Positions 1-64,000 of a DNA stretch of 64,000 bases are shown here, piece after piece. The DNA lies in contig JALOLF010000012.1 of assembly GCA_025456085.1 (NCBI GenBank), positions 1 to 64,000 of the forward strand, written 5' to 3'. The notes below the pieces were generated by a model. The model ran no database searches and had not been told where the DNA came from. It saw nothing but the letters and a program-made list of their open reading frames with translations. The DNA is from Acidimicrobiales bacterium (GTDB lineage: Bacteria; Actinomycetota; Acidimicrobiia; Acidimicrobiales; Acidimicrobilacustridaceae). Every line of letters starts with the position of its first letter. Positions within the stretch are counted from its first letter, which is position 1. Made by a program: the position numbers and the translations under genes.

Positions 1-275
1 CCATGGACGCGCTGTCCATGCTCGAACAGGCCGGCGTGCTCGACCCACAGGACGCCTCGATCCTGGTCGAGTCCTACCGGTTCTGCGAACAGACCCGCAA
101 CCGCTGGTACCTGGTCAACTCCAAGCCCGGGAACTCGTTGCCCACCCAGCCCGAGCAGCTCCTGTGGCTGGCGCGCTCGCTGGGTATGCGGCCCGGCGAG
201 CTGCGCGAGCGGTACCGCAAGGTGACGCGTCGCGCCCGCCGCGTCGTCGAACGGGTCTTCTATGGCCAGGAGTGA
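1..275 (+). CDS. glnE: Glutamine synthetase adenylyltransferase GlnE, C-terminal fragment (5' end outside window)
   Basis: This is the last 91 or so codons of the bifunctional enzyme that adenylylates and deadenylylates glutamine synthetase in the cytoplasm in response to nitrogen status. The helical C-terminal end matches the family: a residue pattern of the type LVESYRF, then NSLPTQPEQL, and finally RVTRRARRVVERVFYG. The reading frame is open to the left edge, so the ATG at position 3 is internal, not the start. It overlaps the next gene by 14 bp. Its presence close to glnA and glnA2 mirrors the glnA-glnE-glnA2 neighbourhood known from mycobacteria. The target tyrosine is visible in the GlnA encoded at 5924-7348. 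Confidence 0.85.
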   Translation, partial: MDALSMLEQAGVLDPQDASILVESYRFCEQTRNRWYLVNSKPGNSLPTQPEQLLWLARSLGMRPGELRERYRKVTRRARRVVERVFYGQE

Positions 276-2997
276 GACGACCGAGACCGGTCACGGAACC
301 GTCACGGCCGAAGCCGCAGAGGCGACGACGACCGACACCGTCCACACCCTGCGGTTGGCCGCCATGGCCGCGGCGTTCGTCGATGCGGGACGGGTGGTCC
401 CGGGCCTCGGCGTCGGGGAGGACGGCCGCCCCCGGTCGTGGTGGTGGCCGCTGCCCACCGCCGCCGATCGTGGCGCGCTGCGTGGTCTGGTCCGCGACGC
501 CCCCGACCACGACGAGGCCGACGTCGCCGAGGCGCTCGCTCACCTCGTGGACGCGGAGGTGCGCGCCCGGCTGGGTGCGCAGGGCGTCCAGCTCACGCCG
601 CGACGACCCGGACGCCGATCTCTCCCCGAGGCCTGGGCCCTGTCGCTCACGGCGGCGGATCCCCGGCTGTCGGCATCGTTCGATCCCGACCAGGTCCGGG
701 CCCTCGAGCGGACCGTCGGGCAGTGGGTCGCGACCGGCCTACCCGCCGGCGGCCGCAGCCGACTGTGCCTGCGCGTCATCGAACCGCCGGAGGCGCCCGA
801 GCACCCCCACCGCGCCCGAGGCCGACGACACGAGCCCGAGCCGACCTGGCGCATCGAGCTGCTGGCACAGGACGTCGACGAGCCCACGCTGCTGGTACCT
901 GCGGGCGACGTGTGGTCGGGACGGGCGCCCCTCGGCGAGCACGCGGTCGAGGAGCTCCTCGCGGCGCTCGGCCACGCCGTGCGCCTCGCCCCCGAGCTCG
1001 CCGCCGTGCTCGACGAGCCCGAGCCGACACACCTCGTTCTCGACACCTCCATGGTCCTGACCATCGTGCAGGAGCGATCCCCGGCGCTGGTCGACGCCGG
1101 CATCGTGGTGCAGCTCCCGGCGTGGTGGGTGCAGCGTCGACGCGTCGCGCTGCGCGCCCGGGCGTCGAGCGCCGGCCGCGCCGCCACGGCCGGCACCGAG
1201 GCCGGCCTGGGCATGGAGACGATCGTCGCCTTCCGGTGGGAGGCGGCCCTCGGCGGTGAGCGGCTCACCAGGCGCGACCTCTCGCAACTCGCCCGCTCCG
1301 CCCGTGCCAAGCGCGACCTGGTGCGCTTCCGTGGCACCTGGGTGGAGGTCGACACGGACGAGGTGGCCACGGTGCTGGCCCAGCTGGGCACCCGGCACGA
1401 GGCAACCGTCGCCGAGGTGGTGCGGGCCGAGCTGGGCCTCGATCGCCTCGGTGCGCCCGAGGGTGTCGACCTGGCCGGCGTCACGGCGACCGGCTGGCTG
1501 GGACAGCTGCTCGACGATGCCCTGCACGCCACGGTCCGACCGATCGAGGCCCCTGCGGGCTTCGCCGGCGTGCTGCGTCCCTACCAGGCCCGCGGCGTGG
1601 GCTGGCTCGCCTTCCTGGGTCGCGTCGGGCTCGGCGCCTGCCTCGCCGACGACATGGGTCTGGGCAAGACGGCACAGACCATCGCCTCGTTGCTGGCCGA
1701 CCCCCAGGACGGCCCCACCCTGGTCGTGTGTCCGGTGTCGGTACTGGGCAACTGGCAGCGCGAGCTGCACCGGTTCGCGCCGGAGCTGGCGGTGCTCGTC
1801 CACCACGGCGCCGCACGCCACCACCACGACGAGCCCTTCGAGGAGCGGGCGGTCGCCCACGACGTGGTGCTCACCACCTACGCCCTGGTGGCCCGCGACG
1901 TCGATGCGCTGTCGGCCGTTCGCTGGGGGCGTCTCGTGCTCGACGAGGCCCAACAGGTGAAGAACCCCGGCGCCCGCCAGACCCGGGCGGTCGCGAGGCT
2001 GCGAGCGAGCCGCCGGGTGGCGCTCACCGGCACGCCCGTGGAGAACCGCCTCTCGGAGCTGTGGTCGATCATGCACCTGCTCAACCCGGGCCTGCTCGGC
2101 AGCGCGAAGAGCTTCCGCGACCGCTTCGCCGTCCCCATCGAGCGTGACCACGACCCCGAGGCGACCGAGACCCTGCGACGGATCACCGCCCCGTTCGTGC
2201 TGCGTCGCCTCAAGACCGATCGTTCGATCATCGAGGACCTGCCGGACAAGATCGAGCTGACCGACCACTGCCCGCTCACCAGGGAACAGGCGACGCTGTA
2301 TCAGGCGGTCGTCGACGAGTTGCTGGCCGACGCCGAACGCGAGGAGGGCATGCGGCGCCGCGGGCTCGTGCTGGCCGGGCTGCTGCGACTGAAGCAGGTG
2401 TGCAACCACCCTGCGCACTACCTGGGTGACGGATCGGCCCTGGCAGGACGGTCGGGCAAGCTGGCCCGCACCGAGGAGATCATCGAGGAGTTGCTGGAGG
2501 CGGGGGACAAGGCCCTGTGCTTCACGCAGTTCCGCGGCTGGGGCGACCGGCTCCGGCCCTACCTGGCCCGGCGCTTCGACTGCGAGGTGCTGTGGCTGCA
2601 CGGCGGTGTCACCCGACGACGGCGCGACGACCTGGTGCGGCGGTTCCAGGACGACGACGGGCCGCGTCTGCTGCTGGTGTCACTGAAAGCCGGCGGCACC
2701 GGTCTCAACCTCACCGCAGCGACGCACGTCATCCACCTCGACCGCTGGTGGAACCCGGCCGTCGAGGACCAGGCCACCGATCGGGCCTACCGCATCGGAC
2801 AACGCCACAGCGTGCTGGTCCACAAGCTCGTGACCACCGGCACGGTCGAAGAGCGCATCGACGAGCTCATCCGCGCCAAGCGGGAGCTGGCCGAGCGGGT
2901 GGTGGGCGCAGGCGAGGAGTGGATCAGCGAGTTGACGACCGACGAGCTGCGCGACGTTGTGGCGCTGCGCGACGCCGAGTTGGCGGAGGAGGACTGA
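262..2997 (+). CDS. SNF2-family DEAD/DEAH-box helicase (HepA-like)
   Basis: This is a 911-residue superfamily 2 ATPase of the Swi2/Snf2 type, expected to translocate on double-stranded DNA. The motif I P-loop DMGLGKT lies near residues 464-470, motif II DEAQ at about 561-564, and motif III LTGTPVENRLSELWS follows. The C-terminal helicase lobe contains SLKAGGTGLNL and the motif VI region DRAYRIGQ near 838-846. The N-terminal 430 residues form the family's variable accessory region. The start ATG overlaps the end of glnE by 14 bp and the stop overlaps the SWIM-protein start (TGATG), so the three are probably co-transcribed. SNF2-SWIM pairs are common in Actinobacteria; the target process is not known. 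Confidence 0.9.
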   Translation: MARSETTETGHGTVTAEAAEATTTDTVHTLRLAAMAAAFVDAGRVVPGLGVGEDGRPRSWWWPLPTAADRGALRGLVRDAPDHDEADVAEALAHLVDAEVRARLGAQGVQLTPRRPGRRSLPEAWALSLTAADPRLSASFDPDQVRALERTVGQWVATGLPAGGRSRLCLRVIEPPEAPEHPHRARGRRHEPEPTWRIELLAQDVDEPTLLVPAGDVWSGRAPLGEHAVEELLAALGHAVRLAPELAAVLDEPEPTHLVLDTSMVLTIVQERSPALVDAGIVVQLPAWWVQRRRVALRARASSAGRAATAGTEAGLGMETIVAFRWEAALGGERLTRRDLSQLARSARAKRDLVRFRGTWVEVDTDEVATVLAQLGTRHEATVAEVVRAELGLDRLGAPEGVDLAGVTATGWLGQLLDDALHATVRPIEAPAGFAGVLRPYQARGVGWLAFLGRVGLGACLADDMGLGKTAQTIASLLADPQDGPTLVVCPVSVLGNWQRELHRFAPELAVLVHHGAARHHHDEPFEERAVAHDVVLTTYALVARDVDALSAVRWGRLVLDEAQQVKNPGARQTRAVARLRASRRVALTGTPVENRLSELWSIMHLLNPGLLGSAKSFRDRFAVPIERDHDPEATETLRRITAPFVLRRLKTDRSIIEDLPDKIELTDHCPLTREQATLYQAVVDELLADAEREEGMRRRGLVLAGLLRLKQVCNHPAHYLGDGSALAGRSGKLARTEEIIEELLEAGDKALCFTQFRGWGDRLRPYLARRFDCEVLWLHGGVTRRRRDDLVRRFQDDDGPRLLLVSLKAGGTGLNLTAATHVIHLDRWWNPAVEDQATDRAYRIGQRHSVLVHKLVTTGTVEERIDELIRAKRELAERVVGAGEEWISELTTDELRDVVALRDAELAEED

Positions 2998-3905
2998 TGC
3001 CCGGCAGCGACCGGTACGGGTCTTCCTGGCAGCGCTTCCCCGCCTCCAAGCCCATCCCGGTGGCCGACGGGATCGCCACCTCGAAGCGGCGTGGTGCGAT
3101 GGCCGCGACCTGGTGGTCGGCCCGATTCGTCGACGTCCTCGAGTCCTACGGCCTGGGTGCCCGCATGCAGCGGGGTCGCCGCTACGCCCGGCAGGGTCAG
3201 GTGCTGAGCTTCGAGGTCAGGCCCGGTCAGCTCCTGGCCCAGGTGCAGGGCTCGCGGCGCACGCCGTACCTGGTCACCGTGGATGCTGCCCGTCCGACGA
3301 CCGGGCAGTGGGAGGCCGTCGACGCGGCCATGGGCGCCCGGGTCGGCTTCGTGGCCCGCCTGCTGACGGGCGAGGTCCCGCCGGACCTCGAGGACGTGTT
3401 CGTCGCTGCGTCGGTGCGGCTCTTCCCCGACCGCTGGAGCGATCTGCACGCCACGTGCTCGTGCCCCGACCCGGAGAACCCGTGCAAGCACATCGCCGCC
3501 GTGCTCTACGTGTTCGCCGACCGGCTCGACGAGGACCCCTGGCTCCTGCTGCTGTGGCGGGGCCGCACCCGCGACCAGGTGCTCGAACCGCTGCGCGGAC
3601 GGGCCCGGCGGGCGTCACGTGAGCCGTCGCCGGCCAGCACCACGGACGCCGACCAGCTCCCGCCGTGGTGGCCGCCGATGACGGGCCGGGCCGGTGGGCA
3701 GCTCGACGCGAGCGGCGACACACCCGACCTGGCGGAGCTCCTCCGGGCCGAGCCGCCCGACACGCCCCACGCGGTGCTGCAACGGCTCGAGCCGCTGGCC
3801 GTGGAGGTCCGGGGCGCGCCGTTCACCGACCTGCTCGCTCCCGCCTACGAGGCACTGGTGTGGCACGACAGCCCCGGTGAGGTCGCTCGTCGGACACATC
3901 CCTGA
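2997..3905 (+). CDS. SWIM zinc-finger protein
   Basis: This 302-residue protein carries a SWIM zinc finger with the pattern C-x-C-x6-C-x-H (Cys154, Cys156, Cys163, His165). SWIM domains bind zinc and are thought to mediate DNA or protein contacts. The start ATG overlaps the stop of the SNF2 helicase, which indicates translational coupling and a shared function, probably as an accessory subunit of the helicase. The C-terminal 130 residues are Pro/Ala/Arg-rich and have no motif I recognise. SNF2-SWIM pairing is established in Actinobacteria; the biochemical role is inference. Confidence 0.85.
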   Translation: MPGSDRYGSSWQRFPASKPIPVADGIATSKRRGAMAATWWSARFVDVLESYGLGARMQRGRRYARQGQVLSFEVRPGQLLAQVQGSRRTPYLVTVDAARPTTGQWEAVDAAMGARVGFVARLLTGEVPPDLEDVFVAASVRLFPDRWSDLHATCSCPDPENPCKHIAAVLYVFADRLDEDPWLLLLWRGRTRDQVLEPLRGRARRASREPSPASTTDADQLPPWWPPMTGRAGGQLDASGDTPDLAELLRAEPPDTPHAVLQRLEPLAVEVRGAPFTDLLAPAYEALVWHDSPGEVARRTHP

Positions 3906-3967
3906 CGGTCGGACGGCACACGGTCGTCCTGGCCGAGCCATGTCAGCGGCCCGGCGGCGCAGGCTCG

Positions 3968-4210
3968 TCAGCTGGGGTCGAGCTCGATCGAGCTGTCGGC
4001 GGGGATGCCGCGTCGGATCCCGTCGAGCGCCGCAGCGACGGACTCGCTGGACCCTCTGACCTCGAGATCGAGCCGCACCCTCCCGTCGGCGAGGGCGGTC
4101 GGCGGTTCCGAGGACGTCAGGTCGACGCCGTCGGCGTCGGCGACCGCCGTGGCGACGGTGAGAGCGTCGGCCGAGGCGCCTTCGAACCGGATGCGATGCT
4201 CCTTCACCAC
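3968..4210 (-). CDS. Small hypothetical protein, 80 aa
   Basis: No family is recognised with certainty. The protein is acidic, with an alternating pattern of beta-strand-like segments (HRIRFEG, GRVRLDLEV) and alanine-rich helices, suggesting a small two-layer alpha/beta fold of ferredoxin-like type. The start is GTG at 4210; a second GTG follows immediately at 4207, and neither has a strong ribosome site. It is convergent with the SWIM gene, 62 bp away. Its amino-acid composition is protein-like, not the Arg/Pro/Ala mixture of antisense frames here, which is the main reason for calling it real. Confidence 0.55.
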   Translation of the reverse strand: MVKEHRIRFEGASADALTVATAVADADGVDLTSSEPPTALADGRVRLDLEVRGSSESVAAALDGIRRGIPADSSIELDPS

Positions 4211-4394
4211 CTCAGCGTGTCACACGTCGGATCCCGAAGTGGCACCGGAGGGCTCCAGCGCCACGCCCGACACGGCGAAGCCCTGGTCACAGCGGCCGTG
4301 TCGGTGCCGACCTGCTTGACTGGTCGGGGGTGTCCGCCGGGCTGACGGCCCGCACGGCCGGGCCGGCAGCGGATCCGACGAAGGGACGGCAGCA

Positions 4395-4756
4395 ATGGTG
4401 TACGAGTTCACGGACGGCGAGCCCATCACCGAGGGCGAGGCCCTCGAGCAGGTCGCAGCCATGGGGATGCACGGGTTGGCGTTCGATGACGTCCACGAGG
4501 AGGACGAGGCCCTGCACTGGCACGAGTTCGAGGCGGTCACCTGGGTGATCTCCGGCACGGGATCGTTTGCCGACGAACACGCAACGTGACCCAGGTGGGG
4601 CCGGGATGTCGGCTCCAGGCACCGCCAGGATGGCTCCATCGCACCCTCGCCGGCACCCGGACCCGGTTGGTCATCGGCACGAACCTGCCTGGTGAGGCCT
4701 GGACCAGCCCGATCAACAAGGACCCGGCCGATCGCCCTCCCGCGCTCGCGACCTGA
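4395..4756 (+). pseudogene. Cupin-like protein, broken by a single-base frameshift
   Basis: The first frame (4395-4589) reads as the N-terminal half of a small cupin, including LHWHEFEAVTWVISG, which supplies typical metal-ligand histidines, and then stops after ADEHAT. Reading from 4583 one frame over continues seamlessly as NVTQVGPGCRLQAPPGWLHR, with the expected later cupin histidine, and runs to a TGA at 4754-4756. Restoring one base near 4580 (CAC-GGC-AAC instead of CAC-GCA-ACG) would give one protein of about 120 residues. A ribosome site GAAGGGACGG precedes the ATG. Either a recent inactivation or a sequencing/assembly error explains it. The last 44 bp overlap the convergent acetyltransferase gene. 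Confidence 0.75.
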
Positions 4757-5183
4757 GCGAGTCGGGGATCGACGGCTGGAGCCAACGCCCCAGGACGGTG
4801 ACCTTCGCATCCTCGTAGCCCAGCCGCTCGTAGAACTCCAGTGCGGCGGGGTTGGCGTGTCGGACCATCAGGTTGAGCTTCCGGACACCCCGCTCGCGCA
4901 GCCATGTCTCCGCCTCGCGCAGCATCCGGGTCCCGAGTCCTCGCCGCTGGACGGCCGGGTGTACCGCCAGGTGGTAGACCCACCCGCGGTGCCCGTCGTG
5001 ACCGACCATGACCGTGGCCACCAGTCGCCCTGCGTCGAAGCCACCCAGCACGGTGGACGCCGGGCCGGCGAGCGCGCGGTCGAAGTCGTCGGACGGTTCG
5101 TTCCAGGGCCGGGTGAGCCCGGTCGACCGCCACAGGGCGACGGCTTCGTCCCGGTGAGCGGCGCTGAGCTGACGGGTCTCCAT
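4713..5183 (-). CDS. GNAT-family N-acetyltransferase
   Basis: This 156-residue protein is a Gcn5-related acetyltransferase that would transfer acetyl from acetyl-CoA to an unknown amine. The acetyl-CoA pyrophosphate-binding motif A is VHPAVQRRGLGTRML (Q/R-x-x-G-x-G/A type), preceded by the strand VYHLAV and followed by HANPAALEFYERLGY, the motif B region. The layout resembles the YpeA/RimI-like branch. ATG at 5183 was chosen over upstream in-frame codons because homology begins at METRQLS and the upstream translation is Arg/Pro-rich. The 3' end overlaps the broken cupin gene on the other strand. Confidence 0.85.
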   Translation of the reverse strand: METRQLSAAHRDEAVALWRSTGLTRPWNEPSDDFDRALAGPASTVLGGFDAGRLVATVMVGHDGHRGWVYHLAVHPAVQRRGLGTRMLREAETWLRERGVRKLNLMVRHANPAALEFYERLGYEDAKVTVLGRWLQPSIPDSLRSRAREGDRPGPC

Positions 5184-5467
5184 CGGGGTCAGTCTGTTCG
5201 ACGGACGGTCGCGGGGACACCCGGTTCGATCCCGTCTCCCGAGAGGAACGAGCCGTGACGGCACCTCACCCCTCGGGCGAGCCACCCGATCCGCCCCACG
5301 ACGTCCCCTCTCGGAGCCGGGATCCAGGGCGCGCAGCACTCCAGGTCGCCTCCGGGGAGACATCCGGAACCGTCCCGGCTCCCACGGCACGCCAGTCACC
5401 GGGCACGAGAGATCTCGCCGACCGTGCCCGGATCACCGGCTGTCGCCGAGCGGCTCGGCGTGAACGG

Positions 5468-5752
5468 CTACCGGTCGCGGATGACGACGTCGGGGTGGCC
5501 GCTGGCGAGCGGCTCCAGGTCGTCGGGATCACCGGTGAGCACCCCGCCGCCGCGCTCGTCGGCGGAGGTCACCTCACCCACCGGCTTGACCACCCGGTTG
5601 ACCGACACGTCCTTGGCCGATCCACGCACGGTCTCGGCGATCACGACTGACGAGATGGACACCTCGACGCCGGCCTCCCTCGTGGCGGCCAACGGGGCCG
5701 CGGCCCGGAGGTCGTGGCGGGTCGGCGCGACGACCGCCCCGCTGTCCAGCAT
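5468..5752 (-). pseudogene. PIN-domain (VapC-type) toxin relic with internal deletion
   Basis: The N-terminal part (LDSGAVVA with the first catalytic Asp, then GVEVSISSVVIAETVRG with the conserved Glu) and the C-terminal part (VLTGDPDDLEPLA with the terminal acidic pair) are both clearly PIN-domain sequences. The stretch that should lie between them, normally about 30 residues including the central Asp of a VDAIVVAEA-like segment, is absent: the text jumps from VGEVTSADE to RGGGVLTGDPDD. At 94 residues it is short for a family usually 125-140 long. Loss of a catalytic acidic residue should abolish RNase activity. It follows the antitoxin remnant at 5775-5879, so this is a decayed toxin-antitoxin pair. 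Confidence 0.7.
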
Positions 5753-5774
5753 CAGGCGCTGCGGCGGCGGGACC

Positions 5775-5879
5775 TCACCAGAGCTGTCGGGCCTCCCCCA
5801 TCAGGTCTTCGGGGATCGGGCCGGACTCGGCTTCGATATCGGCCAACAGCTCACCGGACGGCCGTTTCCGCAGGTCAGA
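5775..5879 (-). pseudogene. Antitoxin C-terminal remnant upstream of PIN toxin relic
   Basis: About 34 codons ending in a stop at 5775 read as the tail of a small antitoxin (SGELLADIEAESGPIPEDL, then MGEARQLW), a sequence type that typically ends just before a PIN toxin in the same orientation. No start codon or DNA-binding domain lies upstream; the frame runs into the glnA 3' flank without homology. It is therefore truncated at its 5' end. An inverted repeat (GTTTCCG at 5864-5870 and CGGAAAC at 5883-5889) spans its 5' boundary and could form a hairpin downstream of glnA, but it has no T-tract. Confidence 0.55.
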
Positions 5880-5923
5880 GGCCGGAAACGACCCCTGACC
5901 CGCGGACCGGCCAGACCCGTGGT

Positions 5924-7348
5924 CTAGATGTCGTAGTACATGGCGAACTCGTACGGGTGGGGCCGCAGGCGCAGCGCGTCCACCTCGTTCTTGCGCTTGT
6001 ACTCGACCCAGGTCTCGATGAGGTCGTCGGTGAACACGCCACCGGCCTTCAGGAAGTCCTGGTCGGCCTCCAACGCGTCGAGGGCGTCCTCCAGCGAGGC
6101 CGGGACCTGCGGGACCTTCGCCAGCTCCTCCGGTGGCAGGTCGTAGAGGTCCTTGTCGACCGGCGCCGGCGGCTCGATGCGGTTCTGGATGCCGTCGAGG
6201 CCGGCCAGCATCATGGCCGAGAAGGCCAGGTACGGGTTCGAGGTGCTGTCGGGGCAGCGGAACTCGACCCGCTTGGCCTTCGGGCTCTGCGACGCGAGCG
6301 GGATGCGGCACGAGGCCGAGCGGTTCCGCTGCGAGTACACGAGGTTCACCGGCGCCTCGTACCCCGGCACCAGGCGCTTGTAGCTGTTGGTGGTCGGGTT
6401 GGTGAACGCGATCACGGCGTGTGCGTGGTGCAGCAGACCGCCGATGTACCAACGGGCCAGATCGCTCAGGCCCGCATAGCCCGTCTCGTCGTAGAACAGC
6501 GGGTCGCCGCCCCTCCACAGGGACTGGTGGGTGTGCATGCCCGAGCCGTTGTCCTCGAAGATGGGCTTGGGCATGAAGGTCAGCGACTTGCCGTGGCTCC
6601 AGGCGACGCCCTTGAGGATGTACTTGAACGTCATGAGGTTGTCGGCGCAGTCGAGCAGCGTCGAGAACTTCATGCCGATCTCACCCTGGCCGCCGGAGGC
6701 CACCTCGTGGTGGTGCAGCTCGGTCTCGATGCCCACGTCGTGCAGTACGAGGGACATCTCGGATCGCATGTCCTGGAAGTGGTCCATGGGCGGCACCGGG
6801 AAGTAACCCTGCTTGGTGCGAGGCTTGTAGGAGAGGTTCGGCCCCTCCTCCTTGCCGGTGTTCCAGATGCCCTCCACCGAGTCGACGTGGTAGTAGGACG
6901 AGTTGCCGGTGGTGTCGAAGCGCACGTCGTCGAAGATGAAGAACTCGGACTCGGGACCGAAGTAGGCGGTGTCGGCGATGCCGGTGGACTTCAGGTACGC
7001 CTCGGCCTTCTTGGCCACGTAGCGCGGGTCGCGCGTGTAGCTCTCACCGGTCACCGGATCGGCCACGAAGCAGTGGATGACCGCGGTCTTGTACTTCATG
7101 AACGGGTCGATGTAGACGGTGTCGGGATCGGTGATCAGGACCATGTCCGACTCCTGGATCTCCTGGAAGCCCCGCACCGACGAGCCGTCGAAGCCGTGGC
7201 CCTCGGTGAAGTGCCCCTCGCCCAGGACCGAAGCCGGGATCGTGACGTGCTGCATGATGCCGGGGAGGTCCGAGAAGCGCAGGTCGACGAAGTCGCAGCC
7301 CTCGTCCTTCACCATCTTCAGCACTTCGTCGGGGGTGCGTTCGATCAC
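5924..7348 (-). CDS. glnA: Glutamine synthetase type I-beta
   Basis: This 474-residue protein is the main ammonia-assimilating glutamine synthetase (glutamate + NH3 + ATP to glutamine), a cytoplasmic dodecamer. It has the N-terminal beta-grasp domain with [12 protein letters not shown] and the catalytic domain motifs [19 protein letters not shown] and [10 protein letters not shown]. The adenylylation loop DLYDLPPEE places the target tyrosine near residue 402, consistent with the linked glnE. GTG at 7348 is the start: it has a ribosome site AGGAGA seven bases upstream, and the resulting length matches the 470-478-residue GSI-beta family. It is divergent from glnA2 across a 240-bp regulatory region. 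Confidence 0.97.
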
Positions 7349-7588
7349 GGTTGTCTCCTGGGAGTGGTTCGGTGCCCCGCCAAGGGGGTCGTCTGGATCG
7401 TGCTCGCCGGTGCGACGACACCTCGCGGTGCCACCTGTGCCGGGCGCGGCGCCGGAGCCTTGCGGGCCCCGTTGCCGGAGACAGGCTTCCAGGAGGCGGT
7501 TTCCCTCCTGTTGCCCGATTGTGAACGCTATGTGAACTGGGGCTGCGGTTCGAAACGGCCGGCCGGGATCGGGTGCCAAGATGGGCCC
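7349..7588. promoter_or_regulatory. glnA/glnA2 divergent regulatory region with candidate GlnR-like repeats
   Basis: This 240-bp spacer must hold the promoters of both glutamine synthetase genes. It contains GTGAAC twice, 11 bp apart (7521-7526 and 7532-7537), and GAAAC at 7552-7556. GlnR-type regulators of Actinobacteria recognise GTNAC and GAAAC half-sites spaced by one helical turn, so this is a plausible operator for the GlnR-like protein encoded at 8931-9611. The third element is about 2 bp off a perfect 11-bp phase. A weak -10-like CAAGAT (7577-7582) stands 6 nt before the glnA2 ATG, suggesting a leaderless glnA2 transcript. Confidence 0.4.
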
Positions 7589-8923
7589 ATGGAACGCCAG
7601 CAGGACTACGTGCTGCGCACGGTCGAGGAGCGCGGGGTCCGCCTGATCCGCCTCTGGTTCACCGATGTGCTGGGCCAGCTCAAGTCGGTGGCGATCTCGC
7701 CGGCCGAGCTCGAGAACGCCTTCGAGGAGGGCATGCACTTCGACGGCTCGGCCATCGACGGCTTCAGCCGGGTGCAGGAGAGCGACGTGCTGGCCCGACC
7801 GGACCCGACCACCTTCGAGCTCATGCCGTGGGGCAAGGGCGAGGACGTGTCGGCCCGCATGTTCTGCGACATCCTCGACCACGACGGTGCCGCCTTCGAG
7901 GGCGATCCCCGCCAGGTGCTGAAGCGGAACCTGGACCGCGCCCGTGAGCGGGGCTTCCAGTTCATGGTCGCCCCGGAGATGGAGTTCTTCTACTTCGCCA
8001 GCGGCGAGCCCACCCACCCGCTCACACCGCTCGACCTGGGGTCCTACTTCGACCTGACCACGGCCGACGCCTCGAGCGACCTGCGTCGTCGCACCATCCA
8101 GGTGCTCGAAGCCATGGGCATTCCGGTGGAGTACTCCTTCCACGAGGACGCCCCCAGCCAGCACGAGATCGATCTGCGCTACACCGACGCCCTCACCATG
8201 GCCGACAACGTCATGACCTTCCGCCTGGTGGTGCGCGAGATCGCGCTCGAGCAGGGCGCCTACGCCACGTTCATGCCCAAGCCGCTGCAGGGCGTGCAGG
8301 GCTCGGGCATGCACACCCACATGTCCCTGTTCGAGGGTGACGCCAACGCCTTCCACGAGGCCGGCGACCCCTACGGCCTGTCCAAGGTCGCCCGGGGCTT
8401 CATCGCCGGTCTGCTGCACCACGCACGGGAGATCACCGCCGTCACCAACCAGTTGGTGAACTCCTACAAGCGCCTCATCACCGGCTACGAGGCCCCCACG
8501 TACATCACGTGGGCGCGCAACAACCGCTCGGCCCTGGTGCGGGTGCCCGTGACCAAGCCCGGCAAGCAGTCCTCCAAGCGTGTGGAGTACCGGGCACCCG
8601 ACCCGGCGTGCAACCCCTACCTGGCCTACTCGGTCATCCTGGCGGCCGGCCTCAAGGGCATCGAGGAGAGCTACGAGCTACCACCGGAAGCCGACGCCAA
8701 CGTCTTCGAGTTGACCGACGAGGAGCGACTCGCCGAGGGCATCGGCGTGCTGCCGCAGTCCCTGGCCGAGGCCATCGACGCCATGGAGCGGTCCGAGCTC
8801 GTCGCGGAGGCCCTGGGCGAGCACATCTTCGAGTGGTTCCTGCGCAACAAGCGCTCCGAGTGGCACGACTACAAGACCCAGGTCACCCCCTTCGAGCTCG
8901 AGCGCTACCTGCCCAGCATCTGA
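7589..8923 (+). CDS. glnA2: Glutamine synthetase, GlnA2-type (GSI-alpha-like length)
   Basis: This 444-residue second glutamine synthetase matches the mycobacterial GlnA2 type from its first residues ([16 protein letters not shown]) through [31 protein letters not shown] and [14 protein letters not shown]. It lacks the adenylylation-loop tyrosine motif of the beta form; the equivalent region reads [14 protein letters not shown]. It is therefore probably not controlled by GlnE. Whether it makes free glutamine or gamma-glutamyl amides cannot be told from sequence. ATG at 7589 gives a family-length product. The GlnR-like gene starts 7 bp after its stop, so the two are likely co-transcribed. Confidence 0.93.
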
Positions 8924-8930
8924 CGCGCCT

Positions 8931-9611
8931 GTGGAACCCCTCCTCCTCTACCCGGACCCACCGCCGCCCGAGCTGGCGCAGGCGCTCGACTTCGGCGGCT
9001 ACCCGTGGAAGGCGGTCGGTGGCGAGCACGATGTCGAGCGCCTCGAGCCCGAGGACGGCTGGGCCGGCGCGGTGGTGTGCGCCGACGCCAGCCCCGACGG
9101 GGCGTTCGCCCTGTGCCGCACCCTGCGCAAGCGGGACCTGCCGCTCGAGCCGATGCTGCTGCTCGTGACGGGGGCCCAGCTCGGCGACCTCGAGTTGCGC
9201 GACGACCTCTTCGACGACTTCTGCATCACCCCGTTCCACCCGCGCGAGTTCGAGGCACGCCTCAAGCACCTGTTCTGGCGCACCGGTCAGGGGACACGGC
9301 CCGAGCTCATCGAGTACGGGGATCTGGTGCTGAACCTGGAGACCTACCAGGCCGCGATGTCCGGCCGGCCACTCGACCTCACCTACATGGAGTACGAGCT
9401 GCTGAAGTTCCTGGCCTCGCACCCGGGCAAGGTGTTCACCCGGGAGACCCTGCTCAGTCGGGTGTGGGGCTACGAGTACTACGGCGGCGCCCGCACGGTC
9501 GACGTCCACATCCGACGACTGCGCGCCAAGCTGGGTGAGGAGCACGCCAACCTGATCCAGACGGTGCGCTCCGTGGGCTACCGGTTCGGCCAGTCCCGCT
9601 GGGGGTTGTGA
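8931..9611 (+). CDS. GlnR-like winged-helix response regulator
   Basis: This 226-residue protein has an atypical receiver domain (about 1-110) and a C-terminal OmpR/PhoB-type winged helix (about 125-222) with LDLTYMEYELLKFLASHPGK, the recognition-helix segment RTVDVHIRRLRAKLG, and TVRSVGYRF. The winged helix is very like that of actinobacterial GlnR, the global nitrogen regulator. The receiver half lacks the standard Asp-Asp / Asp / Lys phosphorylation set, as in GlnR orphans. No sensor kinase is nearby. The position immediately after glnA2 strongly supports a nitrogen-control role. GTG at 8931, 7 bp after the glnA2 stop, is the start; no clear ribosome site is present. Confidence 0.8.
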   Translation: MEPLLLYPDPPPPELAQALDFGGYPWKAVGGEHDVERLEPEDGWAGAVVCADASPDGAFALCRTLRKRDLPLEPMLLLVTGAQLGDLELRDDLFDDFCITPFHPREFEARLKHLFWRTGQGTRPELIEYGDLVLNLETYQAAMSGRPLDLTYMEYELLKFLASHPGKVFTRETLLSRVWGYEYYGGARTVDVHIRRLRAKLGEEHANLIQTVRSVGYRFGQSRWGL

Positions 9612-9671
9612 GCACGCCGAGCGCGACGTCGAGAGCCTCGACGCCCTCCGGCGACGGCGAAGGGATGGACG

Positions 9672-9827
9672 TCAGTTACCCAGCGCGACGTACTCGGTGC
9701 CCTCGTTGCGCGACTCGGCGTCGGAGGTCAGGCCCCAGCCGAGGATGGCGGCAGCGACGGCACCGCTCACGAGCACGGCCACCGGGATGGCCACGACGAG
9801 CACGATGACGATGATGAGCGGTCCCAC
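9672..9827 (-). CDS. Small single-pass membrane protein, 51 aa
   Basis: The protein is almost entirely one hydrophobic helix (PLIIVIVLVVAIPVAVLVSG, then AVAAAILGWGL) followed by a polar tail SDAESRNEG. That gives one membrane segment with the tail on one face. GTG at 9827 was preferred over an upstream TTG at 9863 because it starts directly before the hydrophobic segment. The function is unknown; it is convergent with the GlnR-like gene and follows ridA in orientation. Confidence 0.6.
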   Translation of the reverse strand: MGPLIIVIVLVVAIPVAVLVSGAVAAAILGWGLTSDAESRNEGTEYVALGN

Positions 9828-9875
9828 GGCGTCAGTCTGCCCCGTGGCGCCGTCGCCGACCAAGCCGGCGGTGGG

Positions 9876-10226
9876 CTAGCCGCCCACGTACGCCCAGGCC
9901 TCGACCTCCACGAGGGCGTGGGCGGGGAGCTCGACGACCGCCACCGCCGAGCGAGCGGGGCGGTGATCGCCGAACACCTCCATGTAGGCCTCGTTCATCA
10001 GCGGGAAGTCCCGCATGTGCTTGAGGAACACGGTGGTCTTGACCACGTTGGTGAGCGAGGCGCCCTCCTGGTCGAGCAAGCCGGCGAGGTTGTGCAGCGC
10101 CTGGCGCAGCTCGTCGGCGACACCCCCCGACACCAGACGACCGTCGACCATGCCGATCTGCCCGGACGCGATGAGCCAGTCCCCCGCCCGCACGATGGGG
10201 GTGTACGGGCCGATTGGCTTGCTCAT
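9876..10226 (-). CDS. ridA: RidA-family reactive-imine deaminase
   Basis: This 116-residue YjgF/YER057c/UK114-family protein is expected to hydrolyse enamine/imine intermediates such as 2-aminoacrylate released by PLP enzymes, acting as a cytoplasmic homotrimer. It shows the family pattern IGPYTPIVRAGDWLIASGQI, QALHNLAGLL, VVKTTVFL and the signature PARSAVAVVELP with the conserved Arg that binds the substrate carboxylate, followed by ALVEVEAWAY. A GAGGAG ribosome site precedes the ATG. It overlaps no neighbour and appears monocistronic. Confidence 0.9.
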   Translation of the reverse strand: MSKPIGPYTPIVRAGDWLIASGQIGMVDGRLVSGGVADELRQALHNLAGLLDQEGASLTNVVKTTVFLKHMRDFPLMNEAYMEVFGDHRPARSAVAVVELPAHALVEVEAWAYVGG

Positions 10227-10363
10227 GGGTGGTCTCCTCGCCGAAGCCGTAGGGCTGCGAGGCAGTATGGCGCACGGACGCCGTCACCTTCGACGGGCGC
10301 ATGTCACACCCCGGCCGGCCGCGTCGCACACACCGACCCACCACCCCGCCCAGGGGGTGGTCG

Positions 10364-11908
10364 TCAGGCGCGCAGGAGCAGCCCGGTCGGCCACACCGGG
10401 GGACACCCCTGGTGGTGCCACACGGCAGCGGCCACGGCCGCGAAGACCGCGTCCGATCCGTTCACCGGGGGCCCGAGGGCGTCGAGGATCTCGACCCGGA
10501 CCTCGGGCATCTGCGTGGCGCGCAGGATGCCGAAGGACCGCATGGTCAGGTCCCGAGGGACGCCGTCGTCGTCGACGGCCAGGCCTTCGGAGGTGACCAG
10601 GCCCAGCGCCTGATGCGCCGCCCCGATGCAGTACGAGCGCAGGACGGCCTCGTCGAGCGGGTCGCCGCAGGACACCCGGATGGCCAGCGATCCGTCGGGA
10701 CGGACCTCTGCCGAGGCCCGCCCGCCGCTCGGCGCGCTCACCTCCCCGGCGGCGCCCCGGGCGCCGGCCAGCAGCGCAACCGCCTCGGCCCACCCTGCGG
10801 CACGCAGCGCCGCCGAGGTGGGCGGGCCGGCGACGTCGACCTCCTCCACGGTCACGGCGGGCGCCGAGCGGTGGATGGCCTCGGCGATGCCCGGGGTGCG
10901 TGCCACCCGCACGACGCCGGTTCCGTCGCGACGCACGCCTGCTGCGAGCGGCGGGCGTTTCGGTCCCAGGCGGACCACGTCCTCACGCGAGAACAGGACG
11001 CGCACGGCCCGGCCGTGCTGGTCGGCCAGCCTCCGGGCCACGGCGGCGACCTCGGAGGCGACCTTGCCACCGAACGCACCGCCGTTGGCCAGGGGGTCGG
11101 ACGGATCGCCGCCGGGAAGGCACCACGAGGCGTCCGTCTCGAGGTAGCCCGGCTCGACCCACGACGTCTGCAGCGTGACCTGCCAGTCCCCAGCCGGCAC
11201 CTCGATGGGCGGACGCGCCTCGGCCGTGGTGTGCCGACCCTGGACCTTGCCCGACCGGGCACGAGCCTCGGCGAGCGACTCCGCCACGACCCACTCCCCG
11301 CCGGCCGAGCGCACCGCCACCAGTGCGTCGCTCGGCGCGGTGTCGTCTGCGAACCCACCCGCACCGAGGGCCACCGAGGGATCGACCCGCTGTGGGGCAC
11401 CGCCTTCCAGCGCGGCCCGCCGCGACGCAGCGCCAGGATCGCGGGTCGCCCGGACCGGTCCGCCGTAGGCGCCGTAGGCGTCCACGATCGGCCGCCAGCC
11501 GGTGCAGCGACACAGGTGGGCGAGCAGGGCCTGCTCCAGCGCGGGCACGTCGTCGGCTGCCACGCCGCGCTGACGCAGACCCTCGAAGCGACAGATGATG
11601 CCCGGCGTGCAGAACCCGCACTGGCTGGCACCTCGGTCGCAGAAGGCCTGCCCCCAGCGCTCTCGCACCTCCGCCTCGAGGCCGTCCACCGTCACCACCG
11701 ATCGGCCCGCGACCCGCCGGACCGGGGTCACGCAGGCCACGCGGGGCGTACCGTCGACCAGCACCGTGCAGCAACCGCACTGGCCCTGGGGACTGCACCC
11801 GTCCTTCGGTCCTCGGACGCCGAGGTGCTCCCGCAGGGCCTCCAGCAACGAAGCGCGGTCGTCGTCCACACTCACGTCGCGGCCATCGAGGACGAAGTTC
11901 ACCGACAT
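10364..11908 (-). CDS. Fused [2Fe-2S] subunit / abbreviated molybdenum-hydroxylase-like protein
   Basis: This 514-residue single chain joins what are normally two subunits. Residues 1-160 form the [2Fe-2S] module of xanthine-dehydrogenase/CO-dehydrogenase type: the plant-type cluster CSPQGQCGCC and the second cluster QCGFCTPG ... CRCTGW. The remaining 340 or so residues resemble scattered parts of the large molybdopterin subunit, including a GGAFGGK loop, but that subunit is usually over 700 residues. The C-terminal motif that should carry the catalytic Glu (usually GxGE) reads PVNGSDAVF. It may be a non-catalytic or strongly reduced enzyme. No FAD subunit or Mo-cofactor maturation gene is nearby. 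ATG at 11908 begins the ferredoxin fold. Confidence 0.75.
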   Translation of the reverse strand: MSVNFVLDGRDVSVDDDRASLLEALREHLGVRGPKDGCSPQGQCGCCTVLVDGTPRVACVTPVRRVAGRSVVTVDGLEAEVRERWGQAFCDRGASQCGFCTPGIICRFEGLRQRGVAADDVPALEQALLAHLCRCTGWRPIVDAYGAYGGPVRATRDPGAASRRAALEGGAPQRVDPSVALGAGGFADDTAPSDALVAVRSAGGEWVVAESLAEARARSGKVQGRHTTAEARPPIEVPAGDWQVTLQTSWVEPGYLETDASWCLPGGDPSDPLANGGAFGGKVASEVAAVARRLADQHGRAVRVLFSREDVVRLGPKRPPLAAGVRRDGTGVVRVARTPGIAEAIHRSAPAVTVEEVDVAGPPTSAALRAAGWAEAVALLAGARGAAGEVSAPSGGRASAEVRPDGSLAIRVSCGDPLDEAVLRSYCIGAAHQALGLVTSEGLAVDDDGVPRDLTMRSFGILRATQMPEVRVEILDALGPPVNGSDAVFAAVAAAVWHHQGCPPVWPTGLLLRA

Positions 11909-12050
11909 GGGCCCATCCTGGCCCGTCGGAGCCCGGACACGCACGATCCCGCGCCGGGCGCGGGCTCAGGCGGATGGACGCAACAACCCGACCCGGCGGC
12001 GACAGGTACGTCGCAGCGGGTACGCCGAGGAAGGAGTCAGCGACGCGGGA

Positions 12051-12371
12051 TCAGCTGAAGGACTGGCCGCAGCCGCAGGTGCGCTGCGCGTTGGGGTTGT
12101 TGATGGCGAACCCCGCGCCCTGCAACCCGTCCTTGTAGTCGAGCGTCGCGCCGTCGAGGAGTTGGGCGCTGGACGGGTCGACCACGACCTTCACGCCGTC
12201 GTAGTCGACCGTCACGTCATCGGCCTCCTGCTCGGAGTCGAAGAACATCTCGTAGCTGAAGCCCGAGCAGCCACCGGGCCGTACGGCGACCCGCAGCATG
12301 AGGGCCTCGTCGCCTTCCTGGGCGATGAGGTCCTTGACCTTGACGGCCGCAGTGTCGGTCAGGGTGATCAC
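12051..12371 (-). CDS. A-type iron-sulfur carrier (HesB/IscA/ErpA family)
   Basis: This 106-residue protein is an Fe-S cluster carrier delivering clusters to apo-enzymes. The three conserved cysteines are present: GGCSGFSYE in the middle and CGCGQSF at the C-terminus. GTG at 12371 is the start, with a strong ribosome site (GAGGAGGA); upstream in-frame residues are not homologous. It lies 114 bp downstream of the SufR-like regulator on the same strand and near mrp, forming a small Fe-S assembly locus. Which of ErpA, SufA or IscA it replaces cannot be decided here. Confidence 0.92.
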   Translation of the reverse strand: MITLTDTAAVKVKDLIAQEGDEALMLRVAVRPGGCSGFSYEMFFDSEQEADDVTVDYDGVKVVVDPSSAQLLDGATLDYKDGLQGAGFAINNPNAQRTCGCGQSFS

Positions 12372-12485
12372 GTGTCGTCCTCCTCGGCGGGAATCAACGG
12401 GTGAAAGGGTAGCGGTCCCCGGCCACGACGCCACGCTGACGCGGGCGGCGACAGACCAGGTGCCGGCGGGCGGGACGGGGCGCCG

Positions 12486-13199
12486 TCACCGGGTGACGAG
12501 CTCCGCCTGGCAGGGGTTGCGGTCCACCAGCGTCGCGAACCTCGTCACGCGCGCGTCGCCGAAGGAGCCGACCAGCCCCTCGACGAGGCCGCAGTGCAGA
12601 CCGCATACGAGGTCGGGGTGTCGCTCGGCGAGCTGGCGGAACGGACAGTGGGCGAAGGCCATGACCGCGCCACGGTCGTCCTCCACCACGGTCGGGTCGA
12701 ATCCGAGCCGGGCCTGTTCGACGATCAGCGCGTCGAGCGCCTCGGTGTCGCGAGGCCAGTGCGCGGCGTCGTCGCGGCCCTGCACGCGGCCGGCCTGCAC
12801 CATGTCGTCGCGCTCGAGGCCTGCGGCCGCGGCCGCGGCGAGCAGCATGCGGGCCAGCGTCGGAAACGGAGAGGGCTCCACCCCCAGGCTGGGGGCATCC
12901 GCCGCCAGTTGATAGCGGTGCTGTGGCCGACCCACCCCACCGCGGGCCTCGGTGTCGACCGCCAGCAGCCCCACCTCCCTCATGCGCTCGAGGTGCGGTC
13001 GCACCGTGTTGACGTGCAGATCGAGGATCTCGGCGATCTCACCCGTGGTGAGGGGCAACGGCGAGCGGGCCAGCTCCAGGTAGATGGCGTACCGGGTGTT
13101 GTCGCCCAGCGCCTTGAGCAGATCGAGCCGGGGTGCGCGCGGGACCGGCTGGTCACCGGCACCCGGTCCCGGCCCTCGCTCGTCGACTCGGTCCGCCAT
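12486..13199 (-). CDS. SufR-like Fe-S-sensing transcriptional regulator
   Basis: This 237-residue protein has an N-terminal winged HTH (about 25-95; LLKALGDNTRYAIYLEL and the recognition helix LHVNTVRPHLERM) and a C-terminal domain with clustered cysteines in HCPFRQLAERHPDLVCGLHC and a later NPC. The Cys arrangement resembles SufR, which binds a [4Fe-4S] cluster and represses suf genes when clusters are sufficient. Its neighbours, an A-type carrier downstream and mrp on the opposite strand, fit that role. The gene starts 6 nt after a -10 TAATCT, so the mRNA is probably leaderless. A palindrome overlapping this -10 is a likely autoregulatory site. Confidence 0.8.
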   Translation of the reverse strand: MADRVDERGPGPGAGDQPVPRAPRLDLLKALGDNTRYAIYLELARSPLPLTTGEIAEILDLHVNTVRPHLERMREVGLLAVDTEARGGVGRPQHRYQLAADAPSLGVEPSPFPTLARMLLAAAAAAGLERDDMVQAGRVQGRDDAAHWPRDTEALDALIVEQARLGFDPTVVEDDRGAVMAFAHCPFRQLAERHPDLVCGLHCGLVEGLVGSFGDARVTRFATLVDRNPCQAELVTR

Positions 13200-13205
13200 G
13201 GATGC

Positions 13206-13232
13206 AGATTACACGGGCTATCCCGGTAAAAT
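13206..13232. promoter_or_regulatory. Divergent sufR-like/mrp promoters with overlapping palindromic operator
   Basis: The 40-bp spacer holds two facing -10 hexamers: TAATCT on the minus strand (13206-13211), 6 nt from the regulator ATG, and TAAAAT on the plus strand (13227-13232), 7 nt from the mrp ATG. Between and over them is an imperfect 21-bp palindrome (13209-13229) whose ends are TTAC and GTAA with inner GG and CC pairs. A dimer bound there would cover both -10 boxes. Recognition by the SufR-like protein is inference; the palindrome and -10 positions are read directly. Confidence 0.65.
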
Positions 13233-13239
13233 CCTCGTC

Positions 13240-14439
13240 ATGTCCGACCCGGCGGCCGCTCGCAGGTCCATCCCACCACCTCCCGAGGCCATCATGCAGC
13301 TGCTGCGGGGAGTGATCGATCCCGAGCTCGGCAGCGACATCGTCGACCTCGGCATGGCCAAGGGCGCCACGGTGAGCCCCGACGGCGACGTCGTGGTCAC
13401 CATCGCACTGACCACCGCCGGCTGTCCCCTGCGGGCCCAGATCCAGAAGGACGTGCGGACCCGCATCGAGAGCCACCCCGGCGTCCGGTCGGTGAAGCTG
13501 GACTGGACCGAGCTCACGGCCGAGGAGAAGGCCGAGACCATGGCCCGGGCCCGATGGAACGTGCGGGAGAAGGCACCCGACACCGAGGTGCCGCCCACCA
13601 CGCGGGTGATCGCCGTGGCGAGCGGCAAGGGTGGCGTGGGCAAGTCGTCGGTCACCTCCAACCTGGCCGCGGCCCTCGCCGCCCGAGGCCTCACCGTCGG
13701 CGTGCTCGACGCCGACATCTGGGGCTTCTCGCTGCCCCGCATGCTCGGCGTCGACGGTCGCCTCGAAGGCACCGCGGAGGAGGGCGAGCACCGCAAGATC
13801 GCACCCCACGAGAAGGCGGTCGGGAAGGGCCTGCTGAAGATCGTGTCTATGGGGTTCCTGGTCGACGACGAGGAGTCCGCCCTGATGTGGCGGGGGCTCA
13901 TGCTCAACAGGGCCGTGCAGCACTTCTTGGAGGACGTGCGCTGGGGCGACCTCGACTACCTGCTCATCGACATGCCCCCCGGGACCGGTGACGTGCAGAT
14001 GGGGCTGGCCCGCATGCTGCCCCGCACGGAGCTGATCGTGGTCACCACGCCGGCGAAGGGCGCGCAGAAGGTCGCTGCCCGGGCCGTCAGCATGGCCCGC
14101 AAGAGCTATCTGCGGGTGGCGGGCGTGATCGAGAACATGAGCTCGTTCACCTGCGATCACGGCTCGACCTACGCGCTGTTCGGCTCCGGCGGGGGTGAGG
14201 CCCTGGCGGCCGACGCCGGCGTCCCACTGCTGGGCAAGGTGCCCCTCGAGCCGTCGGTGGCCGCGGGGGGCGACGCCGGCGAGCCCGTGGTGCTCGGCAC
14301 GGGTCCGGCGGCGGAGACGTTCCGCGCCATCGCGGCGCGCATCGTGGAGGAGGCCGTGCCGCCGGTGGCCATGGCCGGCTGCTCGGCTCGCATGCTCGAG
14401 GCGGCGGTCGCCGCCCTCGACGCCCGCCCCACGACCTGA
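13240..14439 (+). CDS. mrp: Mrp/NBP35-type Fe-S carrier P-loop ATPase
   Basis: This 399-residue cytoplasmic protein carries or transfers Fe-S clusters. Residues 1-100 form a MIP18/DUF59 domain (GVIDPELGSDIVDLGM ... CPLRAQIQKDV), followed by the deviant Walker A GKGGVGKSS at about 129-137, DADIWGFSLPRML, and the Walker B region LLIDMPPGTGD. The C-terminal CxxC that holds the cluster in many Mrp proteins is reduced here to FTCDHG, with one cysteine; actinobacterial members often lack this motif. The start ATG has a -10 (TAAAAT) 7 nt upstream and no leader. It is divergent from the SufR-like regulator. Confidence 0.93.
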   Translation: MSDPAAARRSIPPPPEAIMQLLRGVIDPELGSDIVDLGMAKGATVSPDGDVVVTIALTTAGCPLRAQIQKDVRTRIESHPGVRSVKLDWTELTAEEKAETMARARWNVREKAPDTEVPPTTRVIAVASGKGGVGKSSVTSNLAAALAARGLTVGVLDADIWGFSLPRMLGVDGRLEGTAEEGEHRKIAPHEKAVGKGLLKIVSMGFLVDDEESALMWRGLMLNRAVQHFLEDVRWGDLDYLLIDMPPGTGDVQMGLARMLPRTELIVVTTPAKGAQKVAARAVSMARKSYLRVAGVIENMSSFTCDHGSTYALFGSGGGEALAADAGVPLLGKVPLEPSVAAGGDAGEPVVLGTGPAAETFRAIAARIVEEAVPPVAMAGCSARMLEAAVAALDARPTT

Positions 14440-14454
14440 CGCCGCAGCGGACCG

Positions 14455-15198
14455 TCAGGTGGTGCGGGTTGCCGCCCGTCGCTGGTTTCGCCGAGCCCGG
14501 CGCTCGATGGTCCCCTGGAGGGGGAAGGCGAGAGCAGGCAGCACGCCGAGGAGCCGCACGGTCACGCCACGTCGGGGCGGCACCGAGGCCAGCACCCGAC
14601 GCGAGCGCAGCAGCGCCAGGGCCGCCTCGGCGACCTCGTCGGCTTCGAGCAGGCGCTTCCCCGTGAAGGACATGAGGTTCCTGGGGTCGTGGACGTCGAC
14701 CATCGGAGTTCGGATCCCGTCGGGCAGCAGGCACTGCACCCGCACCGGCGTGCCGCGCAGTTCGGCCGCAGCTGCCACGCGGTAGGCACGCACCCCGTGT
14801 TTGGCAGCGGAGTACGCCGCCAGGTGCGGTACGGGCGCCCACCCGGCCAGTGACGCCACGTTGAGCACGGTGCCTCGGCCGTCGCGCCGCATGGTCGCCA
14901 CCGCGGCGCGCGTCCCCCAGATCACCCCGAGCAGGTCGACCTCCACCATGCGCCGAACGGCGTCGTCGTCGCCGTCGAGCAGATCGCCGGTTCCGCCGAG
15001 CCCGGCGTTGTTCACCCACAGCGCCGGGCGCAGCTCCTCGGCCAGGGCCCGGCACGCCGCCGGATCCGTCACGTCGAGCGGGCGGTCCGTGCCCGACACG
15101 TCGACGGGCACCACCTCATAGCCCTCCGCAGCGAAGCGGCGGCACAGGGCCGCCCCGAGTCCGCCCGCTCCCCCCGTCACCACAGCGGTGTCGCGCAT
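14455..15198 (-). CDS. Short-chain dehydrogenase/reductase
   Basis: This 247-residue NAD(P)-dependent oxidoreductase has a Rossmann glycine motif TGGAGGLG at the N-terminus, the NNAG motif, a catalytic Ser in NVASLAG and YSAAKHG for the Tyr/Lys pair. The cofactor-selecting residue after beta-2 is Asp (VPVDVSG), which favours NAD. The C-terminal RRARRNQRRAATRTT tail is unusually basic. It lies 21 bp downstream of the ThDP enzyme and probably shares its transcript. The substrate is unknown. A GGGGAG ribosome site precedes the ATG. Confidence 0.88.
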   Translation of the reverse strand: MRDTAVVTGGAGGLGAALCRRFAAEGYEVVPVDVSGTDRPLDVTDPAACRALAEELRPALWVNNAGLGGTGDLLDGDDDAVRRMVEVDLLGVIWGTRAAVATMRRDGRGTVLNVASLAGWAPVPHLAAYSAAKHGVRAYRVAAAAELRGTPVRVQCLLPDGIRTPMVDVHDPRNLMSFTGKRLLEADEVAEAALALLRSRRVLASVPPRRGVTVRLLGVLPALAFPLQGTIERRARRNQRRAATRTT

Positions 15199-15219
15199 CG
15201 TCGTCTCCCCGCTACCGGT

Positions 15220-16923
15220 TCAGGTGTTGGCGGCGCTGTACATGGCGGCGAAGTCGTCGAGGCCCGGCGGGTTCTCGTTCTCGTCGGCGTCGACCAGCAC
15301 CTGCACCACCGCCGGTCGACCCGCCGCCAGCGACCGCTCGAGGGCCGGCACGACGTCCTCGGCGCGCTCGACCAGCTCGCCGTGGCACCCCAGCGCCTGG
15401 GCGACCAGGTCGTAGCGGGCCTCGGAGAGCTTCACCCCGATCGTGGTGCCGGCCACCTTGCGCATGTGGACCGCCTCCATCCCCCAGGCGTGATCGCAGT
15501 TGATGATCACCACGACCGCCACGCCCTCACGGGACGCGGTCTCGAGCTCCTGCAGGTTGAAGCCGAACGCGCCGTCGCCGCTGAACAGCACGACGGGGCG
15601 GTCGGGGCACGCCAGCTTGGCGCCGATGGCGTAGGGCAGGCCCGTTCCCAGGTGGCCGTAGTGGCCCGTCCACAGCAACGACCGCGGCCGGCGATGAACC
15701 GTCGCCAGATGGGCCCAGAGTCCGGTGTCGCCGCCATCGACGCACAGCACCGCGTCCTCGGGGAGGTGACGCGCCACGTCGACCGCCAGTCGTCCCGGGT
15801 GCACGGGCGAGCCGTCGAGCTCGGCGTAGGAGTCGAGCAGCAGACGCTTGAAGTCGCGGTACTCCGAGGCGTAGCCCGCCGCGGCCGCTGAGGGCGAGCG
15901 GGGCGAGGACAAGGTCCGCAGGGTCTCCGCCAACGCCGCCAGCCCGGCCTTGGCGTCACCGACCAACGCCACGTCGGTGGCTCGGTTCACCCCGATCTGG
16001 GTGGGGTCGGCGTCGAGGTGCACGAGGCGTTGACCCGGCGGACCCGCCCACGCCGGCGGGGAGAGGTACTGCACCGGCTCACCCAGCTGGGTCCCGACGG
16101 CGAGGATCACGTCGCTGTCGAGGTGCGCCGGTGTGCCCCACGGGAAGGTCATCCCAACCGACTGCGGGTGGTCCTCTGGGAACGCCCCCCGGGCGCCCGG
16201 TGTGGTCATGACCAGCGCCCCCAGGTGCTCGGCCACGGCCCGCAGCTCGGCCGCGGCGTCGCCTCGGTGCACGCCGTGCCCGGCCAGCACCACCGGGAAC
16301 TCGGCTGACGCCAGGAGCTCGGCCGCGGCGAGCAACGCCGCTGCGTCGGGCGCTCCCGGTCCGAAGCGGTGCCACTCGGGTTCGCCGATGACGACCTCGT
16401 CCTCGTCCACCACCTCCAGCAGGACGTCGGTCGGGATCTCCAGGAACACGGGTCCCTGTCGACCGCTCAGCGCCTGCCGGGTCGCCTCCCGCACGAACTC
16501 CGGCAGCCGGCGGGCCTCCTCGACCGTGGCCGCGAACTTGGTGACCGGACGCACCACCTCGACCTGCGGACCGAACTGGAACCGCCCGCGGCGCACGGCG
16601 TGCGTCGAGCGCCGCACGCGCTGGGTGCCGATGGCCAGCACCGGGACACCCTCCATCCACGCGCACATCAGGCCCGGGACCATGTTGGCCACGCCGGGGC
16701 CCGCGGCCCCCACGACCACCGCCGGTGCGCCGGTGCAGCGAGCCCAGGCATCGGCCATGTGCACCGCCGCGCTCTCGTGGCGGGGTCCCACGTGCCGCAG
16801 GCCCGCCGCTTCGGCGCTGCGCAGCATCGGACTGGAGGCGATGTCCGAGATCGAGAACACCACCTCGATCCCCTCCGCCTGCAACGCCCGCACCAGGACC
16901 TCGCCACCGTCGATTCGTGCCAT
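15220..16923 (-). CDS. Thiamine-diphosphate-dependent enzyme (acetolactate synthase-like)
   Basis: This 567-residue protein has the three-domain plan of the POX/ALS superfamily: an N-terminal Pyr domain with the cofactor-activating Glu in GPRHESAAVHMADAWAR, a central NAD/FAD-like domain, and the C-terminal PP domain with the ThDP/Mg motif GDGAFGFNLQELETA ... NCD. The family includes acetolactate synthase, benzoylformate decarboxylase and 2-hydroxyacyl-CoA lyase; the residues visible do not select one. No small regulatory ilvN-like subunit is present, which argues against branched-chain synthesis. ATG at 16923 has a GGGGGGAA ribosome site. It is followed by the SDR gene on the same strand. Confidence 0.85.
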   Translation of the reverse strand: MARIDGGEVLVRALQAEGIEVVFSISDIASSPMLRSAEAAGLRHVGPRHESAAVHMADAWARCTGAPAVVVGAAGPGVANMVPGLMCAWMEGVPVLAIGTQRVRRSTHAVRRGRFQFGPQVEVVRPVTKFAATVEEARRLPEFVREATRQALSGRQGPVFLEIPTDVLLEVVDEDEVVIGEPEWHRFGPGAPDAAALLAAAELLASAEFPVVLAGHGVHRGDAAAELRAVAEHLGALVMTTPGARGAFPEDHPQSVGMTFPWGTPAHLDSDVILAVGTQLGEPVQYLSPPAWAGPPGQRLVHLDADPTQIGVNRATDVALVGDAKAGLAALAETLRTLSSPRSPSAAAAGYASEYRDFKRLLLDSYAELDGSPVHPGRLAVDVARHLPEDAVLCVDGGDTGLWAHLATVHRRPRSLLWTGHYGHLGTGLPYAIGAKLACPDRPVVLFSGDGAFGFNLQELETASREGVAVVVIINCDHAWGMEAVHMRKVAGTTIGVKLSEARYDLVAQALGCHGELVERAEDVVPALERSLAAGRPAVVQVLVDADENENPPGLDDFAAMYSAANT

Positions 16924-17047
16924 GTCGTTCCCCCCTGGCAGACCGGATCGCCGACGATCCGTCGGTGCCTGGCTACCACGAACGGACCCGCCCCACCATG
17001 GTCCTCGGTCCCGGGAGGCACGGGACACCGGATCGGGTCGGGCCGGG

Positions 17048-17494
17048 TCAGCGGATGCGCAGGTGCCGAAGGGCCTCCGGCAGCTCGCCGGCGATCCGGG
17101 ACGGTCCACCCGTGGCAACGGTGGGTGTGACCTCGGCCGGTTCGGCGATGCACCGCGCGTCGCTGCCGGAATCGACACCGAACCCCCGCAGGAACAGCCG
17201 GCAGGCCCACTCCGTCTCGATCGACAACGACTCGGCGTCGATCCCCTCGAGCACGTCGACCACGACACCGTCGTCGCCCGGGTACGAGTGGCGGAGGTAC
17301 TCCGGGGCATAGACCGGCACGCCGTCCACCTCGCCCACCACGGCCTGATCGGGGCCAGGCCAGAAGTCCTCGTAGAGGAACGGCGCCGTGGACTCGCAAC
17401 AGCCGGTGCCGATGGTGATGGTGAGCGTGCCCGACCGGGCCGCACGGGCCCGGGCCACCACGGCGACGGCACGAGGGGTGGACTCGATCTTCAT
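17048..17494 (-). CDS. DUF779-family protein
   Basis: This 148-residue protein matches DUF779, a small family seen in Actinobacteria and Proteobacteria that is often linked with aldehyde dehydrogenases. The characteristic start LTITIGTGCCESTAPFLYED with adjacent cysteines, then a WxGxDQ-like segment and YLRHSYPGDDGVVVDVLEG are visible. Two neighbouring Cys residues and a Tyr could bind a metal, but this is not established. ATG at 17494 stands exactly 6 nt after a -10 hexamer TACCAT (17501-17506), indicating a leaderless mRNA. No aldehyde dehydrogenase is in the window. Confidence 0.8.
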   Translation of the reverse strand: MKIESTPRAVAVVARARAARSGTLTITIGTGCCESTAPFLYEDFWPGPDQAVVGEVDGVPVYAPEYLRHSYPGDDGVVVDVLEGIDAESLSIETEWACRLFLRGFGVDSGSDARCIAEPAEVTPTVATGGPSRIAGELPEALRHLRIR

Positions 17495-17500
17495 CCGACC

Positions 17501-17506
17501 ATGGTA
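17501..17506 (-). promoter_or_regulatory. -10 box of DUF779 gene (leaderless)
   Basis: TACCAT matches TANNNT and lies 6 nt before the ATG at 17494, so transcription should start at or within a base of the start codon. Confidence 0.5.
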
Positions 17507-17577
17507 CGCATCCGAGCGGCACGACACCGGCGCCGGCGCCGTCGGTCACCGGGCCGACGCGGCACGGACCCGGCCGC

Positions 17578-18945
17578 GTGACAGGCTTCGCACACCACGA
17601 CCCCCTGAAGCCGCGCCCCATGCCCGTCGCCCCCCACCCCACCGACACGACCCCCGCCGGTCGCGCCCGACCACGTCGGGCCGGTCGGGCGCTCCTGGTC
17701 GTCGTGGCCGCGACGAGCCTCGCCGCATCGTGCGTCGGATCCAACTCGGGCGGCCAGGAGGTGCGCGCCGACGTGCCGGCAGCGCCAGCCGACCCCGATG
17801 CCGTGCCCGACGGTGTGCTGGCGGTCAACGCCTTCGGGGTCGACCTCTATCGGGTCGTGGCCCCGGGCAGGGCGAACGTGGTGATCGCGCCGTACCCCAT
17901 CGCGCTGACGCTGGGGCAGGCCCGAACCGGCGCGGCCGGAGACACCCTGGCCCAGCTCGACACGGTGCTGCACGCCGATCTGGCCGCCGACCTCGACCTG
18001 TCGCTGCGCAGCGTGGACGAGTCCCTCGACGCGCTCGGCGGGCAGCGCAGCAACGAGCTGCGCCGGGGTGACATCGACATCTCGGTGGTCGACGCGCTGT
18101 GGGCCCAACGCGGCACCAACTTCTCCCAACAGTGGCTCGACACCCTGGCCACGAACTACGACACCGGCGTCCGGGTCGCCGACTTCCGATCCGATCCGGA
18201 GGCGGCGCGGCGTGCCGTCAACGAGTGGGTCGCCTCCCAGAGCGGCGACGAGGTGCGCGAGCTCGTCCCGAAGGGCACGGTCACCCAGCTCACCCGCATG
18301 TCCGCCACCTCGGCCATGGTGGTCCAGGCGCCCTGGGCCGTGCGCTTCGACGAGCAGCGCACCCGACTGGCGCCGTTCACCCTGTCGAGCGGCCAGACCG
18401 TGGACACCTCGATGCTCCAGCTGCTCGACCGAGGCGCCGTTCGGTACGCGGAGCGAGACGCGTGGCGGGCGGTGGAGCTCCCCTACCTCGGCGACGAGCT
18501 GACCATGCTGGTCATCGTGCCCACGGGTGACCTCGCCAGCTTCGAACAGGCCCTCACGCCGGAGGTGCTGCGCGACATCGACGGCCAACTGCGGTCGGCG
18601 ACCATCGATCTGCGGCTGCCCGCCTTCTCGTTCACCACGAACCTGAGCCTCAACGACCCCCTACGGGCCCTGGGCGCGACGGCAGCCTTCGACCTCGACG
18701 CCGCCGACTTCTCGGGCATCACCTCCGACGAGCCGCTCGTGCTGTCGGAGACCCCCTTCGAGACCTACGTCGCCGTCGACGAGGAGGGGACCGGCGCCAC
18801 CGCGGCGACGGTCACCCCGTCGGAGGAGCCCACGTTGGTCGGTCCCCGCCGGGTCGTCGTCGACCAGCCCTTCCTGTTCGCGGTGCGGGACACCTCCACC
18901 GGTCTGATCCTGCTGTTGGGACGGGTGGCCGATCCCACCCAGTGA
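17578..18945 (+). CDS. Serpin-family protease inhibitor, probable lipoprotein
   Basis: This 455-residue protein has a signal peptide with a lipobox-like LAASC (Cys52), so it is probably anchored on the outer face of the membrane. The body is a full serpin fold: NVVIAPYPIALTLGQARTGA, LWAQRGTNF, VVQAPWAVRFDEQRT, VELPYLGDELTMLVIVP and the C-terminal VDQPFLFAVRDTSTGLILLLGRV. The hinge EEGTGATAATVT (about 402-413) has small residues, as in inhibitory serpins, so loop insertion is likely functional. The reactive-site bond lies in the next 15 or so residues but cannot be fixed. The start may be GTG at 17578 or ATG at 17620; neither has a clear ribosome site. Confidence 0.88.
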   Translation: MTGFAHHDPLKPRPMPVAPHPTDTTPAGRARPRRAGRALLVVVAATSLAASCVGSNSGGQEVRADVPAAPADPDAVPDGVLAVNAFGVDLYRVVAPGRANVVIAPYPIALTLGQARTGAAGDTLAQLDTVLHADLAADLDLSLRSVDESLDALGGQRSNELRRGDIDISVVDALWAQRGTNFSQQWLDTLATNYDTGVRVADFRSDPEAARRAVNEWVASQSGDEVRELVPKGTVTQLTRMSATSAMVVQAPWAVRFDEQRTRLAPFTLSSGQTVDTSMLQLLDRGAVRYAERDAWRAVELPYLGDELTMLVIVPTGDLASFEQALTPEVLRDIDGQLRSATIDLRLPAFSFTTNLSLNDPLRALGATAAFDLDAADFSGITSDEPLVLSETPFETYVAVDEEGTGATAATVTPSEEPTLVGPRRVVVDQPFLFAVRDTSTGLILLLGRVADPTQ

Positions 18946-18963
18946 CCAGGGCCCACCCGGGGA

Positions 18964-19776
18964 TCAGGACCCGCTCGAGCGCCCCCGCACCCTGCCGGTC
19001 GTGTGGACGGTGCCCGCCGAACGGCTCGCCGGGCCACCCACCAGCCACAGGTCGAACCCGTCGGCGCGGTCGACCACCACCACCTCGACCTCATCGCCCC
19101 GCTCGACCGGCACCCGATACTCGAGCTCCGCCCGGAGCGCTCCGGAGAGGTCCGGCCGCTCGGCCAGCACCTCCTCGACGACGATCCAGGAGGCGGCGTT
19201 GTTCACGTGGTCGAGCACGTCGAAGTCGGTGGCCCGCAGCGGCCAGGGCCGCAACACCGGCTCGCTGCCAGCAGGTCCGGGCCCCGGGAGTGACGGCGGC
19301 AGCGAGGGGTGCTGCAACCGGGACGACACCGTGCGTCCGCGCGCCGCCTCCCCGAAGCGCTCCCGCCAGGCGGCACCGAGGGCAAGGGGACGACCCGTCG
19401 TGGCATCGACGTGCACCCAGAGCCCCGCGACCTCGACCGCGGCGCCACCCGAGCCACCGAGCGAGACCCGGCGCTCGGCCCACCGGGCACCGACGCCGCC
19501 GCACCACGTCCGCAGCGCGACCTGCTCGCCGAGGCGGGCGGGCCTGCGGACCTCGATCAGGGTCCGACGCACGACCCAGGTGGTGCCCTCGCGCAGACCG
19601 GACGTGGCGGCATCGGCGGTGTCGTCCGCGGCGACGTCCTGGACGTAGCGGGCCAGCGCGTCGAGGCGACACGTCCCGTCGGGGCGCACGTCCCCGACCC
19701 GTACGCGTCGTCGACCGGACCACACCCGCCCGAGCGTCGGCTCGGGCACCAGGACGTCGGCAGCGGGCTCGGCCAT
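18964..19776 (-). CDS. Acyl-ACP thioesterase-like protein (double hotdog)
   Basis: This 270-residue protein resembles acyl-ACP thioesterases of the FatA/FatB-like bacterial family, which release fatty acids from acyl carrier protein. It consists of two hotdog repeats: the first with RLDALARYVQDVAADD and TWVVRRTLIEV, and the second with ATDFDVLDHVNNAASWIVVEEVL, where the Asn-His cluster forms the usual active site. ATG at 19776 lies 6 nt after a -10 TAGCCT (19783-19788), so the mRNA is probably leaderless. It is divergent from the whiB7-like transcription unit. Confidence 0.85.
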   Translation of the reverse strand: MAEPAADVLVPEPTLGRVWSGRRRVRVGDVRPDGTCRLDALARYVQDVAADDTADAATSGLREGTTWVVRRTLIEVRRPARLGEQVALRTWCGGVGARWAERRVSLGGSGGAAVEVAGLWVHVDATTGRPLALGAAWRERFGEAARGRTVSSRLQHPSLPPSLPGPGPAGSEPVLRPWPLRATDFDVLDHVNNAASWIVVEEVLAERPDLSGALRAELEYRVPVERGDEVEVVVVDRADGFDLWLVGGPASRSAGTVHTTGRVRGRSSGS

Positions 19777-19782
19777 CGGGGG

Positions 19783-19788
19783 AGGCTA
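19783..19788 (-). promoter_or_regulatory. -10 box of thioesterase gene (leaderless)
   Basis: TAGCCT lies 6 nt before the ATG at 19776. It is only 2 bp from the AT-rich element of the opposite-strand whiB7-like promoter, so the two promoters are back to back and may interfere. Confidence 0.5.
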
Positions 19789-19790
19789 CG

Positions 19791-19827
19791 AAAATCGGTT
19801 GACGGCCGTCGAACGGCATGATCCGAT
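19791..19827 (+). promoter_or_regulatory. whiB7-type autoregulated promoter: AT-rich box, -35, -10
   Basis: Reading 5' to 3' there is AAAAT (19791-19795), a 3-bp gap CGG, a -35 TTGACG (19799-19804), a 17-bp spacer and a weak -10 TCCGAT (19822-19827). In mycobacteria WhiB7 binds SigA and uses its AT-hook to contact an AT-rich patch 3 bp upstream of a good -35, compensating for a weak -10. The same geometry appears here. The transcript would begin near 19834, giving a leader of about 446 nt before the WhiB gene. Confidence 0.65.
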
Positions 19828-19912
19828 GAGACGACGCCCTTCCGGACCCGACACGGGGCCGAGGGTGCGTCAGATCGAGAACCGTACCGGCCCTCCCCAC
19901 GGAAGCAACCCG

Positions 19913-20098
19913 ATGGCAGACACGAACCGCACCGCAGTAGCGCACCACACCGCCGGTGTCGCCACGCGCCGTCGGGCCCTGTCTGCCGCGACGGCGACCT
20001 GGTACACCGACACCCGTCGTTGCGCGATGCCCGGCTCCGCCAAGCCGACCGCCGACAACCTCGACTTCGCCACACGGCCGAAGGAGGCTTCGCACTGA
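19913..20098 (+). CDS. Upstream ORF in whiB7-like leader, 61 codons
   Basis: The ORF starts at ATG 19913 with a GGAAG ribosome site 7 nt upstream and ends in TGA at 20096-20098, inside the leader and 29 nt before the terminator stem. Its product is not a recognised protein and is rich in Ala, Thr and Arg. The stop region overlaps sequences that can form mutually exclusive hairpins. In mycobacterial and streptomycete whiB7/wblC, a leader ORF senses ribosome stalling by antibiotics and controls read-through of a terminator. By analogy this ORF is probably a sensor, not a source of a functional peptide. Confidence 0.55.
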   Translation: MADTNRTAVAHHTAGVATRRRALSAATATWYTDTRRCAMPGSAKPTADNLDFATRPKEASH

Positions 20099-20114
20099 GA
20101 CCCAGCAGCGAAGC
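20079..20114 (+). promoter_or_regulatory. Alternative hairpins at end of leader ORF (attenuator switch)
   Basis: The segment CTTCG (20088-20092) can pair with CGAAG (20079-20083) or, as GCTTCGC (20087-20093), with GCGAAGC (20108-20114); the two pairings exclude each other. CGGCC (20075-20079) could also pair with GGCCG at 20127-20131, the 5' arm of the terminator, forming an antiterminator. A ribosome held at different codons of the leader ORF would select among these. The pairings are read from sequence; the mechanism is inference. Confidence 0.5.
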
Positions 20115-20126
20115 GAGCACTCCAGA

Positions 20127-20160
20127 GGCCGTCGGGTGAACCCGGCGGCCTTTCTGCTTT
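20127..20160 (+). terminator. Rho-independent terminator in whiB7-like leader
   Basis: A 10-bp stem (arms GGCCGTCGGG and CCCGGCGGCC, with one G-U pair) closes a TGAA loop and is followed directly by TTTCTGCTTT. It is one of the few T-tract terminators in the window and lies 120 nt upstream of the WhiB start codon, within that gene's transcript, so it is an attenuator and not the end of an upstream gene; the upstream neighbour runs the other way. Confidence 0.75.
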
Positions 20161-20279
20161 CCGGGCCTCGACACCCAGCGGAGGACGCGTCCGCCGCCAC
20201 ACCCGCACGGGACAACCACCGACACACGTCGACACGAGCCAGCACGGAAACGGCTGGGACGAAAGGAAAGGGAACAGAC

Positions 20280-20633
20280 ATGTCGTCGCCGCTGAACAGT
20301 GGCGAGGAGACGCTCGACCGGGACTGGTGGGGAGACGCTCTCTGCCGGGACGGCGAAGGCTCGCTGAGCAAGGTGTTCTTCTCCGAGGAGCTCCAGGACA
20401 TCGCCCGGGCGAAGTCCATCTGCGCGGCGTGCCCGGCGATGCTCACCTGTCTCGAGGGCGCCATCGCCCGGCGTGAACCGTGGGGTGTGTGGGGAGGCCA
20501 GCTCTTCCTGAACGGCAAGATCCTCGCCACCAAGCGGCGGCGGGGACGGCCACCGAAGCATCCCCGTCCGGAGGACCAGCTCCCGGACATCCCCGTCCCG
20601 GTCCACCTGCGCGTCCACCTGCGCAGCGCCTGA
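20280..20633 (+). CDS. whiB7: WhiB-family regulator, WhiB7-like (AT-hook)
   Basis: This 117-residue iron-sulfur transcription factor has four cluster cysteines (Cys22, Cys48, Cys51, Cys57), the turn GVWGG near residues 69-73, and a C-terminal AT-hook RGRP at residues 88-91 within KRRRGRPPK. The AT-hook type is the hallmark of WhiB7/WblC, which activates intrinsic antibiotic-resistance genes with SigA. A strong purine-rich ribosome site (AAAGGAAAGGG) precedes the ATG. The long leader with an upstream ORF and terminator supports the WhiB7 assignment. A different AT-hook WhiB paralogue remains possible. The tail after the hook is longer and more Pro-rich than in mycobacterial WhiB7. Confidence 0.8.
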   Translation: MSSPLNSGEETLDRDWWGDALCRDGEGSLSKVFFSEELQDIARAKSICAACPAMLTCLEGAIARREPWGVWGGQLFLNGKILATKRRRGRPPKHPRPEDQLPDIPVPVHLRVHLRSA

Positions 20634-20773
20634 CCGACGGCATCCGGGCACGGGTCCCGCTCGATCCCCCCCCGAGCGGGACCCGCTCGCGTCGGCGGTC
20701 GGGACCCCGCACCCACGTGCCTCGTGGCCGACTGTCGGAGCGCACCGGTACGGCGGTACCGTCGAGATCACCC

Positions 20774-21433
20774 ATGCCCGCCGAACGCCACCCCGACGAC
20801 CTCCCACCCCTGCGGCGCGACGACCTGCCCGACGGCGCCCGCGGGCTGCCCCGGGGTCTGGTGTGGGCGACGGCCCTGGGGGTGGTGGTGCTGGCCATCG
20901 CCAGCTGGACGGCCCTTCGCACCGACACGGGGGACCCCGGCGAACCCACCCCCGTCGAGGATCTGCTCGAGCAGGTCGAACAGCCGCCCGCCCCCGATCA
21001 GCAACAGACCGAGAGCGACGCCGTGGGCGTGGCGACGCCCGGCACGCCGTTCGAGCGCGCCGACGGCTCGTCGGGCACGCTGGCCGACTACCGGGGCCGG
21101 CCGCTCGTGGTGAACTTCTTCGGCTCGTGGTGCGGGCCCTGCATCACCGAGATGCCGATGCTCGAGGAGGTCCACCAGGCCACCGCCGACCAGGCGACGT
21201 TCCTCGGACTGAACGTGGCCGAACCGCTGGCGAGCGGCCTGCGCCTCGTCGAGTCGACGGGAGTGACCTACGACGTCGCCAGCGACGCCGACGGGGAGCT
21301 GCTGGCGGCGTTCGGTCTCGTGAACCTCCCGGCCACCGTGGTGCTCGACGCCGACGGCGAGGTGGCCCGGGTCCACACCGGCATCATCGAGCGCAGCGAG
21401 CTCGAGGGCTACCTCGCCGAGTTGACGCCGTGA
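20774..21433 (+). CDS. TlpA/ResA-like membrane-anchored thioredoxin
   Basis: This 219-residue protein has an N-terminal cytoplasmic stretch, one membrane helix (about 29-46), an acidic linker and an extracytoplasmic thioredoxin domain with the redox pair WCGPC (Cys120, Cys123) in NFFGSWCGPCITEMPML. The cis-Pro loop is LVNLPATVVLD. Such proteins reduce apocytochrome c or other exported disulfides. It overlaps ccdA by four bases (GTGA), and CcdA supplies electrons to exactly this type of thioredoxin. A -10-like TACCGT sits 11 nt before the ATG. Confidence 0.9.
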   Translation: MPAERHPDDLPPLRRDDLPDGARGLPRGLVWATALGVVVLAIASWTALRTDTGDPGEPTPVEDLLEQVEQPPAPDQQQTESDAVGVATPGTPFERADGSSGTLADYRGRPLVVNFFGSWCGPCITEMPMLEEVHQATADQATFLGLNVAEPLASGLRLVESTGVTYDVASDADGELLAAFGLVNLPATVVLDADGEVARVHTGIIERSELEGYLAELTP

Positions 21434-22290
21434 TCGACGCTCCGTTGGCTCTGGCCTTCGGTGCCGGCATGGTCGCCACCGTCAACCCCTGCGGGTTCGC
21501 CATGCTCCCCGCCTACCTGGGCTACTTCCTCGGTCTCGACGACCCGTCCCGCGATGCGGGCGGGGGTGTGCGCCGCGCCCTCGCCGTCGGGCTCGCGGTG
21601 TCCGCCGGGTTCCTCGTCGTGTTCGCGATGATCGGCGCCGCCATCCAGGGCTTCTCCCTGGCGATCGACGAGCACCTGCCCTGGTTCACGATGGTCATCG
21701 GGGTGATGCTGGTGGTGCTGGGCATCGCCATGCTCGCCGGGTTCGAACCCACGATCGCGCTCCCCAAGCTGGACAAGGGCGGCGAAGGCGTCCAGCTGTG
21801 GTCGATGTTCCTGTTCGGCGTGTCCTACGCCGTCGCCTCGCTGTCGTGCACGATGCCGCTGTTCCTGATCAACGTGGTCGGCACGTTCACCAGCGAGAAC
21901 CTCCTGTCGGGCATCGCGGTGTTCCTGGCCTACGCCGCCGGCATGGCCGTCGTGCTCATGGCCCTCACGCTCACCATGGCGCTGGCCCGCCAGTCGCTGG
22001 TCCACCACCTCCGCCGTGCCCTGCCCTACATCCATCGGATCTCGGGGGCGCTGCTCGTGCTCGCCGGCGGCTACCTCGTGTACTACGGCTGGTACGAGCT
22101 GCAGCTCTACTCGGACAGCGGGAGCGCGCCGGGCGGCCCCGCCGAGTGGGTGTTCGAGTGGAACAGCGACATCTCCAACTGGATCGATCGGATGGGCGCC
22201 GTGCGCCTGGGTCTGGGGCTCGCCGCGGCCATCCTGGCGGTGTGGATCGTCGCCAACGCCTGGCGGGCACCGCGCCGCCGCCGGGGCTGA
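21430..22290 (+). CDS. ccdA: CcdA/DsbD-family thiol-disulfide electron carrier
   Basis: This 286-residue membrane protein with at least six hydrophobic segments moves reducing equivalents from cytoplasmic thioredoxin across the membrane. Two conserved redox cysteines are in helix 1 (NPCGF, Cys21) and helix 4 (SLSCTMP, Cys140). The start GTG overlaps the tlpA stop, so translation is coupled. The extra C-terminal region with WVFEWNSDISNWIDR and a further helix exceeds the usual CcdA length of about 220-240. A role in cytochrome c maturation for the caa3 oxidase in this window is plausible inference. Confidence 0.92.
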   Translation: MIDAPLALAFGAGMVATVNPCGFAMLPAYLGYFLGLDDPSRDAGGGVRRALAVGLAVSAGFLVVFAMIGAAIQGFSLAIDEHLPWFTMVIGVMLVVLGIAMLAGFEPTIALPKLDKGGEGVQLWSMFLFGVSYAVASLSCTMPLFLINVVGTFTSENLLSGIAVFLAYAAGMAVVLMALTLTMALARQSLVHHLRRALPYIHRISGALLVLAGGYLVYYGWYELQLYSDSGSAPGGPAEWVFEWNSDISNWIDRMGAVRLGLGLAAAILAVWIVANAWRAPRRRRG

Positions 22291-22314
22291 CGCAGCAGGC
22301 GACGCGCGCCGCGC

Positions 22315-23247
22315 TCAGGGCAGCAGACGCAGGACCTGTTCGCCCAACAGGTGCAGGTGCTCGAGATCGTCGAGGTCGAGCACCTGCAGGTAGATCCGCT
22401 CCGCCCCGGCCTCGAAGTAGGTCGCGAGCTTGTCCAGCACCTCGGCGGGCCGTCCGGCCGCGCCGTTGCGCTTGAGGTCCTCGACGGTGCGACCGATGTG
22501 GCCCGCCCGCAGCTCGACCTCCTCGTCGTTCTCGCCGGCGCACACCACCAGCGCCACCGAGTAGCGCAGATCGTCGGGATCGCGCCCGATCCGCTCGCAC
22601 GCGGCACGCACCCGGCCCACCTGGTCGGTGAAGACCTCCAGGGGCGGGAACGGGACGTTGAACTCGCTGGCATACGCCGCAGCCAGCCGCGGCGTACGGC
22701 GGGCACCGTAGCCGCCCATGATGAGCGGGGGTCCGCCCGGCTGCAGCGGCTTGGGCAGGGCCGGCGAACCCACCAGGGTGAAGTGGTGCCCCTCGAACGA
22801 GAACTGCCCGTCGACGGGGGCGCGCCACAGTCCGGTCACGATCTGGAGCTGTTCCTCCAGGATGTCGAAACGCTCGCCCAGGGGTGGGAACGGGACGCCG
22901 TAGGCGAGGTGCTCGTCGTCGAACCAGCCCGCACCGATCCCAAGCTCCACCCGACCGCCGCTCATCCGGTCCACCTGGGCGACGGCCACGGCGAGTGGGC
23001 CGGGGAGGCGGAACGTCGCCGAGCAGACCAGCGTGCCCAGGCGGATGCGGCTCGTCTCCCGGGCGATGGCGCCGAGGGTGACCCAGCTGTCGGTGGGGCC
23101 GGGAAGACCGCTCACGTCGCCCATCTTGAGGTAGTGGTCCGACCGGAAGAACCCGTCGAACCCGAGCGTCTCCGCGGCGCGGGCCACGCGCAACTGCTGT
23201 TCGTAGCTGGCCCCCTGCTGGGGTTCGACGAAGATCCGCAGGTCCAT
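22315..23247 (-). CDS. LLM-class F420-dependent oxidoreductase
   Basis: This 310-residue TIM-barrel protein is of the luciferase-like monooxygenase class, the F420-using subgroup common in Actinobacteria. It shows RVARAAETLGFDGFFRSDHY, RIRLGTLVCSATFRLPGPLAVAVAQVD, and SGGRVELGIGAGWFDDEH, all typical. The substrate cannot be predicted. ATG at 23247 is 6 nt from a -10 TAGCCT (23254-23259), so the mRNA is likely leaderless. It lies directly downstream of pdxH on the same strand but has its own promoter. Confidence 0.88.
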   Translation of the reverse strand: MDLRIFVEPQQGASYEQQLRVARAAETLGFDGFFRSDHYLKMGDVSGLPGPTDSWVTLGAIARETSRIRLGTLVCSATFRLPGPLAVAVAQVDRMSGGRVELGIGAGWFDDEHLAYGVPFPPLGERFDILEEQLQIVTGLWRAPVDGQFSFEGHHFTLVGSPALPKPLQPGGPPLIMGGYGARRTPRLAAAYASEFNVPFPPLEVFTDQVGRVRAACERIGRDPDDLRYSVALVVCAGENDEEVELRAGHIGRTVEDLKRNGAAGRPAEVLDKLATYFEAGAERIYLQVLDLDDLEHLHLLGEQVLRLLP

Positions 23248-23253
23248 GGCCGC

Positions 23254-23259
23254 AGGCTA
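23254..23259 (-). promoter_or_regulatory. -10 box of LLM oxidoreductase gene (leaderless)
   Basis: TAGCCT lies 6 nt before the ATG at 23247, the same arrangement as at several other genes in the window. Confidence 0.5.
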
Positions 23260-23315
23260 GCCGTCACCCGGTGACGGCTCGCCTGCTCGGGACGGCCAGG
23301 TCGGCACCCGGGCGA

Positions 23316-23951
23316 TCAGGGGGAGAGGCGCTCGAGGTCCCAGCCCCCGTCGACACGGGTGTAGCGGAAGCGGTCGTGCAGACGATCGGGACGCCCCTGC
23401 CAGAACTCGAGCTCGACCGGGACGAGCGCGAACCCGCCCCAGTGCTCCGGCCGCTGGACGGCTCGACCCTCCCACCGCTCGGTCTGCGCCGCGACGCGGG
23501 CCTCGAGCTCGGCCCGAGCCACCAACGGGTGGCTCTGGGTGGAGGCCCAGGCACCGAGCTGGCTGCCCCGGGGCCTCGTGGCGAAGTACGCATCAGAGGC
23601 GGCCGGTTCGAGGCGATGGGCCGAACCGCAGACCCGGACCTGACGCGACACCTCGTGCCAGGGGAAGACCATGGCCGCCCAGGGGTTGGCGTCGAGCTCG
23701 GTCGCCTTGCGGCTGCCGTAGTTCGTGAAGAACAGGAAGGCGCCGTCCTCCACGCCCTTGAGCAGCACATGGCGGACCGAGGGACGACCCCGGACGTCCG
23801 CGGTGGCCAGCGCCACGGCCTCGGGTTGGTGCACGCCCACCTGTTGCGCCTGCGCGAACCACCGCTCGAACTGCACGAGCGGGTCGCCGTCGACGTCGGC
23901 GCGTCGCAACCCCTGTTCTTCGAACGCCGCGCGGGTGGCCGTCAGATCCAT
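23316..23951 (-). CDS. pdxH: Pyridoxamine/pyridoxine 5'-phosphate oxidase
   Basis: This 211-residue FMN enzyme makes pyridoxal 5'-phosphate. The family signatures are clear: RPSVRHVLLKG, FFTNYGSRKATELDANPWAAMVFPW for FMN and substrate binding, a long central helix PRGSQLGAWASTQS and the C-terminal PROSITE-like ELEFWQGRPDRLHDRFRY. Length is normal. It follows the sdhC/sdhD-like genes on the same strand with a 27-bp gap, so co-transcription is possible. Confidence 0.96.
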   Translation of the reverse strand: MDLTATRAAFEEQGLRRADVDGDPLVQFERWFAQAQQVGVHQPEAVALATADVRGRPSVRHVLLKGVEDGAFLFFTNYGSRKATELDANPWAAMVFPWHEVSRQVRVCGSAHRLEPAASDAYFATRPRGSQLGAWASTQSHPLVARAELEARVAAQTERWEGRAVQRPEHWGGFALVPVELEFWQGRPDRLHDRFRYTRVDGGWDLERLSP

Positions 23952-23978
23952 GCCCCGCAGTCAAGCGCCCCGACGAGC

Positions 23979-24368
23979 TCAGGGCCACTCGTAGGTGCCG
24001 GCCACCGAGGTCACCAGCAGCACCGCCAGCACCGCCGCGGCCACGACCACGACCTCGCTGCCCTGGCGCAGCCAGCTCGAGCGGATCGCCGCCACACGGG
24101 GCTGCAACGCCAGCGCCCCGTGGACCACCGCCAGCACGGGGACGAGCCAGTCGAGCGCCCGCAGCCAGACCGACTCCCACCGGCCGTCCACCCGGTAGGC
24201 CGTGAGCTCGGACAGGTCCGGCAGCACCACGACGGCCAGCACGTGCAGGGGCAGGACGAGCGCCAGGAGCAGACCGGTGACGCGGGTCGTCAACCACAGC
24301 CGGCCGGCGGGCGGCGGCTGCTCCGGCGCCGGCGGCTCCGACTCGCCCCGGTCGTCGGGGCTCGTCAC
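23979..24368 (-). CDS. sdhD: SdhD-like membrane anchor of succinate dehydrogenase
   Basis: This 129-residue protein has three hydrophobic helices. The first follows LWLTTRVTGLLLALVLPLHV, the second is within LDWLVPVLAVVHGALAL with a histidine suitable for haem b, and the third is VVVVAAAVLAVLLVTSV. This is the pattern of the SdhD/FrdD anchor. GTG at 24368 overlaps the stop of the preceding sdhC-like gene (GTGA), indicating coupled translation. No sdhA or sdhB is in the window, so the assignment rests on the membrane-anchor pattern. Confidence 0.65.
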   Translation of the reverse strand: MTSPDDRGESEPPAPEQPPPAGRLWLTTRVTGLLLALVLPLHVLAVVVLPDLSELTAYRVDGRWESVWLRALDWLVPVLAVVHGALALQPRVAAIRSSWLRQGSEVVVVAAAVLAVLLVTSVAGTYEWP

Positions 24369-24745
24369 CGCAGCACGTCCTGCACGACGGGCCACAGCAC
24401 GACGGCCGCAGCCGGGATCCCCAGGGCGAAGGTGCCGAAGCGGGCGGCAGCCCGGGTCACGGGCTCGAACCGGGCCGTGGAGGGCACCAGGTCGGCCACC
24501 GCCACCCGGGCACCGTCGAGGCCGTGGAAGAGGAGCGCGAAGAGCACGACGCACACCGTCACCCGACCGGCCACGCCGTCGTACACGTCGACGAGATCGT
24601 CGTAGGCTCGGGCGCTGGCGTCGAGCACGACGAGCTCCACGACCCGCCACGACACCCACGCGAGGGCCACGAAGCCGGTGACGGAGCGCAGGGTCACCGG
24701 CGGCCCGGTGCGCTCGGCGCGAGGCCGGCGTCGCTCCGACGGCAC
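24365..24745 (-). CDS. sdhC: SdhC-like cytochrome b subunit of succinate dehydrogenase
   Basis: This 126-residue protein has three membrane helices: SVTGFVALAWVSWRVVELVV, then VCVVLFALLFHGLDGARVAVAD, whose His is in the haem-ligand position of SdhC (LFHGxxGxR pattern), and a third near the C-terminus. It would bind haem b and quinone as a membrane anchor. The start is GTG at 24745 or 24697; the first leaves 16 bp after serS, the second removes an Arg-rich leader. The flavoprotein and Fe-S subunits are not adjacent, which is unusual. Confidence 0.68.
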   Translation of the reverse strand: MPSERRRPRAERTGPPVTLRSVTGFVALAWVSWRVVELVVLDASARAYDDLVDVYDGVAGRVTVCVVLFALLFHGLDGARVAVADLVPSTARFEPVTRAAARFGTFALGIPAAAVVLWPVVQDVLR

Positions 24746-24761
24746 GGCGCGGACGCCCCGC

Positions 24762-26051
24762 TCAGACCCGAGGGCCGATGGTCGTGGCCCCCCGCAGGTA
24801 CGGCCACAGCACCTCGGGCAGGGCGATCGAGCCGTCGAGCTGACGGTGCGTCTCCACCAACGCCGCCCACACCCGGGGGACGGCCAGAGCCGAGCCGTTG
24901 AGCGTGTGCACGACCTCGGTGCCCTTCCCGCCGGTGGGCCGGTAGCGCACGTTCGCCCGGCGGGCCTGGTAGTCGCTGAACCACGACACCGACGACACCT
25001 CCAGCCACTGGTCGACACCGGGGGCGTAGACCTCGATGTCGAAGGTACGGGCGGCGGAGTTCCCGATGTCGCCGGTGCACAGGTCGACGATCCGGTAGAC
25101 GAGCCCCAACGCCGCGATCAGCCCCTCCGCCCGCGCCAGCAGTTCGGCGTGCAGATCCCGGGCCTGGTCGGGGGTCGCATAGGCGAGGATCTCGACCTTG
25201 TCGAACTCGTGGACCCGCAGCAGGCCGCGGGTGTCACGACCCGCGGAACCCGCCTCGCGGCGGAAGCACGGGGTGTAGGCCATCATCCGCATGGGCAGGT
25301 CGGCCTCGGCCAGGATCTCGCCGCGGGCCATCGAGGTCAGCGGCACCTCCGCCGTGGGGATCGCCCACAGGTCGTCGCGCTCGAGGTGGTACGCGTCGTC
25401 CTCGAACTTGGGCAGGTGACCCGTGCTGACCATCGTGTCGGTGAGCACCACGGTCGGCGGTCGGATCTCCTCGAAGGCGTCCGCGTTGCGGTCGAGGGCG
25501 GCCTGGCACAACGCCCGCGCCAACGTGGCCCCCTGCCGGCGGTACATGGTGAACATGGCACCGGAGAGCTTCACCGCCCGCTCCAGGTCGAGGATGCCCA
25601 GCTCGGCCCCGATGTCCCAGTGGGGGACGCGCTGGTGCTCACCGTAGGCGTCGGGGTCGTAGCCCTCGACGCGCACGACGACGTTGTCCTCGGGCCCGGT
25701 CCCGTCCGGACAGTCCTCGGCCGGGAGGTTGGGGATGCGCAGCAGCAGGTCCTTGAGCTCCCCACCCAACGCGTCGGCCTCGGCCGCGAGCTGCTGCTCC
25801 TGGCCGCCGAGGCTGCGGCTCTCCGTCTGCAGCGCCTCGGCTTCGTCGCCCCTGCCGACCCGACGCAGATCGCCGACCTCGCGCGACAGCCCCTTGACCC
25901 GGTTGCGCAGATCGTCGCGGCGGGCGATGAGCTCCCGCTGGCGCACGTCGAGCTCGCGGACCCGATCGAAGGCGGACAGGTCCTCGTGGCGCCGGGCCAG
26001 AGCGGCACGGACCGCGTCGGCGTCGGCTCTGATGCGGCGGATGTCGATCAC
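24762..26051 (-). CDS. serS: Seryl-tRNA synthetase
   Basis: This 429-residue class II synthetase has an N-terminal antiparallel coiled-coil arm (about 30-100) that holds the long variable arm of tRNA-Ser, then motif 2 (TPCFRREAGSAGRDTRGLLR) and motif 3 near the C-terminus (TLNGSALAVPRVWAALVET). GTG at 26051 is the start and lies 6 nt after a -10 TACGGT, so translation is probably leaderless. It is divergent from the ABC exporter genes and followed by the sdhC/sdhD-like genes. Confidence 0.97.
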   Translation of the reverse strand: MIDIRRIRADADAVRAALARRHEDLSAFDRVRELDVRQRELIARRDDLRNRVKGLSREVGDLRRVGRGDEAEALQTESRSLGGQEQQLAAEADALGGELKDLLLRIPNLPAEDCPDGTGPEDNVVVRVEGYDPDAYGEHQRVPHWDIGAELGILDLERAVKLSGAMFTMYRRQGATLARALCQAALDRNADAFEEIRPPTVVLTDTMVSTGHLPKFEDDAYHLERDDLWAIPTAEVPLTSMARGEILAEADLPMRMMAYTPCFRREAGSAGRDTRGLLRVHEFDKVEILAYATPDQARDLHAELLARAEGLIAALGLVYRIVDLCTGDIGNSAARTFDIEVYAPGVDQWLEVSSVSWFSDYQARRANVRYRPTGGKGTEVVHTLNGSALAVPRVWAALVETHRQLDGSIALPEVLWPYLRGATTIGPRV

Positions 26052-26057
26052 CTGCGA

Positions 26058-26063
26058 ACCGTA
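26058..26063 (-). promoter_or_regulatory. -10 box of serS (leaderless)
   Basis: TACGGT lies 6 nt before the GTG at 26051. Confidence 0.5.
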
Positions 26064-26153
26064 CCGCGCCGGTCGTGTTCCTCCGGCTGCGCGCCAGGGG
26101 CGACGACGCCGACCACGGGGGTGCCCGGGTTCCCGCCGTGAGCGGACGACCGG

Positions 26154-26159
26154 TAGCGT
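26154..26159 (+). promoter_or_regulatory. -10 box of ABC exporter operon (leaderless)
   Basis: TAGCGT lies 6 nt before the GTG at 26166, supporting that GTG as the first codon. Confidence 0.5.
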
Positions 26160-26165
26160 CCTGGC

Positions 26166-27187
<1,022 letters not shown>

Positions 27188-27191
<4 letters not shown>

Positions 27192-27916
27192 GGGCGCTGC
27201 GCGCCCAGCTGCGCGCCGAGCTCGTGCTGAGCCTGCGCCAGGGCGAACAGCTCCTGGTGAGCCTGGGCATCCCCTTCGGCCTGCTCGTGTTCTTCTCGCT
27301 CGTCGACGTGCTGCCCTTGCCCGACGGGGTGGACGACCCGGTGCAGTTCCTGGCTCCGGGCATCCTGGCTCTGGCCGTCATGTCGGTCGCCATGGTCAGC
27401 CTGGGCATCGGCACCGGGTTCGAGCGGGAGTACCGGGTGCTGAAGCGCCTGGGCTCGACGCCGCTGGGCCGTCCCCGCCTCGTCGCCGCCAAGATCGCCA
27501 TGGTGCTGGCGATCGAGGCGCTGCAGATCGCGATCCTGGTTCCAACGGCCCTCGCGCTCGGCTGGGACCCGTCGCCGACGACCCCGCTGGCCCTGGTGGG
27601 TGTCGTCGCGGGCACCGCGGCGTTCGCCGGCATCGGCCTGCTCATGGCGGGCAGCCTGCGTGGGCCGCTCACGCTGGCGCTCGCCAACGCCGTCTACCTG
27701 GTGCTCCTGCTGCTGGGCGACATGATCATCCCGCTCGAGGACCTGCCCGCCACCCTGGCGACGATCGCCGAGCTTTTGCCCGCCGCGGCGCTGTCGGAGG
27801 TGCTGCGAGGAGCGCTGACCGAGGGCCAGTCCGCCGGGGCTCAGGCCTGGCTGGTCCTGGTGGCCTGGGCGGTGGCGGCACCGGTCGCGGCGGCCTCCAC
27901 GTTCCGCTGGGACTGA
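27188..27916 (+). CDS. ABC-2 type transporter permease
   Basis: This 242-residue integral membrane protein has about six helices, with the ABC-2 pattern: a cytoplasmic N-terminus (LRAELVLSLRQGEQLLVSLG), the conserved FEREYRVLKRLGSTPLGRPRLVAAK loop between helices 2 and 3, and LADMIIP-like text (LGDMIIPLEDLP) near helix 5. It pairs with the ATPase encoded immediately upstream, coupled by ATGA. Its 3' end overlaps the convergent ctaG gene by 76 bp, which is long for this window but both C-termini look real. Confidence 0.9.
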
Positions 27917-28788
27917 GCGTCCGCCGCCGGTGCCGGGGCCGGGTCCTCCCCCGCGCCGATCCCGTCCTCGAGGCGCACGATGCGCGCCGGCGACGTGGTG
28001 CGCTCCTGGCCCAGGGCCCAGCGGAAGAACAGCACCACGATGATGCCCCACAGGTACATGCCGCCACCCACCTTCATGAACAGCCCCGCATACTGCTGGT
28101 CCTCGGTGACGGTCACCCCCCAGATCCGCTCGCTCGTGTCGTACACCGAGTAGACGGCCCGTTCGGCCAGGGTGAGCCACGCCCCCGGCACGGTCGGGAT
28201 CACCGACAGCAGGAACAGGTACACCATCTGCGCCGGCACCGAGATGCGCAGCTCGGGCCACGGGCCGCACACCGGCGTCCACACCAGGAACGCCGAGGCG
28301 ACGATCACGGTGTGCACGACGTAGTGGAAGGGCCCCACCTCCACGGAGGTGTTGACCACGACCGTCCAGTGGGTGGCGATGGTCAGGGCGTTGAACACGA
28401 TGGCCGCCACCACCGGGTGGGCGAGGCGGCGGAGCCACGGGTACAGCCCGCTCCCTGGGGGCACGACGAGGCGGGCCAGCCAGGTGGGGATGGCCAGCAG
28501 GAACAGCGGCGGCATGACGTAGGTGAGCAGGAAGTGCTGCACCATGTGCATGCTGTACAGGTACTGCTCGGCCAGGTCGTGCATGGGCCAGTCCGAGCCC
28601 AGCCACAGCACCAGCACGCCGGCGGTGAAGAAGGCCTTCTGGCGGAACGTCGCCACGGGCTCCCCGGGCTCGACGACCTTCGGCCCGATCACCCGCGTGG
28701 CGTACAGACCCAGCCCGACGACGCAGGCCACGAGCAGCCACACCTCGGGGTGGGCCTGCCAGCGCAGCGGGTCGGCCTGGGCGAGCAC
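27841..28788 (-). CDS. ctaG: Cytochrome c oxidase assembly protein CtaG (caa3 type)
   Basis: This 315-residue protein with about seven membrane helices belongs to the CtaG family of caa3 oxidases (not the Cox11-like CtaG), thought to deliver copper to the CuB site. Conserved segments include HDLAEQYLYSMHMVQHFLLTYV with its histidines, ATHWTVVVN, HYVVHTVIV and EDQQYAGLFMKVGGGMYLW. It is the last gene of the cta operon, 8 bp after ctaF. The start is GTG at 28788. The C-terminal Ala/Thr-rich tail overlaps the exporter permease gene on the other strand. Confidence 0.9.
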   Translation of the reverse strand: MLAQADPLRWQAHPEVWLLVACVVGLGLYATRVIGPKVVEPGEPVATFRQKAFFTAGVLVLWLGSDWPMHDLAEQYLYSMHMVQHFLLTYVMPPLFLLAIPTWLARLVVPPGSGLYPWLRRLAHPVVAAIVFNALTIATHWTVVVNTSVEVGPFHYVVHTVIVASAFLVWTPVCGPWPELRISVPAQMVYLFLLSVIPTVPGAWLTLAERAVYSVYDTSERIWGVTVTEDQQYAGLFMKVGGGMYLWGIIVVLFFRWALGQERTTSPARIVRLEDGIGAGEDPAPAPAADAQSQRNVEAAATGAATAQATRTSQA

Positions 28789-28795
28789 GATCAGC

Positions 28796-29176
28796 TCACA
28801 ACGGCGACATGTGGCCGCCGCTGTCGAAGATGCGGAACGCCAGCAGCACAGCGATGTAGACGAGCAGGGCGAGGGCCAGACCGGAGTAGAAGATCCCGCT
28901 CAGCAGCTTCTTGTCGAAGCGCAGGTGCATGAAGAACCCGGCGACCATCCAGAACTTGACCGCCATGAGCAGCATGAGCACGGAGATCACACCGAAGTTC
29001 TCGTGGTCGCCCCAGCCCCAGCCCCACAGGACGAAGTCCTCGGCGAAGTAGGTCGCGACCTCGATGGCGGTCAGCGCGGCCAGCACCAGGGCCACGATGA
29101 CGTAGAGCTTCTCGCGCTCGACGTCGTCGTGCGGCGGCGCGGCGTCGGTGGCGTTGTCGGCGGTGAGCGTGGACAT
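28796..29176 (-). CDS. ctaF: Cytochrome c oxidase subunit IV (prokaryotic type)
   Basis: This 126-residue small subunit of the terminal oxidase has three hydrophobic helices, with LYVIVALVLAALTAIEVATYF, then LMLLMAVKFWMVAGFFMHLRFD, a hallmark of this subunit, and a final LALALLVYIAVLLAFRI. It stabilises the CuB centre in related oxidases. An AGGAGC ribosome site precedes the ATG. It lies between ctaE and ctaG in the same direction. Confidence 0.9.
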   Translation of the reverse strand: MSTLTADNATDAAPPHDDVEREKLYVIVALVLAALTAIEVATYFAEDFVLWGWGWGDHENFGVISVLMLLMAVKFWMVAGFFMHLRFDKKLLSGIFYSGLALALLVYIAVLLAFRIFDSGGHMSPL

Positions 29177-29187
29177 CGGCGCTGCTC

Positions 29188-29832
29188 CTAGGAAGCCACG
29201 GGGATGAGGTAGACGATGGCGAAGATCACGATCCAGACCACGTCGACGAAGTGCCAGTAGAGGCCCACCGTCTCGACGGCCTCGGCGCGCTCCTGGTTCA
29301 GCATCCCGCGGAACGAGAACCACACCAGCGACAGCAACATGATGATGCCCGCCGTGACGTGCACACCGTGGAAGCCGGTGAGCGTGTAGAAGGCCGAGCT
29401 GAACCGGTTGGTGGTGTAGCCCAGGCCCTCCTCGTAGAAGGCGTTGAACTCGTAGATCTGGCCCGAGATGAAGATGGCACCCAGGCCTGCGGTGGCGGCG
29501 AGCCAGATGCGGTTGCCCCGCAGGTCGCCCTTCTCGATGGCGGCGACGGCCAGCACCATGGTGAGCGAGCTCATCAGCAGCACGAACGAGCTCACCGAGG
29601 TGAAGGGGATGTCGAACAGGTCCGTTCCGGGGCCGGTCCCCGGCAGGGGATCCTTGTAGAGCAGGAAGGTCGTGATCAGCCCGCCGAAGAGCAGGCAGTC
29701 CGAGCCCAGGAAGAGCCACATCGCCAGCTTGGTGTTGGAGATGCCGGTGTTCGTCGGGTACCCCGGGCCGCCGTGGGCGACGTCGAGGTCGGGCATGGGG
29801 GCGAACAGGTCCGGCGCCGTCGAGCTAGCCAA
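29188..29832 (-). CDS. ctaE: Cytochrome c oxidase subunit III
   Basis: This 214-residue subunit has about five membrane helices with the subunit III patterns KLAMWLFLGSDCLLFGGLI, FNAFYEEG, LTGFHGVHVTAG and YWHFVDVVWIVIF with conserved His and Glu. The start is probably TTG at 29832: a perfect AAGGAGG lies 9 nt upstream, inside the end of ctaD, and the first codons overlap the ctaD stop. ATG at 29796 is the alternative but has no ribosome site. It partners the active subunit I encoded upstream. Confidence 0.92.
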   Translation of the reverse strand: MASSTAPDLFAPMPDLDVAHGGPGYPTNTGISNTKLAMWLFLGSDCLLFGGLITTFLLYKDPLPGTGPGTDLFDIPFTSVSSFVLLMSSLTMVLAVAAIEKGDLRGNRIWLAATAGLGAIFISGQIYEFNAFYEEGLGYTTNRFSSAFYTLTGFHGVHVTAGIIMLLSLVWFSFRGMLNQERAEAVETVGLYWHFVDVVWIVIFAIVYLIPVAS

Positions 29833-31849
29833 CGGTCTCGACCTCCTTGTCACGCGTGGGGAGGGGCTCGGCACCGGGTTCGATCTCCCGGTCACCGGTG
29901 GGGAGCTCTTCCGGCTCGTGGTCGTGGCCGTGCGCCCGCTCCGGGTCGTCCGGCGGCTCGAGGAGCCAGCCGTAGATGCCCACGATGATGACCAGACCGC
30001 CCAGGAGAGCCAGCCACAGGCTGTAGATGAGGCCGTAGCCGAGGAAGGGCAGGCCGATGGCGATCACCAGTGGCCAGTACGAGGGCGAGGGCAGGTGCAC
30101 ATCGGTGGCGTCACCGGCCTGCACGAGATCCTCGGTCTTGGCGATCCGCACCAGGCGGCCGTCCTCGGTCTCGCCGTACTTGCGGTACCAGAAGTCGTCC
30201 ACGTGGGTGATCGTGGGGATCGGCTCGTAGTTGTAGGCCGGCGGCGGCGACTGGATCATCCACTCGATGGTGCGCGCGTCCCACGGGTCGGGCCCGGGGG
30301 GCGGGAGGTCCTTCGCCTTCTTCTTGCTCCAGAAGATGTTGAAGATGAACATCGCCACGCTGGTGGCGAGGGTGAAGGCCCCGATGGTGGCGATCTTGTT
30401 CCAGAGCTCGAAGCCGTAGCCGGCGTCGTAGGTGTAGATGCGCCGGCTCATGCCCTGCAGGCCCAGGATGTGCATCGGGCCGAACGTGAGGTTGAACCCG
30501 AGCAGCATGACCCAGAAGTTCCACTTGCCCAGCGACTCGTTCAGCCGGTAGCCGAAGACCTTGGGCCAGTAGAAGTAGAAGCCGCCCATGAAGCCGAAGA
30601 AGGCACCGCCGAACAGCACGTAGTGGAAGTGGGCGACGATGTAGTACGTGTCGGTCTGCTGGGTGTCGGCCGGCGCGATGGCGTGGCTCACACCGGACAG
30701 GCCACCGATGGTGAACATCGTGATCAGGCCGATGGAGAACAGCATCGGCGTGTCGAAGCGCAACCTGCCACCCCACATGGTGGCGGTCCAGTTGAGGATC
30801 TTCACGCCGGTGGGCACGGCGATGAACATCGTGGTCAGCGAGAACACGGTCACCGACACCGGACCGATGCCCGACACGAACATGTGGTGGGCCCACACGC
30901 CCCAGCCCATGAAGCCGATGGCCACGCCCGAGAACACGATGAACGGGTAGCCGAAGATCGGCTTGCGGCTGAACACCGGGAGCATGTCCGACACCAGGCC
31001 GAAGGAGGGCAGGATCATCAGGTACACCTCGGGGTGCCCGAAGATCCAGAAGAGGTGCTCCCACAGCAGCGGACTGCCGCCCTGGGAGACGTCGAAGAAG
31101 TTGGCGTCGAAGAGCCGGTCGAACATGAGCAGGAACAGCGCCACGGTGATGACCGGGAGGGCGAACACCAGCAGGAACTGGGTCACCAGGGTCATCCAGG
31201 TGAAGATGGGCATCTTCATGAGCGTCATGCCCGGGGCCCGCATGTTCAGCACCGTGACGATCAGGTTGATCGAGCCCACGGTCGAGGCGATGCCGGTCAT
31301 GATCAGGCCGAGCACCCAGAAGTCGATGCCGTGGGTGGGCGAGAACTGCACGCCGTTGTTGGGTGCGTACATGAACCAGCCACCGTCGGCGCCACCGCCG
31401 AGCAACCAGCTCGAGTTCAGGAAGATCCCGCCGGCGAGGAAGCACCAGTAGCTGAGGGCGTTCATGCGGGGGAACGCCACGTCGCGGGCGCCGATCTGCA
31501 GCGGGATCAGGTAGTTGGCGAAGGCGGCACCGATCGGCATCACCACGAGGAACACCATGGTGGTGCCGTGCATGGTGAAGACCTCGTTGTAGTTCTCCGC
31601 GCTCAGCAGCGTGGAGCGGGGCGCCCACAGCTGGGCGCGGATCAACAGGGCCTCGAGGCCGCCGACGATCAGGAAGAAGATGGCTGTCGCCCCGTAGAGG
31701 ATGCCGATCTTCTTGTGGTCGACCGTGGAGATCCACGACCGCCAGCCGGTGGCGGTCCGCGGCCGGGTGAAGACCCCCAGCGGCGAGTCGTTCGCCGCCG
31801 CTGGTTCGCCGGACGGCAGTGCGAGCGGTTCGGCTTCGGTCAGCGCCAT
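29825..31849 (-). CDS. ctaD: Cytochrome c oxidase subunit I (catalytic, haem-copper)
   Basis: This 674-residue type A haem-copper oxidase subunit reduces O2 to water and pumps protons. All metal ligands are present: His94 (MHGTT) and His409 for haem a, His272 of GHPEVY and His321/His322 for CuB, and His407 for haem a3 in VAHFHYV. Tyr276 of HPEVY is the cross-linked residue and Glu274 the proton-channel Glu. It is about 100 residues longer than usual; the extra C-terminus has two helices (YWPLVIAIGLPFLGYGL and a second) and a His/Asp/Glu-rich tail with HGHDHEPEE. Confidence 0.97.
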   Translation of the reverse strand: MALTEAEPLALPSGEPAAANDSPLGVFTRPRTATGWRSWISTVDHKKIGILYGATAIFFLIVGGLEALLIRAQLWAPRSTLLSAENYNEVFTMHGTTMVFLVVMPIGAAFANYLIPLQIGARDVAFPRMNALSYWCFLAGGIFLNSSWLLGGGADGGWFMYAPNNGVQFSPTHGIDFWVLGLIMTGIASTVGSINLIVTVLNMRAPGMTLMKMPIFTWMTLVTQFLLVFALPVITVALFLLMFDRLFDANFFDVSQGGSPLLWEHLFWIFGHPEVYLMILPSFGLVSDMLPVFSRKPIFGYPFIVFSGVAIGFMGWGVWAHHMFVSGIGPVSVTVFSLTTMFIAVPTGVKILNWTATMWGGRLRFDTPMLFSIGLITMFTIGGLSGVSHAIAPADTQQTDTYYIVAHFHYVLFGGAFFGFMGGFYFYWPKVFGYRLNESLGKWNFWVMLLGFNLTFGPMHILGLQGMSRRIYTYDAGYGFELWNKIATIGAFTLATSVAMFIFNIFWSKKKAKDLPPPGPDPWDARTIEWMIQSPPPAYNYEPIPTITHVDDFWYRKYGETEDGRLVRIAKTEDLVQAGDATDVHLPSPSYWPLVIAIGLPFLGYGLIYSLWLALLGGLVIIVGIYGWLLEPPDDPERAHGHDHEPEELPTGDREIEPGAEPLPTRDKEVETVG

Positions 31850-31907
31850 GGTGCGTGCTCCGGGGTGATCGTCGAGAGGGAGGTTCGGGTCGGCGTCACG
31901 GATGTGC

Positions 31908-33161
31908 TCACTTCAGGGAGTTCAGGTAGGCGACCAGGGCGTCGATCTGGTCCTCGCCGAGGCCCAGGTTGGGCATGCCACGGCCGTCGTCGGCCGCCAT
32001 CGGCTTCATGACCGTCGGGTCGCGCAGCCAGTCTTCCAGATCCACGTTGTAGGCCGGGTTGGCCGGGTTGCCGGGCAGTGCCTCGTCCTCGGGGTCGCCG
32101 CAGTTCTGAGCCACGTTCTCGCCGGCTCGACAGGCGGCGACCTCCTCGGGCGTGGCGCCCGGCTTGTCCGGGTAGTGGCTGTTGAAGATCGAACCGGCGA
32201 AGGTGCCACGGCTCGAGAAGTGCGTCAGGTCCGGGGCGATGCCCGACACCAACAGGCTCTCCACGCCGGACTCCGGGTCCGCGACCTTCTCGTCGTTGAC
32301 CCCCCGGATGAGGTGGCAGGACGAGCACAGCTGGTTCAGGTACACGTCCTTGCCCTCGGCTGCGAGGGAGCCTTCCTCGGGCTCGACGGCCGGCTCGAGC
32401 TGGTTGGCCAGCCAGGCGTTGTACTCCGCCCGGGGAAGGGCCCGCACCAGCATGCGCATGTTGGCGTGGGACAAGCCGCAGAACTCGGTGCACTGCCCGC
32501 GGTAGACGCCGGGCTCGTCGGCCTGGATCTTCCAGAAGTTCCGCATCCCGGGCACGGCGTCCTTCTTGCCGTTCAGTTCGGGGATCCAGTAGCTGTGGAT
32601 GACGTCGTTGCCGGTGGTGTAGATCTCCACCACCGTGTCCTCGGGGATCACCAGCTCCGTGGCGGTGATCAGGTCGTTCTCGGGGTCGTCGTAGACGCCG
32701 TCGTCGTTGAGGTCGTAGCGGAAGGCCCACCACCACTGCTGGCCCTCGACCTGCACCTTCATGGCGTCGGGCTCGCGGGCCTCGAGGTCGGCGATGGTGG
32801 CCACGGTCAGCACGGCGACCACCAGCAGGATGGCGGCGGGAGCGAGGGTCCAACCGATCTCCAGCACGGTGTTGCCGTGCAGTTGCGCGGGGATCTCGTC
32901 CTCGTCGGGGCGCTCCCGGAACCGGAAGGCGATGTAGAGCACGGCCCCCATGACCAGCACCAGGATCACCCCGGCGATGATGAACACCGGACTCACCAGG
33001 TTCTGGATGGTCTGGGCGTACTGGCCCCGCGGGGAGAGGGTGGTGAGGGGTTTGCCGTCGTTGTCGAAGATCGACGCCCACACCTGGGACACGACAAGGG
33101 CGGTGATCACCAGGACGACGAAGCCGCCGAATAGGGACCGCAAGCGGTGCTTGCCTTTCAC
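31908..33161 (-). CDS. ctaC: Cytochrome c oxidase subunit II with fused cytochrome c (caa3)
   Basis: This 417-residue subunit has two N-terminal membrane helices and a cupredoxin domain with the CuA site GQCTEFCGLSHANM (plus an upstream His in VIHSYWIPEL). A C-terminal cytochrome c follows, with CSSCH (Cys279, Cys282, His283) and a distal Met in the region GRGMPNLG. The fusion makes this a caa3 oxidase. The stretch between the haem motif and the distal Met is long and Cys-containing. GTG at 33161 has a strong AGGAGAG ribosome site. Electrons enter from the quinol-cytochrome c reductase, which is not in the window. Confidence 0.95.
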   Translation of the reverse strand: MKGKHRLRSLFGGFVVLVITALVVSQVWASIFDNDGKPLTTLSPRGQYAQTIQNLVSPVFIIAGVILVLVMGAVLYIAFRFRERPDEDEIPAQLHGNTVLEIGWTLAPAAILLVVAVLTVATIADLEAREPDAMKVQVEGQQWWWAFRYDLNDDGVYDDPENDLITATELVIPEDTVVEIYTTGNDVIHSYWIPELNGKKDAVPGMRNFWKIQADEPGVYRGQCTEFCGLSHANMRMLVRALPRAEYNAWLANQLEPAVEPEEGSLAAEGKDVYLNQLCSSCHLIRGVNDEKVADPESGVESLLVSGIAPDLTHFSSRGTFAGSIFNSHYPDKPGATPEEVAACRAGENVAQNCGDPEDEALPGNPANPAYNVDLEDWLRDPTVMKPMAADDGRGMPNLGLGEDQIDALVAYLNSLK

Positions 33162-33244
33162 TTCTCGCTCTCCTCAACCGTCGCGGGGACTCGGGATCGG
33201 GGATGGCCTCGACGGCCGGGATGATTGCTCACGCGTGCTCGCTG

Positions 33245-34081
33245 CTACTCGCTGTGCTCGGTGTCGGCGCCGTGCTTCTCGAAGTCTCGAGCGCCCTCGG
33301 ACAACCCGAACACGCCGGCGGCGAAGACCAGGACGACGCCCACCACCGCCAGCACCACGATCACGTTCTTGCTGACCTTGGGCAGCAGCGCCAGCGCCGC
33401 CATCACCAGGAACAGCAGCAGTGCCGCGATGCCGAAGATGGCCGTCGAGGCGTCCTTGTTCACGGCCAGCAGGAGCCGGGAGATGCCGTAGCCGAAGGCG
33501 ACGACGCCCACGACGGCCAGCACCGGCACCCGCACCGGGTCGATGAACTTGTGGTAGATCTCGAGGTTGGTCGTGTCGTCGCCCGTCGAGCTCTCGGCCC
33601 AGGCACGCAGCGCCCAGAGGAGCAGGGCGATGACCACTGCGACGATGCCGCCCCGGAAGAAGGCCTGGTTCGTGCCCGCGTCCGATCCGGCCAGCCCGAC
33701 GGCGACGGCGGCCAGCCCGAGAGCGCCGATCAGCGGGGCGTAGCTCGAACCGGCCGGCGGCCGGGTGCGCGGCACGCGCTCCACCTGCACCAGGGAGGCC
33801 TGGGCGTCGGGATCGGCGTCGCGGCTGGCGATGAGCACACCGGCCAGGCCGGCGGCGACGACAGCCACGCTGAGCAGCAGCACGTAGGTGAGGTGACTGC
33901 CGACGGAGCCCTTCCAGCCGAGGCTGATCGGGCCGAGCACCAGGTCGAGGACGCCGACGTCGTCGAGCGACTGCTCGTCGAGCGTGGTGGAGATGGCGGT
34001 GACCAGCGCGAACACCAGCGACCAGATGGCGAGACCCGTATAGAAGCGGAACGCCGGGGTGAACAAGCGGGAGCGGAACAT
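33245..34081 (-). CDS. Unrecognised multispan membrane protein in cta operon
   Basis: This 278-residue protein has seven or so predicted hydrophobic helices separated by short polar loops, beginning MFRSRLFTPAFRFYTGLAIW. There are no Cys residues and no metal motif. The only His are in EIYHKFIDP, GSHLTYVL and the acidic tail EKHGADTEHSE. I do not recognise the family. It lies 5 bp downstream of a subunit III paralogue and 83 bp upstream of ctaC, so it belongs to the same transcript. A structural or assembly role for the neighbouring subunit I-like protein is inference. Confidence 0.8.
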   Translation of the reverse strand: MFRSRLFTPAFRFYTGLAIWSLVFALVTAISTTLDEQSLDDVGVLDLVLGPISLGWKGSVGSHLTYVLLLSVAVVAAGLAGVLIASRDADPDAQASLVQVERVPRTRPPAGSSYAPLIGALGLAAVAVGLAGSDAGTNQAFFRGGIVAVVIALLLWALRAWAESSTGDDTTNLEIYHKFIDPVRVPVLAVVGVVAFGYGISRLLLAVNKDASTAIFGIAALLLFLVMAALALLPKVSKNVIVVLAVVGVVLVFAAGVFGLSEGARDFEKHGADTEHSE

Positions 34082-34086
34082 GGGGC

Positions 34087-34683
34087 CTACTTCGTGACGA
34101 AGATCGAGATCCAGATCAGCGCGTAGAGCGCAACCATGGTGTGCCAGTAGAGGGCGGCGGCCGAGATCCCGTCGTGCTGGCGGCTGGTGAACTGCCCGCC
34201 CAGGGCACGGAAGGAGATGACAGCCAGATAGGTCATGGCAGCGAGGAGCATCACCAGATGCGCTCCGCTGACGGTGTAGAGGAGCACGGCCTGGGAGGTC
34301 TCGGCCGGCAGTGCCATCTTGTTGTAGAAGAAGTACATCAGGTTCACGGTGGCGAACCCGAGCAGGAAGGTCAGGCCGATCGCCAGGTAGGTGTGGACCC
34401 GGTCGTTGCGGCCGATGGCGTCGACGGCCCACTGCACCAGCGCAGAGGACATCAGCAGCGTGAACAGCGCCATCGTGGGCTGGGTGAGCGGGATGACCGT
34501 GCCCTCGGGCAGCCAGGTCCCGCCCCCGGCGAGGACCGCGCCTCGCTGGGCCAGGTAGATCCCCAGCACGCCGAGGATGCCCAGCGCCGAGGCGGCGGCG
34601 GCGAAGGCGGTGCCGATGAGGGCGACCCGGGGTCGGGCGACGGGTGCGGCGGGGGCCTCACCCGGCAACAGGGCGACAGCCAT
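34087..34683 (-). CDS. Second cytochrome c oxidase subunit III paralogue
   Basis: This 198-residue protein has about five hydrophobic helices and the subunit III end (SGAHLVMLLAAMTYL, ALYWHTMVALYALIWISIF). It is diverged: the acidic residue in the first helix pair that shapes the proton-uptake region in subunit III is not obvious, and the N-terminal ALLPGEAPAAPVARPRV is new. The start ATG overlaps the stop of the subunit I-like gene (TGATG). It is paired with that paralogue, not with ctaD. Confidence 0.82.
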   Translation of the reverse strand: MAVALLPGEAPAAPVARPRVALIGTAFAAAASALGILGVLGIYLAQRGAVLAGGGTWLPEGTVIPLTQPTMALFTLLMSSALVQWAVDAIGRNDRVHTYLAIGLTFLLGFATVNLMYFFYNKMALPAETSQAVLLYTVSGAHLVMLLAAMTYLAVISFRALGGQFTSRQHDGISAAALYWHTMVALYALIWISIFVTK

Positions 34684-36290
34684 CAGGACTCCTTCCCGGT
34701 CTCGTCGAGCAGCGGCTCGGCGGAGTCGACCGACGGCTGGGTGGCGAAGTTGCCCCGCGCCGGCGGCGACGCCGTGGCCCACTCGAGGGTCTGGCCGACC
34801 CCCCAGGCGTCGGGCTCGTCGGTGCCCCGGGCGCCGAGCAGGGCGACGGCGACGGCCAGGAGTCCGACGACCACCAGGGCGGCGCCGCCGGCGCTGGCCA
34901 CGAAGAAGACATCCGAGGCGTCGGCCAGCGGCTCGAGCTCGTTGCCGAGCCCGACGAGCAGGAGGGGCAGGCCGTGCAGCAGCCCGCCGACGAGCAGCAG
35001 CAGACCGGCGAGCTTGCCGAGGCCGTCGGCGGCCCTGCGCCCGGAGATCTTGGGCGACCAGAAGAGCAGGGCGGCAGCGGCACCCAGCATGCCGACCGTC
35101 GCGGCGAGGGCGGCGACGCCCCACGAGTAGATCGACGAGCCCACCATGGCGTCCGCGAGCTGACCGAGGTTCTCGAGGAACTCCGAGGCGTCCTGGAGCT
35201 GCAGCGAGTCGAGCACGAACGGAGCCGACAGCAGCACTGCGACCACGAGGGCGACGGTGCCGAAGAGGCCGGTCAGCGCCGGCGACGAGAGCTTGACCTT
35301 GCCCACCATGACGCTGTGGATCCAACCCGCCGCCAGCACCATGGCGGGCACGATCAGCAGCAGTGACTGCAGCACGTAGACCGGCTGGGTTCGTATCGGT
35401 TCGACGAAGGCGGCCTGGGCGTAGGGAGCGATGGTGAACACGCCGAACGCCGCGATGGCGTGCATCATGAGCGCCCGGTGGGCCTGACGCACGCCCGCGA
35501 AGGACGCCACGGTCTCGCTGATGGCGCCCAGGGCCGGGATGGCCACGATGAACACCTGCGGCAACACGATCAGCCACGCGATCTGCGGCCATTGTGCGCT
35601 GGTGAAGGCGTCGGCGGTGCCGTACTTGAGGTCGACCCAGATCAGCACCAGGTTGCCGACCAGGACCGAGAGGCTCAGGATCCACGCCGAGCAGGCCACG
35701 ATCATCGACCACGTGAAGAGCGGTGCACGCCACAGGGTCATGCCCGCAGCCCGCTGGGTGAACGCGGTCGTGGCAACCGAGATCGACGCCAGGATGAGGC
35801 CACCCAGGATGCCCGCCAGGGCCAGGTAGAACAGGCTCACGGCCTGGGGGTCGGTGCCGTCGGGCCCGCCGTCGGTGGCGTAGCTCGCGAGCAGCAGGCC
35901 GGCACCGGCCAGCCACGTCCAGAACGAAGCGGCCGCACCCCGGGCGAACGCCAGCGTCGACGCACCGATCTGGAGCGGCACCACCACCATGGCGATGCCC
36001 AGCGCGAGCGGCACGAGGAACAGGAGCACGACGCTCAGCTGGGACAGGGTGAAGACCCGGAAGACCCAGTCGTCGGGAAGCAGGTCGGCGTCGAGGCCCT
36101 CGAGGACGTACAGCGCCGCCAACACGAAGGCGCCGACGCCGAAGATCAGCGAGGCGCCGATGTAGAGCCGGCCGATCGTCTTGTGGTCGCCGCTGCCGAA
36201 GACCTCGGCGAGGCCGCCCTGGTCGACAGGGGAGGCGTCCGATGACGAGCTCGTCGCCTCGGACTGGGGACGGGTGTCGGTGATCGCCAT
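34683..36290 (-). CDS. Haem-copper oxidase subunit I-like protein lacking all metal ligands
   Basis: This 535-residue protein aligns along its length with the ctaD product: DHKTIGRLYIGASLIF, VPLQIGASTLAFARGAAASFW, and RAAGMTLWRAPLFTW all have close partners. Yet every ligand position is changed. His94 of CtaD corresponds to Ser83; the GHPEVY motif to VLPQVF (243-247); His321/His322 to Gln292/Ala293; and the HFH motif falls in a region with no His from residue 326 to about 440. It cannot bind haem a, haem a3 or CuB in the normal way. It is intact, codon use is like its neighbours, and it is coupled to a subunit III paralogue, so it looks functional but non-catalytic. Confidence 0.85.
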   Translation of the reverse strand: MAITDTRPQSEATSSSSDASPVDQGGLAEVFGSGDHKTIGRLYIGASLIFGVGAFVLAALYVLEGLDADLLPDDWVFRVFTLSQLSVVLLFLVPLALGIAMVVVPLQIGASTLAFARGAAASFWTWLAGAGLLLASYATDGGPDGTDPQAVSLFYLALAGILGGLILASISVATTAFTQRAAGMTLWRAPLFTWSMIVACSAWILSLSVLVGNLVLIWVDLKYGTADAFTSAQWPQIAWLIVLPQVFIVAIPALGAISETVASFAGVRQAHRALMMHAIAAFGVFTIAPYAQAAFVEPIRTQPVYVLQSLLLIVPAMVLAAGWIHSVMVGKVKLSSPALTGLFGTVALVVAVLLSAPFVLDSLQLQDASEFLENLGQLADAMVGSSIYSWGVAALAATVGMLGAAAALLFWSPKISGRRAADGLGKLAGLLLLVGGLLHGLPLLLVGLGNELEPLADASDVFFVASAGGAALVVVGLLAVAVALLGARGTDEPDAWGVGQTLEWATASPPARGNFATQPSVDSAEPLLDETGKES

Positions 36291-36449
36291 GTCGGTCGTT
36301 GTTACCTCACCACCACCGGGCCCGACGGTCTACCGAAGACGGCACGAGAGCCGCGTCGGCAGGCCTGTCGAGCGCCTTTGCCTGTGGGAACGGATCAGGT
36401 CGGGACACTACACGCGCCCGACGGAGGGACAGAAAACGAGACCCCACGC

Positions 36450-37346
36450 TCACACCCCGTTGCGCACCAGGACGTCGACCGCCATGACGGCGAACAGGAG
36501 GGTCACGTAGGAGATCGAGAAGGTGAACAGACGCATGGCCCGACCCGAATCGCCGGAGCGCAGCAGGTCGACGGCCATCCACAGGAAGACCGCGCCGAGC
36601 GCGGCCGCCGTCCCGAGGTAGAGGAAGCCCAACGAGGCGGCAGGCCCGAAGACCAGGCTGAGGGCGACCACGACCACCGTGTAGGCCACGATCTTGCGTG
36701 CCGTGGCTTCGAAGCTCGCCACGGAGGGCAGCATGGGCACCGAGGCCGATGCGTAGTCGTCCTTGTAGCGGATGGCCAGCGCCCAGAAGTGGGGCGGCGT
36801 CCAGAAGAAGATGACCCCGAACAGCACGACGGGGGCCAGGGCGAGCGCGTCGGTGACGGCGGTCCAACCGATCAGGACCGGCACCGCTCCGGCCGCTCCC
36901 CCGATCACGATGTTGCTCGACGAGGTGCGCTTGAGCCAGAGGGTGTACACGAACACGTAGAACAGGCAGGCGGCCACGGCCAGCCCGGCCGACAGCAGGT
37001 TCACGAAGCGCCACAGCCACAGGAAGGCGATGACCTCGATGCTGATGGCGAACACCAGGGCACTGCGGGGCGTGATCACACCGGTGACCAGGGGCCGGTT
37101 CCGCGTCCGCTTCATCAGGGCGTCGATGTCGCGGTCCACGTACATGTTGATGGCGTTGGCGCCACCGGCAGCCAGGGTGCCGCCGACCACGGTGGCCACC
37201 ATCAGCCACACGGAGGGCAGGCCCTCCTCGGCGACGACCATCGTCGGCACCGTGGTGACCAGGAGGAGCTCGATGATGCGCGGCTTGGTGAGGGCCACGT
37301 AAGCACCCAGACGGGCGCGCAACGAGATCTCGGCCGTGGCGTACAT
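36450..37346 (-). CDS. ctaB: Protohaem IX farnesyltransferase (haem O synthase)
   Basis: This 298-residue UbiA-family prenyltransferase attaches a farnesyl group to haem b, giving haem O. It has about eight membrane helices and the Mg-diphosphate motif NAINMYVDRDIDALMKRTRNRP, with a second polar region FWALAIRYKDDYASASVPMLP. ATG at 37346 was preferred over a TTG 39 bp upstream: it begins close to the first helix and follows a -10-like TAGCGT by 8 nt. It is divergent from ctaA, which does the next step, and upstream of the subunit I paralogue gene. Confidence 0.95.
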   Translation of the reverse strand: MYATAEISLRARLGAYVALTKPRIIELLLVTTVPTMVVAEEGLPSVWLMVATVVGGTLAAGGANAINMYVDRDIDALMKRTRNRPLVTGVITPRSALVFAISIEVIAFLWLWRFVNLLSAGLAVAACLFYVFVYTLWLKRTSSSNIVIGGAAGAVPVLIGWTAVTDALALAPVVLFGVIFFWTPPHFWALAIRYKDDYASASVPMLPSVASFEATARKIVAYTVVVVALSLVFGPAASLGFLYLGTAAALGAVFLWMAVDLLRSGDSGRAMRLFTFSISYVTLLFAVMAVDVLVRNGV

Positions 37347-37494
37347 CGTCCCCAACGCTAGGCGCGCCCGGGTGAGCGACGACAATCCATCCCACCCGAG
37401 TGCGGGGCTCTGCGACGCTCCGACACGACGGAGCCCGAAGCGCCGCCCGGGCGACGGCGGTGCCCCCGCTTGGAGAGCGACGGTCTGCGAGCCC

Positions 37495-37500
37495 TACCCT
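37495..37500 (+). promoter_or_regulatory. -10 box of ctaA (leaderless)
   Basis: TACCCT lies 6 nt before the GTG at 37507, fixing that codon as the start. Confidence 0.5.
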
Positions 37501-37506
37501 GACCCC

Positions 37507-38433
37507 GTGGCCGTTCCGACCGTCTCCCCCAGGACCTTCCGGCGCATCACCGCGGTCGTGCTGTTCGCCATGACCCTGATCGTGGTCACCGGAGGAGCCG
37601 TGCGCCTGACCGGATCCGGGCTGGGCTGCTCCGACTGGCCCAACTGCCACGAGGACCAGTTCGTCCCGGCGCGGGGGTTCCACGACTGGGTCGAGTTCGG
37701 CAATCGTCTGGTCACCGGGCTCATCTCCATCCCCGTGCTCCTGGCCATCGTCGGCGCCCTGCGCCGCCGGCCGTACCGTCGGGATCTGCTCTGGTGGTCC
37801 GTGGCCATCGCGGCGGGTATCTTCGCCCAGGCGTTGGTGGGGGCCGTCGTGGTGTGGATGGAGCTGACGCCCTCGACCGTCATGGTCCACTTCCTGTTGT
37901 CGATGGTCGTCATCTGGTGTGCCGTTGTGCTGTACGAGCGTGCTCGGCAGCCGGCAACCGAACCCGTCCCGGCGGTTCCCGCCGAGGTGCGGACCATGAG
38001 CCGGCTGCTGGTGGCGTCGACGATGCTCGTGCTGTTCGTCGGCACCCTGGTGACGGGCTCGGGCCCCCACGGCGGCGACCCCGACGTGGAGCGGCTGCCC
38101 TTCGACGTCCCCGACGTCGTTCGCCTGCACAGCATCGCCGCCTGGCTCACGGTGGCGGCCGCGCTGGTGACCACGGTGATGGCCCGACGGGCCGGCGGCG
38201 CACGGGTCCTGGTCGACCGCGGCCACCAGCTGCTCGTGGTGCTGGTGCTCCAGGGCGTGATCGGCTACGCCCAGTACTTCAACGGCGTGCCAGTGGGACT
38301 GGTGGCCCTGCACCTGCTGGGTGCCTCGCTCGTGTGGATCGCCGTGGTGCGCTTCCATCTGGCGCTCGTGGTTCGCCCCGAAGAAGGCCGCGCCGACCTC
38401 TCGGCGCCCGCAGCCGCGACGGCGTCGGGGTGA
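37507..38433 (+). CDS. ctaA: Haem A synthase
   Basis: This 308-residue protein with about eight helices oxidises the C8 methyl of haem O to give haem A. Helix 1 leads to GAVRLTGSGLGCSDWPNCHED with the paired cysteines of the CtaA family, followed by histidines in the EFGNRLVTG and MVHFLLSM regions, and a second half with VVRLHSIAAWLT and LVALHLLGASL that binds the other haem. GTG at 37507 sits 6 nt after TACCCT, so it is probably leaderless. It is divergent from ctaB. Confidence 0.94.
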   Translation: MAVPTVSPRTFRRITAVVLFAMTLIVVTGGAVRLTGSGLGCSDWPNCHEDQFVPARGFHDWVEFGNRLVTGLISIPVLLAIVGALRRRPYRRDLLWWSVAIAAGIFAQALVGAVVVWMELTPSTVMVHFLLSMVVIWCAVVLYERARQPATEPVPAVPAEVRTMSRLLVASTMLVLFVGTLVTGSGPHGGDPDVERLPFDVPDVVRLHSIAAWLTVAAALVTTVMARRAGGARVLVDRGHQLLVVLVLQGVIGYAQYFNGVPVGLVALHLLGASLVWIAVVRFHLALVVRPEEGRADLSAPAAATASG

Positions 38434-38492
38434 CGCCGTCGCGGTGACGCTGCGGCGGTCACGGTCGCACCCGGACGGCGATCGCGGCGAGA

Positions 38493-38804
38493 ATGGCGGT
38501 CATGCGAGCGGCCGCGCCCATGACCAACCCGGTCGAGGTCGACCAGCCCACCGGTGACACGGCCCCCGTCGAGCAACGACCCTGGGTGGTCATCGTCTGG
38601 AACGACCCCATCAACCTCATGGACTACGTGACCTACGTGTTCCAGAAGCTGTTCGGCTATTCGCTGCACGAAGCCGAGCGCCTGATGCTCGACGTGCACC
38701 AGAAGGGCCGGGCGGTGGTGTCGCAGGGCACGAAGGACGAGGCGGAGCGCGACGTGTTCCGCCTCCACGAACACGGCCTGTGGGCCACGATGCAGCAGGA
38801 CTGA
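38493..38804 (+). CDS. clpS: ATP-dependent Clp protease adaptor ClpS
   Basis: This 103-residue adaptor delivers N-degron proteins to ClpAP/ClpCP. It shows the core [26 protein letters not shown] and [16 protein letters not shown], the expected ligand-binding Asn-Asp pair and the Met-binding surface. The N-terminal 30 residues are disordered. In-frame ATGs at 38493, 38502 and 38520 leave the start uncertain. It is followed after 3 bp by the DUF2017 gene, the usual actinobacterial neighbour. Confidence 0.92.
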
Positions 38805-38807
38805 GCG

Positions 38808-39299
38808 GTGCCGACCCGCTGGCGACGACCGATCCGGCGACAGGGCGACGGACGGTTCCGCATCGAGCTGACCGAGCCCGAGCGCGACCTGATCGCCTCG
38901 GCCGGGCAGCAGCTGCGCGAACTGCTGTTCACCGACTCGCCGGTCATCCGCCGACTGTTCCCCACCGCCTACACCGAGGACCCGCAAGCCGATCAGGCCT
39001 ACCGCGACCGCCAGGGCATGGCACTGCTCGACGTCCGGTTCCGGTCCCTCGACGTCCTGGACGACACGATCCGGGCCGAGATCGTGACCGAGGAGCAGCT
39101 GACCGAGTGGATGCAGTCGATCAACGCGGTGCGGCTGGTGATCGGCACAGCCCTCGATGTCGACGAGCACGGGGAACCGAGCGCAGCGGACCAGGACGAG
39201 CAACAGCAGCTCCTCGCCTACTACGAGATCCTCGGCATGCTGCTCATGCAGATCGTCCACGCCCTGCGCGACAGCCTCCCGCCCGGGTCCCGACGCTGA
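38808..39299 (+). CDS. DUF2017-family protein
   Basis: This 163-residue, mostly helical acidic protein (PERDLIASAGQQLRELLF, WMQSINAVRLVIGTALDV, YYEILGMLLMQIVHALRDSL) is of the DUF2017 family, which is encoded next to clpS in most Actinobacteria. The function is unknown; the constant linkage suggests a role in Clp proteolysis. GTG at 38808 lies 3 bp after the clpS stop. Confidence 0.85.
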   Translation: MPTRWRRPIRRQGDGRFRIELTEPERDLIASAGQQLRELLFTDSPVIRRLFPTAYTEDPQADQAYRDRQGMALLDVRFRSLDVLDDTIRAEIVTEEQLTEWMQSINAVRLVIGTALDVDEHGEPSAADQDEQQQLLAYYEILGMLLMQIVHALRDSLPPGSRR

Positions 39300-39344
39300 G
39301 CCGGCCCGAGCGCGACCGCGCCGGAGCGACGCGCGGCCCGAACG

Positions 39345-40991
39345 TCACCGGCAGCTCGCGTCCGCCTCTGCGTAGAGCTGCTGCACCCGGTCCACGTCTG
39401 GCTCCTCGGCCGCCAGGTCCTCCATCGTGAGCTCGGCGGTGAAGGCCTCCGCCAGGCACCTCGCCTCGGCGTCGGAGAGCCCGGCGGTGAGCGCTCCCAT
39501 CCACACGTAGAGACGAGCGGACGGGAGCTGCAGCGCCTCCTGGGCGCGACCCTCGACCTCGACGGAGGCATCGGGCCCGGGGTCGCACGCGTCCACGGTG
39601 ACGACGTCGACACCGTTGGCGTCCCTGGCCCGCTCGAGGGCCACGCCGGGCAGACCCTCGGACCAGGACGTCAGGGCGTCCTGGAGTCGGTCGGTCGCCG
39701 TCGCCGTGTCGCCCGTGACGGCGAGCTGGACACACGGCACGCCGTCGCGCTCGTACAGGGCATACGAATCGCCACCCCAGCCGTCGACGGCGGCGAGGGC
39801 GTCGTGCACGTCGATCCGCTCGGCCAGCACCAGATACCACGCCAGCGCACCCCACCCCCCCTCCTCCAGCACCTCGCCGTCGGGCGGCGACGGATCGACC
39901 TCCTCGGCGGCGTCGGCCTCCTCGTAGCGGCCGGGGTCGAGGAGCTGGTCCTCGTTCGCCGGTGGATCCCGCAACACGTCCCAGGCGGCGTCGGGACCGT
40001 CGCGCTCCTCGATGATGCCCACGAAGGGCGCACCCAGCAGATAGGGGGCCGAGAACTGGGCGACGAGCACGTCGGGCACGCCCTCGGTGTCGACCTCCTC
40101 GACCTGGGCGGCGAGCTCCTCGTCGTAGGCGGCGCGCTCGTCGTCGTCCAGCTGCTCGATCCAGGCCTGCTCCACCACCGAGGCGTGACCCTCGACGACC
40201 GCCCGGAACGCGCTCGCCTCCTCGTCGGACTCCAGGTCGTCGAGGCGGCCCAGATCCACGACCTGGTCCTGCAGGGCGTGGGTGAGCTCGTGGACCAGCG
40301 TGACCTCGACCGGCTGGGTCAGCTCCGTGCCCCGCACCCGGATGCGCCGGTCCTCGGCGTCGTAGTAGGCCGCGGTCGACTCACCCAGCACGGTCTCCGA
40401 GTCGGCCAGCAGGTCCACGTCACCCTCCACCACGCCCAGCGCCCGCAGGATCCCCTCGTAGCGGTCCGCGTCGGCACGGTCCTCGGCGCTGGGCTCGGGC
40501 TCCTCGGCGCCCGTGATGTCGGCGACGAACGCTTCCTCGGTGAGGAACTCGACGTCCACCGGGTGCTCGAAGCGCTCGCCGGTCGTGCGCTCCACGAAGG
40601 CGACGTACTCCTCGACCCGAGGATCCCACTGATCGGGGTAGGGATCGGGAGCGGGCACCACGAGCACGAGGATGCCCAGGCCCACGAGGAAGGCGACCAC
40701 CGCCGCGAGCACCGCCGTGCCGATGACGCGGTTCTTCGAACGCTCCACCGTCGGCGGCCACGGCGCGCCCGGTGACCGGGCTCCCGGATCACCCCACGGC
40801 GGCGGAGTCGTCCCGGCGGGAGGGGGCGGTGGGCCACCCGGGTAGGTGGGGCCCGGCTCCGGGGTCATCCCCGGCGGGACGGTCCATCCCCCGGGCGGCG
40901 CCATCGGTGGAGCCGGGGGCTGCGGCCACGGCCGGTCGGGACGTGGAGGGGGGTCGGCATCGGGGGGAGCCACGCATCGCCATGGTGCCAC
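39345..40991 (-). CDS. Membrane-anchored zinc-metallopeptidase-like protein
   Basis: This protein of about 548 residues has a Pro/Gly-rich cytoplasmic N-terminus (about 1-80), one membrane helix (IGTAVLAAVVAFLVGLGILVLVV), and a large acidic extracytoplasmic domain. The motif LVHELTHALQDQ gives the zincin HExxH, and VVEGHASVVEQ further on can provide the third ligand, a pattern of gluzincin-like peptidases. I do not recognise a named family. The start may be GTG at 40991 or a later in-frame GTG at 40973. It is convergent with the clpS-DUF2017 pair. Confidence 0.72.
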   Translation of the reverse strand: MAPWRCVAPPDADPPPRPDRPWPQPPAPPMAPPGGWTVPPGMTPEPGPTYPGGPPPPPAGTTPPPWGDPGARSPGAPWPPTVERSKNRVIGTAVLAAVVAFLVGLGILVLVVPAPDPYPDQWDPRVEEYVAFVERTTGERFEHPVDVEFLTEEAFVADITGAEEPEPSAEDRADADRYEGILRALGVVEGDVDLLADSETVLGESTAAYYDAEDRRIRVRGTELTQPVEVTLVHELTHALQDQVVDLGRLDDLESDEEASAFRAVVEGHASVVEQAWIEQLDDDERAAYDEELAAQVEEVDTEGVPDVLVAQFSAPYLLGAPFVGIIEERDGPDAAWDVLRDPPANEDQLLDPGRYEEADAAEEVDPSPPDGEVLEEGGWGALAWYLVLAERIDVHDALAAVDGWGGDSYALYERDGVPCVQLAVTGDTATATDRLQDALTSWSEGLPGVALERARDANGVDVVTVDACDPGPDASVEVEGRAQEALQLPSARLYVWMGALTAGLSDAEARCLAEAFTAELTMEDLAAEEPDVDRVQQLYAEADASCR

Positions 40992-41069
40992 GGAGGCGCG
41001 GCGCCAGACCGACGCGGTGCTCGGCCGGGCGAGGCGAGCAGACGTCCGGGGTGCGGCGGACGATCCGAG

Positions 41070-41097
41070 TTGAGCGCCCCGTTGGGCCTGCTATGGT
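41070..41097 (+). promoter_or_regulatory. Promoter of tRNA cluster
   Basis: A -35 TTGAGC (41070-41075), a 16-bp spacer and a -10 TATGGT (41092-41097) stand 22 bp upstream of the first tRNA. It is the only clear promoter between the metallopeptidase gene and the tRNAs. Confidence 0.6.
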
Positions 41098-41119
41098 GAC
41101 CGGCGCCCTCAGGGTAAGA

Positions 41120-41192
41120 GCCCCCATCGTCCAGTGGCCTAGGACGCCGCCCTTTCAAGGCGGTAACACGGGTTCGAATCCCGTTGGGGGTG
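41120..41192 (+). tRNA. tRNA-Glu (anticodon TTC)
   Basis: A complete cloverleaf: acceptor GCCCCCA pairs with TGGGGGT (one G-U), D arm GTCC...GGAC, anticodon loop CTTTCAA with anticodon TTC, and T arm ACGGG-TTCGAAT-CCCGT. The 3' CCA is not encoded; the next bases are CGG. Confidence 0.96.
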
Positions 41193-41218
41193 CGGCCTCG
41201 AGCCACATAGCGAGTCGA

Positions 41219-41293
41219 GGTCCCGTGGTGCAGTTTGGAGTGCACGCCGGCCTGTCAAGCCGGAGGTCGCGGGTTCAAATCCCGTCGGGACCG
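41219..41293 (+). tRNA. tRNA-Asp (anticodon GTC)
   Basis: Acceptor GGTCCCG pairs with CGGGACC, the anticodon loop is CTGTCAA with anticodon GTC on stem CCGGC/GCCGG, and the T arm is GCGGG-TTCAAAT-CCCGT. The D stem (GTGC/GTGC) contains two wobble pairs. No CCA is encoded. Confidence 0.95.
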
Positions 41294-41297
41294 CCCT

Positions 41298-41337
41298 CGC
41301 CGCTCAGCGGCGACATCCTCCCCCACGTCGGTGGGGG
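41298..41337. repeat. Two hairpins between tRNA-Asp and tRNA-Phe
   Basis: CGCCGCT/AGCGGCG (41298-41304 and 41306-41312) and CCCCCAC/GTGGGGG (41320-41326 and 41331-41337) form two stable stems in the spacer. They lack T-tracts and are more likely RNA-processing signals than terminators. Confidence 0.5.
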
Positions 41338-41345
41338 TGGAACCT

Positions 41346-41421
41346 GGTCGGGTAGCTCAGTTGGCAGAGCGTCCGCCTGAAAAGCGGAAGGTCACCGGAT
41401 CGACGCCGGTCCCGACCACCA
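41346..41421 (+). tRNA. tRNA-Phe (anticodon GAA)
   Basis: Acceptor GGTCGGG pairs with CCCGACC, the anticodon loop is CTGAAAA with anticodon GAA on stem TCCGC/GCGGA, and the T stem is ACCGG/CCGGT. The T loop reads ATCGACG, so the nearly universal T54 is A. Unlike the other two tRNAs, a CCA is encoded after discriminator A. Confidence 0.94.
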
Positions 41422-41431
41422 CACGAACCAC

Positions 41432-41471
41432 CAGGTCAGACCGGGTTTCCGGTCTGACCTGCGGTCGTTTT
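41432..41471 (+). terminator. Terminator of the tRNA cluster
   Basis: A perfect 13-bp inverted repeat (CAGGTCAGACCGG at 41432-41444 and CCGGTCTGACCTG at 41449-41461) with a GTTT loop is followed six bases on by TTTT. This strong hairpin ends the Glu-Asp-Phe transcript. The next 247 bp to the lipoprotein gene hold nothing I can identify. Confidence 0.8.
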
Positions 41472-41718
41472 CCGGCGCGGGATCCGACCGTCGTGCAGCG
41501 CTGGCGGGCGTCACCCCAGCCCCTCCGTCGGGGTCGAGCCTCGACCCCGACGATCCCTGCGTGGTCCCGCCCCGGGTTCCGGCAACGCGAGCAGCTGTCG
41601 GAATCCGACAGCCCCACGCCGAACCAACCCGCCCCCGACCAGCAGCGCGAGTGGTCGGGCGAGGCACCAGGCCCCGCCCGACCACGACACCCGCGGACGT
41701 CACCGCCGCAGCAGGTGT

Positions 41719-42795
41719 TCACTCCGTCCACTCGCACGACCAGGTGCCCTTGGGGCCGCCCTCGGCCTCGAAGGTGCCGCCCGTGCCGTCGGCATCGACG
41801 GTCATCGTCCCCTCGTAGTTGGTGGTGGTGGCCACATCGGACTGGCCCAGGCCGACGCCGATCACCACGGGAGCCGTCTCGCCGACGTCGATGCCCTCCT
41901 CGACCGTGAGGTTGAACACACCCACCGGAGTAGGTGGATCGGTTGCCGGCGGGGCGTTGAAGGCCAACACGAAGATGGCGCTGCCGGGCTGCGAGCAGTT
42001 GGCGAAGCCGGCCAGGCCCACCATGTCGAGGCTGTCGAGCGTCGTCGTACCGGCCATCTCGGCGGGCTCCTCGATGGTCACCTCGAAGTCCACCAGCGTG
42101 CCGGGTACGGCGTCGCCGTCGTCGGACGCCCCCTCCTCGCCGTCGGTCGAGCCGCCCTCCATGGCGGTGAACGGCACCAGCACACGCTCGAGGTACTCGG
42201 CCAGCTCGACGGCCCCAGCGCGGGGATCGTCGGTGTCTGCGACCGTCAGGTTGACGTACCAGTCGTTGATGACGGCGTCGAGGGTGGCGTTCTCACCGGT
42301 CTCACCCTCCACCACCTTGATGACCGCCTGGTCACCGAGGTCGAGCTCCTCGACGCCCTCGGACACCTCGAGGTACTGCATGACGCCGTCGTAGGCCTCC
42401 TGGCCGGGGCGCTCGGTCTCCAGCCGGTAGGACATGTACGGTCCCGACGAGGCCGACCAGTCGCAGCCGATCTCGTAGGTCTGCAGGTTCGGCGACGGGA
42501 ACTCGACCGGCTCACCGAGCACGTCCTCGATCGTGGAGGAGGGGAAGATCGTGCACGGGTCGTCGAGCGCCCGTGGGTCGACCTCGCCCGAGGCCTCGTC
42601 GCCGCCGCCTCCCCCGCCGCCGTCGCTGGACGCGTCGCCGTCGGTGGCCGCAGACTCGTCGGTGGCGACGTCGCCGTCGTCATCCCCGGAGCAGCCGGCG
42701 AGAGCCAGGGCGAGCACGACGAGGACGGCGGCGGTGCGGGCTCGATGCGAGCGCGCACCGGGAACGGGTTGCGACATCGGGCGTATCAGGGACAT
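41719..42795 (-). CDS. Secreted lipoprotein, unknown function
   Basis: This 358-residue protein has a signal peptide with lipobox LALAGC, then an acidic, Gly-rich linker and a two-part extracytoplasmic domain. The segment DDPCTIFPSSTIEDVLGEPV with IGCDWSASSG resembles the DUF3558-like lipoproteins of Actinobacteria, which carry two conserved cysteines. The C-terminal half is a beta-rich domain ending in WSCEWTE. ATG at 42795 has a GAGGAGAA ribosome site and overlaps the stop of the small protein upstream. It is the last of a three-gene unit headed by the LuxR-type regulator. Confidence 0.75.
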   Translation of the reverse strand: MSLIRPMSQPVPGARSHRARTAAVLVVLALALAGCSGDDDGDVATDESAATDGDASSDGGGGGGGDEASGEVDPRALDDPCTIFPSSTIEDVLGEPVEFPSPNLQTYEIGCDWSASSGPYMSYRLETERPGQEAYDGVMQYLEVSEGVEELDLGDQAVIKVVEGETGENATLDAVINDWYVNLTVADTDDPRAGAVELAEYLERVLVPFTAMEGGSTDGEEGASDDGDAVPGTLVDFEVTIEEPAEMAGTTTLDSLDMVGLAGFANCSQPGSAIFVLAFNAPPATDPPTPVGVFNLTVEEGIDVGETAPVVIGVGLGQSDVATTTNYEGTMTVDADGTGGTFEAEGGPKGTWSCEWTE

Positions 42796-43085
42796 CAGGG
42801 GTTCTCCTCGGGGGTGGGTGCCGCCCATGGCGACAGCGGGTCCGCCTCATCGGCGGGTAGGGCGAAGAGCTGATCGAGACGAAGGCCGTCCTGTCGTCGC
42901 AGCCGGCGATCCAGACGGGCGAGCTCGTCGTCGGTCAACTCCCACTCGGCCAGCACCGACGCAGGCTCCAGCTGCAGGCGCTGGGCCAGATCGGGATCAC
43001 CGGCCAGCGCGTCCAGCAACGCAGCGAGATCGGCGCGAGATGCAGGCACGGGTGCAACAGACCACACGACGGCGTACCGGTGCAT
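42795..43085 (-). CDS. Small acidic protein with leader-peptide-like helix (about 96 aa)
   Basis: No enzyme family is recognised. The middle reads LAALLDALAGDPDLAQRL followed by EPASVLAEWELTDDELARLDRR, a helix-turn-helix pattern very like the Nif11/LigA-type leader domain of some ribosomal peptide precursors. The C-terminus is short and Pro-rich (WAAPTPEENP) with no Cys, Ser or Thr core. ATG at 43085 was chosen over a GTG 15 bp upstream. It lies between the LAL-type regulator and the lipoprotein and overlaps the latter, so all three are co-expressed. Confidence 0.5.
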   Translation of the reverse strand: MHRYAVVWSVAPVPASRADLAALLDALAGDPDLAQRLQLEPASVLAEWELTDDELARLDRRLRRQDGLRLDQLFALPADEADPLSPWAAPTPEENP

Positions 43086-43118
43086 GAGTGGCGGCCACAC
43101 AACGCGACGACGGGATAC

Positions 43119-45764
43119 TCAGCCGTCCACGGCCCCCAGCACACCGGCGAGGTCGGCGCGTGATCCGACGCCCAGCTTGATGAACACCCGGTAGAGGTGG
43201 TTCTCGACGGTGCGCTCCGAGACCACCAGCAGCGTGGCGATGTCCCGGTTGGAGCGACCGGCGGCAGCCAGCTCCGCGACCTGTCGCTCCCGCGGCGACA
43301 GGGGTCCCTGGCCGTGTCGTGACGCCAACGGCGGCGTGCTGGCCGCCGGCAGGCTCTCCAGCAGCGCACCCGTGCGCCCCTCGTTTCGAAGCGCCGCTCG
43401 TCGCTGGCCCGCACCGCGCCGCAACCGGGCGGCACGAGCGTGGGACTCGGCCGCGAAGAGTGCCGCGCCCATCGCCTCGAAGCCGTCCGCGACGGCGTCG
43501 AAGGCGGCCGGGTCCCGCGCCAGGCCTGCCCGCACATAGGCCACACGGGCGGCAGACAACGGCGACCGCTCGCCCGGGAGCGCGTCCACCACGACGGCGG
43601 CCAGGTCGTCGAGGCCCAGGCGGGCGAGGTCGTGGGCGATCCACGACGCGAACGCCCAGGCACCCCGCACGCGGGCCAGTTCCGAGGCCTCGGCACCGAG
43701 GGAACGGGCCCGGGCCTGGTCGTGCTCGGCCATCGCCACCCAGGCACCGGCGAGACGCTGCAACGGCTCGAACAGCTCGAAGCACTCCGCCGGGTAGGCA
43801 GCCATGCGCGCCAGCGCCGCCCGAGCGGTGGCGGTCTCGCCGAGACCGGCCGCGGCGAGGGCCACGCCGGTGCCACACCAGCGTGCCGGCCCGCGCAGTC
43901 CGCACTCCATCCACAACAGCTCGGCTTCGAGCAGGCGCCGCAGGGCCAGATCGAGATCACCCGCCACCAGCGCGCTCGACCCTCGCAGCACGGCACCCCA
44001 CGCCCGCGCCTGACGGTCGGGGCGGGACCGGGCCGCGCCGTCGACCAGCTCCGCGAGCGAGACGGCCTCGGCCAGCCGGCCGTCGTAGAGCAACCCGAGC
44101 TGCAACCCGACGACGTGCAGGTCGACGTCGCCGAGCAGATCCGCGCGCTCGTCCTGGAGGGCGCGGTGCAGCTCGCCGGCGATCTCGGCCGCCTCGGCGC
44201 CCCGGTCGGCATAGGCGAGGGACTGGGCCAGGGCCAGCCCGGCGATGAAGCGCACCCACGCCCGCCGGTGTCCCACGTACCGCCGGCCCACGACCTCGGC
44301 TTCGGTGATGCGCCCGTCGAGCACCGCGAACACGCCGAGCTGCGCCTGCAGCAGCGCACCTTCGTCGCCCGTCCCGTCGAGCCCGGCATGCAGCGCAGCC
44401 AGCGCGCGCCCGCGGTCCTGGTCCCCCCACCAGTGCTCCTCGGCCACCCGCAGGTCCATGGCCGCCCGCTCCCAGGGGTCCTCGACCAGGGGCCTGAACC
44501 GTTGAACGAGCTCGATGGCCTCGGCGTGCGCGCCGCGCTGACCCAGGCACCACGCGGCCACGAGGGCGGACCGGGCGTCGGGACGGGCCTCGCAGGCAGC
44601 GAGCGCGAGACGTGCGCCCAACCCGGTGTCGCCGAGCTCCGTGGCCGTCGTCGCCGCTGCGAGCAGCTCGTCGGCCGGTGGGGTCACGCCGCCGTTGAGG
44701 TACCAGGCGGCCATCTGGACGCGGGCCTCACCGCGCTCGGGGAGGGTCCCGTCGGCGAGCGCCCCCTGTGTCGCCTCGGCCAGGGAACGACACAGCCGCA
44801 GCGAGCCGAGGGCGGGGAGGCGGGCGCGCAACAGCTCGCGCACCAACGGGTGGCCGACGTCGACCACGGTGCGACCGGCGACGCGACGTACCCGGAGGTG
44901 CGCGCCGCGCTCCAGGCGCTCGAGGCGCGCCGGGGTCACGAGTCGGCCGAGCACGGCGAGATCCAACTCGCCGGCGACGGCGACCAGCTCGACCGCATCG
45001 AGCTCGTCGCCCGGCAGACTGAGCAGCCGCGCGAGCACCACGTCCTCGAGCACGGGCGTGACCGTCAGCTCGCCCCGCAGGCGCCACAGACCGGCCTCCT
45101 CCACCAGGGCCCCGGTCGCCAGGGCCCCTTCCACGATCTCGCGCAGGTAGAGCGGGTTGCCGTGCGCCACCCCCACGATGCGATCCGCCGAGTGCGGCTC
45201 GAGGCGGCCGCCCAGCCGGGCCGCCACCGCGCGCCGGGCGGCAGCGTCGTCGAGCGGGCCGGGCGTCAGGATGGTCGTGTGGCCGTCGGCGAGCACCGCC
45301 GCGACGGCGTCGGGCAGCTCGACCCCGGTGCGGGCCAGCAGGAGCAACCGCAGCGACGAACCGCCCACCGGCGGTCGATGCACGGCGAGCTGCTGCACCA
45401 GGCCGGCCGAGGTCGGGTCGAGGTTGTGGGCGTCGTCGACCACCAGCACCGACGACGCCGCGTCGCGCGGGGTGCCGGTGGGCGCCGCCAGCGCGTCGAG
45501 GACCGCAGCCAGCGGGTCGTCGAGGCGGCCGTCGAGCAGACCGAGGAACGGGGCCAGCCGGAACGACACGTCGCCGGGTGTGGCGACCACCCGGCGCACG
45601 GCGCCGCCACGGGCGACCAGCGCGTCGGCCACCGCTTCGGCGAGTCGGGTCTTGCCCAGGCCGGCCACGCCCAGGATGGCGACGTGGTGGTCCCCGTCGA
45701 GGGCTCGCACCGTGGCGTCGAGGTCCGCCTGGCGCCCTTCCAGGGGCCACCCACCGGTCGTCAC
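43119..45764 (-). CDS. LAL-type LuxR-family transcriptional regulator
   Basis: This 881-residue regulator has an N-terminal AAA-like ATPase (Walker A GVAGLGKTR near residue 32, Walker B VLVVDDAHNL), a long helical repeat region, and a C-terminal LuxR HTH (about 815-875: LSPRERQVAELAAAGRSNRD followed by IATLLVVSERTVENHLYRVF). LAL proteins typically sense a ligand or stress and activate nearby operons. The start GTG at 45764 has a -10 TACCGT 7 nt upstream, so the mRNA is leaderless. Its probable targets are the two downstream genes. Confidence 0.92.
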   Translation of the reverse strand: MTTGGWPLEGRQADLDATVRALDGDHHVAILGVAGLGKTRLAEAVADALVARGGAVRRVVATPGDVSFRLAPFLGLLDGRLDDPLAAVLDALAAPTGTPRDAASSVLVVDDAHNLDPTSAGLVQQLAVHRPPVGGSSLRLLLLARTGVELPDAVAAVLADGHTTILTPGPLDDAAARRAVAARLGGRLEPHSADRIVGVAHGNPLYLREIVEGALATGALVEEAGLWRLRGELTVTPVLEDVVLARLLSLPGDELDAVELVAVAGELDLAVLGRLVTPARLERLERGAHLRVRRVAGRTVVDVGHPLVRELLRARLPALGSLRLCRSLAEATQGALADGTLPERGEARVQMAAWYLNGGVTPPADELLAAATTATELGDTGLGARLALAACEARPDARSALVAAWCLGQRGAHAEAIELVQRFRPLVEDPWERAAMDLRVAEEHWWGDQDRGRALAALHAGLDGTGDEGALLQAQLGVFAVLDGRITEAEVVGRRYVGHRRAWVRFIAGLALAQSLAYADRGAEAAEIAGELHRALQDERADLLGDVDLHVVGLQLGLLYDGRLAEAVSLAELVDGAARSRPDRQARAWGAVLRGSSALVAGDLDLALRRLLEAELLWMECGLRGPARWCGTGVALAAAGLGETATARAALARMAAYPAECFELFEPLQRLAGAWVAMAEHDQARARSLGAEASELARVRGAWAFASWIAHDLARLGLDDLAAVVVDALPGERSPLSAARVAYVRAGLARDPAAFDAVADGFEAMGAALFAAESHARAARLRRGAGQRRAALRNEGRTGALLESLPAASTPPLASRHGQGPLSPRERQVAELAAAGRSNRDIATLLVVSERTVENHLYRVFIKLGVGSRADLAGVLGAVDG

Positions 45765-45771
45765 GGCGCAG

Positions 45772-45777
45772 ACGGTA
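45772..45777 (-). promoter_or_regulatory. -10 box of LAL regulator gene (leaderless)
   Basis: TACCGT lies 7 nt before the GTG at 45764. Confidence 0.45.
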
Positions 45778-45807
45778 CCGTCCCCCGGCGCCAGCCCGCG
45801 CCGCCGG

Positions 45808-46419
45808 TCAGGCCGGTGGCGTCCAGGTCTTGGCCAGCACCCTGCGCACCAGGGGCTCGAAGGTGCTCATGGGCTCGCTGTCGTAGTCGGGGTCGAAGCT
45901 GACCTCGTCGTAGAGGGCACAGAACTCGGCCGTGCGGTCGAAGTACGGGCTCGAGCGGTACGCCTCCCGCGCATCGGGGTCGATGCCCAGGTGCGTGCCG
46001 TAGAAGTACACCTGGAACACGGGGTGGTGCTCCAACATCCAGTGGTTCGCCTCGGACACGAACGGCCTCAGGACGGCCGCGATGACCTCGCCGTGGTTGA
46101 ACGGCCCGAGGCTCTCACCCACATCGTGGAGCAGCGCACAGACCACGTACTCCTCGTCCCTGCCGTCTCGCAGGGCCCGGGTCGCCGTCTGCAGGCTGTG
46201 CTCCAGCCGGTCGACGGGGTAGGCCTCGTCGGCCGACAGGTCCGTCAGCAGCCCCATGAGGAGATCGGGCAGCTTGCGGATGTTCTCCTCGTGCACACGT
46301 GCGAGCACCGCGAAGTCGGCGTCGGTCCCCTCGTCCATGCGCCGGAAGTGCATCTTGTCGGCGTCACCCGCCGCCCCCGTCGGGTCGCCCGCTCCGGCCG
46401 TCTCCGCCTCTGGTGCCAT
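45808..46419 (-). CDS. HD-domain protein, PhnZ/MIOX-like diiron oxygenase family
   Basis: This 203-residue protein has an HD fold with LEHSLQTATRALRDGRDEEY, ALLHDVGESLGPFNHGEVIA, and HHPVFQVYFYGTH, the ligand set of the mixed-valent diiron oxygenases typified by PhnZ and myo-inositol oxygenase. Members cleave C-P or C-C bonds using O2. The substrate is unknown and no phosphonate gene is nearby. ATG at 46419 is supported by a -10 TACCGT 8 nt upstream, although an ATG 66 bp later is an alternative. Confidence 0.75.
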   Translation of the reverse strand: MAPEAETAGAGDPTGAAGDADKMHFRRMDEGTDADFAVLARVHEENIRKLPDLLMGLLTDLSADEAYPVDRLEHSLQTATRALRDGRDEEYVVCALLHDVGESLGPFNHGEVIAAVLRPFVSEANHWMLEHHPVFQVYFYGTHLGIDPDAREAYRSSPYFDRTAEFCALYDEVSFDPDYDSEPMSTFEPLVRRVLAKTWTPPA

Positions 46420-46427
46420 GGCCGCCG

Positions 46428-46433
46428 ACGGTA
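46428..46433 (-). promoter_or_regulatory. -10 box of HD-domain oxygenase gene
   Basis: TACCGT lies 8 nt before the ATG at 46419. Confidence 0.4.
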
Positions 46434-46507
46434 GCCGCGGGACGGTCCGCTCGGCGCCGCCCCGCAGGCGGCGCCGGCGCAGCGCCGTGGACCGCCATGT
46501 CGCAGGC

Positions 46508-47731
46508 TCAGCGGGCCGCGAACGTGACAGCCAGACGGTCGGGGCCGGTGATGCCCACCGGCGGGCGCCACTGTCCGCCGTCGACCAGGACGGGGCAGGT
46601 GACGCGGCGCGCCAGCACGTCGAGCACGATCTGCAGCTCGGCGCGTGCCAGCGCGGCGCCGAGGCAGTGATGGGGGCCGTGTCCGAAGGCCACGTGGCCG
46701 GCGCCGGCGGACCGGGTCGGGTCGAAGACCTCGGGTTCCGGGAAGGCCGACGGGTCGTGATCGGCTCCCCACAGCGACACCAGCACCGGCTCGCCGGCAC
46801 GCACGGGTACGCCGTGGCGGGTGTCGTCCTCGGTCGCCACCCGTACGACGCTGGTGGCCGTGGAGCGCAAGCGCAGCACCTCCTCCACCACCGCCGCACT
46901 GCTGACGGCGCCGGACGCCACGGCGTCCCACACCTCGGGATGCGCCGACAGGACCCAGACGAGCAACCCGATCTGGTTGCGCGTGGTCTCGTGGCCGGCG
47001 AAGACCAGCCCGGCCACGAACGAGGCGATGTCGTCGGTGGACCAGGGCGGGCCGCCGTCGGCCGCGGCGGGATCGTCGATCGTCGCAGCCAGGCGACTCA
47101 CCAGGTCGTCCGCCGGCTCGCGGCGGCGCGCGTCGACGAGCGTGGTGGCGTACGCCAACAGCTCGGTGAGTGCTGCGTCGACCTCGTGGATGTGCAGCGG
47201 CAGCATGATGGCGTTGAACCCGAGGCCGATCGTGTTGGCGAGGTCGCAGAACCGGTCGCGGTCCTCCTCCGGCACGCCGATCAGCTCGCCGAGTCCCCAC
47301 GACGGGAGCACGTCGGCCAGCTCGGTCATCACCTCGCACTCGCCCCGCTCGACGAAGCCGTCGACGAGTCGCTCCGTCATGGCCACGAGTGCCGGCCGGA
47401 GCCGCTCCACGCGGCGCGGGGTGAAGGTCCGGCTCATGAGCGCACGCCAGCGCCGGTGCTCCTCGCCGTCGTGGTCGAGGGGCGAACGCGCCATCCAGTC
47501 GTGGAAGGGCCCGCTGGTCACACCCTGCAGGGCGAGCACGGTGGTGATGCGATCCTCGTAGCGGCGGTCGGTGAGGACCTCGCGGACCGCCTCGTAGCCC
47601 ACGACGACGGGGCCCATCTCGTTGTGGCACACCGGCCCCGTGCTCCGAGCCTGCGCCAACGCGCCGATCGGGTCGGACAGGAGCCGATCGAGCGGCAACG
47701 CAGGCTGGACCACGGACGTGGTGTCGTCCAC
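46508..47731 (-). CDS. Cytochrome P450
   Basis: This 407-residue soluble P450 has the I-helix oxygen-binding AGHETTRNQ, the K-helix ExxR in VVEEVLRLRS, and the haem-ligand loop FGHGPHHCLGAALARAEL, with Cys356. GTG at 47731 was chosen because a GGGGAGG ribosome site lies 6 nt upstream; the upstream open frame is not homologous. No ferredoxin is adjacent. It is divergent from a TIGR03032-like gene 117 bp away. The substrate is unknown. Confidence 0.93.
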   Translation of the reverse strand: MDDTTSVVQPALPLDRLLSDPIGALAQARSTGPVCHNEMGPVVVGYEAVREVLTDRRYEDRITTVLALQGVTSGPFHDWMARSPLDHDGEEHRRWRALMSRTFTPRRVERLRPALVAMTERLVDGFVERGECEVMTELADVLPSWGLGELIGVPEEDRDRFCDLANTIGLGFNAIMLPLHIHEVDAALTELLAYATTLVDARRREPADDLVSRLAATIDDPAAADGGPPWSTDDIASFVAGLVFAGHETTRNQIGLLVWVLSAHPEVWDAVASGAVSSAAVVEEVLRLRSTATSVVRVATEDDTRHGVPVRAGEPVLVSLWGADHDPSAFPEPEVFDPTRSAGAGHVAFGHGPHHCLGAALARAELQIVLDVLARRVTCPVLVDGGQWRPPVGITGPDRLAVTFAAR

Positions 47732-47848
47732 GTCGACCTCCCCGGCCCTGGCGACGGGTCCCCCGACCCATCGCGGCGCCGGGTGCGAAGCGTAGACGAG
47801 CCCCGACCACACCCGATCCGCGTCGGTGGCACGGCGGGGCACCGACGG

Positions 47849-48943
47849 ATGAACGCTGTCCGGGCCGTGCAGACCGACAATACGGGGGTGATCACCCTCG
47901 CCGAGGCCTTCCGGAGCACGCACACACGGACACTGCCCGACCTGCTGCACGAGCTCGACGTCTCGCTGGTGCTGTCCACGTACCAGCGCGGTCGGGTCAT
48001 CGTCCTGCGCCCGGACCACGGGCACCTGAGCGCGCTGTTCCCCCCGTTCCCCCGCCCGATGGGGCTCGCCCTGCACCGGGACCTGCTCGCCATCGCCACC
48101 CGTCACGAGGTCTGGATCTACCAGGATCACCCGATCGTCGCCGCATCGCTACGACCGCCGGACCGCTACGACGCGTGCTACCTGCCTCGTGCCTGCCACG
48201 TCACCGGCGACATCCGGGTCCACGACGTCGCCTTCGCAGGCAACAAGCTGTGGATCGTCAACACCAGGTTCTCGTGTCTGGCGACCCTGGACTCGCTGTA
48301 CAGCTTCGTGCCCCGATGGCAGCCGTCCTTCGTCACGGCGCTGAGCGCCGAGGACCGCTGCCACCTCAACGGGCTGGCCGTGGTCGACGACGAGCCACGG
48401 TTCGTGACCGCGCTGGCGGTGAGCGACGAGCCCGAAGGCTGGCGGGCCGACAAGGAGGACGGCGGCGTCGTCCTCGACGTGCCGAGCGGCGGGGTCGTCG
48501 TCGCAGGGCTCTGCATGCCCCACTCGCCCCGGTGGCACGACGGCCGACTCTGGGTCCTCGAATCCGGTCACGGCAGGCTCGGCGTCGTCGACGTCGAGCG
48601 GGGCACCGTCGAGACGGTCGTCGAGCTACCGGGTTTCACGCGCGGCCTCGACTTCGTCGGCCCCTACGCGTTCGTCGGGTTGTCCCAGGTCCGGGACAAG
48701 GTGTTCGAGGGCATCCCGGTCACCGACAACGGCCCGGATCGGCGGTGCGGCGTGTGGGTCGTCGACACCCGTTCGGGCGGGGTCGTGGGCTTCGTGCGCT
48801 TCGAGGAGCTCGTCCGGGAGATCTTCGCCGTCATCGCCCTGCCCGGCCGGACCTACCCCCAGCTCGTCGACCCGGCGTCACGCCAGGTCGCCAACGCCTT
48901 CCGCCTGGCTGCCGACCCGCGCCTCGGGCACGACCCCCGATAG
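47849..48943 (+). CDS. TIGR03032-like beta-propeller protein
   Basis: This 364-residue protein shows the phrases of the TIGR03032 family: LVLSTYQRGRVIVL, FPRPMGLALH, HVTGDIRVHDVAFAGNKLWIVNTRFSCL, HLNGLAVVDDEPRFVTAL, and DVPSGGVVVAGLCMPHSPRWHDGRLWVLESG. The repeats suggest a beta-propeller. The family has no established function and often lies near sulfotransferase or peptide-modification genes. It is divergent from the P450 gene. ATG at 47849 is the first in-frame Met before the homology. Confidence 0.82.
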   Translation: MNAVRAVQTDNTGVITLAEAFRSTHTRTLPDLLHELDVSLVLSTYQRGRVIVLRPDHGHLSALFPPFPRPMGLALHRDLLAIATRHEVWIYQDHPIVAASLRPPDRYDACYLPRACHVTGDIRVHDVAFAGNKLWIVNTRFSCLATLDSLYSFVPRWQPSFVTALSAEDRCHLNGLAVVDDEPRFVTALAVSDEPEGWRADKEDGGVVLDVPSGGVVVAGLCMPHSPRWHDGRLWVLESGHGRLGVVDVERGTVETVVELPGFTRGLDFVGPYAFVGLSQVRDKVFEGIPVTDNGPDRRCGVWVVDTRSGGVVGFVRFEELVREIFAVIALPGRTYPQLVDPASRQVANAFRLAADPRLGHDPR

Positions 48944-48947
48944 GGAA

Positions 48948-49685
48948 TCAGCCGACGCCCAGCACGAGGGGCAACTCGGCGTGATCGTCGATGACGTGAT
49001 CCGCCTCGATCTCGCCCTCCGGACCGAGCTCGTGGTCGTCGTTCACCCCCCGGTAGCGCACCGCGATCAAGCCGTGGGCCAGCGCGCCGGCGACGTCGGT
49101 GCGGCGCAGGTCGCCCACGTGGGCCGCCTGCGCCGGGTCGTCGATGCCCAGGCCGGCGAGGGCGTGGGCGAAGATGGACCCGTCGGGCTTGTAGACGCCG
49201 ACCTCGTCCGAGAAGGACCAGTGGTCGAAGTACCGGAGCAGGTCGTGGTGCTCGAGGTAGCTGCGCAGCACCCAGGACGGGCTGAGCCCGACGTCGCAGA
49301 TGATCCCGATGCGCACACCGGCATCCCGCAGCGTCGCCAGGGTGGCGGCGATGTTCGCGGCCGGGTCGACCGGGGCTCGCAGGCCCGACGAGGCGAAGCA
49401 CTCGGTGAGCGCCTCGTGTCGAGCGGTGTCGACGGGCACCATGAGGTCGTCGGCCAGGGATCGGGCCGCGTCCACCGCGGTGAACTGGCGGTTCGCCGCC
49501 CACGCCTCGTCGAAGGCACGCACGATCGCGTCGAGACCGACGTCGATCCGCTGGGCCGGGAGGTCGAGTCCCCAGGCGGCGAACAGCTCCCCCAGGGCGG
49601 CCACGCGAGCGGCGCGGGTCGCCCGCCCGTCGGGCACCATCAACGTGTTCCAGAAGTCGAAGGTGACGGCCCGGGGTGCGTCCAC
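48948..49685 (-). CDS. HAD-superfamily hydrolase
   Basis: This 245-residue haloacid-dehalogenase-like phosphatase has motif I VTFDFWNTL (nucleophile Asp10; the +2 residue is Trp instead of Asp), motif II ICDVG, a Lys in VYKPDGSIF and motif IV HVGDLRRTDVAGA. The helical cap lies at about 20-95. The family is broad and the substrate cannot be told. The missing acid/base Asp at +2 is common in the DFWNTL subgroup of Actinobacteria. It starts 3 bp after the malic enzyme stop and is likely co-transcribed. Confidence 0.86.
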   Translation of the reverse strand: MDAPRAVTFDFWNTLMVPDGRATRAARVAALGELFAAWGLDLPAQRIDVGLDAIVRAFDEAWAANRQFTAVDAARSLADDLMVPVDTARHEALTECFASSGLRAPVDPAANIAATLATLRDAGVRIGIICDVGLSPSWVLRSYLEHHDLLRYFDHWSFSDEVGVYKPDGSIFAHALAGLGIDDPAQAAHVGDLRRTDVAGALAHGLIAVRYRGVNDDHELGPEGEIEADHVIDDHAELPLVLGVG

Positions 49686-49688
49686 GGC

Positions 49689-51092
<1,404 letters not shown>

Positions 51093-51800
51093 GGCGCGCA
51101 GACGCTAGCGTAGTCGAAGCCCAGATCGGGCGCCGTCACCAGTGCGTGGAAGGCGATCCCCTGCTCCGCGGCCAGGGCGCCACAGGTGCCACCGCGGTCC
51201 ACCACGACCAGGATCATCACCGGCTCGGCACCGAGCTCGCGCACCACGCGTGCCGCCTCGAGCGGCGATGCGCCCCTGGTGACGGTGTCCTCGGTGATGA
51301 CCACCCGATCGCCGGGCAGCAGCGCCCCGGCCAGTCGGCCCGCGACGCCGTGGTCCTTGGCCTCCTTGCGGATGGTGAAGGACCGCAGGGCACGGCCCCG
51401 GGTCGCCGCCACCGCGGCGACGCCGTAGGCGACGGGATCGGCGCCCACGGTGAGGCCTCCGATGGCGCTGACGTCGGCGGGGATCACCTCGAGCGCGGCG
51501 TCGGCCACCAGCAGGATGCCGTCGGGCCGACAGACCGTCTGCTTCGAATCGATGAACCAGCTCGACCGACGGCCCGACTTGAGCACGAAGTCCCCGGTGC
51601 GCACGGAATGCGACAGCAGATGGGCGACCAGATCGGCACGGCTCACGTCGACGACGTTACCGGGTGTGACATGCGACCCGACGGCCATCCTCGAGCGGGT
51701 GGTCGAGGACCGCGATCGCCCAGCTCAGCGGCCATTCGGCGCCCCCGACGGGAGCCGGTCGAGCGGATCGGGCGCCTTCGACCGCGGGCGGAGCCGTGCC

Positions 51801-51806
51801 TACACT
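51801..51806 (+). promoter_or_regulatory. -10 box of ParA-like gene (leaderless)
   Basis: TACACT lies 6 nt before the ATG at 51813, so the transcript should begin at the start codon. Confidence 0.55.
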
Positions 51807-51812
51807 CGCCGC

Positions 51813-52568
51813 ATGACCCGCGTCATCGCCGTCGCCAACCAGAAGGGTGGCGTGGCCAAGACGACGACCGTCCACGCGCTGGGCGCGGCGCTGGCGGAGC
51901 AGGGCCAGCGGGTGCTCGTGGTCGATCTCGACCCCCAGGCCTGCCTGACCTTCTCCTTCGGCGTCGACCCCGACGCACTGGAACGATCGCTCCACGACGT
52001 CATGCTCGGTCGGGCGAAGGCCGCCGAGGTGCTGGTCAAGGTGGGAGACGTGCACCTGCTCCCCGCCACCATCGATCTCGCCGGCGCCGAGGTGCACCTG
52101 CTGAGCCGCACCGGGCGGGAGTTCCAGCTCAAGCGGGCACTCGGACCGCTGGTCGGCTCCTACGACGTCGTGCTGATCGACTGCCCTCCGTCGCTGGGGA
52201 TCCTGACCATCAACGGGCTGACCGCCGCCGGCGAGGTGCTCGTACCCCTGCAGTGCGAGACGCTCAGCAACCGCGGCGTCGGCCAACTGCTCGAGACCAT
52301 CGAGGACGTCCGGGCCTACACCAACCCGGATCTGCGCGTGCTCGGCGTCGTGGCCACACTGTTCGACCGGCGCACCCGCCTGGCCCAGGAGGTCGTCGAT
52401 TCGGTGCCCGAGCGGTACGGGTTGCGCGTCCTCGAACCACCCGTGCCCAAGTCGGTCAAGGTGGCCGAAGCGCCTGCGCAGGGTCGGTCGATCCTGGAGC
52501 ACGCGCCCTCGTCGAAACCGGCCCAGGCCTACCGCCAACTGGCCCGCAGCCTCCTGGAGGCCCGATGA
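51813..52568 (+). CDS. Orphan ParA/Soj-family ATPase
   Basis: This 251-residue P-loop ATPase has the deviant Walker A NQKGGVAKTTT at residues 9-19, VDLDPQACLTFSFG, and Walker B VLIDCPPSLGILTINGL. It forms ATP-dependent dimers on nucleoid DNA and usually partners ParB. No parB or parS is in the window. It instead overlaps (ATGA) a small zinc-ribbon protein, suggesting a different cargo. The gene is leaderless with a good -10. A role in positioning some protein complex is inference. Confidence 0.9.
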   Translation: MTRVIAVANQKGGVAKTTTVHALGAALAEQGQRVLVVDLDPQACLTFSFGVDPDALERSLHDVMLGRAKAAEVLVKVGDVHLLPATIDLAGAEVHLLSRTGREFQLKRALGPLVGSYDVVLIDCPPSLGILTINGLTAAGEVLVPLQCETLSNRGVGQLLETIEDVRAYTNPDLRVLGVVATLFDRRTRLAQEVVDSVPERYGLRVLEPPVPKSVKVAEAPAQGRSILEHAPSSKPAQAYRQLARSLLEAR

Positions 52569-52954
52569 CCCCGATCGGCGACGACGAGTCGACCCCCCGG
52601 GGGACGGGGCGTCCCGGCCCACATCGGGGCGCCGCAGGCACCACACCTCGCCACATGGACCCCGCCGGCAAGGCAGCCCTGTTCTCCTCGCCGCCGGTGG
52701 CGGCGCGCGACCAGCTCGGTGTCGGCAACCAGAAGGAGGGTCGCGCCGCGTTCTTCTCGACGGGCCCGCGCCAGGTGGGCACCGTGGTCGTCGCGTGCTC
52801 GTCGTGCGGGTCCCGCAGCCGGGTCTCGCTCGTCGACCTGGGCGTGCGTCTGGTGAGCATCTCGGTGTGGCTGCCCGCCCGTCGTCACGGCCACTGGATG
52901 CGCTGCCCGGCCTGCCACACCCACACGTGGTGCCGCATCGGCTGGAACGAGTGA
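52565..52954 (+). CDS. Zinc-ribbon protein coupled to ParA-like ATPase
   Basis: This 129-residue protein has a disordered Pro/Gly-rich N-terminus (about 1-60) and a C-terminal zinc-ribbon with CSSCG and, 38 residues later, CPACHTHTWC. The segment between them is VSLVDLGVRLVSISVWLPAR. The family is not recognised beyond the ribbon. The start ATG overlaps the parA stop, which couples them. It could be the specificity partner replacing ParB. Confidence 0.72.
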   Translation: MTPIGDDESTPRGTGRPGPHRGAAGTTPRHMDPAGKAALFSSPPVAARDQLGVGNQKEGRAAFFSTGPRQVGTVVVACSSCGSRSRVSLVDLGVRLVSISVWLPARRHGHWMRCPACHTHTWCRIGWNE

Positions 52955-52997
52955 CCTGCCCGTCGGCCGGGAGGCGGGCCGGCCGCTGCTCAGCGGA

Positions 52998-54029
52998 TCA
53001 GCGCAGCACGACCTGACCGTCGCCCGGTTCGATCCGACCCACCTCGACGGCACGGTGGCCCGCGCCCCGCAGCACGTCGAGCGCCTTGAACACCTCGGCC
53101 GCGGGCACGACCGCGATCATGCCCAGACCCAGGTTGAACACCCGGGCCATCTCGTCGTCGCTCACCTTGCCGAGTCGCTGGATCTCGGTGAAGACCTGCG
53201 GCACGTCCCAGCTGCCGCGCTCGACCACGGCCGCGGTGCCGGGCGGCAGCACCCGGCTGAGGTTGCCGGGGATGCCACCACCGGTGATGTGGGCCACGGC
53301 CCGCACGTCCACCGCATCGAGCAGCTTCAGCACCGCCGGCGAGTAGATGACCGAGGGGCTCAGCAGCTCGTCGGCCAGCGAGTGCGCCGCCCCCTCGTAG
53401 GGCGGCTCGTCGAGGTCCCGCCCGGCCACGTCGAAGAACACCCGGCGGACGAGCGAGTAGCCGTTGCTGCGCAGGTTGGGTGACGGCAGTCCGATCAGCA
53501 CGTCGCCGGGTCGGATGTGCGCGCCGGCGAGGATGCGGTCCTGCTCGGCGACCCCCACGGCGAAACCCACCAGGTCGAACTCACCGGGCTCCATGGCGCC
53601 GGGGTGTTCGGCCATCTCGCCCCCGATCAGCGCGCACCCGGCCTGACGGCACCCCTCGGCGACGCCTTCCACGAGCTGTTCGATGTGGTCGGGATCGAGT
53701 CGTCCGACGGCGATGTAGTCGAGGAAGAACAGGGGCTCCGCGCCCTGGCACACGAGATCGTCGACGCACATCGCCACGAGATCGATGCCGATCGTCTCGA
53801 ACTGCCCCGCCGCCTGGGCCACGAGCGCCTTGGTGCCCACGCCGTCGGTGGAGGACACGAGCACGGGACGCCGGTAGCGGCCGGTGTCGAAGCGGAACAG
53901 GCCGCCGAACCCGCCGATGTCGCCGATCACCTCGGGCCGGAAGGTCGACCGGACCTTGGCCTTGATCCGCTCCACCGCTTCTTCGCCGGCGGTGATGCTC
54001 ACACCGGCGGCTTCGTAGGTCTCACCCAT
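52998..54029 (-). CDS. purM: Phosphoribosylformylglycinamidine cyclo-ligase
   Basis: This 343-residue AIR synthetase closes the imidazole ring using ATP (FGAM to AIR). It has the N-terminal glycine-rich region PEVIGDIGGFGGLF, the substrate signature VLVSSTDGVGTK, the ATP-site CALIGGEMAEHPG and HITGGGIPGNLSRV. Length and start at 54029 are normal. It follows purF on the same strand, 46 bp away. Confidence 0.96.
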   Translation of the reverse strand: MGETYEAAGVSITAGEEAVERIKAKVRSTFRPEVIGDIGGFGGLFRFDTGRYRRPVLVSSTDGVGTKALVAQAAGQFETIGIDLVAMCVDDLVCQGAEPLFFLDYIAVGRLDPDHIEQLVEGVAEGCRQAGCALIGGEMAEHPGAMEPGEFDLVGFAVGVAEQDRILAGAHIRPGDVLIGLPSPNLRSNGYSLVRRVFFDVAGRDLDEPPYEGAAHSLADELLSPSVIYSPAVLKLLDAVDVRAVAHITGGGIPGNLSRVLPPGTAAVVERGSWDVPQVFTEIQRLGKVSDDEMARVFNLGLGMIAVVPAAEVFKALDVLRGAGHRAVEVGRIEPGDGQVVLR

Positions 54030-54075
54030 GGGTCGTTCGGCTCCGGGACTGGTCGGCGGGGGCGTGCACCGGCGC

Positions 54076-55623
54076 TCACGCGCCGTGTCGGCGCGCCTCG
54101 TCGGCGGGCAGCGAGGCGTCGTCGAACAGCAGGCTGAGGGTGCTCGGTGCGTCAGCGGGCCGGGCCGGCGACGCTTCGAGCACGCCCTTGGTGAGGCTGA
54201 CAGGCACCTCGACCGGGTACAGCCCGGTGAAGCAGGCGTCGCAGAATCCGGCGCCGGCGGTGCCGGTCGCTGCCTTCAGGCGGTCGAGCTCCAGGTAGGC
54301 GAGGCTGTCGACGTTGAGGTAGTCGCGGATCTCGCCGACCGCGAGGTTGGCGGCGATGAGCTCGCCCCTCGTGCCGGTGTCCATGCCGTAGAAGCAGGGC
54401 CACGTGTAGGGCGGGGAGGAGATGCGCAGGTGAACCTCGACGGCGCCGGCCTCGCGCAGCATGCCCACCATGGCCCGGGTGGTCGTGCCGCGCACGATCG
54501 AGTCGTCCACCACGATGAGGCGCTTGCCCTCGATGTTGTCGCGCAGCGGGTTGAGCTTCAGGCGCACCCCGAGGGCTCGCATCTCCTGGTTGGGGGCGAT
54601 GAAGGTGCGGCCGATGTAGCGGTTCTTGACCAGGCCCTGGCCGAAGGGGATCCCCGAGTGCCGCGAGAAGCCCTCGGCGGCGGGCAGGCCCGACTCGGGT
54701 ACACCCATGACCAGGTCGGCGTCGACGGGCGCCTGCTCGGCGAGCTGCTCGCCCATCTGCACGCGGGCCCGGTGGACGTTCTGGCCGTAGAGGCTGCCGT
54801 CGGGCCGGTGGAAGTACACGAACTCCATGAGGCAGAGGCGGGGGTCGATGGTGTGCTGCGACCAGGGCTGCACCGAGCGGACCCCGGCGGCGTCGATGAT
54901 CACCATCTCCCCGGGGGCGATCTCGCGGACCTGGCGGGCACCCACGATGTCGAGCGCCGGGCTCTCCGAGGCCAGCGCCCAGCCGTCGTCGAGCTTGCCC
55001 AGGCACAGCGGCCAGAAGCCGTGGGGATCCCGGACGCCGATGACGTGGCCCTCGTCCATGACCACGAAGGAGAAGGCGCCCTCGAGATGGGGCAGCACCC
55101 GCATGAGCGCCCGCTCCAACGCCCGCCCGTCGCTGGAGGGCTCGGGATCGCGGGCCAGCTCCTGGGTGATGAGCTCGGCCACCAGGTCGCTGTCGCTCGT
55201 GACGGCGCCGGGCAGCATGCCCGCCTGCGCGGCGAGATCCTCGGTGTTGACCAGGTTCCCGTTGTGGCCGAGGGCGAAGGAGTGGGCGCCGACCGTCCGG
55301 TAGAAGGGCTGGGCGTTGCGCCAGGTGCTCGACCCCGTCGTCGAGTACCTGGTGTGGCCGATGGCCAGGTGCCCGGTGAGCGCGGCCAGGGTGCGGTCGT
55401 CGAACACGTTCGACACGAGCCCCATGTCCTTCACGACGGTGATGGTGTGTCCGTCGCTCACCGCGATGCCGGCGGATTCCTGGCCGCGGTGCTGCAGGGC
55501 GTACAGACCGAGGTAGCTCAGGTGGGCGACCGGCTGGGCCGGGGCGTACACCCCGAACACCCCGCACTCGTGACCCGGGGTCTCGTCGAGGTGGGCCGCT
55601 CCGTCGGCGTCCGGATCGTGCAC
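54076..55623 (-). CDS. purF: Amidophosphoribosyltransferase
   Basis: This protein of about 515 residues catalyses the first step of purine synthesis (PRPP + glutamine to phosphoribosylamine). A propeptide of 19 residues precedes the N-terminal nucleophile Cys20 in HECGVFGV. The PRPP loop VVDDSIVRGTTTRAMV and the type II PRT region are clear. I place the start at GTG 55623 because a -10 TAGCAT lies 7 nt upstream; an ATG at 55632 falls inside that -10. Homologues carry an Fe-S cluster, and Cys residues in the FCDACFTGLYP region are consistent with it. Confidence 0.95.
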   Translation of the reverse strand: MHDPDADGAAHLDETPGHECGVFGVYAPAQPVAHLSYLGLYALQHRGQESAGIAVSDGHTITVVKDMGLVSNVFDDRTLAALTGHLAIGHTRYSTTGSSTWRNAQPFYRTVGAHSFALGHNGNLVNTEDLAAQAGMLPGAVTSDSDLVAELITQELARDPEPSSDGRALERALMRVLPHLEGAFSFVVMDEGHVIGVRDPHGFWPLCLGKLDDGWALASESPALDIVGARQVREIAPGEMVIIDAAGVRSVQPWSQHTIDPRLCLMEFVYFHRPDGSLYGQNVHRARVQMGEQLAEQAPVDADLVMGVPESGLPAAEGFSRHSGIPFGQGLVKNRYIGRTFIAPNQEMRALGVRLKLNPLRDNIEGKRLIVVDDSIVRGTTTRAMVGMLREAGAVEVHLRISSPPYTWPCFYGMDTGTRGELIAANLAVGEIRDYLNVDSLAYLELDRLKAATGTAGAGFCDACFTGLYPVEVPVSLTKGVLEASPARPADAPSTLSLLFDDASLPADEARRHGA

Positions 55624-55630
55624 GGCGCCC

Positions 55631-55636
55631 ATGCTA
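55631..55636 (-). promoter_or_regulatory. -10 box of purF (leaderless)
   Basis: TAGCAT lies 7 nt before the GTG at 55623 and contains the alternative ATG, arguing against that ATG as the start. Confidence 0.5.
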
Positions 55637-55704
55637 GCGACGGCTCGGGGCCAACCCCGAACCAGCCCGTCCCACCGGTGGCCGCGCCGCGGCGTGCCGG
55701 GTGA

Positions 55705-57942
55705 TCACCCCTGGGTGGTTCCCGACCCGAGCGCCTCGGGCAGGCGCTGCTGCCACACGGTGCCGAGCTCGGCCACGGACACGTCGAGCAGGCCCTTCAC
55801 CGATAGCCGATCACCCGAGGCCACGCCGATGCGGGCGAAGGGCACACCGGCGTTGCCGAGCACCCGCTCGACGTAGGGCAGCGAGTCGGGGGTCACGCAG
55901 GCCACGACGCGCGACGGCGACTCCGAGAACAGCTCGGCCGCGTCGGCCACCCGGGCCACCTGTGCACCGAGCCCGGAGCGCACGCACAGCTCGGCCAGGG
56001 CCAGCGCGAGCCCGCCGCTGGAGATGTCGTGGACGCCGGCCAGCAGGCCGCCGTTCACCAGGTCGCGCACCACACCGGCCACCCGCAGGTGCAGCTCGGG
56101 ATCGAGGGCGGGGAGGCGACCGCCGCGATGGCCCTTGTCCCGGGCCCACAGCGAGCCCGACAGCTCGGGCTGCGTGGCCCCGACGAGCACCAGACGGCCA
56201 CCCTCCACGAGGCGCACACCCGGCGGGCGGCGTCGGAGGTCGTCGATGCAGCCGAGGACCCCCACCACCGGCGTCGGGTCGATGTCCATTCCCCGGGACT
56301 CGTTGTAGAGGCTCACGTTGCCGCCGACGACCGGGAGGTCGAACGACGAGCAGGCCTCCGCCATGCCGTCGATCGCCTCCGACAGCTGCCACATGACCTC
56401 GGGGTGCTCCGGGTTGCCGAAGTTGAGGCAGTTCACCAGGGCCAGGGGCCGCGCCCCCACACTGGCGAGGTTGAGCACCGCCTCGGCCACGACGAGCGCC
56501 GTGCCGAGTCGGGGATCGACCGCGCACCAGCGGTGGTTGCCGTCGGTGCTGAGCGCCAGGCCGCGACCGGTGTCGGCACCGGTGGCCGGGTGCTTGAGGC
56601 GCAGCACGGTGGCGTCGCCGCCGGGCCCCTCGACGGTGTTCAGGTACAGCTGGTGGTCGTACTGGCTCCACACCCAGGAGGTGTCGGCCACCATCGCCAG
56701 CAGGTCGGCAGCCGGGTCCTCGCAGGGGGGGAGCTCGGGGCCGGCCAGGGTGCGCCCGGCCTCGTCCCAGCCCGACGGAGCCGCCCGCGGTCGGTCGTAG
56801 AGCGGCGCGTCGTCGTGGAGCGAAGCCGCCGGCACGTCGGCCAGCACGGCACCGCCGAAGCCGTCCAGGATGCGCAGCCGGCCACCCGCCTCGTCCCCGG
56901 TCGCCGGACCCGAGGTGACGTGCCCGATGACGTTGGCGCGGATGTCCCATTTCCGACAGATCCCGAGCACGGCGTCGAGCCCGCTCGGCTCGACGATGGC
57001 GAGCATCCGCTCCTGGGACTCGCTGGTCATGATCTCGAAGGGCTCCATGCCGGCTTCCCGCAGCGGGATGGCCGTCACGTCGACGTCCATGCCCATGCCG
57101 CCCCGGGAGGCGGTCTCGCTGGTGGCGCAGGTGATGCCGGCACCGCCCAGGTCCTGGATGCCGACCACCAGGCCGGCCTCGAGCAGCTCCAGGCACGCCT
57201 CGATGAGCCGCTTCTCCTCGAAGGGGTCGCCGACCTGCACGCTGGGGCGCTTCTGGGCGTCAGCCTCGGCGTCGGAGAAACCGGCCGACGCCAGCACGCT
57301 CACCCCGCCGATGCCGTCGCGCCCGGTGGTCGAGCCGAGCAGCACGGCGAGGTTCCCCTCACCGGTGGCCTGGCCGAGGACCAACCGCTCGGCAGGCAGC
57401 AGACCGAGGCAGAGCACGTTCACGAGCGGGTTGTCGGCGTAGGTCTCGTCGAAGACGGTCTCACCGCCCACGGTGGGGACCCCGACGGAGTTGCCGTAGC
57501 CGGAGATGCCGTTGACCACGCCCTCGGCGATCCAGCGGCTGCGAGCGTCGTCGAGCGACCCGAACCGCAACGGGTCCATGACGGCGATGGGTCGAGCCCC
57601 CATGGTGAAGATGTCGCGCAGGATCCCCCCGACGCCCGTGGCCGCCCCCTGGTAGGGCTCGATGGCCGAGGGATGGTTGTGGCTCTCGATGCGGATCGCC
57701 GCCGCGATGCCGTCACCCACGTCGACGACCCCGGCGTTCTCACCTGGGCCCACGAGCACCCAGGGCGCGTCGGTCGGGAGCCGCTTGAGGTGCAGGCGCG
57801 AGGACTTGTAGGAGCAGTGCTCGGACCACATCACCGCGAACATGGCCAGCTCGAGGTGGTTGGGCGCACGACCGAGGATGCGCTCGATCGAGGCCGCCTC
57901 GTCGTCGGTGAGGCCAAGGGCGCGGTGCAGCGGTTGGTCCAT
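55705..57942 (-). CDS. purL: Phosphoribosylformylglycinamidine synthase, large subunit (small PurL)
   Basis: This 745-residue short-form PurL works with PurQ and PurS to convert FGAR to FGAM with ATP and glutamine. Repeated AIRS-like halves are visible: WSEHCSYKSSR near the N-terminus, GENAGVVDVGDG, ESHNHPSAIEPYQGAATGVGGILRDI and GVHDISSGGLALALAELC. A leaderless -10 TAGCGT lies 6 nt before the ATG at 57942. The gene is on the same strand as purF but has its own promoter. Confidence 0.97.
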   Translation of the reverse strand: MDQPLHRALGLTDDEAASIERILGRAPNHLELAMFAVMWSEHCSYKSSRLHLKRLPTDAPWVLVGPGENAGVVDVGDGIAAAIRIESHNHPSAIEPYQGAATGVGGILRDIFTMGARPIAVMDPLRFGSLDDARSRWIAEGVVNGISGYGNSVGVPTVGGETVFDETYADNPLVNVLCLGLLPAERLVLGQATGEGNLAVLLGSTTGRDGIGGVSVLASAGFSDAEADAQKRPSVQVGDPFEEKRLIEACLELLEAGLVVGIQDLGGAGITCATSETASRGGMGMDVDVTAIPLREAGMEPFEIMTSESQERMLAIVEPSGLDAVLGICRKWDIRANVIGHVTSGPATGDEAGGRLRILDGFGGAVLADVPAASLHDDAPLYDRPRAAPSGWDEAGRTLAGPELPPCEDPAADLLAMVADTSWVWSQYDHQLYLNTVEGPGGDATVLRLKHPATGADTGRGLALSTDGNHRWCAVDPRLGTALVVAEAVLNLASVGARPLALVNCLNFGNPEHPEVMWQLSEAIDGMAEACSSFDLPVVGGNVSLYNESRGMDIDPTPVVGVLGCIDDLRRRPPGVRLVEGGRLVLVGATQPELSGSLWARDKGHRGGRLPALDPELHLRVAGVVRDLVNGGLLAGVHDISSGGLALALAELCVRSGLGAQVARVADAAELFSESPSRVVACVTPDSLPYVERVLGNAGVPFARIGVASGDRLSVKGLLDVSVAELGTVWQQRLPEALGSGTTQG

Positions 57943-57948
57943 GGGTGC

Positions 57949-57954
57949 ACGCTA
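57949..57954 (-). promoter_or_regulatory. -10 box of purL (leaderless)
   Basis: TAGCGT lies 6 nt before the ATG at 57942. Confidence 0.5.
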
Positions 57955-58058
57955 CCCGAGCACGTCGCCGGCCCCGGTCGTGGCCGGCGCCGACGATGCG
58001 GACCCATGGCTGCAAAGGAACCTCCATGGTCAGCGACAATGCAACGCGGTCGAGATGT

Positions 58059-58088
58059 TTGAAATCCACAAATCAACCGTGTTGAATT
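58059..58088 (+). promoter_or_regulatory. AT-rich promoter of helical-protein gene
   Basis: A -35 TTGAAA (58059-58064), an 18-bp spacer and a -10 TGAATT (58083-58088) lie in the most AT-rich stretch of the purine region. The ATG at 58096 follows after 7 nt, another leaderless arrangement. Confidence 0.5.
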
Positions 58089-58095
58089 CAGGTCA

Positions 58096-58515
58096 ATGAC
58101 TCCATCACCGAAAGCCGCGAGCGGGATGTCCGACGAGCACAAGGCGGCGCTCGCCGAGGGGCGCGCACAGGGGCGGGCGATCCGGGCCTATCTCGAAGCA
58201 CTCGAGACGCACCGCCCACGACGAGGTCGCAAGCGGACCCCGGAGAGCATGCGCAAGCGGCTCCAACGCATCGACACCGAGCTGGAGACGGCCGATCCGA
58301 TGCGCCGCCTGCACCTCGTCCAGGAGCGCCTGGACCTCGAGGGGGAGCTGTCCGCCGCCGATGCCAAGGTCGACCTGACGGCCCTCGAGGAGGAGTTCGT
58401 GCAGGCAGCCAAGGCGTACTCCCAACGCAAGGGGATCTCCTACGCCGCATGGCGTGAGCTGGGCGTCTCCGCGGCCACGCTGCGCGCCGCCGGCATCTCC
58501 CGAGGCGCCGCTTGA
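58096..58515 (+). CDS. Conserved helical actinobacterial protein, unknown function
   Basis: This protein of about 139 residues is highly charged and almost entirely helical: EHKAALAEGRAQGRAIRAYL, GRKRTPESMRKRLQRIDTEL, LHLVQERLDLEGEL and a C-terminal YSQRKGISYAAWRELGVSAA of HTH-like character. It resembles a family of actinobacterial hypothetical proteins, recalled from general familiarity and not checked here. A central coiled coil is likely. The start is ATG 58096 or ATG 58126. It is inserted between purL and purQ on the opposite strand. Confidence 0.75.
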   Translation: MTPSPKAASGMSDEHKAALAEGRAQGRAIRAYLEALETHRPRRGRKRTPESMRKRLQRIDTELETADPMRRLHLVQERLDLEGELSAADAKVDLTALEEEFVQAAKAYSQRKGISYAAWRELGVSAATLRAAGISRGAA

Positions 58516-58528
58516 CGGCCCGCGCCGG

Positions 58529-59200
58529 TCAGACGCGGGAGGGCGCGTCCAGCAGGGACCGCAACAGCACCGTGCCGTCCACGCTGCCCAGCAGCTCCGA
58601 GATCGCCCGTTCGGGATGGGGCATCAATCCCACGACGTTGCCGGCCGCATTGCAGATCCCGGCGATGTCGTCGACCGAGCCATTGGGGTTGTCCAGATAG
58701 CGCAACACGATGCGGTCCTCGGCCTGCAGGAGAGCCAACGTGTCGGCATCGCAGGTGTAGTTGCCCTCGAAATGGTTGATGGGGACACGCAGGATCTGCC
58801 CGACCTCGGCACCGGCCGTCAGCGCCGATCTCGTCGTCTCGACCCGCAGGTCGACGGTGGTGCAGAGGAACTTCAGGCCGGCGTTCTTCTGCAGTGCCCC
58901 CGGGAGCAGACCAGCCTCGGTCAGCACCTGGAAGCCGTTGCAGATCCCCACGACCGGCCCGCCCTCCTCGGCGAAGGCCTGCACCGCCGCCATGACCGGG
59001 GAGAACCGGGCGATCGCCCCGGGACGCAGGTAGTCGCCGTGGGCGAACCCACCCGGGACGATGACGGCGTCGACGCCCTGCACGGTGGCCTCGCCGTGCC
59101 AGAGCACGACTGCGTCACCACCCAACGACGAGACGGCCTCCATGGCGTCGAGCTCGCAGTTCGAACCGGGGAAGAGCACGACGCCCACACGGGTGGTCAT
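58529..59200 (-). CDS. purQ: Phosphoribosylformylglycinamidine synthase glutaminase subunit
   Basis: This 223-residue class I glutamine amidotransferase feeds ammonia to PurL. The nucleophile Cys is in VVGICNGFQVL, with GGFAHGDYLRPGAI and the His/Glu dyad in GLMPHPERA. The start ATG overlaps the purS stop (ATGA), so the two are translationally coupled, as expected for a 1:1 complex. Confidence 0.96.
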   Translation of the reverse strand: MTTRVGVVLFPGSNCELDAMEAVSSLGGDAVVLWHGEATVQGVDAVIVPGGFAHGDYLRPGAIARFSPVMAAVQAFAEEGGPVVGICNGFQVLTEAGLLPGALQKNAGLKFLCTTVDLRVETTRSALTAGAEVGQILRVPINHFEGNYTCDADTLALLQAEDRIVLRYLDNPNGSVDDIAGICNAAGNVVGLMPHPERAISELLGSVDGTVLLRSLLDAPSRV

Positions 59201-59463
59201 GCCGGGGAGCCCTCCAGTGCCTCGACCGCGACGACGGCATCCTCGATCACCGGGTTGGTGAGGAAGCGCCGGCACATGTCCTCGACCTCGACCCGGGCCG
59301 AGGCCTCGTCGGCTGCCTCGAGGGAGAAGCGGATGCTCTTGCCCACCTGAACCCCGCTGATCCCCTCGAACCCGAGGTGGGGCAACGACCGCTCGATGGT
59401 GGCGCCAGCCGGGTCGGCGATCCCCGGTCGGAGCCGGACTTCCACGTGCACCGAGAACATCAT
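59197..59463 (-). CDS. purS: Phosphoribosylformylglycinamidine synthase subunit PurS
   Basis: This 88-residue small subunit bridges PurQ and PurL. It has the family pattern VHVEVRLRPGIADPAGATIE, LGFEGISGVQVGKSIRF and RRFLTNPVIEDAVV. Two ATG codons are adjacent (59463 and 59460). The long upstream frame is not homologous. It overlaps purQ. Confidence 0.94.
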   Translation of the reverse strand: MMFSVHVEVRLRPGIADPAGATIERSLPHLGFEGISGVQVGKSIRFSLEAADEASARVEVEDMCRRFLTNPVIEDAVVAVEALEGSPA

Positions 59464-59643
59464 GCGACCACTCTCCCACAGGGTCGGCCGCGCCGCGACC
59501 ATCGCTCGATCATCACCCCGCCCTGCTCGTCCACCACGCCCCCACACTCGACATCGCGCGTCTCGACGCCGGAGACCGACGCCGTCGGACCCGATTTCGT
59601 GGTCGGCGCGGTGGCGGGGGCTCCGGACACGGAGCCGGACCGG

Positions 59644-60531
59644 TCAGGTGCCGGCGCCGGGCCACTCGGCGAAGGCGCGACCGGTGATGCGCTCGTAGGC
59701 CTCCACGTAGCGGGCGCTGGTGGTGGTCACGACCTCGGCCGGGAGCGGCGGGGGTGGCGGCTGCTTGTCCCAGTCCAGCCCGTCGAGGTAATCCCGCACC
59801 GGCTGCTTGTCGAACGACGGCGGCGTCGAGCCCGGCGTCCAGGCGTCCGCAGGCCAGAACCGCGACGAGTCGGGGGTCAACACCTCGTCGGCCACGACGA
59901 GCTCCCCGTCGACGAGGCCGAGCTCGAACTTGGTGTCGGCGATGATGATCCCCCGTTCCGCCGCCCAGGCGGCGCCCCGGCGGTAGAGCTCGAGCGACAC
60001 GTCACGGGCCCGCTCCGCGTGGTCCTCGCCGATCAGGTCGGCGGCCTGCGCGAAGGAGATGTTGACGTCGTGGCCCTCGGCGGCCTTCGTCGACGGGGTG
60101 AACACCGGCTCGGGGAGCTGGGACGACTCGAGCAGCCCTTCCGGCAGGACGGCGCCGTGCATGGTCCCCGCCGTGCGGTACTCCTTCCATGCCGAGCCGG
60201 TGATGTAGCCGCGCACGATGCACTCGATGGGCAGCATCTCGGCGCGCCGGCACAGCATGGACCTGCCGGCCAGATCCGGCGAACGGGCACCCTCGGGCAG
60301 GTCGTCCAGGCTGGTGGAGAGCAGGTGGCTCCCGACGACGTCGGCCAGGTGCTCGAACCAGAAGGCCGACATGGCGGTGAGGACGCGACCCTTGTCGGGG
60401 ATGGGTTCGGCCATCACCACGTCGAACGCGGAGATCCGGTCCGACGTGACCAGCAGCAGGCGGTCATCGCCCGCGTCGTAGATGTCACGGACCTTGCCGG
60501 AGTAGAGGTGGGGGAGATCGACCGTGGACAC
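59644..60531 (-). CDS. purC: SAICAR synthetase
   Basis: This 295-residue enzyme joins CAIR and aspartate with ATP. It shows HLYSGKVRDIYDAGDDRLLL (ATP loop), SDRISAFDVVM, ECIVRGYITGSAWKEY and IIIADTKFELG, then LTPDSSRFWPAD. It is the longer actinobacterial type. The start is GTG at 60531. It lies 43 bp downstream of purB. Confidence 0.96.
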   Translation of the reverse strand: MSTVDLPHLYSGKVRDIYDAGDDRLLLVTSDRISAFDVVMAEPIPDKGRVLTAMSAFWFEHLADVVGSHLLSTSLDDLPEGARSPDLAGRSMLCRRAEMLPIECIVRGYITGSAWKEYRTAGTMHGAVLPEGLLESSQLPEPVFTPSTKAAEGHDVNISFAQAADLIGEDHAERARDVSLELYRRGAAWAAERGIIIADTKFELGLVDGELVVADEVLTPDSSRFWPADAWTPGSTPPSFDKQPVRDYLDGLDWDKQPPPPPLPAEVVTTTSARYVEAYERITGRAFAEWPGAGT

Positions 60532-60574
60532 AGCACAACTCCTGGAGCAGTCGGGATGGGAGGATCCGGGCGGG

Positions 60575-61999
60575 TCAGAGCATCGAGTCGGGGGTGTACG
60601 CCGCGGCCTCGGGATGGCGCTCGGCGATGGCCTCGACCTGGGCGACGAACGCCGCGACCTGGGGCGCCGCGGCACCGGTGAACGACAACGGCTCGGCCAG
60701 CACGTCGGCCAGCGCGTCGCGGCCCAGGCCGAGCCGCCCGTCCGCGCCCAACCGCGCCAGCAGGTCGTTGTCGTCCGCACCCCGACGCTGGTCGAGCGCC
60801 ACGGCCACCGCGTGCTCCTTGATGGCCTCGTGGGCCTGCTCCCTGCCGGCGCCGGCCCGCACCGCCGCCATGAGGACCTTGGTCGTGGCCAGGAAGGGCA
60901 GGTAGCGGCGCAGCTCCCGCTCGATCACCGCGGGGAACGCACCGAACTCGTCGAGTACGTGCAGCAGGGTCTCGAACAGCCCGTCGACGGCGAAGAAGGC
61001 GTCGGGGAGGGCGACCCGACGCACGACCGAGCAGCTCACGTCGCCCTCGTTCCACTGGTCGCCCGCCAGCTCCGCCACCATGGTCAGGTGGCCCCGCAGG
61101 ATGGCCTGGAACCCGTTGATGCGCTCACAGGACCGGGTGTTCATCTTGTGCGGCATGGCCGAGGAACCGACCTGGCCCTCCTGGAAGCCCTCGGTCACCA
61201 GCTCGTGGCCCGCCATGAGCCGGATCGTCGTGGCGAGGCTCGACGGACCGGCGCCCGCCTGCACCAACGAGGCGACGACGTCGAGGTCGAGGGAGCGCGG
61301 ATAGACCTGCCCGACGTTGGTGAGCACCTCCGAGAAGCCCAGGTGGGCGGCGACCCGACGCTCGAGCTCGTCGACGAGGGCGGGCTCGCCGAGCAGATCG
61401 AGCTGATCCTGCTGGGTGCCGACCGGGCCCTTGACGCCCCGGAGGGGGTACCGGGCCAGCAGTTCCTCCACGCGACGCAACGCCTGCAGGAGCTCTTCTC
61501 CGCTGTTGGCGAAGCGCTTGCCCAGCGTGGTGGCCTGCGCGGCGACGTTGTGGCTGCGTCCTGCCATGACCAGGGTCTGGTGGGTGGCGGCGTGCTCGGC
61601 CAGACGGGCCAGCGCAGCGACCATGCGATCGCGCACCAGTTCCAGCGCCGAGCGGATCTGGAGCTGCTCCACGTTCTCGGTGAGGTCCCGGGACGTCATG
61701 CCCTTGTGGATGTGCTCGTGGCCCGCGAGCTCGCAGAACTCCTCGATGCGCGCCTTCACGTCGTGGCGCGTGCGCCGCTCGCGCGCGTCGATGGAGGCCA
61801 GGTCGACCTGGTCGACCACCTTGCGGTAGGCCTCCACGACGTCGTCACCCACGTCGACACCCAACGTCTGCTGCGCCTCGAGCACGGCGATCCACAGCCG
61901 CCGCTCCAGCACCACCTTGTGCTCCGGCGACCACAGCCGCACCATCTCGGCGCTGGCATACCGCCCGGCCAGCACGTTGGGGATCCTGGGTTTGCTCAC
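60575..61999 (-). CDS. purB: Adenylosuccinate lyase
   Basis: This 474-residue fumarase-superfamily enzyme acts at two steps of purine synthesis. It shows the N-terminal VLAGRYASAEMVRLWSPEHK, the catalytic loop signature GSSAMPHKMN, KGMTSRDLTEN and AGRSHNVAAQ with conserved histidines. GTG at 61999 has a GAGGCGAGA ribosome site; an upstream open frame was rejected. It is divergent from a zinc-finger gene 236 bp away. Confidence 0.96.
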   Translation of the reverse strand: MSKPRIPNVLAGRYASAEMVRLWSPEHKVVLERRLWIAVLEAQQTLGVDVGDDVVEAYRKVVDQVDLASIDARERRTRHDVKARIEEFCELAGHEHIHKGMTSRDLTENVEQLQIRSALELVRDRMVAALARLAEHAATHQTLVMAGRSHNVAAQATTLGKRFANSGEELLQALRRVEELLARYPLRGVKGPVGTQQDQLDLLGEPALVDELERRVAAHLGFSEVLTNVGQVYPRSLDLDVVASLVQAGAGPSSLATTIRLMAGHELVTEGFQEGQVGSSAMPHKMNTRSCERINGFQAILRGHLTMVAELAGDQWNEGDVSCSVVRRVALPDAFFAVDGLFETLLHVLDEFGAFPAVIERELRRYLPFLATTKVLMAAVRAGAGREQAHEAIKEHAVAVALDQRRGADDNDLLARLGADGRLGLGRDALADVLAEPLSFTGAAAPQVAAFVAQVEAIAERHPEAAAYTPDSML

Positions 62000-62235
62000 T
62001 CGTCTCGCCTCGGTCGATCGGCCGGTCGCCTCGCAGGTCGGCGTGCCGCGCACCGGTCCCCGACCAGCGGTAGGCCGAGAGACCTAAATTCCCACGCCGG
62101 CAGACCGATCCGTAAAGCACCGACGATAACTGGTCGAAGCACGGACCGGGCTCCCGCGGGAATCGGTGGAGGACACCGACTCCGGCGACGGGTCCGACAG
62201 CCGACACCCACGGGTCGGACGAGATCGAGGTGGAG

Positions 62236-62586
62236 ATGGACGGTCGTTGCACCCGGCACCAGTTCGAGCAGGCCGAGGGCACCTGTAGGAACTGCGGGTT
62301 CGAGTTCTGCTCCGAGTGCCTCGTGTTCGCGTTCGGTCCGGACAAGCCGCCCTACTGCATCCCGTGTGCCCTCGCCGCGTCCGGGGTCCGGGCCAACACC
62401 TCCCAGCCCCGCATGTCGCGCCGAGAGGTCCGACGCCGGGACAAGGAGCGTCGCCGCGCCGACAAGGCCGCCGCCCGCCAGGGCCACGGCTCGACCTCCC
62501 CCACAGAGGTCACGCCGGCGCCGGTCGCGCCGGCACGGCCATCGGGCTTGTCGGTCGACGACGCCGGCGAGGTCGTCCCCTTCTGA
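62236..62586 (+). CDS. B-box-like zinc-finger protein
   Basis: This protein of about 116 residues has an N-terminal zinc-finger: [20 protein letters not shown] and CSECLVF, then [11 protein letters not shown]. The CxxH and three CxxC pairs resemble a B-box or RING-like cross-brace. The rest is a charged helix ([21 protein letters not shown]) and a disordered tail ending GEVVPF. It may be a nucleic-acid or protein-binding adaptor; no partner is known. GAGG lies 5 nt before the ATG. It sits between purB and purE on the opposite strand. Confidence 0.75.
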
Positions 62587-62597
62587 GGTCCCGGGTG

Positions 62598-62619
62598 CCG
62601 TCGGGCGACGACCCGACGG
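62598..62619. terminator. Hairpin between convergent B-box gene and purE
   Basis: CCGTCGGG and CCCGACGG form a perfect 8-bp stem with a 6-nt loop between the two stops. There is no T-tract, so any termination would be weak or bidirectional. Confidence 0.35.
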
Positions 62620-62623
62620 ACGG

Positions 62624-63073
62624 TCAGGACCCGCCGATCTCCGCCCGGTGCGCAGCCAACTCGGCAGCCAGGCCGGCGTCGGAGATGGCCAGCATCTCGA
62701 CCACCAGGAGCGCGGCGTTCATGGAGCCGTCGACCGCGACGGTGGCCACCGGGATGCCCTTGGGCATCTGCACCGTGGAGTACAGGGCGTCCACGCCGTT
62801 GAGGGCGCCACCCGACAGGGGAACCCCCACGACCGGGAGCGTGGTGTGCGCCGCCACGACGCCGGCGAGGTGGGCGGCCATGCCCGCCCCGCAGATGAAG
62901 GCGACGTAGCCCGCCTCCCGCGCCGTCGAGGCCAGCGCGGTCACCTGCGCCGGGTTCCGGTGCGCCGAGAGCACGCGCACGTCGGCCTCGAGGCCGAAGC
63001 GCTCCAGGGTCTCGGCCGCGGGGCGCATCTTGTCCATGTCGTTGGGCGACCCCATGAGCACGGCGACCTTCAC
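62624..63073 (-). CDS. purE: N5-carboxyaminoimidazole ribonucleotide mutase
   Basis: This 149-residue class I PurE moves the carboxyl group to make CAIR. It shows [21 protein letters not shown] and [21 protein letters not shown], then [22 protein letters not shown], all standard. GTG at 63073 has an AGGAGGAG ribosome site. It follows purD by 42 bp. No purK is nearby. Confidence 0.97.
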
Positions 63074-63115
63074 GACGACTCCTCCTGAGCGAACGGGGCT
63101 GGGACGGGCAGCGGG

Positions 63116-64000
<885 letters not shown>

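Follow-up and report, generated by a model that had tools for sequence, protein, structure and literature searches.

CydB of cytochrome bd is commonly seen as the haem-free structural counterpart of the haem-bearing subunit. LL1, the subunit I paralogue described here, resembles it as a haem-free counterpart of a haem-bearing oxidase subunit; nevertheless, CydB belongs to another superfamily and forms part of the mature enzyme, of which LL1 would be a putative member at most. In addition, a 'deranged' COX1-like protein from Acetobacter is reported to lack all of the metal-binding residues and is clustered with ctaB, as is LL1, and a role in the stabilisation of CtaB has been suggested for it (PMC10715153). 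The Acetobacter protein is alphaproteobacterial, however, and is likened to LL1 by description; moreover, the section consulted describes no paired subunit III, no subunit IV/cupredoxin partner and no graded intermediates (PMC10715153). The preliminary description of the locus, according to which no family like LL1 had been described, overlooked this protein (PMC10715153). A published account of the cassette formed by LL1, LL3 and ORF3 was not found in the literature surveyed, into which subscription journals entered only in small part.

Operon architecture

The window, the whole stretch of 64,000 nucleotides analysed, comes from a draft genome of 4.85 Mb and carries a caa3 oxidase operon on the minus strand in the order ctaB, LL1, LL3, ORF3, ctaC, ctaD, ctaE, subunit IV and ctaG. 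The biosynthetic genes at its head comprise ctaB, coding for a haem O synthase of the UbiA family (36450..37385, minus strand), directly upstream of LL1, and the divergent ctaA, coding for haem A synthase (37336..38433, plus strand). The oxidase genes, all on the minus strand, include (i) ctaC, a subunit II with a CuA domain and a cytochrome c domain (31908..33161); (ii) ctaD, the catalytic subunit I, with its six His present and a C-terminal subunit IV-like extension (29825..31849); (iii) ctaE, subunit III (29188..29895); (iv) subunit IV, of the COX4_pro type (28796..29233, coordinates without a fixed start codon); and (v) ctaG, the caa3 assembly factor (27841..28788). Between ctaB and ctaC lie the three genes of the cassette, with LL1 upstream of ctaC, as originally reported, and of ctaD; the LL1 stop and the LL3 start overlap in TGATG, and five bases separate LL3 from ORF3. 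In genome G000, the 43-residue beginning of a further COX1 gene stands at a contig end (L003, G000:C66:3223-3351), and this genome may hold a second, incompletely assembled oxidase.

Structural features of LL1

LL1 (34683..36290, minus strand) is an intact reading frame of 535 residues free of internal stops. The protein scores 124.9 bits against PF00115 (E=5e-36), where the curated cut-off is 34.8, and its predicted structure (pLDDT 85, pTM 0.91) displays the normal 12-helix fold of subunit I, superimposing onto subunit I of cytochrome bo3 and aa3 with Z 39 over 485 aligned residues. LL1 resembles CtaD of the aa3, caa3 and bo3 enzymes in its fold, its 12 helices, its cytoplasmic loops and the LEW..SPPP C-terminal motif, which is retained; it differs in the absence of all six metal ligands and of the Glu and Tyr of the HPEVY motif, so that O2 reduction is not expected.

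The preliminary description had read these replacements correctly. Aligned with the CtaD of its own operon, LL1 carries Ser83, Leu243, Gln292, Ala293, Val392 and Ala394 at the ligand positions, and residues 243-247 read LPQVF where CtaD has HPEVY, with both the Glu and the Tyr of helix VI replaced. The region of the HFH motif is free of His in every version of the alignment, although the alignment of helix X is the least certain. The whole protein contains five His (36, 271, 277, 325 and 439), none at a ligand position; judged by the six His expected of a catalytic oxygen reductase, LL1 has 0/6, and the HPEVY signature is likewise absent. In descent and predicted fold, LL1 is thus a member of the haem-copper superfamily, but in function it does not belong among the oxygen reductases.

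Conservation is distributed unevenly across the membrane. The cytoplasmic side of LL1 is more conserved than the periplasmic side (0.576 and 0.420, respectively; 0.795 and 0.815 in CtaD), the least conserved face being the one that would engage the haem propionates, CuA and cytochrome c. Within the membrane helices of LL1, none of the His, Cys or acidic residues is widely conserved among its relatives.

LL3 and ORF3

LL3 (34087..34683, minus strand, 198 residues) is a paralogue of subunit III, as revealed by alignment and by its match to the Pfam COX3 family PF00510 (E=5e-11; 43.4 bits, above the cut-off of 23.8), and the TGATG coupling that ties it to LL1 had been correctly noted. The cassette had been presented as a subunit I accompanied by a dedicated subunit III; both are indeed there, but ORF3 (33245..34081, minus strand), the third gene before ctaC, had escaped attention.

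ORF3 encodes a membrane protein of 278 residues built from two halves. The N-terminal half, residues about 9-159, is homologous to the actinobacterial CtaF (hhalign probability 96.6, E=6e-10), the CtaF-like alignment used matching PF12270; single ORF3 sequences score under the Pfam cut-off for PF12270, the similarity emerging only in the profile comparison by hhalign. Since this half is a CtaF homologue and stands beside LL1 and LL3, the cassette mirrors subunits I, III and IV. ORF3 differs from CtaF in an additional C-terminal membrane unit, followed in relatives by a cupredoxin. This C-terminal half resembles the membrane anchor of cupredoxin proteins encoded after ctaG in the caa3 operons of other actinobacterial classes (L132, L128), which differ in keeping the copper motif and in having no adjacent LL1 or LL3. 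In the window, ORF3 lacks the cupredoxin domain with its His/Cys-His-Met copper motif. A Foldseek search with the ORF3 model, the pTM of which is merely 0.58, returned no significant match.

In other actinobacterial classes and orders (L128, L132, L140, L144 and similar loci), the small gene for this membrane-anchored cupredoxin ends the caa3 operon, straight after ctaG, and its product may serve as an electron carrier or in copper delivery. In a further group of loci (L147-L153, L164 and L049, family f7, which probably includes Ilumatobacter), ORF3 carries at the position of the cupredoxin a tail with a recurring Cys, the copper motif being lost.

Distribution of the cassette

More than 50 genomes of the Acidimicrobiales share the order ctaB-LL1-LL3-ORF3-ctaC-ctaD, and the full order, extending through ctaE, subunit IV and ctaG, is conserved in 30 loci and in 23/23 further loci of the order. 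Across the class, 62 of 296 genomes encode a full-length ORF3, and all 62 show the gene order of the window. Relatives of LL1 span the whole host family and are found in numerous families of the Acidimicrobiales; those that are named come from this order, many from Microthrixaceae, Candidatus Microthrix and Aquihabitans, with Aquihabitans sp. G128 (L212) among the cultured carriers. The recurrence of three genes in one order in more than 50 genomes therefore exceeds what chance would produce.

Within the order, the presence of the cassette matches that of a caa3-type CtaD, recognised at >800 bits, almost exactly and in both directions. Among 20 genomes of the order that are free of the cassette, 19 hold other CtaD types alone (540 bits or less), and the twentieth lacks CtaD altogether. 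The exceptions to the match comprise two draft assemblies with contigs ending before the cassette (G007 and G025) and G060. In the latter (L063), LL1 and LL3 are intact, ORF3 is shortened, ctaC and ctaD do not adjoin, and a caa3-type CtaD was not detected, a state that possibly reflects erosion once the caa3 oxidase had been lost, or else an assembly error.

A profile search found no LL1 in other orders or classes, where rare copies may nevertheless exist. Matches to the LL1 profile above 400 bits do occur there; these were rejected, their scores being no higher than those of known catalytic CtaD, and the 8/8 such loci inspected encode catalytic CtaD with six His, so that the profile score alone cannot separate LL1 from CtaD. 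Four public metagenome-assembled genomes titled 'Bifidobacterium breve' (L169, L192, L195 and L208) hold the acidimicrobial operon, and their names look wrong.

Graded loss of metal ligands

The CuB triad is missing from every one of 107 distinct LL1 sequences, and 73/107 lack all six His; the caa3 CtaD sampled keep the six in 21/21 cases. The remaining LL1 forms disclose intermediate states: L050, L051, L052, L055 and L056 keep the His of helix II together with the two of helix X, a haem a3 ligand included, whereas the haem a pair is kept and the a3 ligand lost in L154, L060, L071, L206 and L234. In the tree, LL1 forms a single clade (SH-aLRT 100), in which the forms bearing haem ligands are basal: L154 branches before the rest, followed by L050-L052/L056 together with L071, then by L055 and then by L060.

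The early forms also differ in ORF3, which in L050, L051, L052, L055, L056 and L154 has at its C-terminus a cupredoxin showing a Cys-His-Met motif. This copper-motif cupredoxin accompanies 6/10 LL1 forms with haem a ligands and 0/93 others, an association that does not reach significance once descent is taken into account, because the tree provides only one independent contrast. By analogy, the copper domain of the early-branch ORF3 may occupy the place of subunit II. According to the alignment, the Arg pair that normally serves the haem propionates is missing from the early LL1 forms, so that their binding of haem is itself presumed. Given the retention of His ligands and cupredoxin at the base of the tree, the metals were apparently shed step by step from a redox complex whose membrane scaffold remained under selection.

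The ancestor might accordingly be pictured as a side complex beside the caa3 oxidase, free of CuB and bearing haem and a cupredoxin, in which the haem could swap electrons with the copper domain. The CuB ligands would have been lost first, then the a3 ligand, and later the cupredoxin and the haem a ligands, the membrane scaffold, and above all its cytoplasmic face, remaining constrained throughout. Such a series would define another kind of haem-copper-oxidase complex, one not engaged in O2 reduction, leading from early branches in which a CuB-free, haem-bearing subunit I is joined by a dedicated subunit III and a subunit IV-like/copper-domain fusion to the wholly metal-free type of the window, which would have a task other than redox chemistry alongside the caa3 oxidase; we put this forward tentatively, at somewhat less than an even chance.

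Possible roles of the cassette

The reading that we prefer, and to which we assign an even chance, is that LL1, LL3 and ORF3, which correspond to subunits I, III and IV, constitute a 'shadow oxidase', an accessory module that serves the caa3 oxidase without being catalytic, either as a set of partner subunits or as a platform for assembly. The three proteins would contact one another, and the present module would bind no haem a, haem a3, CuB or tethered copper centre; its role could be that of a pseudo-dimer partner set, or of a platform holding assembly enzymes, CtaB for example, during the delivery of haem to CtaD. Distance-matrix covariation, controlled for the other proteins of the operon, links the members of the cassette with one another (LL1-LL3 0.27, LL3-ORF3 0.24) and with the oxidase and its haem O synthase (LL1-CtaB 0.41, LL3-CtaD 0.35, ORF3-CtaD 0.37). 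Together with the conservation pattern, these sequence-derived values weakly favour a non-catalytic module acting on the caa3 oxidase; operon neighbourhood and rate covariation can both arise without physical contact. The idea of a conserved non-catalytic oxidase-like complex, raised in the preliminary description, agrees with the ligand loss and the gene order, both conserved across relatives, and with the low dN/dS. Its suggestion of an adapted proton- or quinone-binding protein found no such backing, since evidence for either was not found.

The preferred reading takes two forms. A permanent structural partner, in which the cassette products would stand beside CtaD, CtaC and CtaE in the mature enzyme as half of a pseudo-heterodimer or as a supercomplex spacer, would account for the two-way association with the caa3 CtaD, for the covariation of CtaD with LL3 and ORF3, and for the preservation of the cytoplasmic surface and of a subunit III partner; we nevertheless regard it as rather unlikely, given that LL1 covaries more strongly with CtaB than with CtaD and that LL1 and LL3 are missing from the caa3 operons of other actinobacterial classes. 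That strongest covariation, and the ctaB gene adjoining LL1 in nearly all loci, speak instead for an assembly platform, in which LL1, as a mimic of subunit I, would dock CtaB/CtaA and the cofactor machinery and pass haem to CtaD, remaining outside the mature enzyme. The CtaB-stabilising role proposed for the Acetobacter protein (PMC10715153) and the related cupredoxin anchors adjoining ctaG in other classes point the same way. However, adjacency alone may explain the covariation, and the retention of a whole I-III-IV scaffold seems beyond the needs of a docking site, so that we consider a pure platform unlikely.

An independent redox or transport complex has in its favour the haem-ligand His and the copper-motif cupredoxin of the early branches, which could transfer electrons, while in the metal-free forms protons, quinone or lipid would make use of the vacant cavity. 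We judge it distinctly improbable: the LL1 membrane helices lack broadly conserved His, Cys and acidic residues alike, the cassette is closely tied to the caa3 CtaD, and a bc-type cytochrome b is present in 18/18 genomes tested, which rules out that the early haem/cupredoxin form replaces the bc complex. As a separate observation, the cytochrome b match is short in G000 and other cassette genomes (ORF mostly about 200-340 residues), and the corresponding ORFs are longer in the cassette-free genomes tested (about 500 residues or more); each of the two CtaD types seems to come with a bc complex type of its own. Finally, a decaying paralogue surviving by chance in the operon would fit the faster evolution of LL1 (mean distance 1.41 vs 0.47 for CtaD), but its dN/dS of 0.06-0.29 across the 40 closest pairs lies near the ctaC value, the frames are intact in nearly all loci and the three genes are retained together. 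The reservation entered at the outset, that this copy alone might be mutated among relatives keeping their His ligands, fell away as well, the CuB site being kept in no relative. We thus reject a pseudogene on the grounds of dN/dS and distribution and hold decay to be extremely improbable.

Biological significance

The cassette provides a natural series in which the metal-ligand sites of a respiratory oxidase complex disappear although selection maintains the membrane scaffold across a whole bacterial order. The use of a non-catalytic subunit I scaffold, in assembly, dimerisation or CtaB docking, thereby becomes testable, and the conservation of LL1 points to a surface of subunit I that may bear the scaffold role. 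In addition, the series warns that automatic annotation of PF00115 matches as oxidases overcounts oxygen reductases. For the Acidimicrobiales, the retention of the cassette across the order suggests that the metal-free copy has a task supporting the live oxidase.
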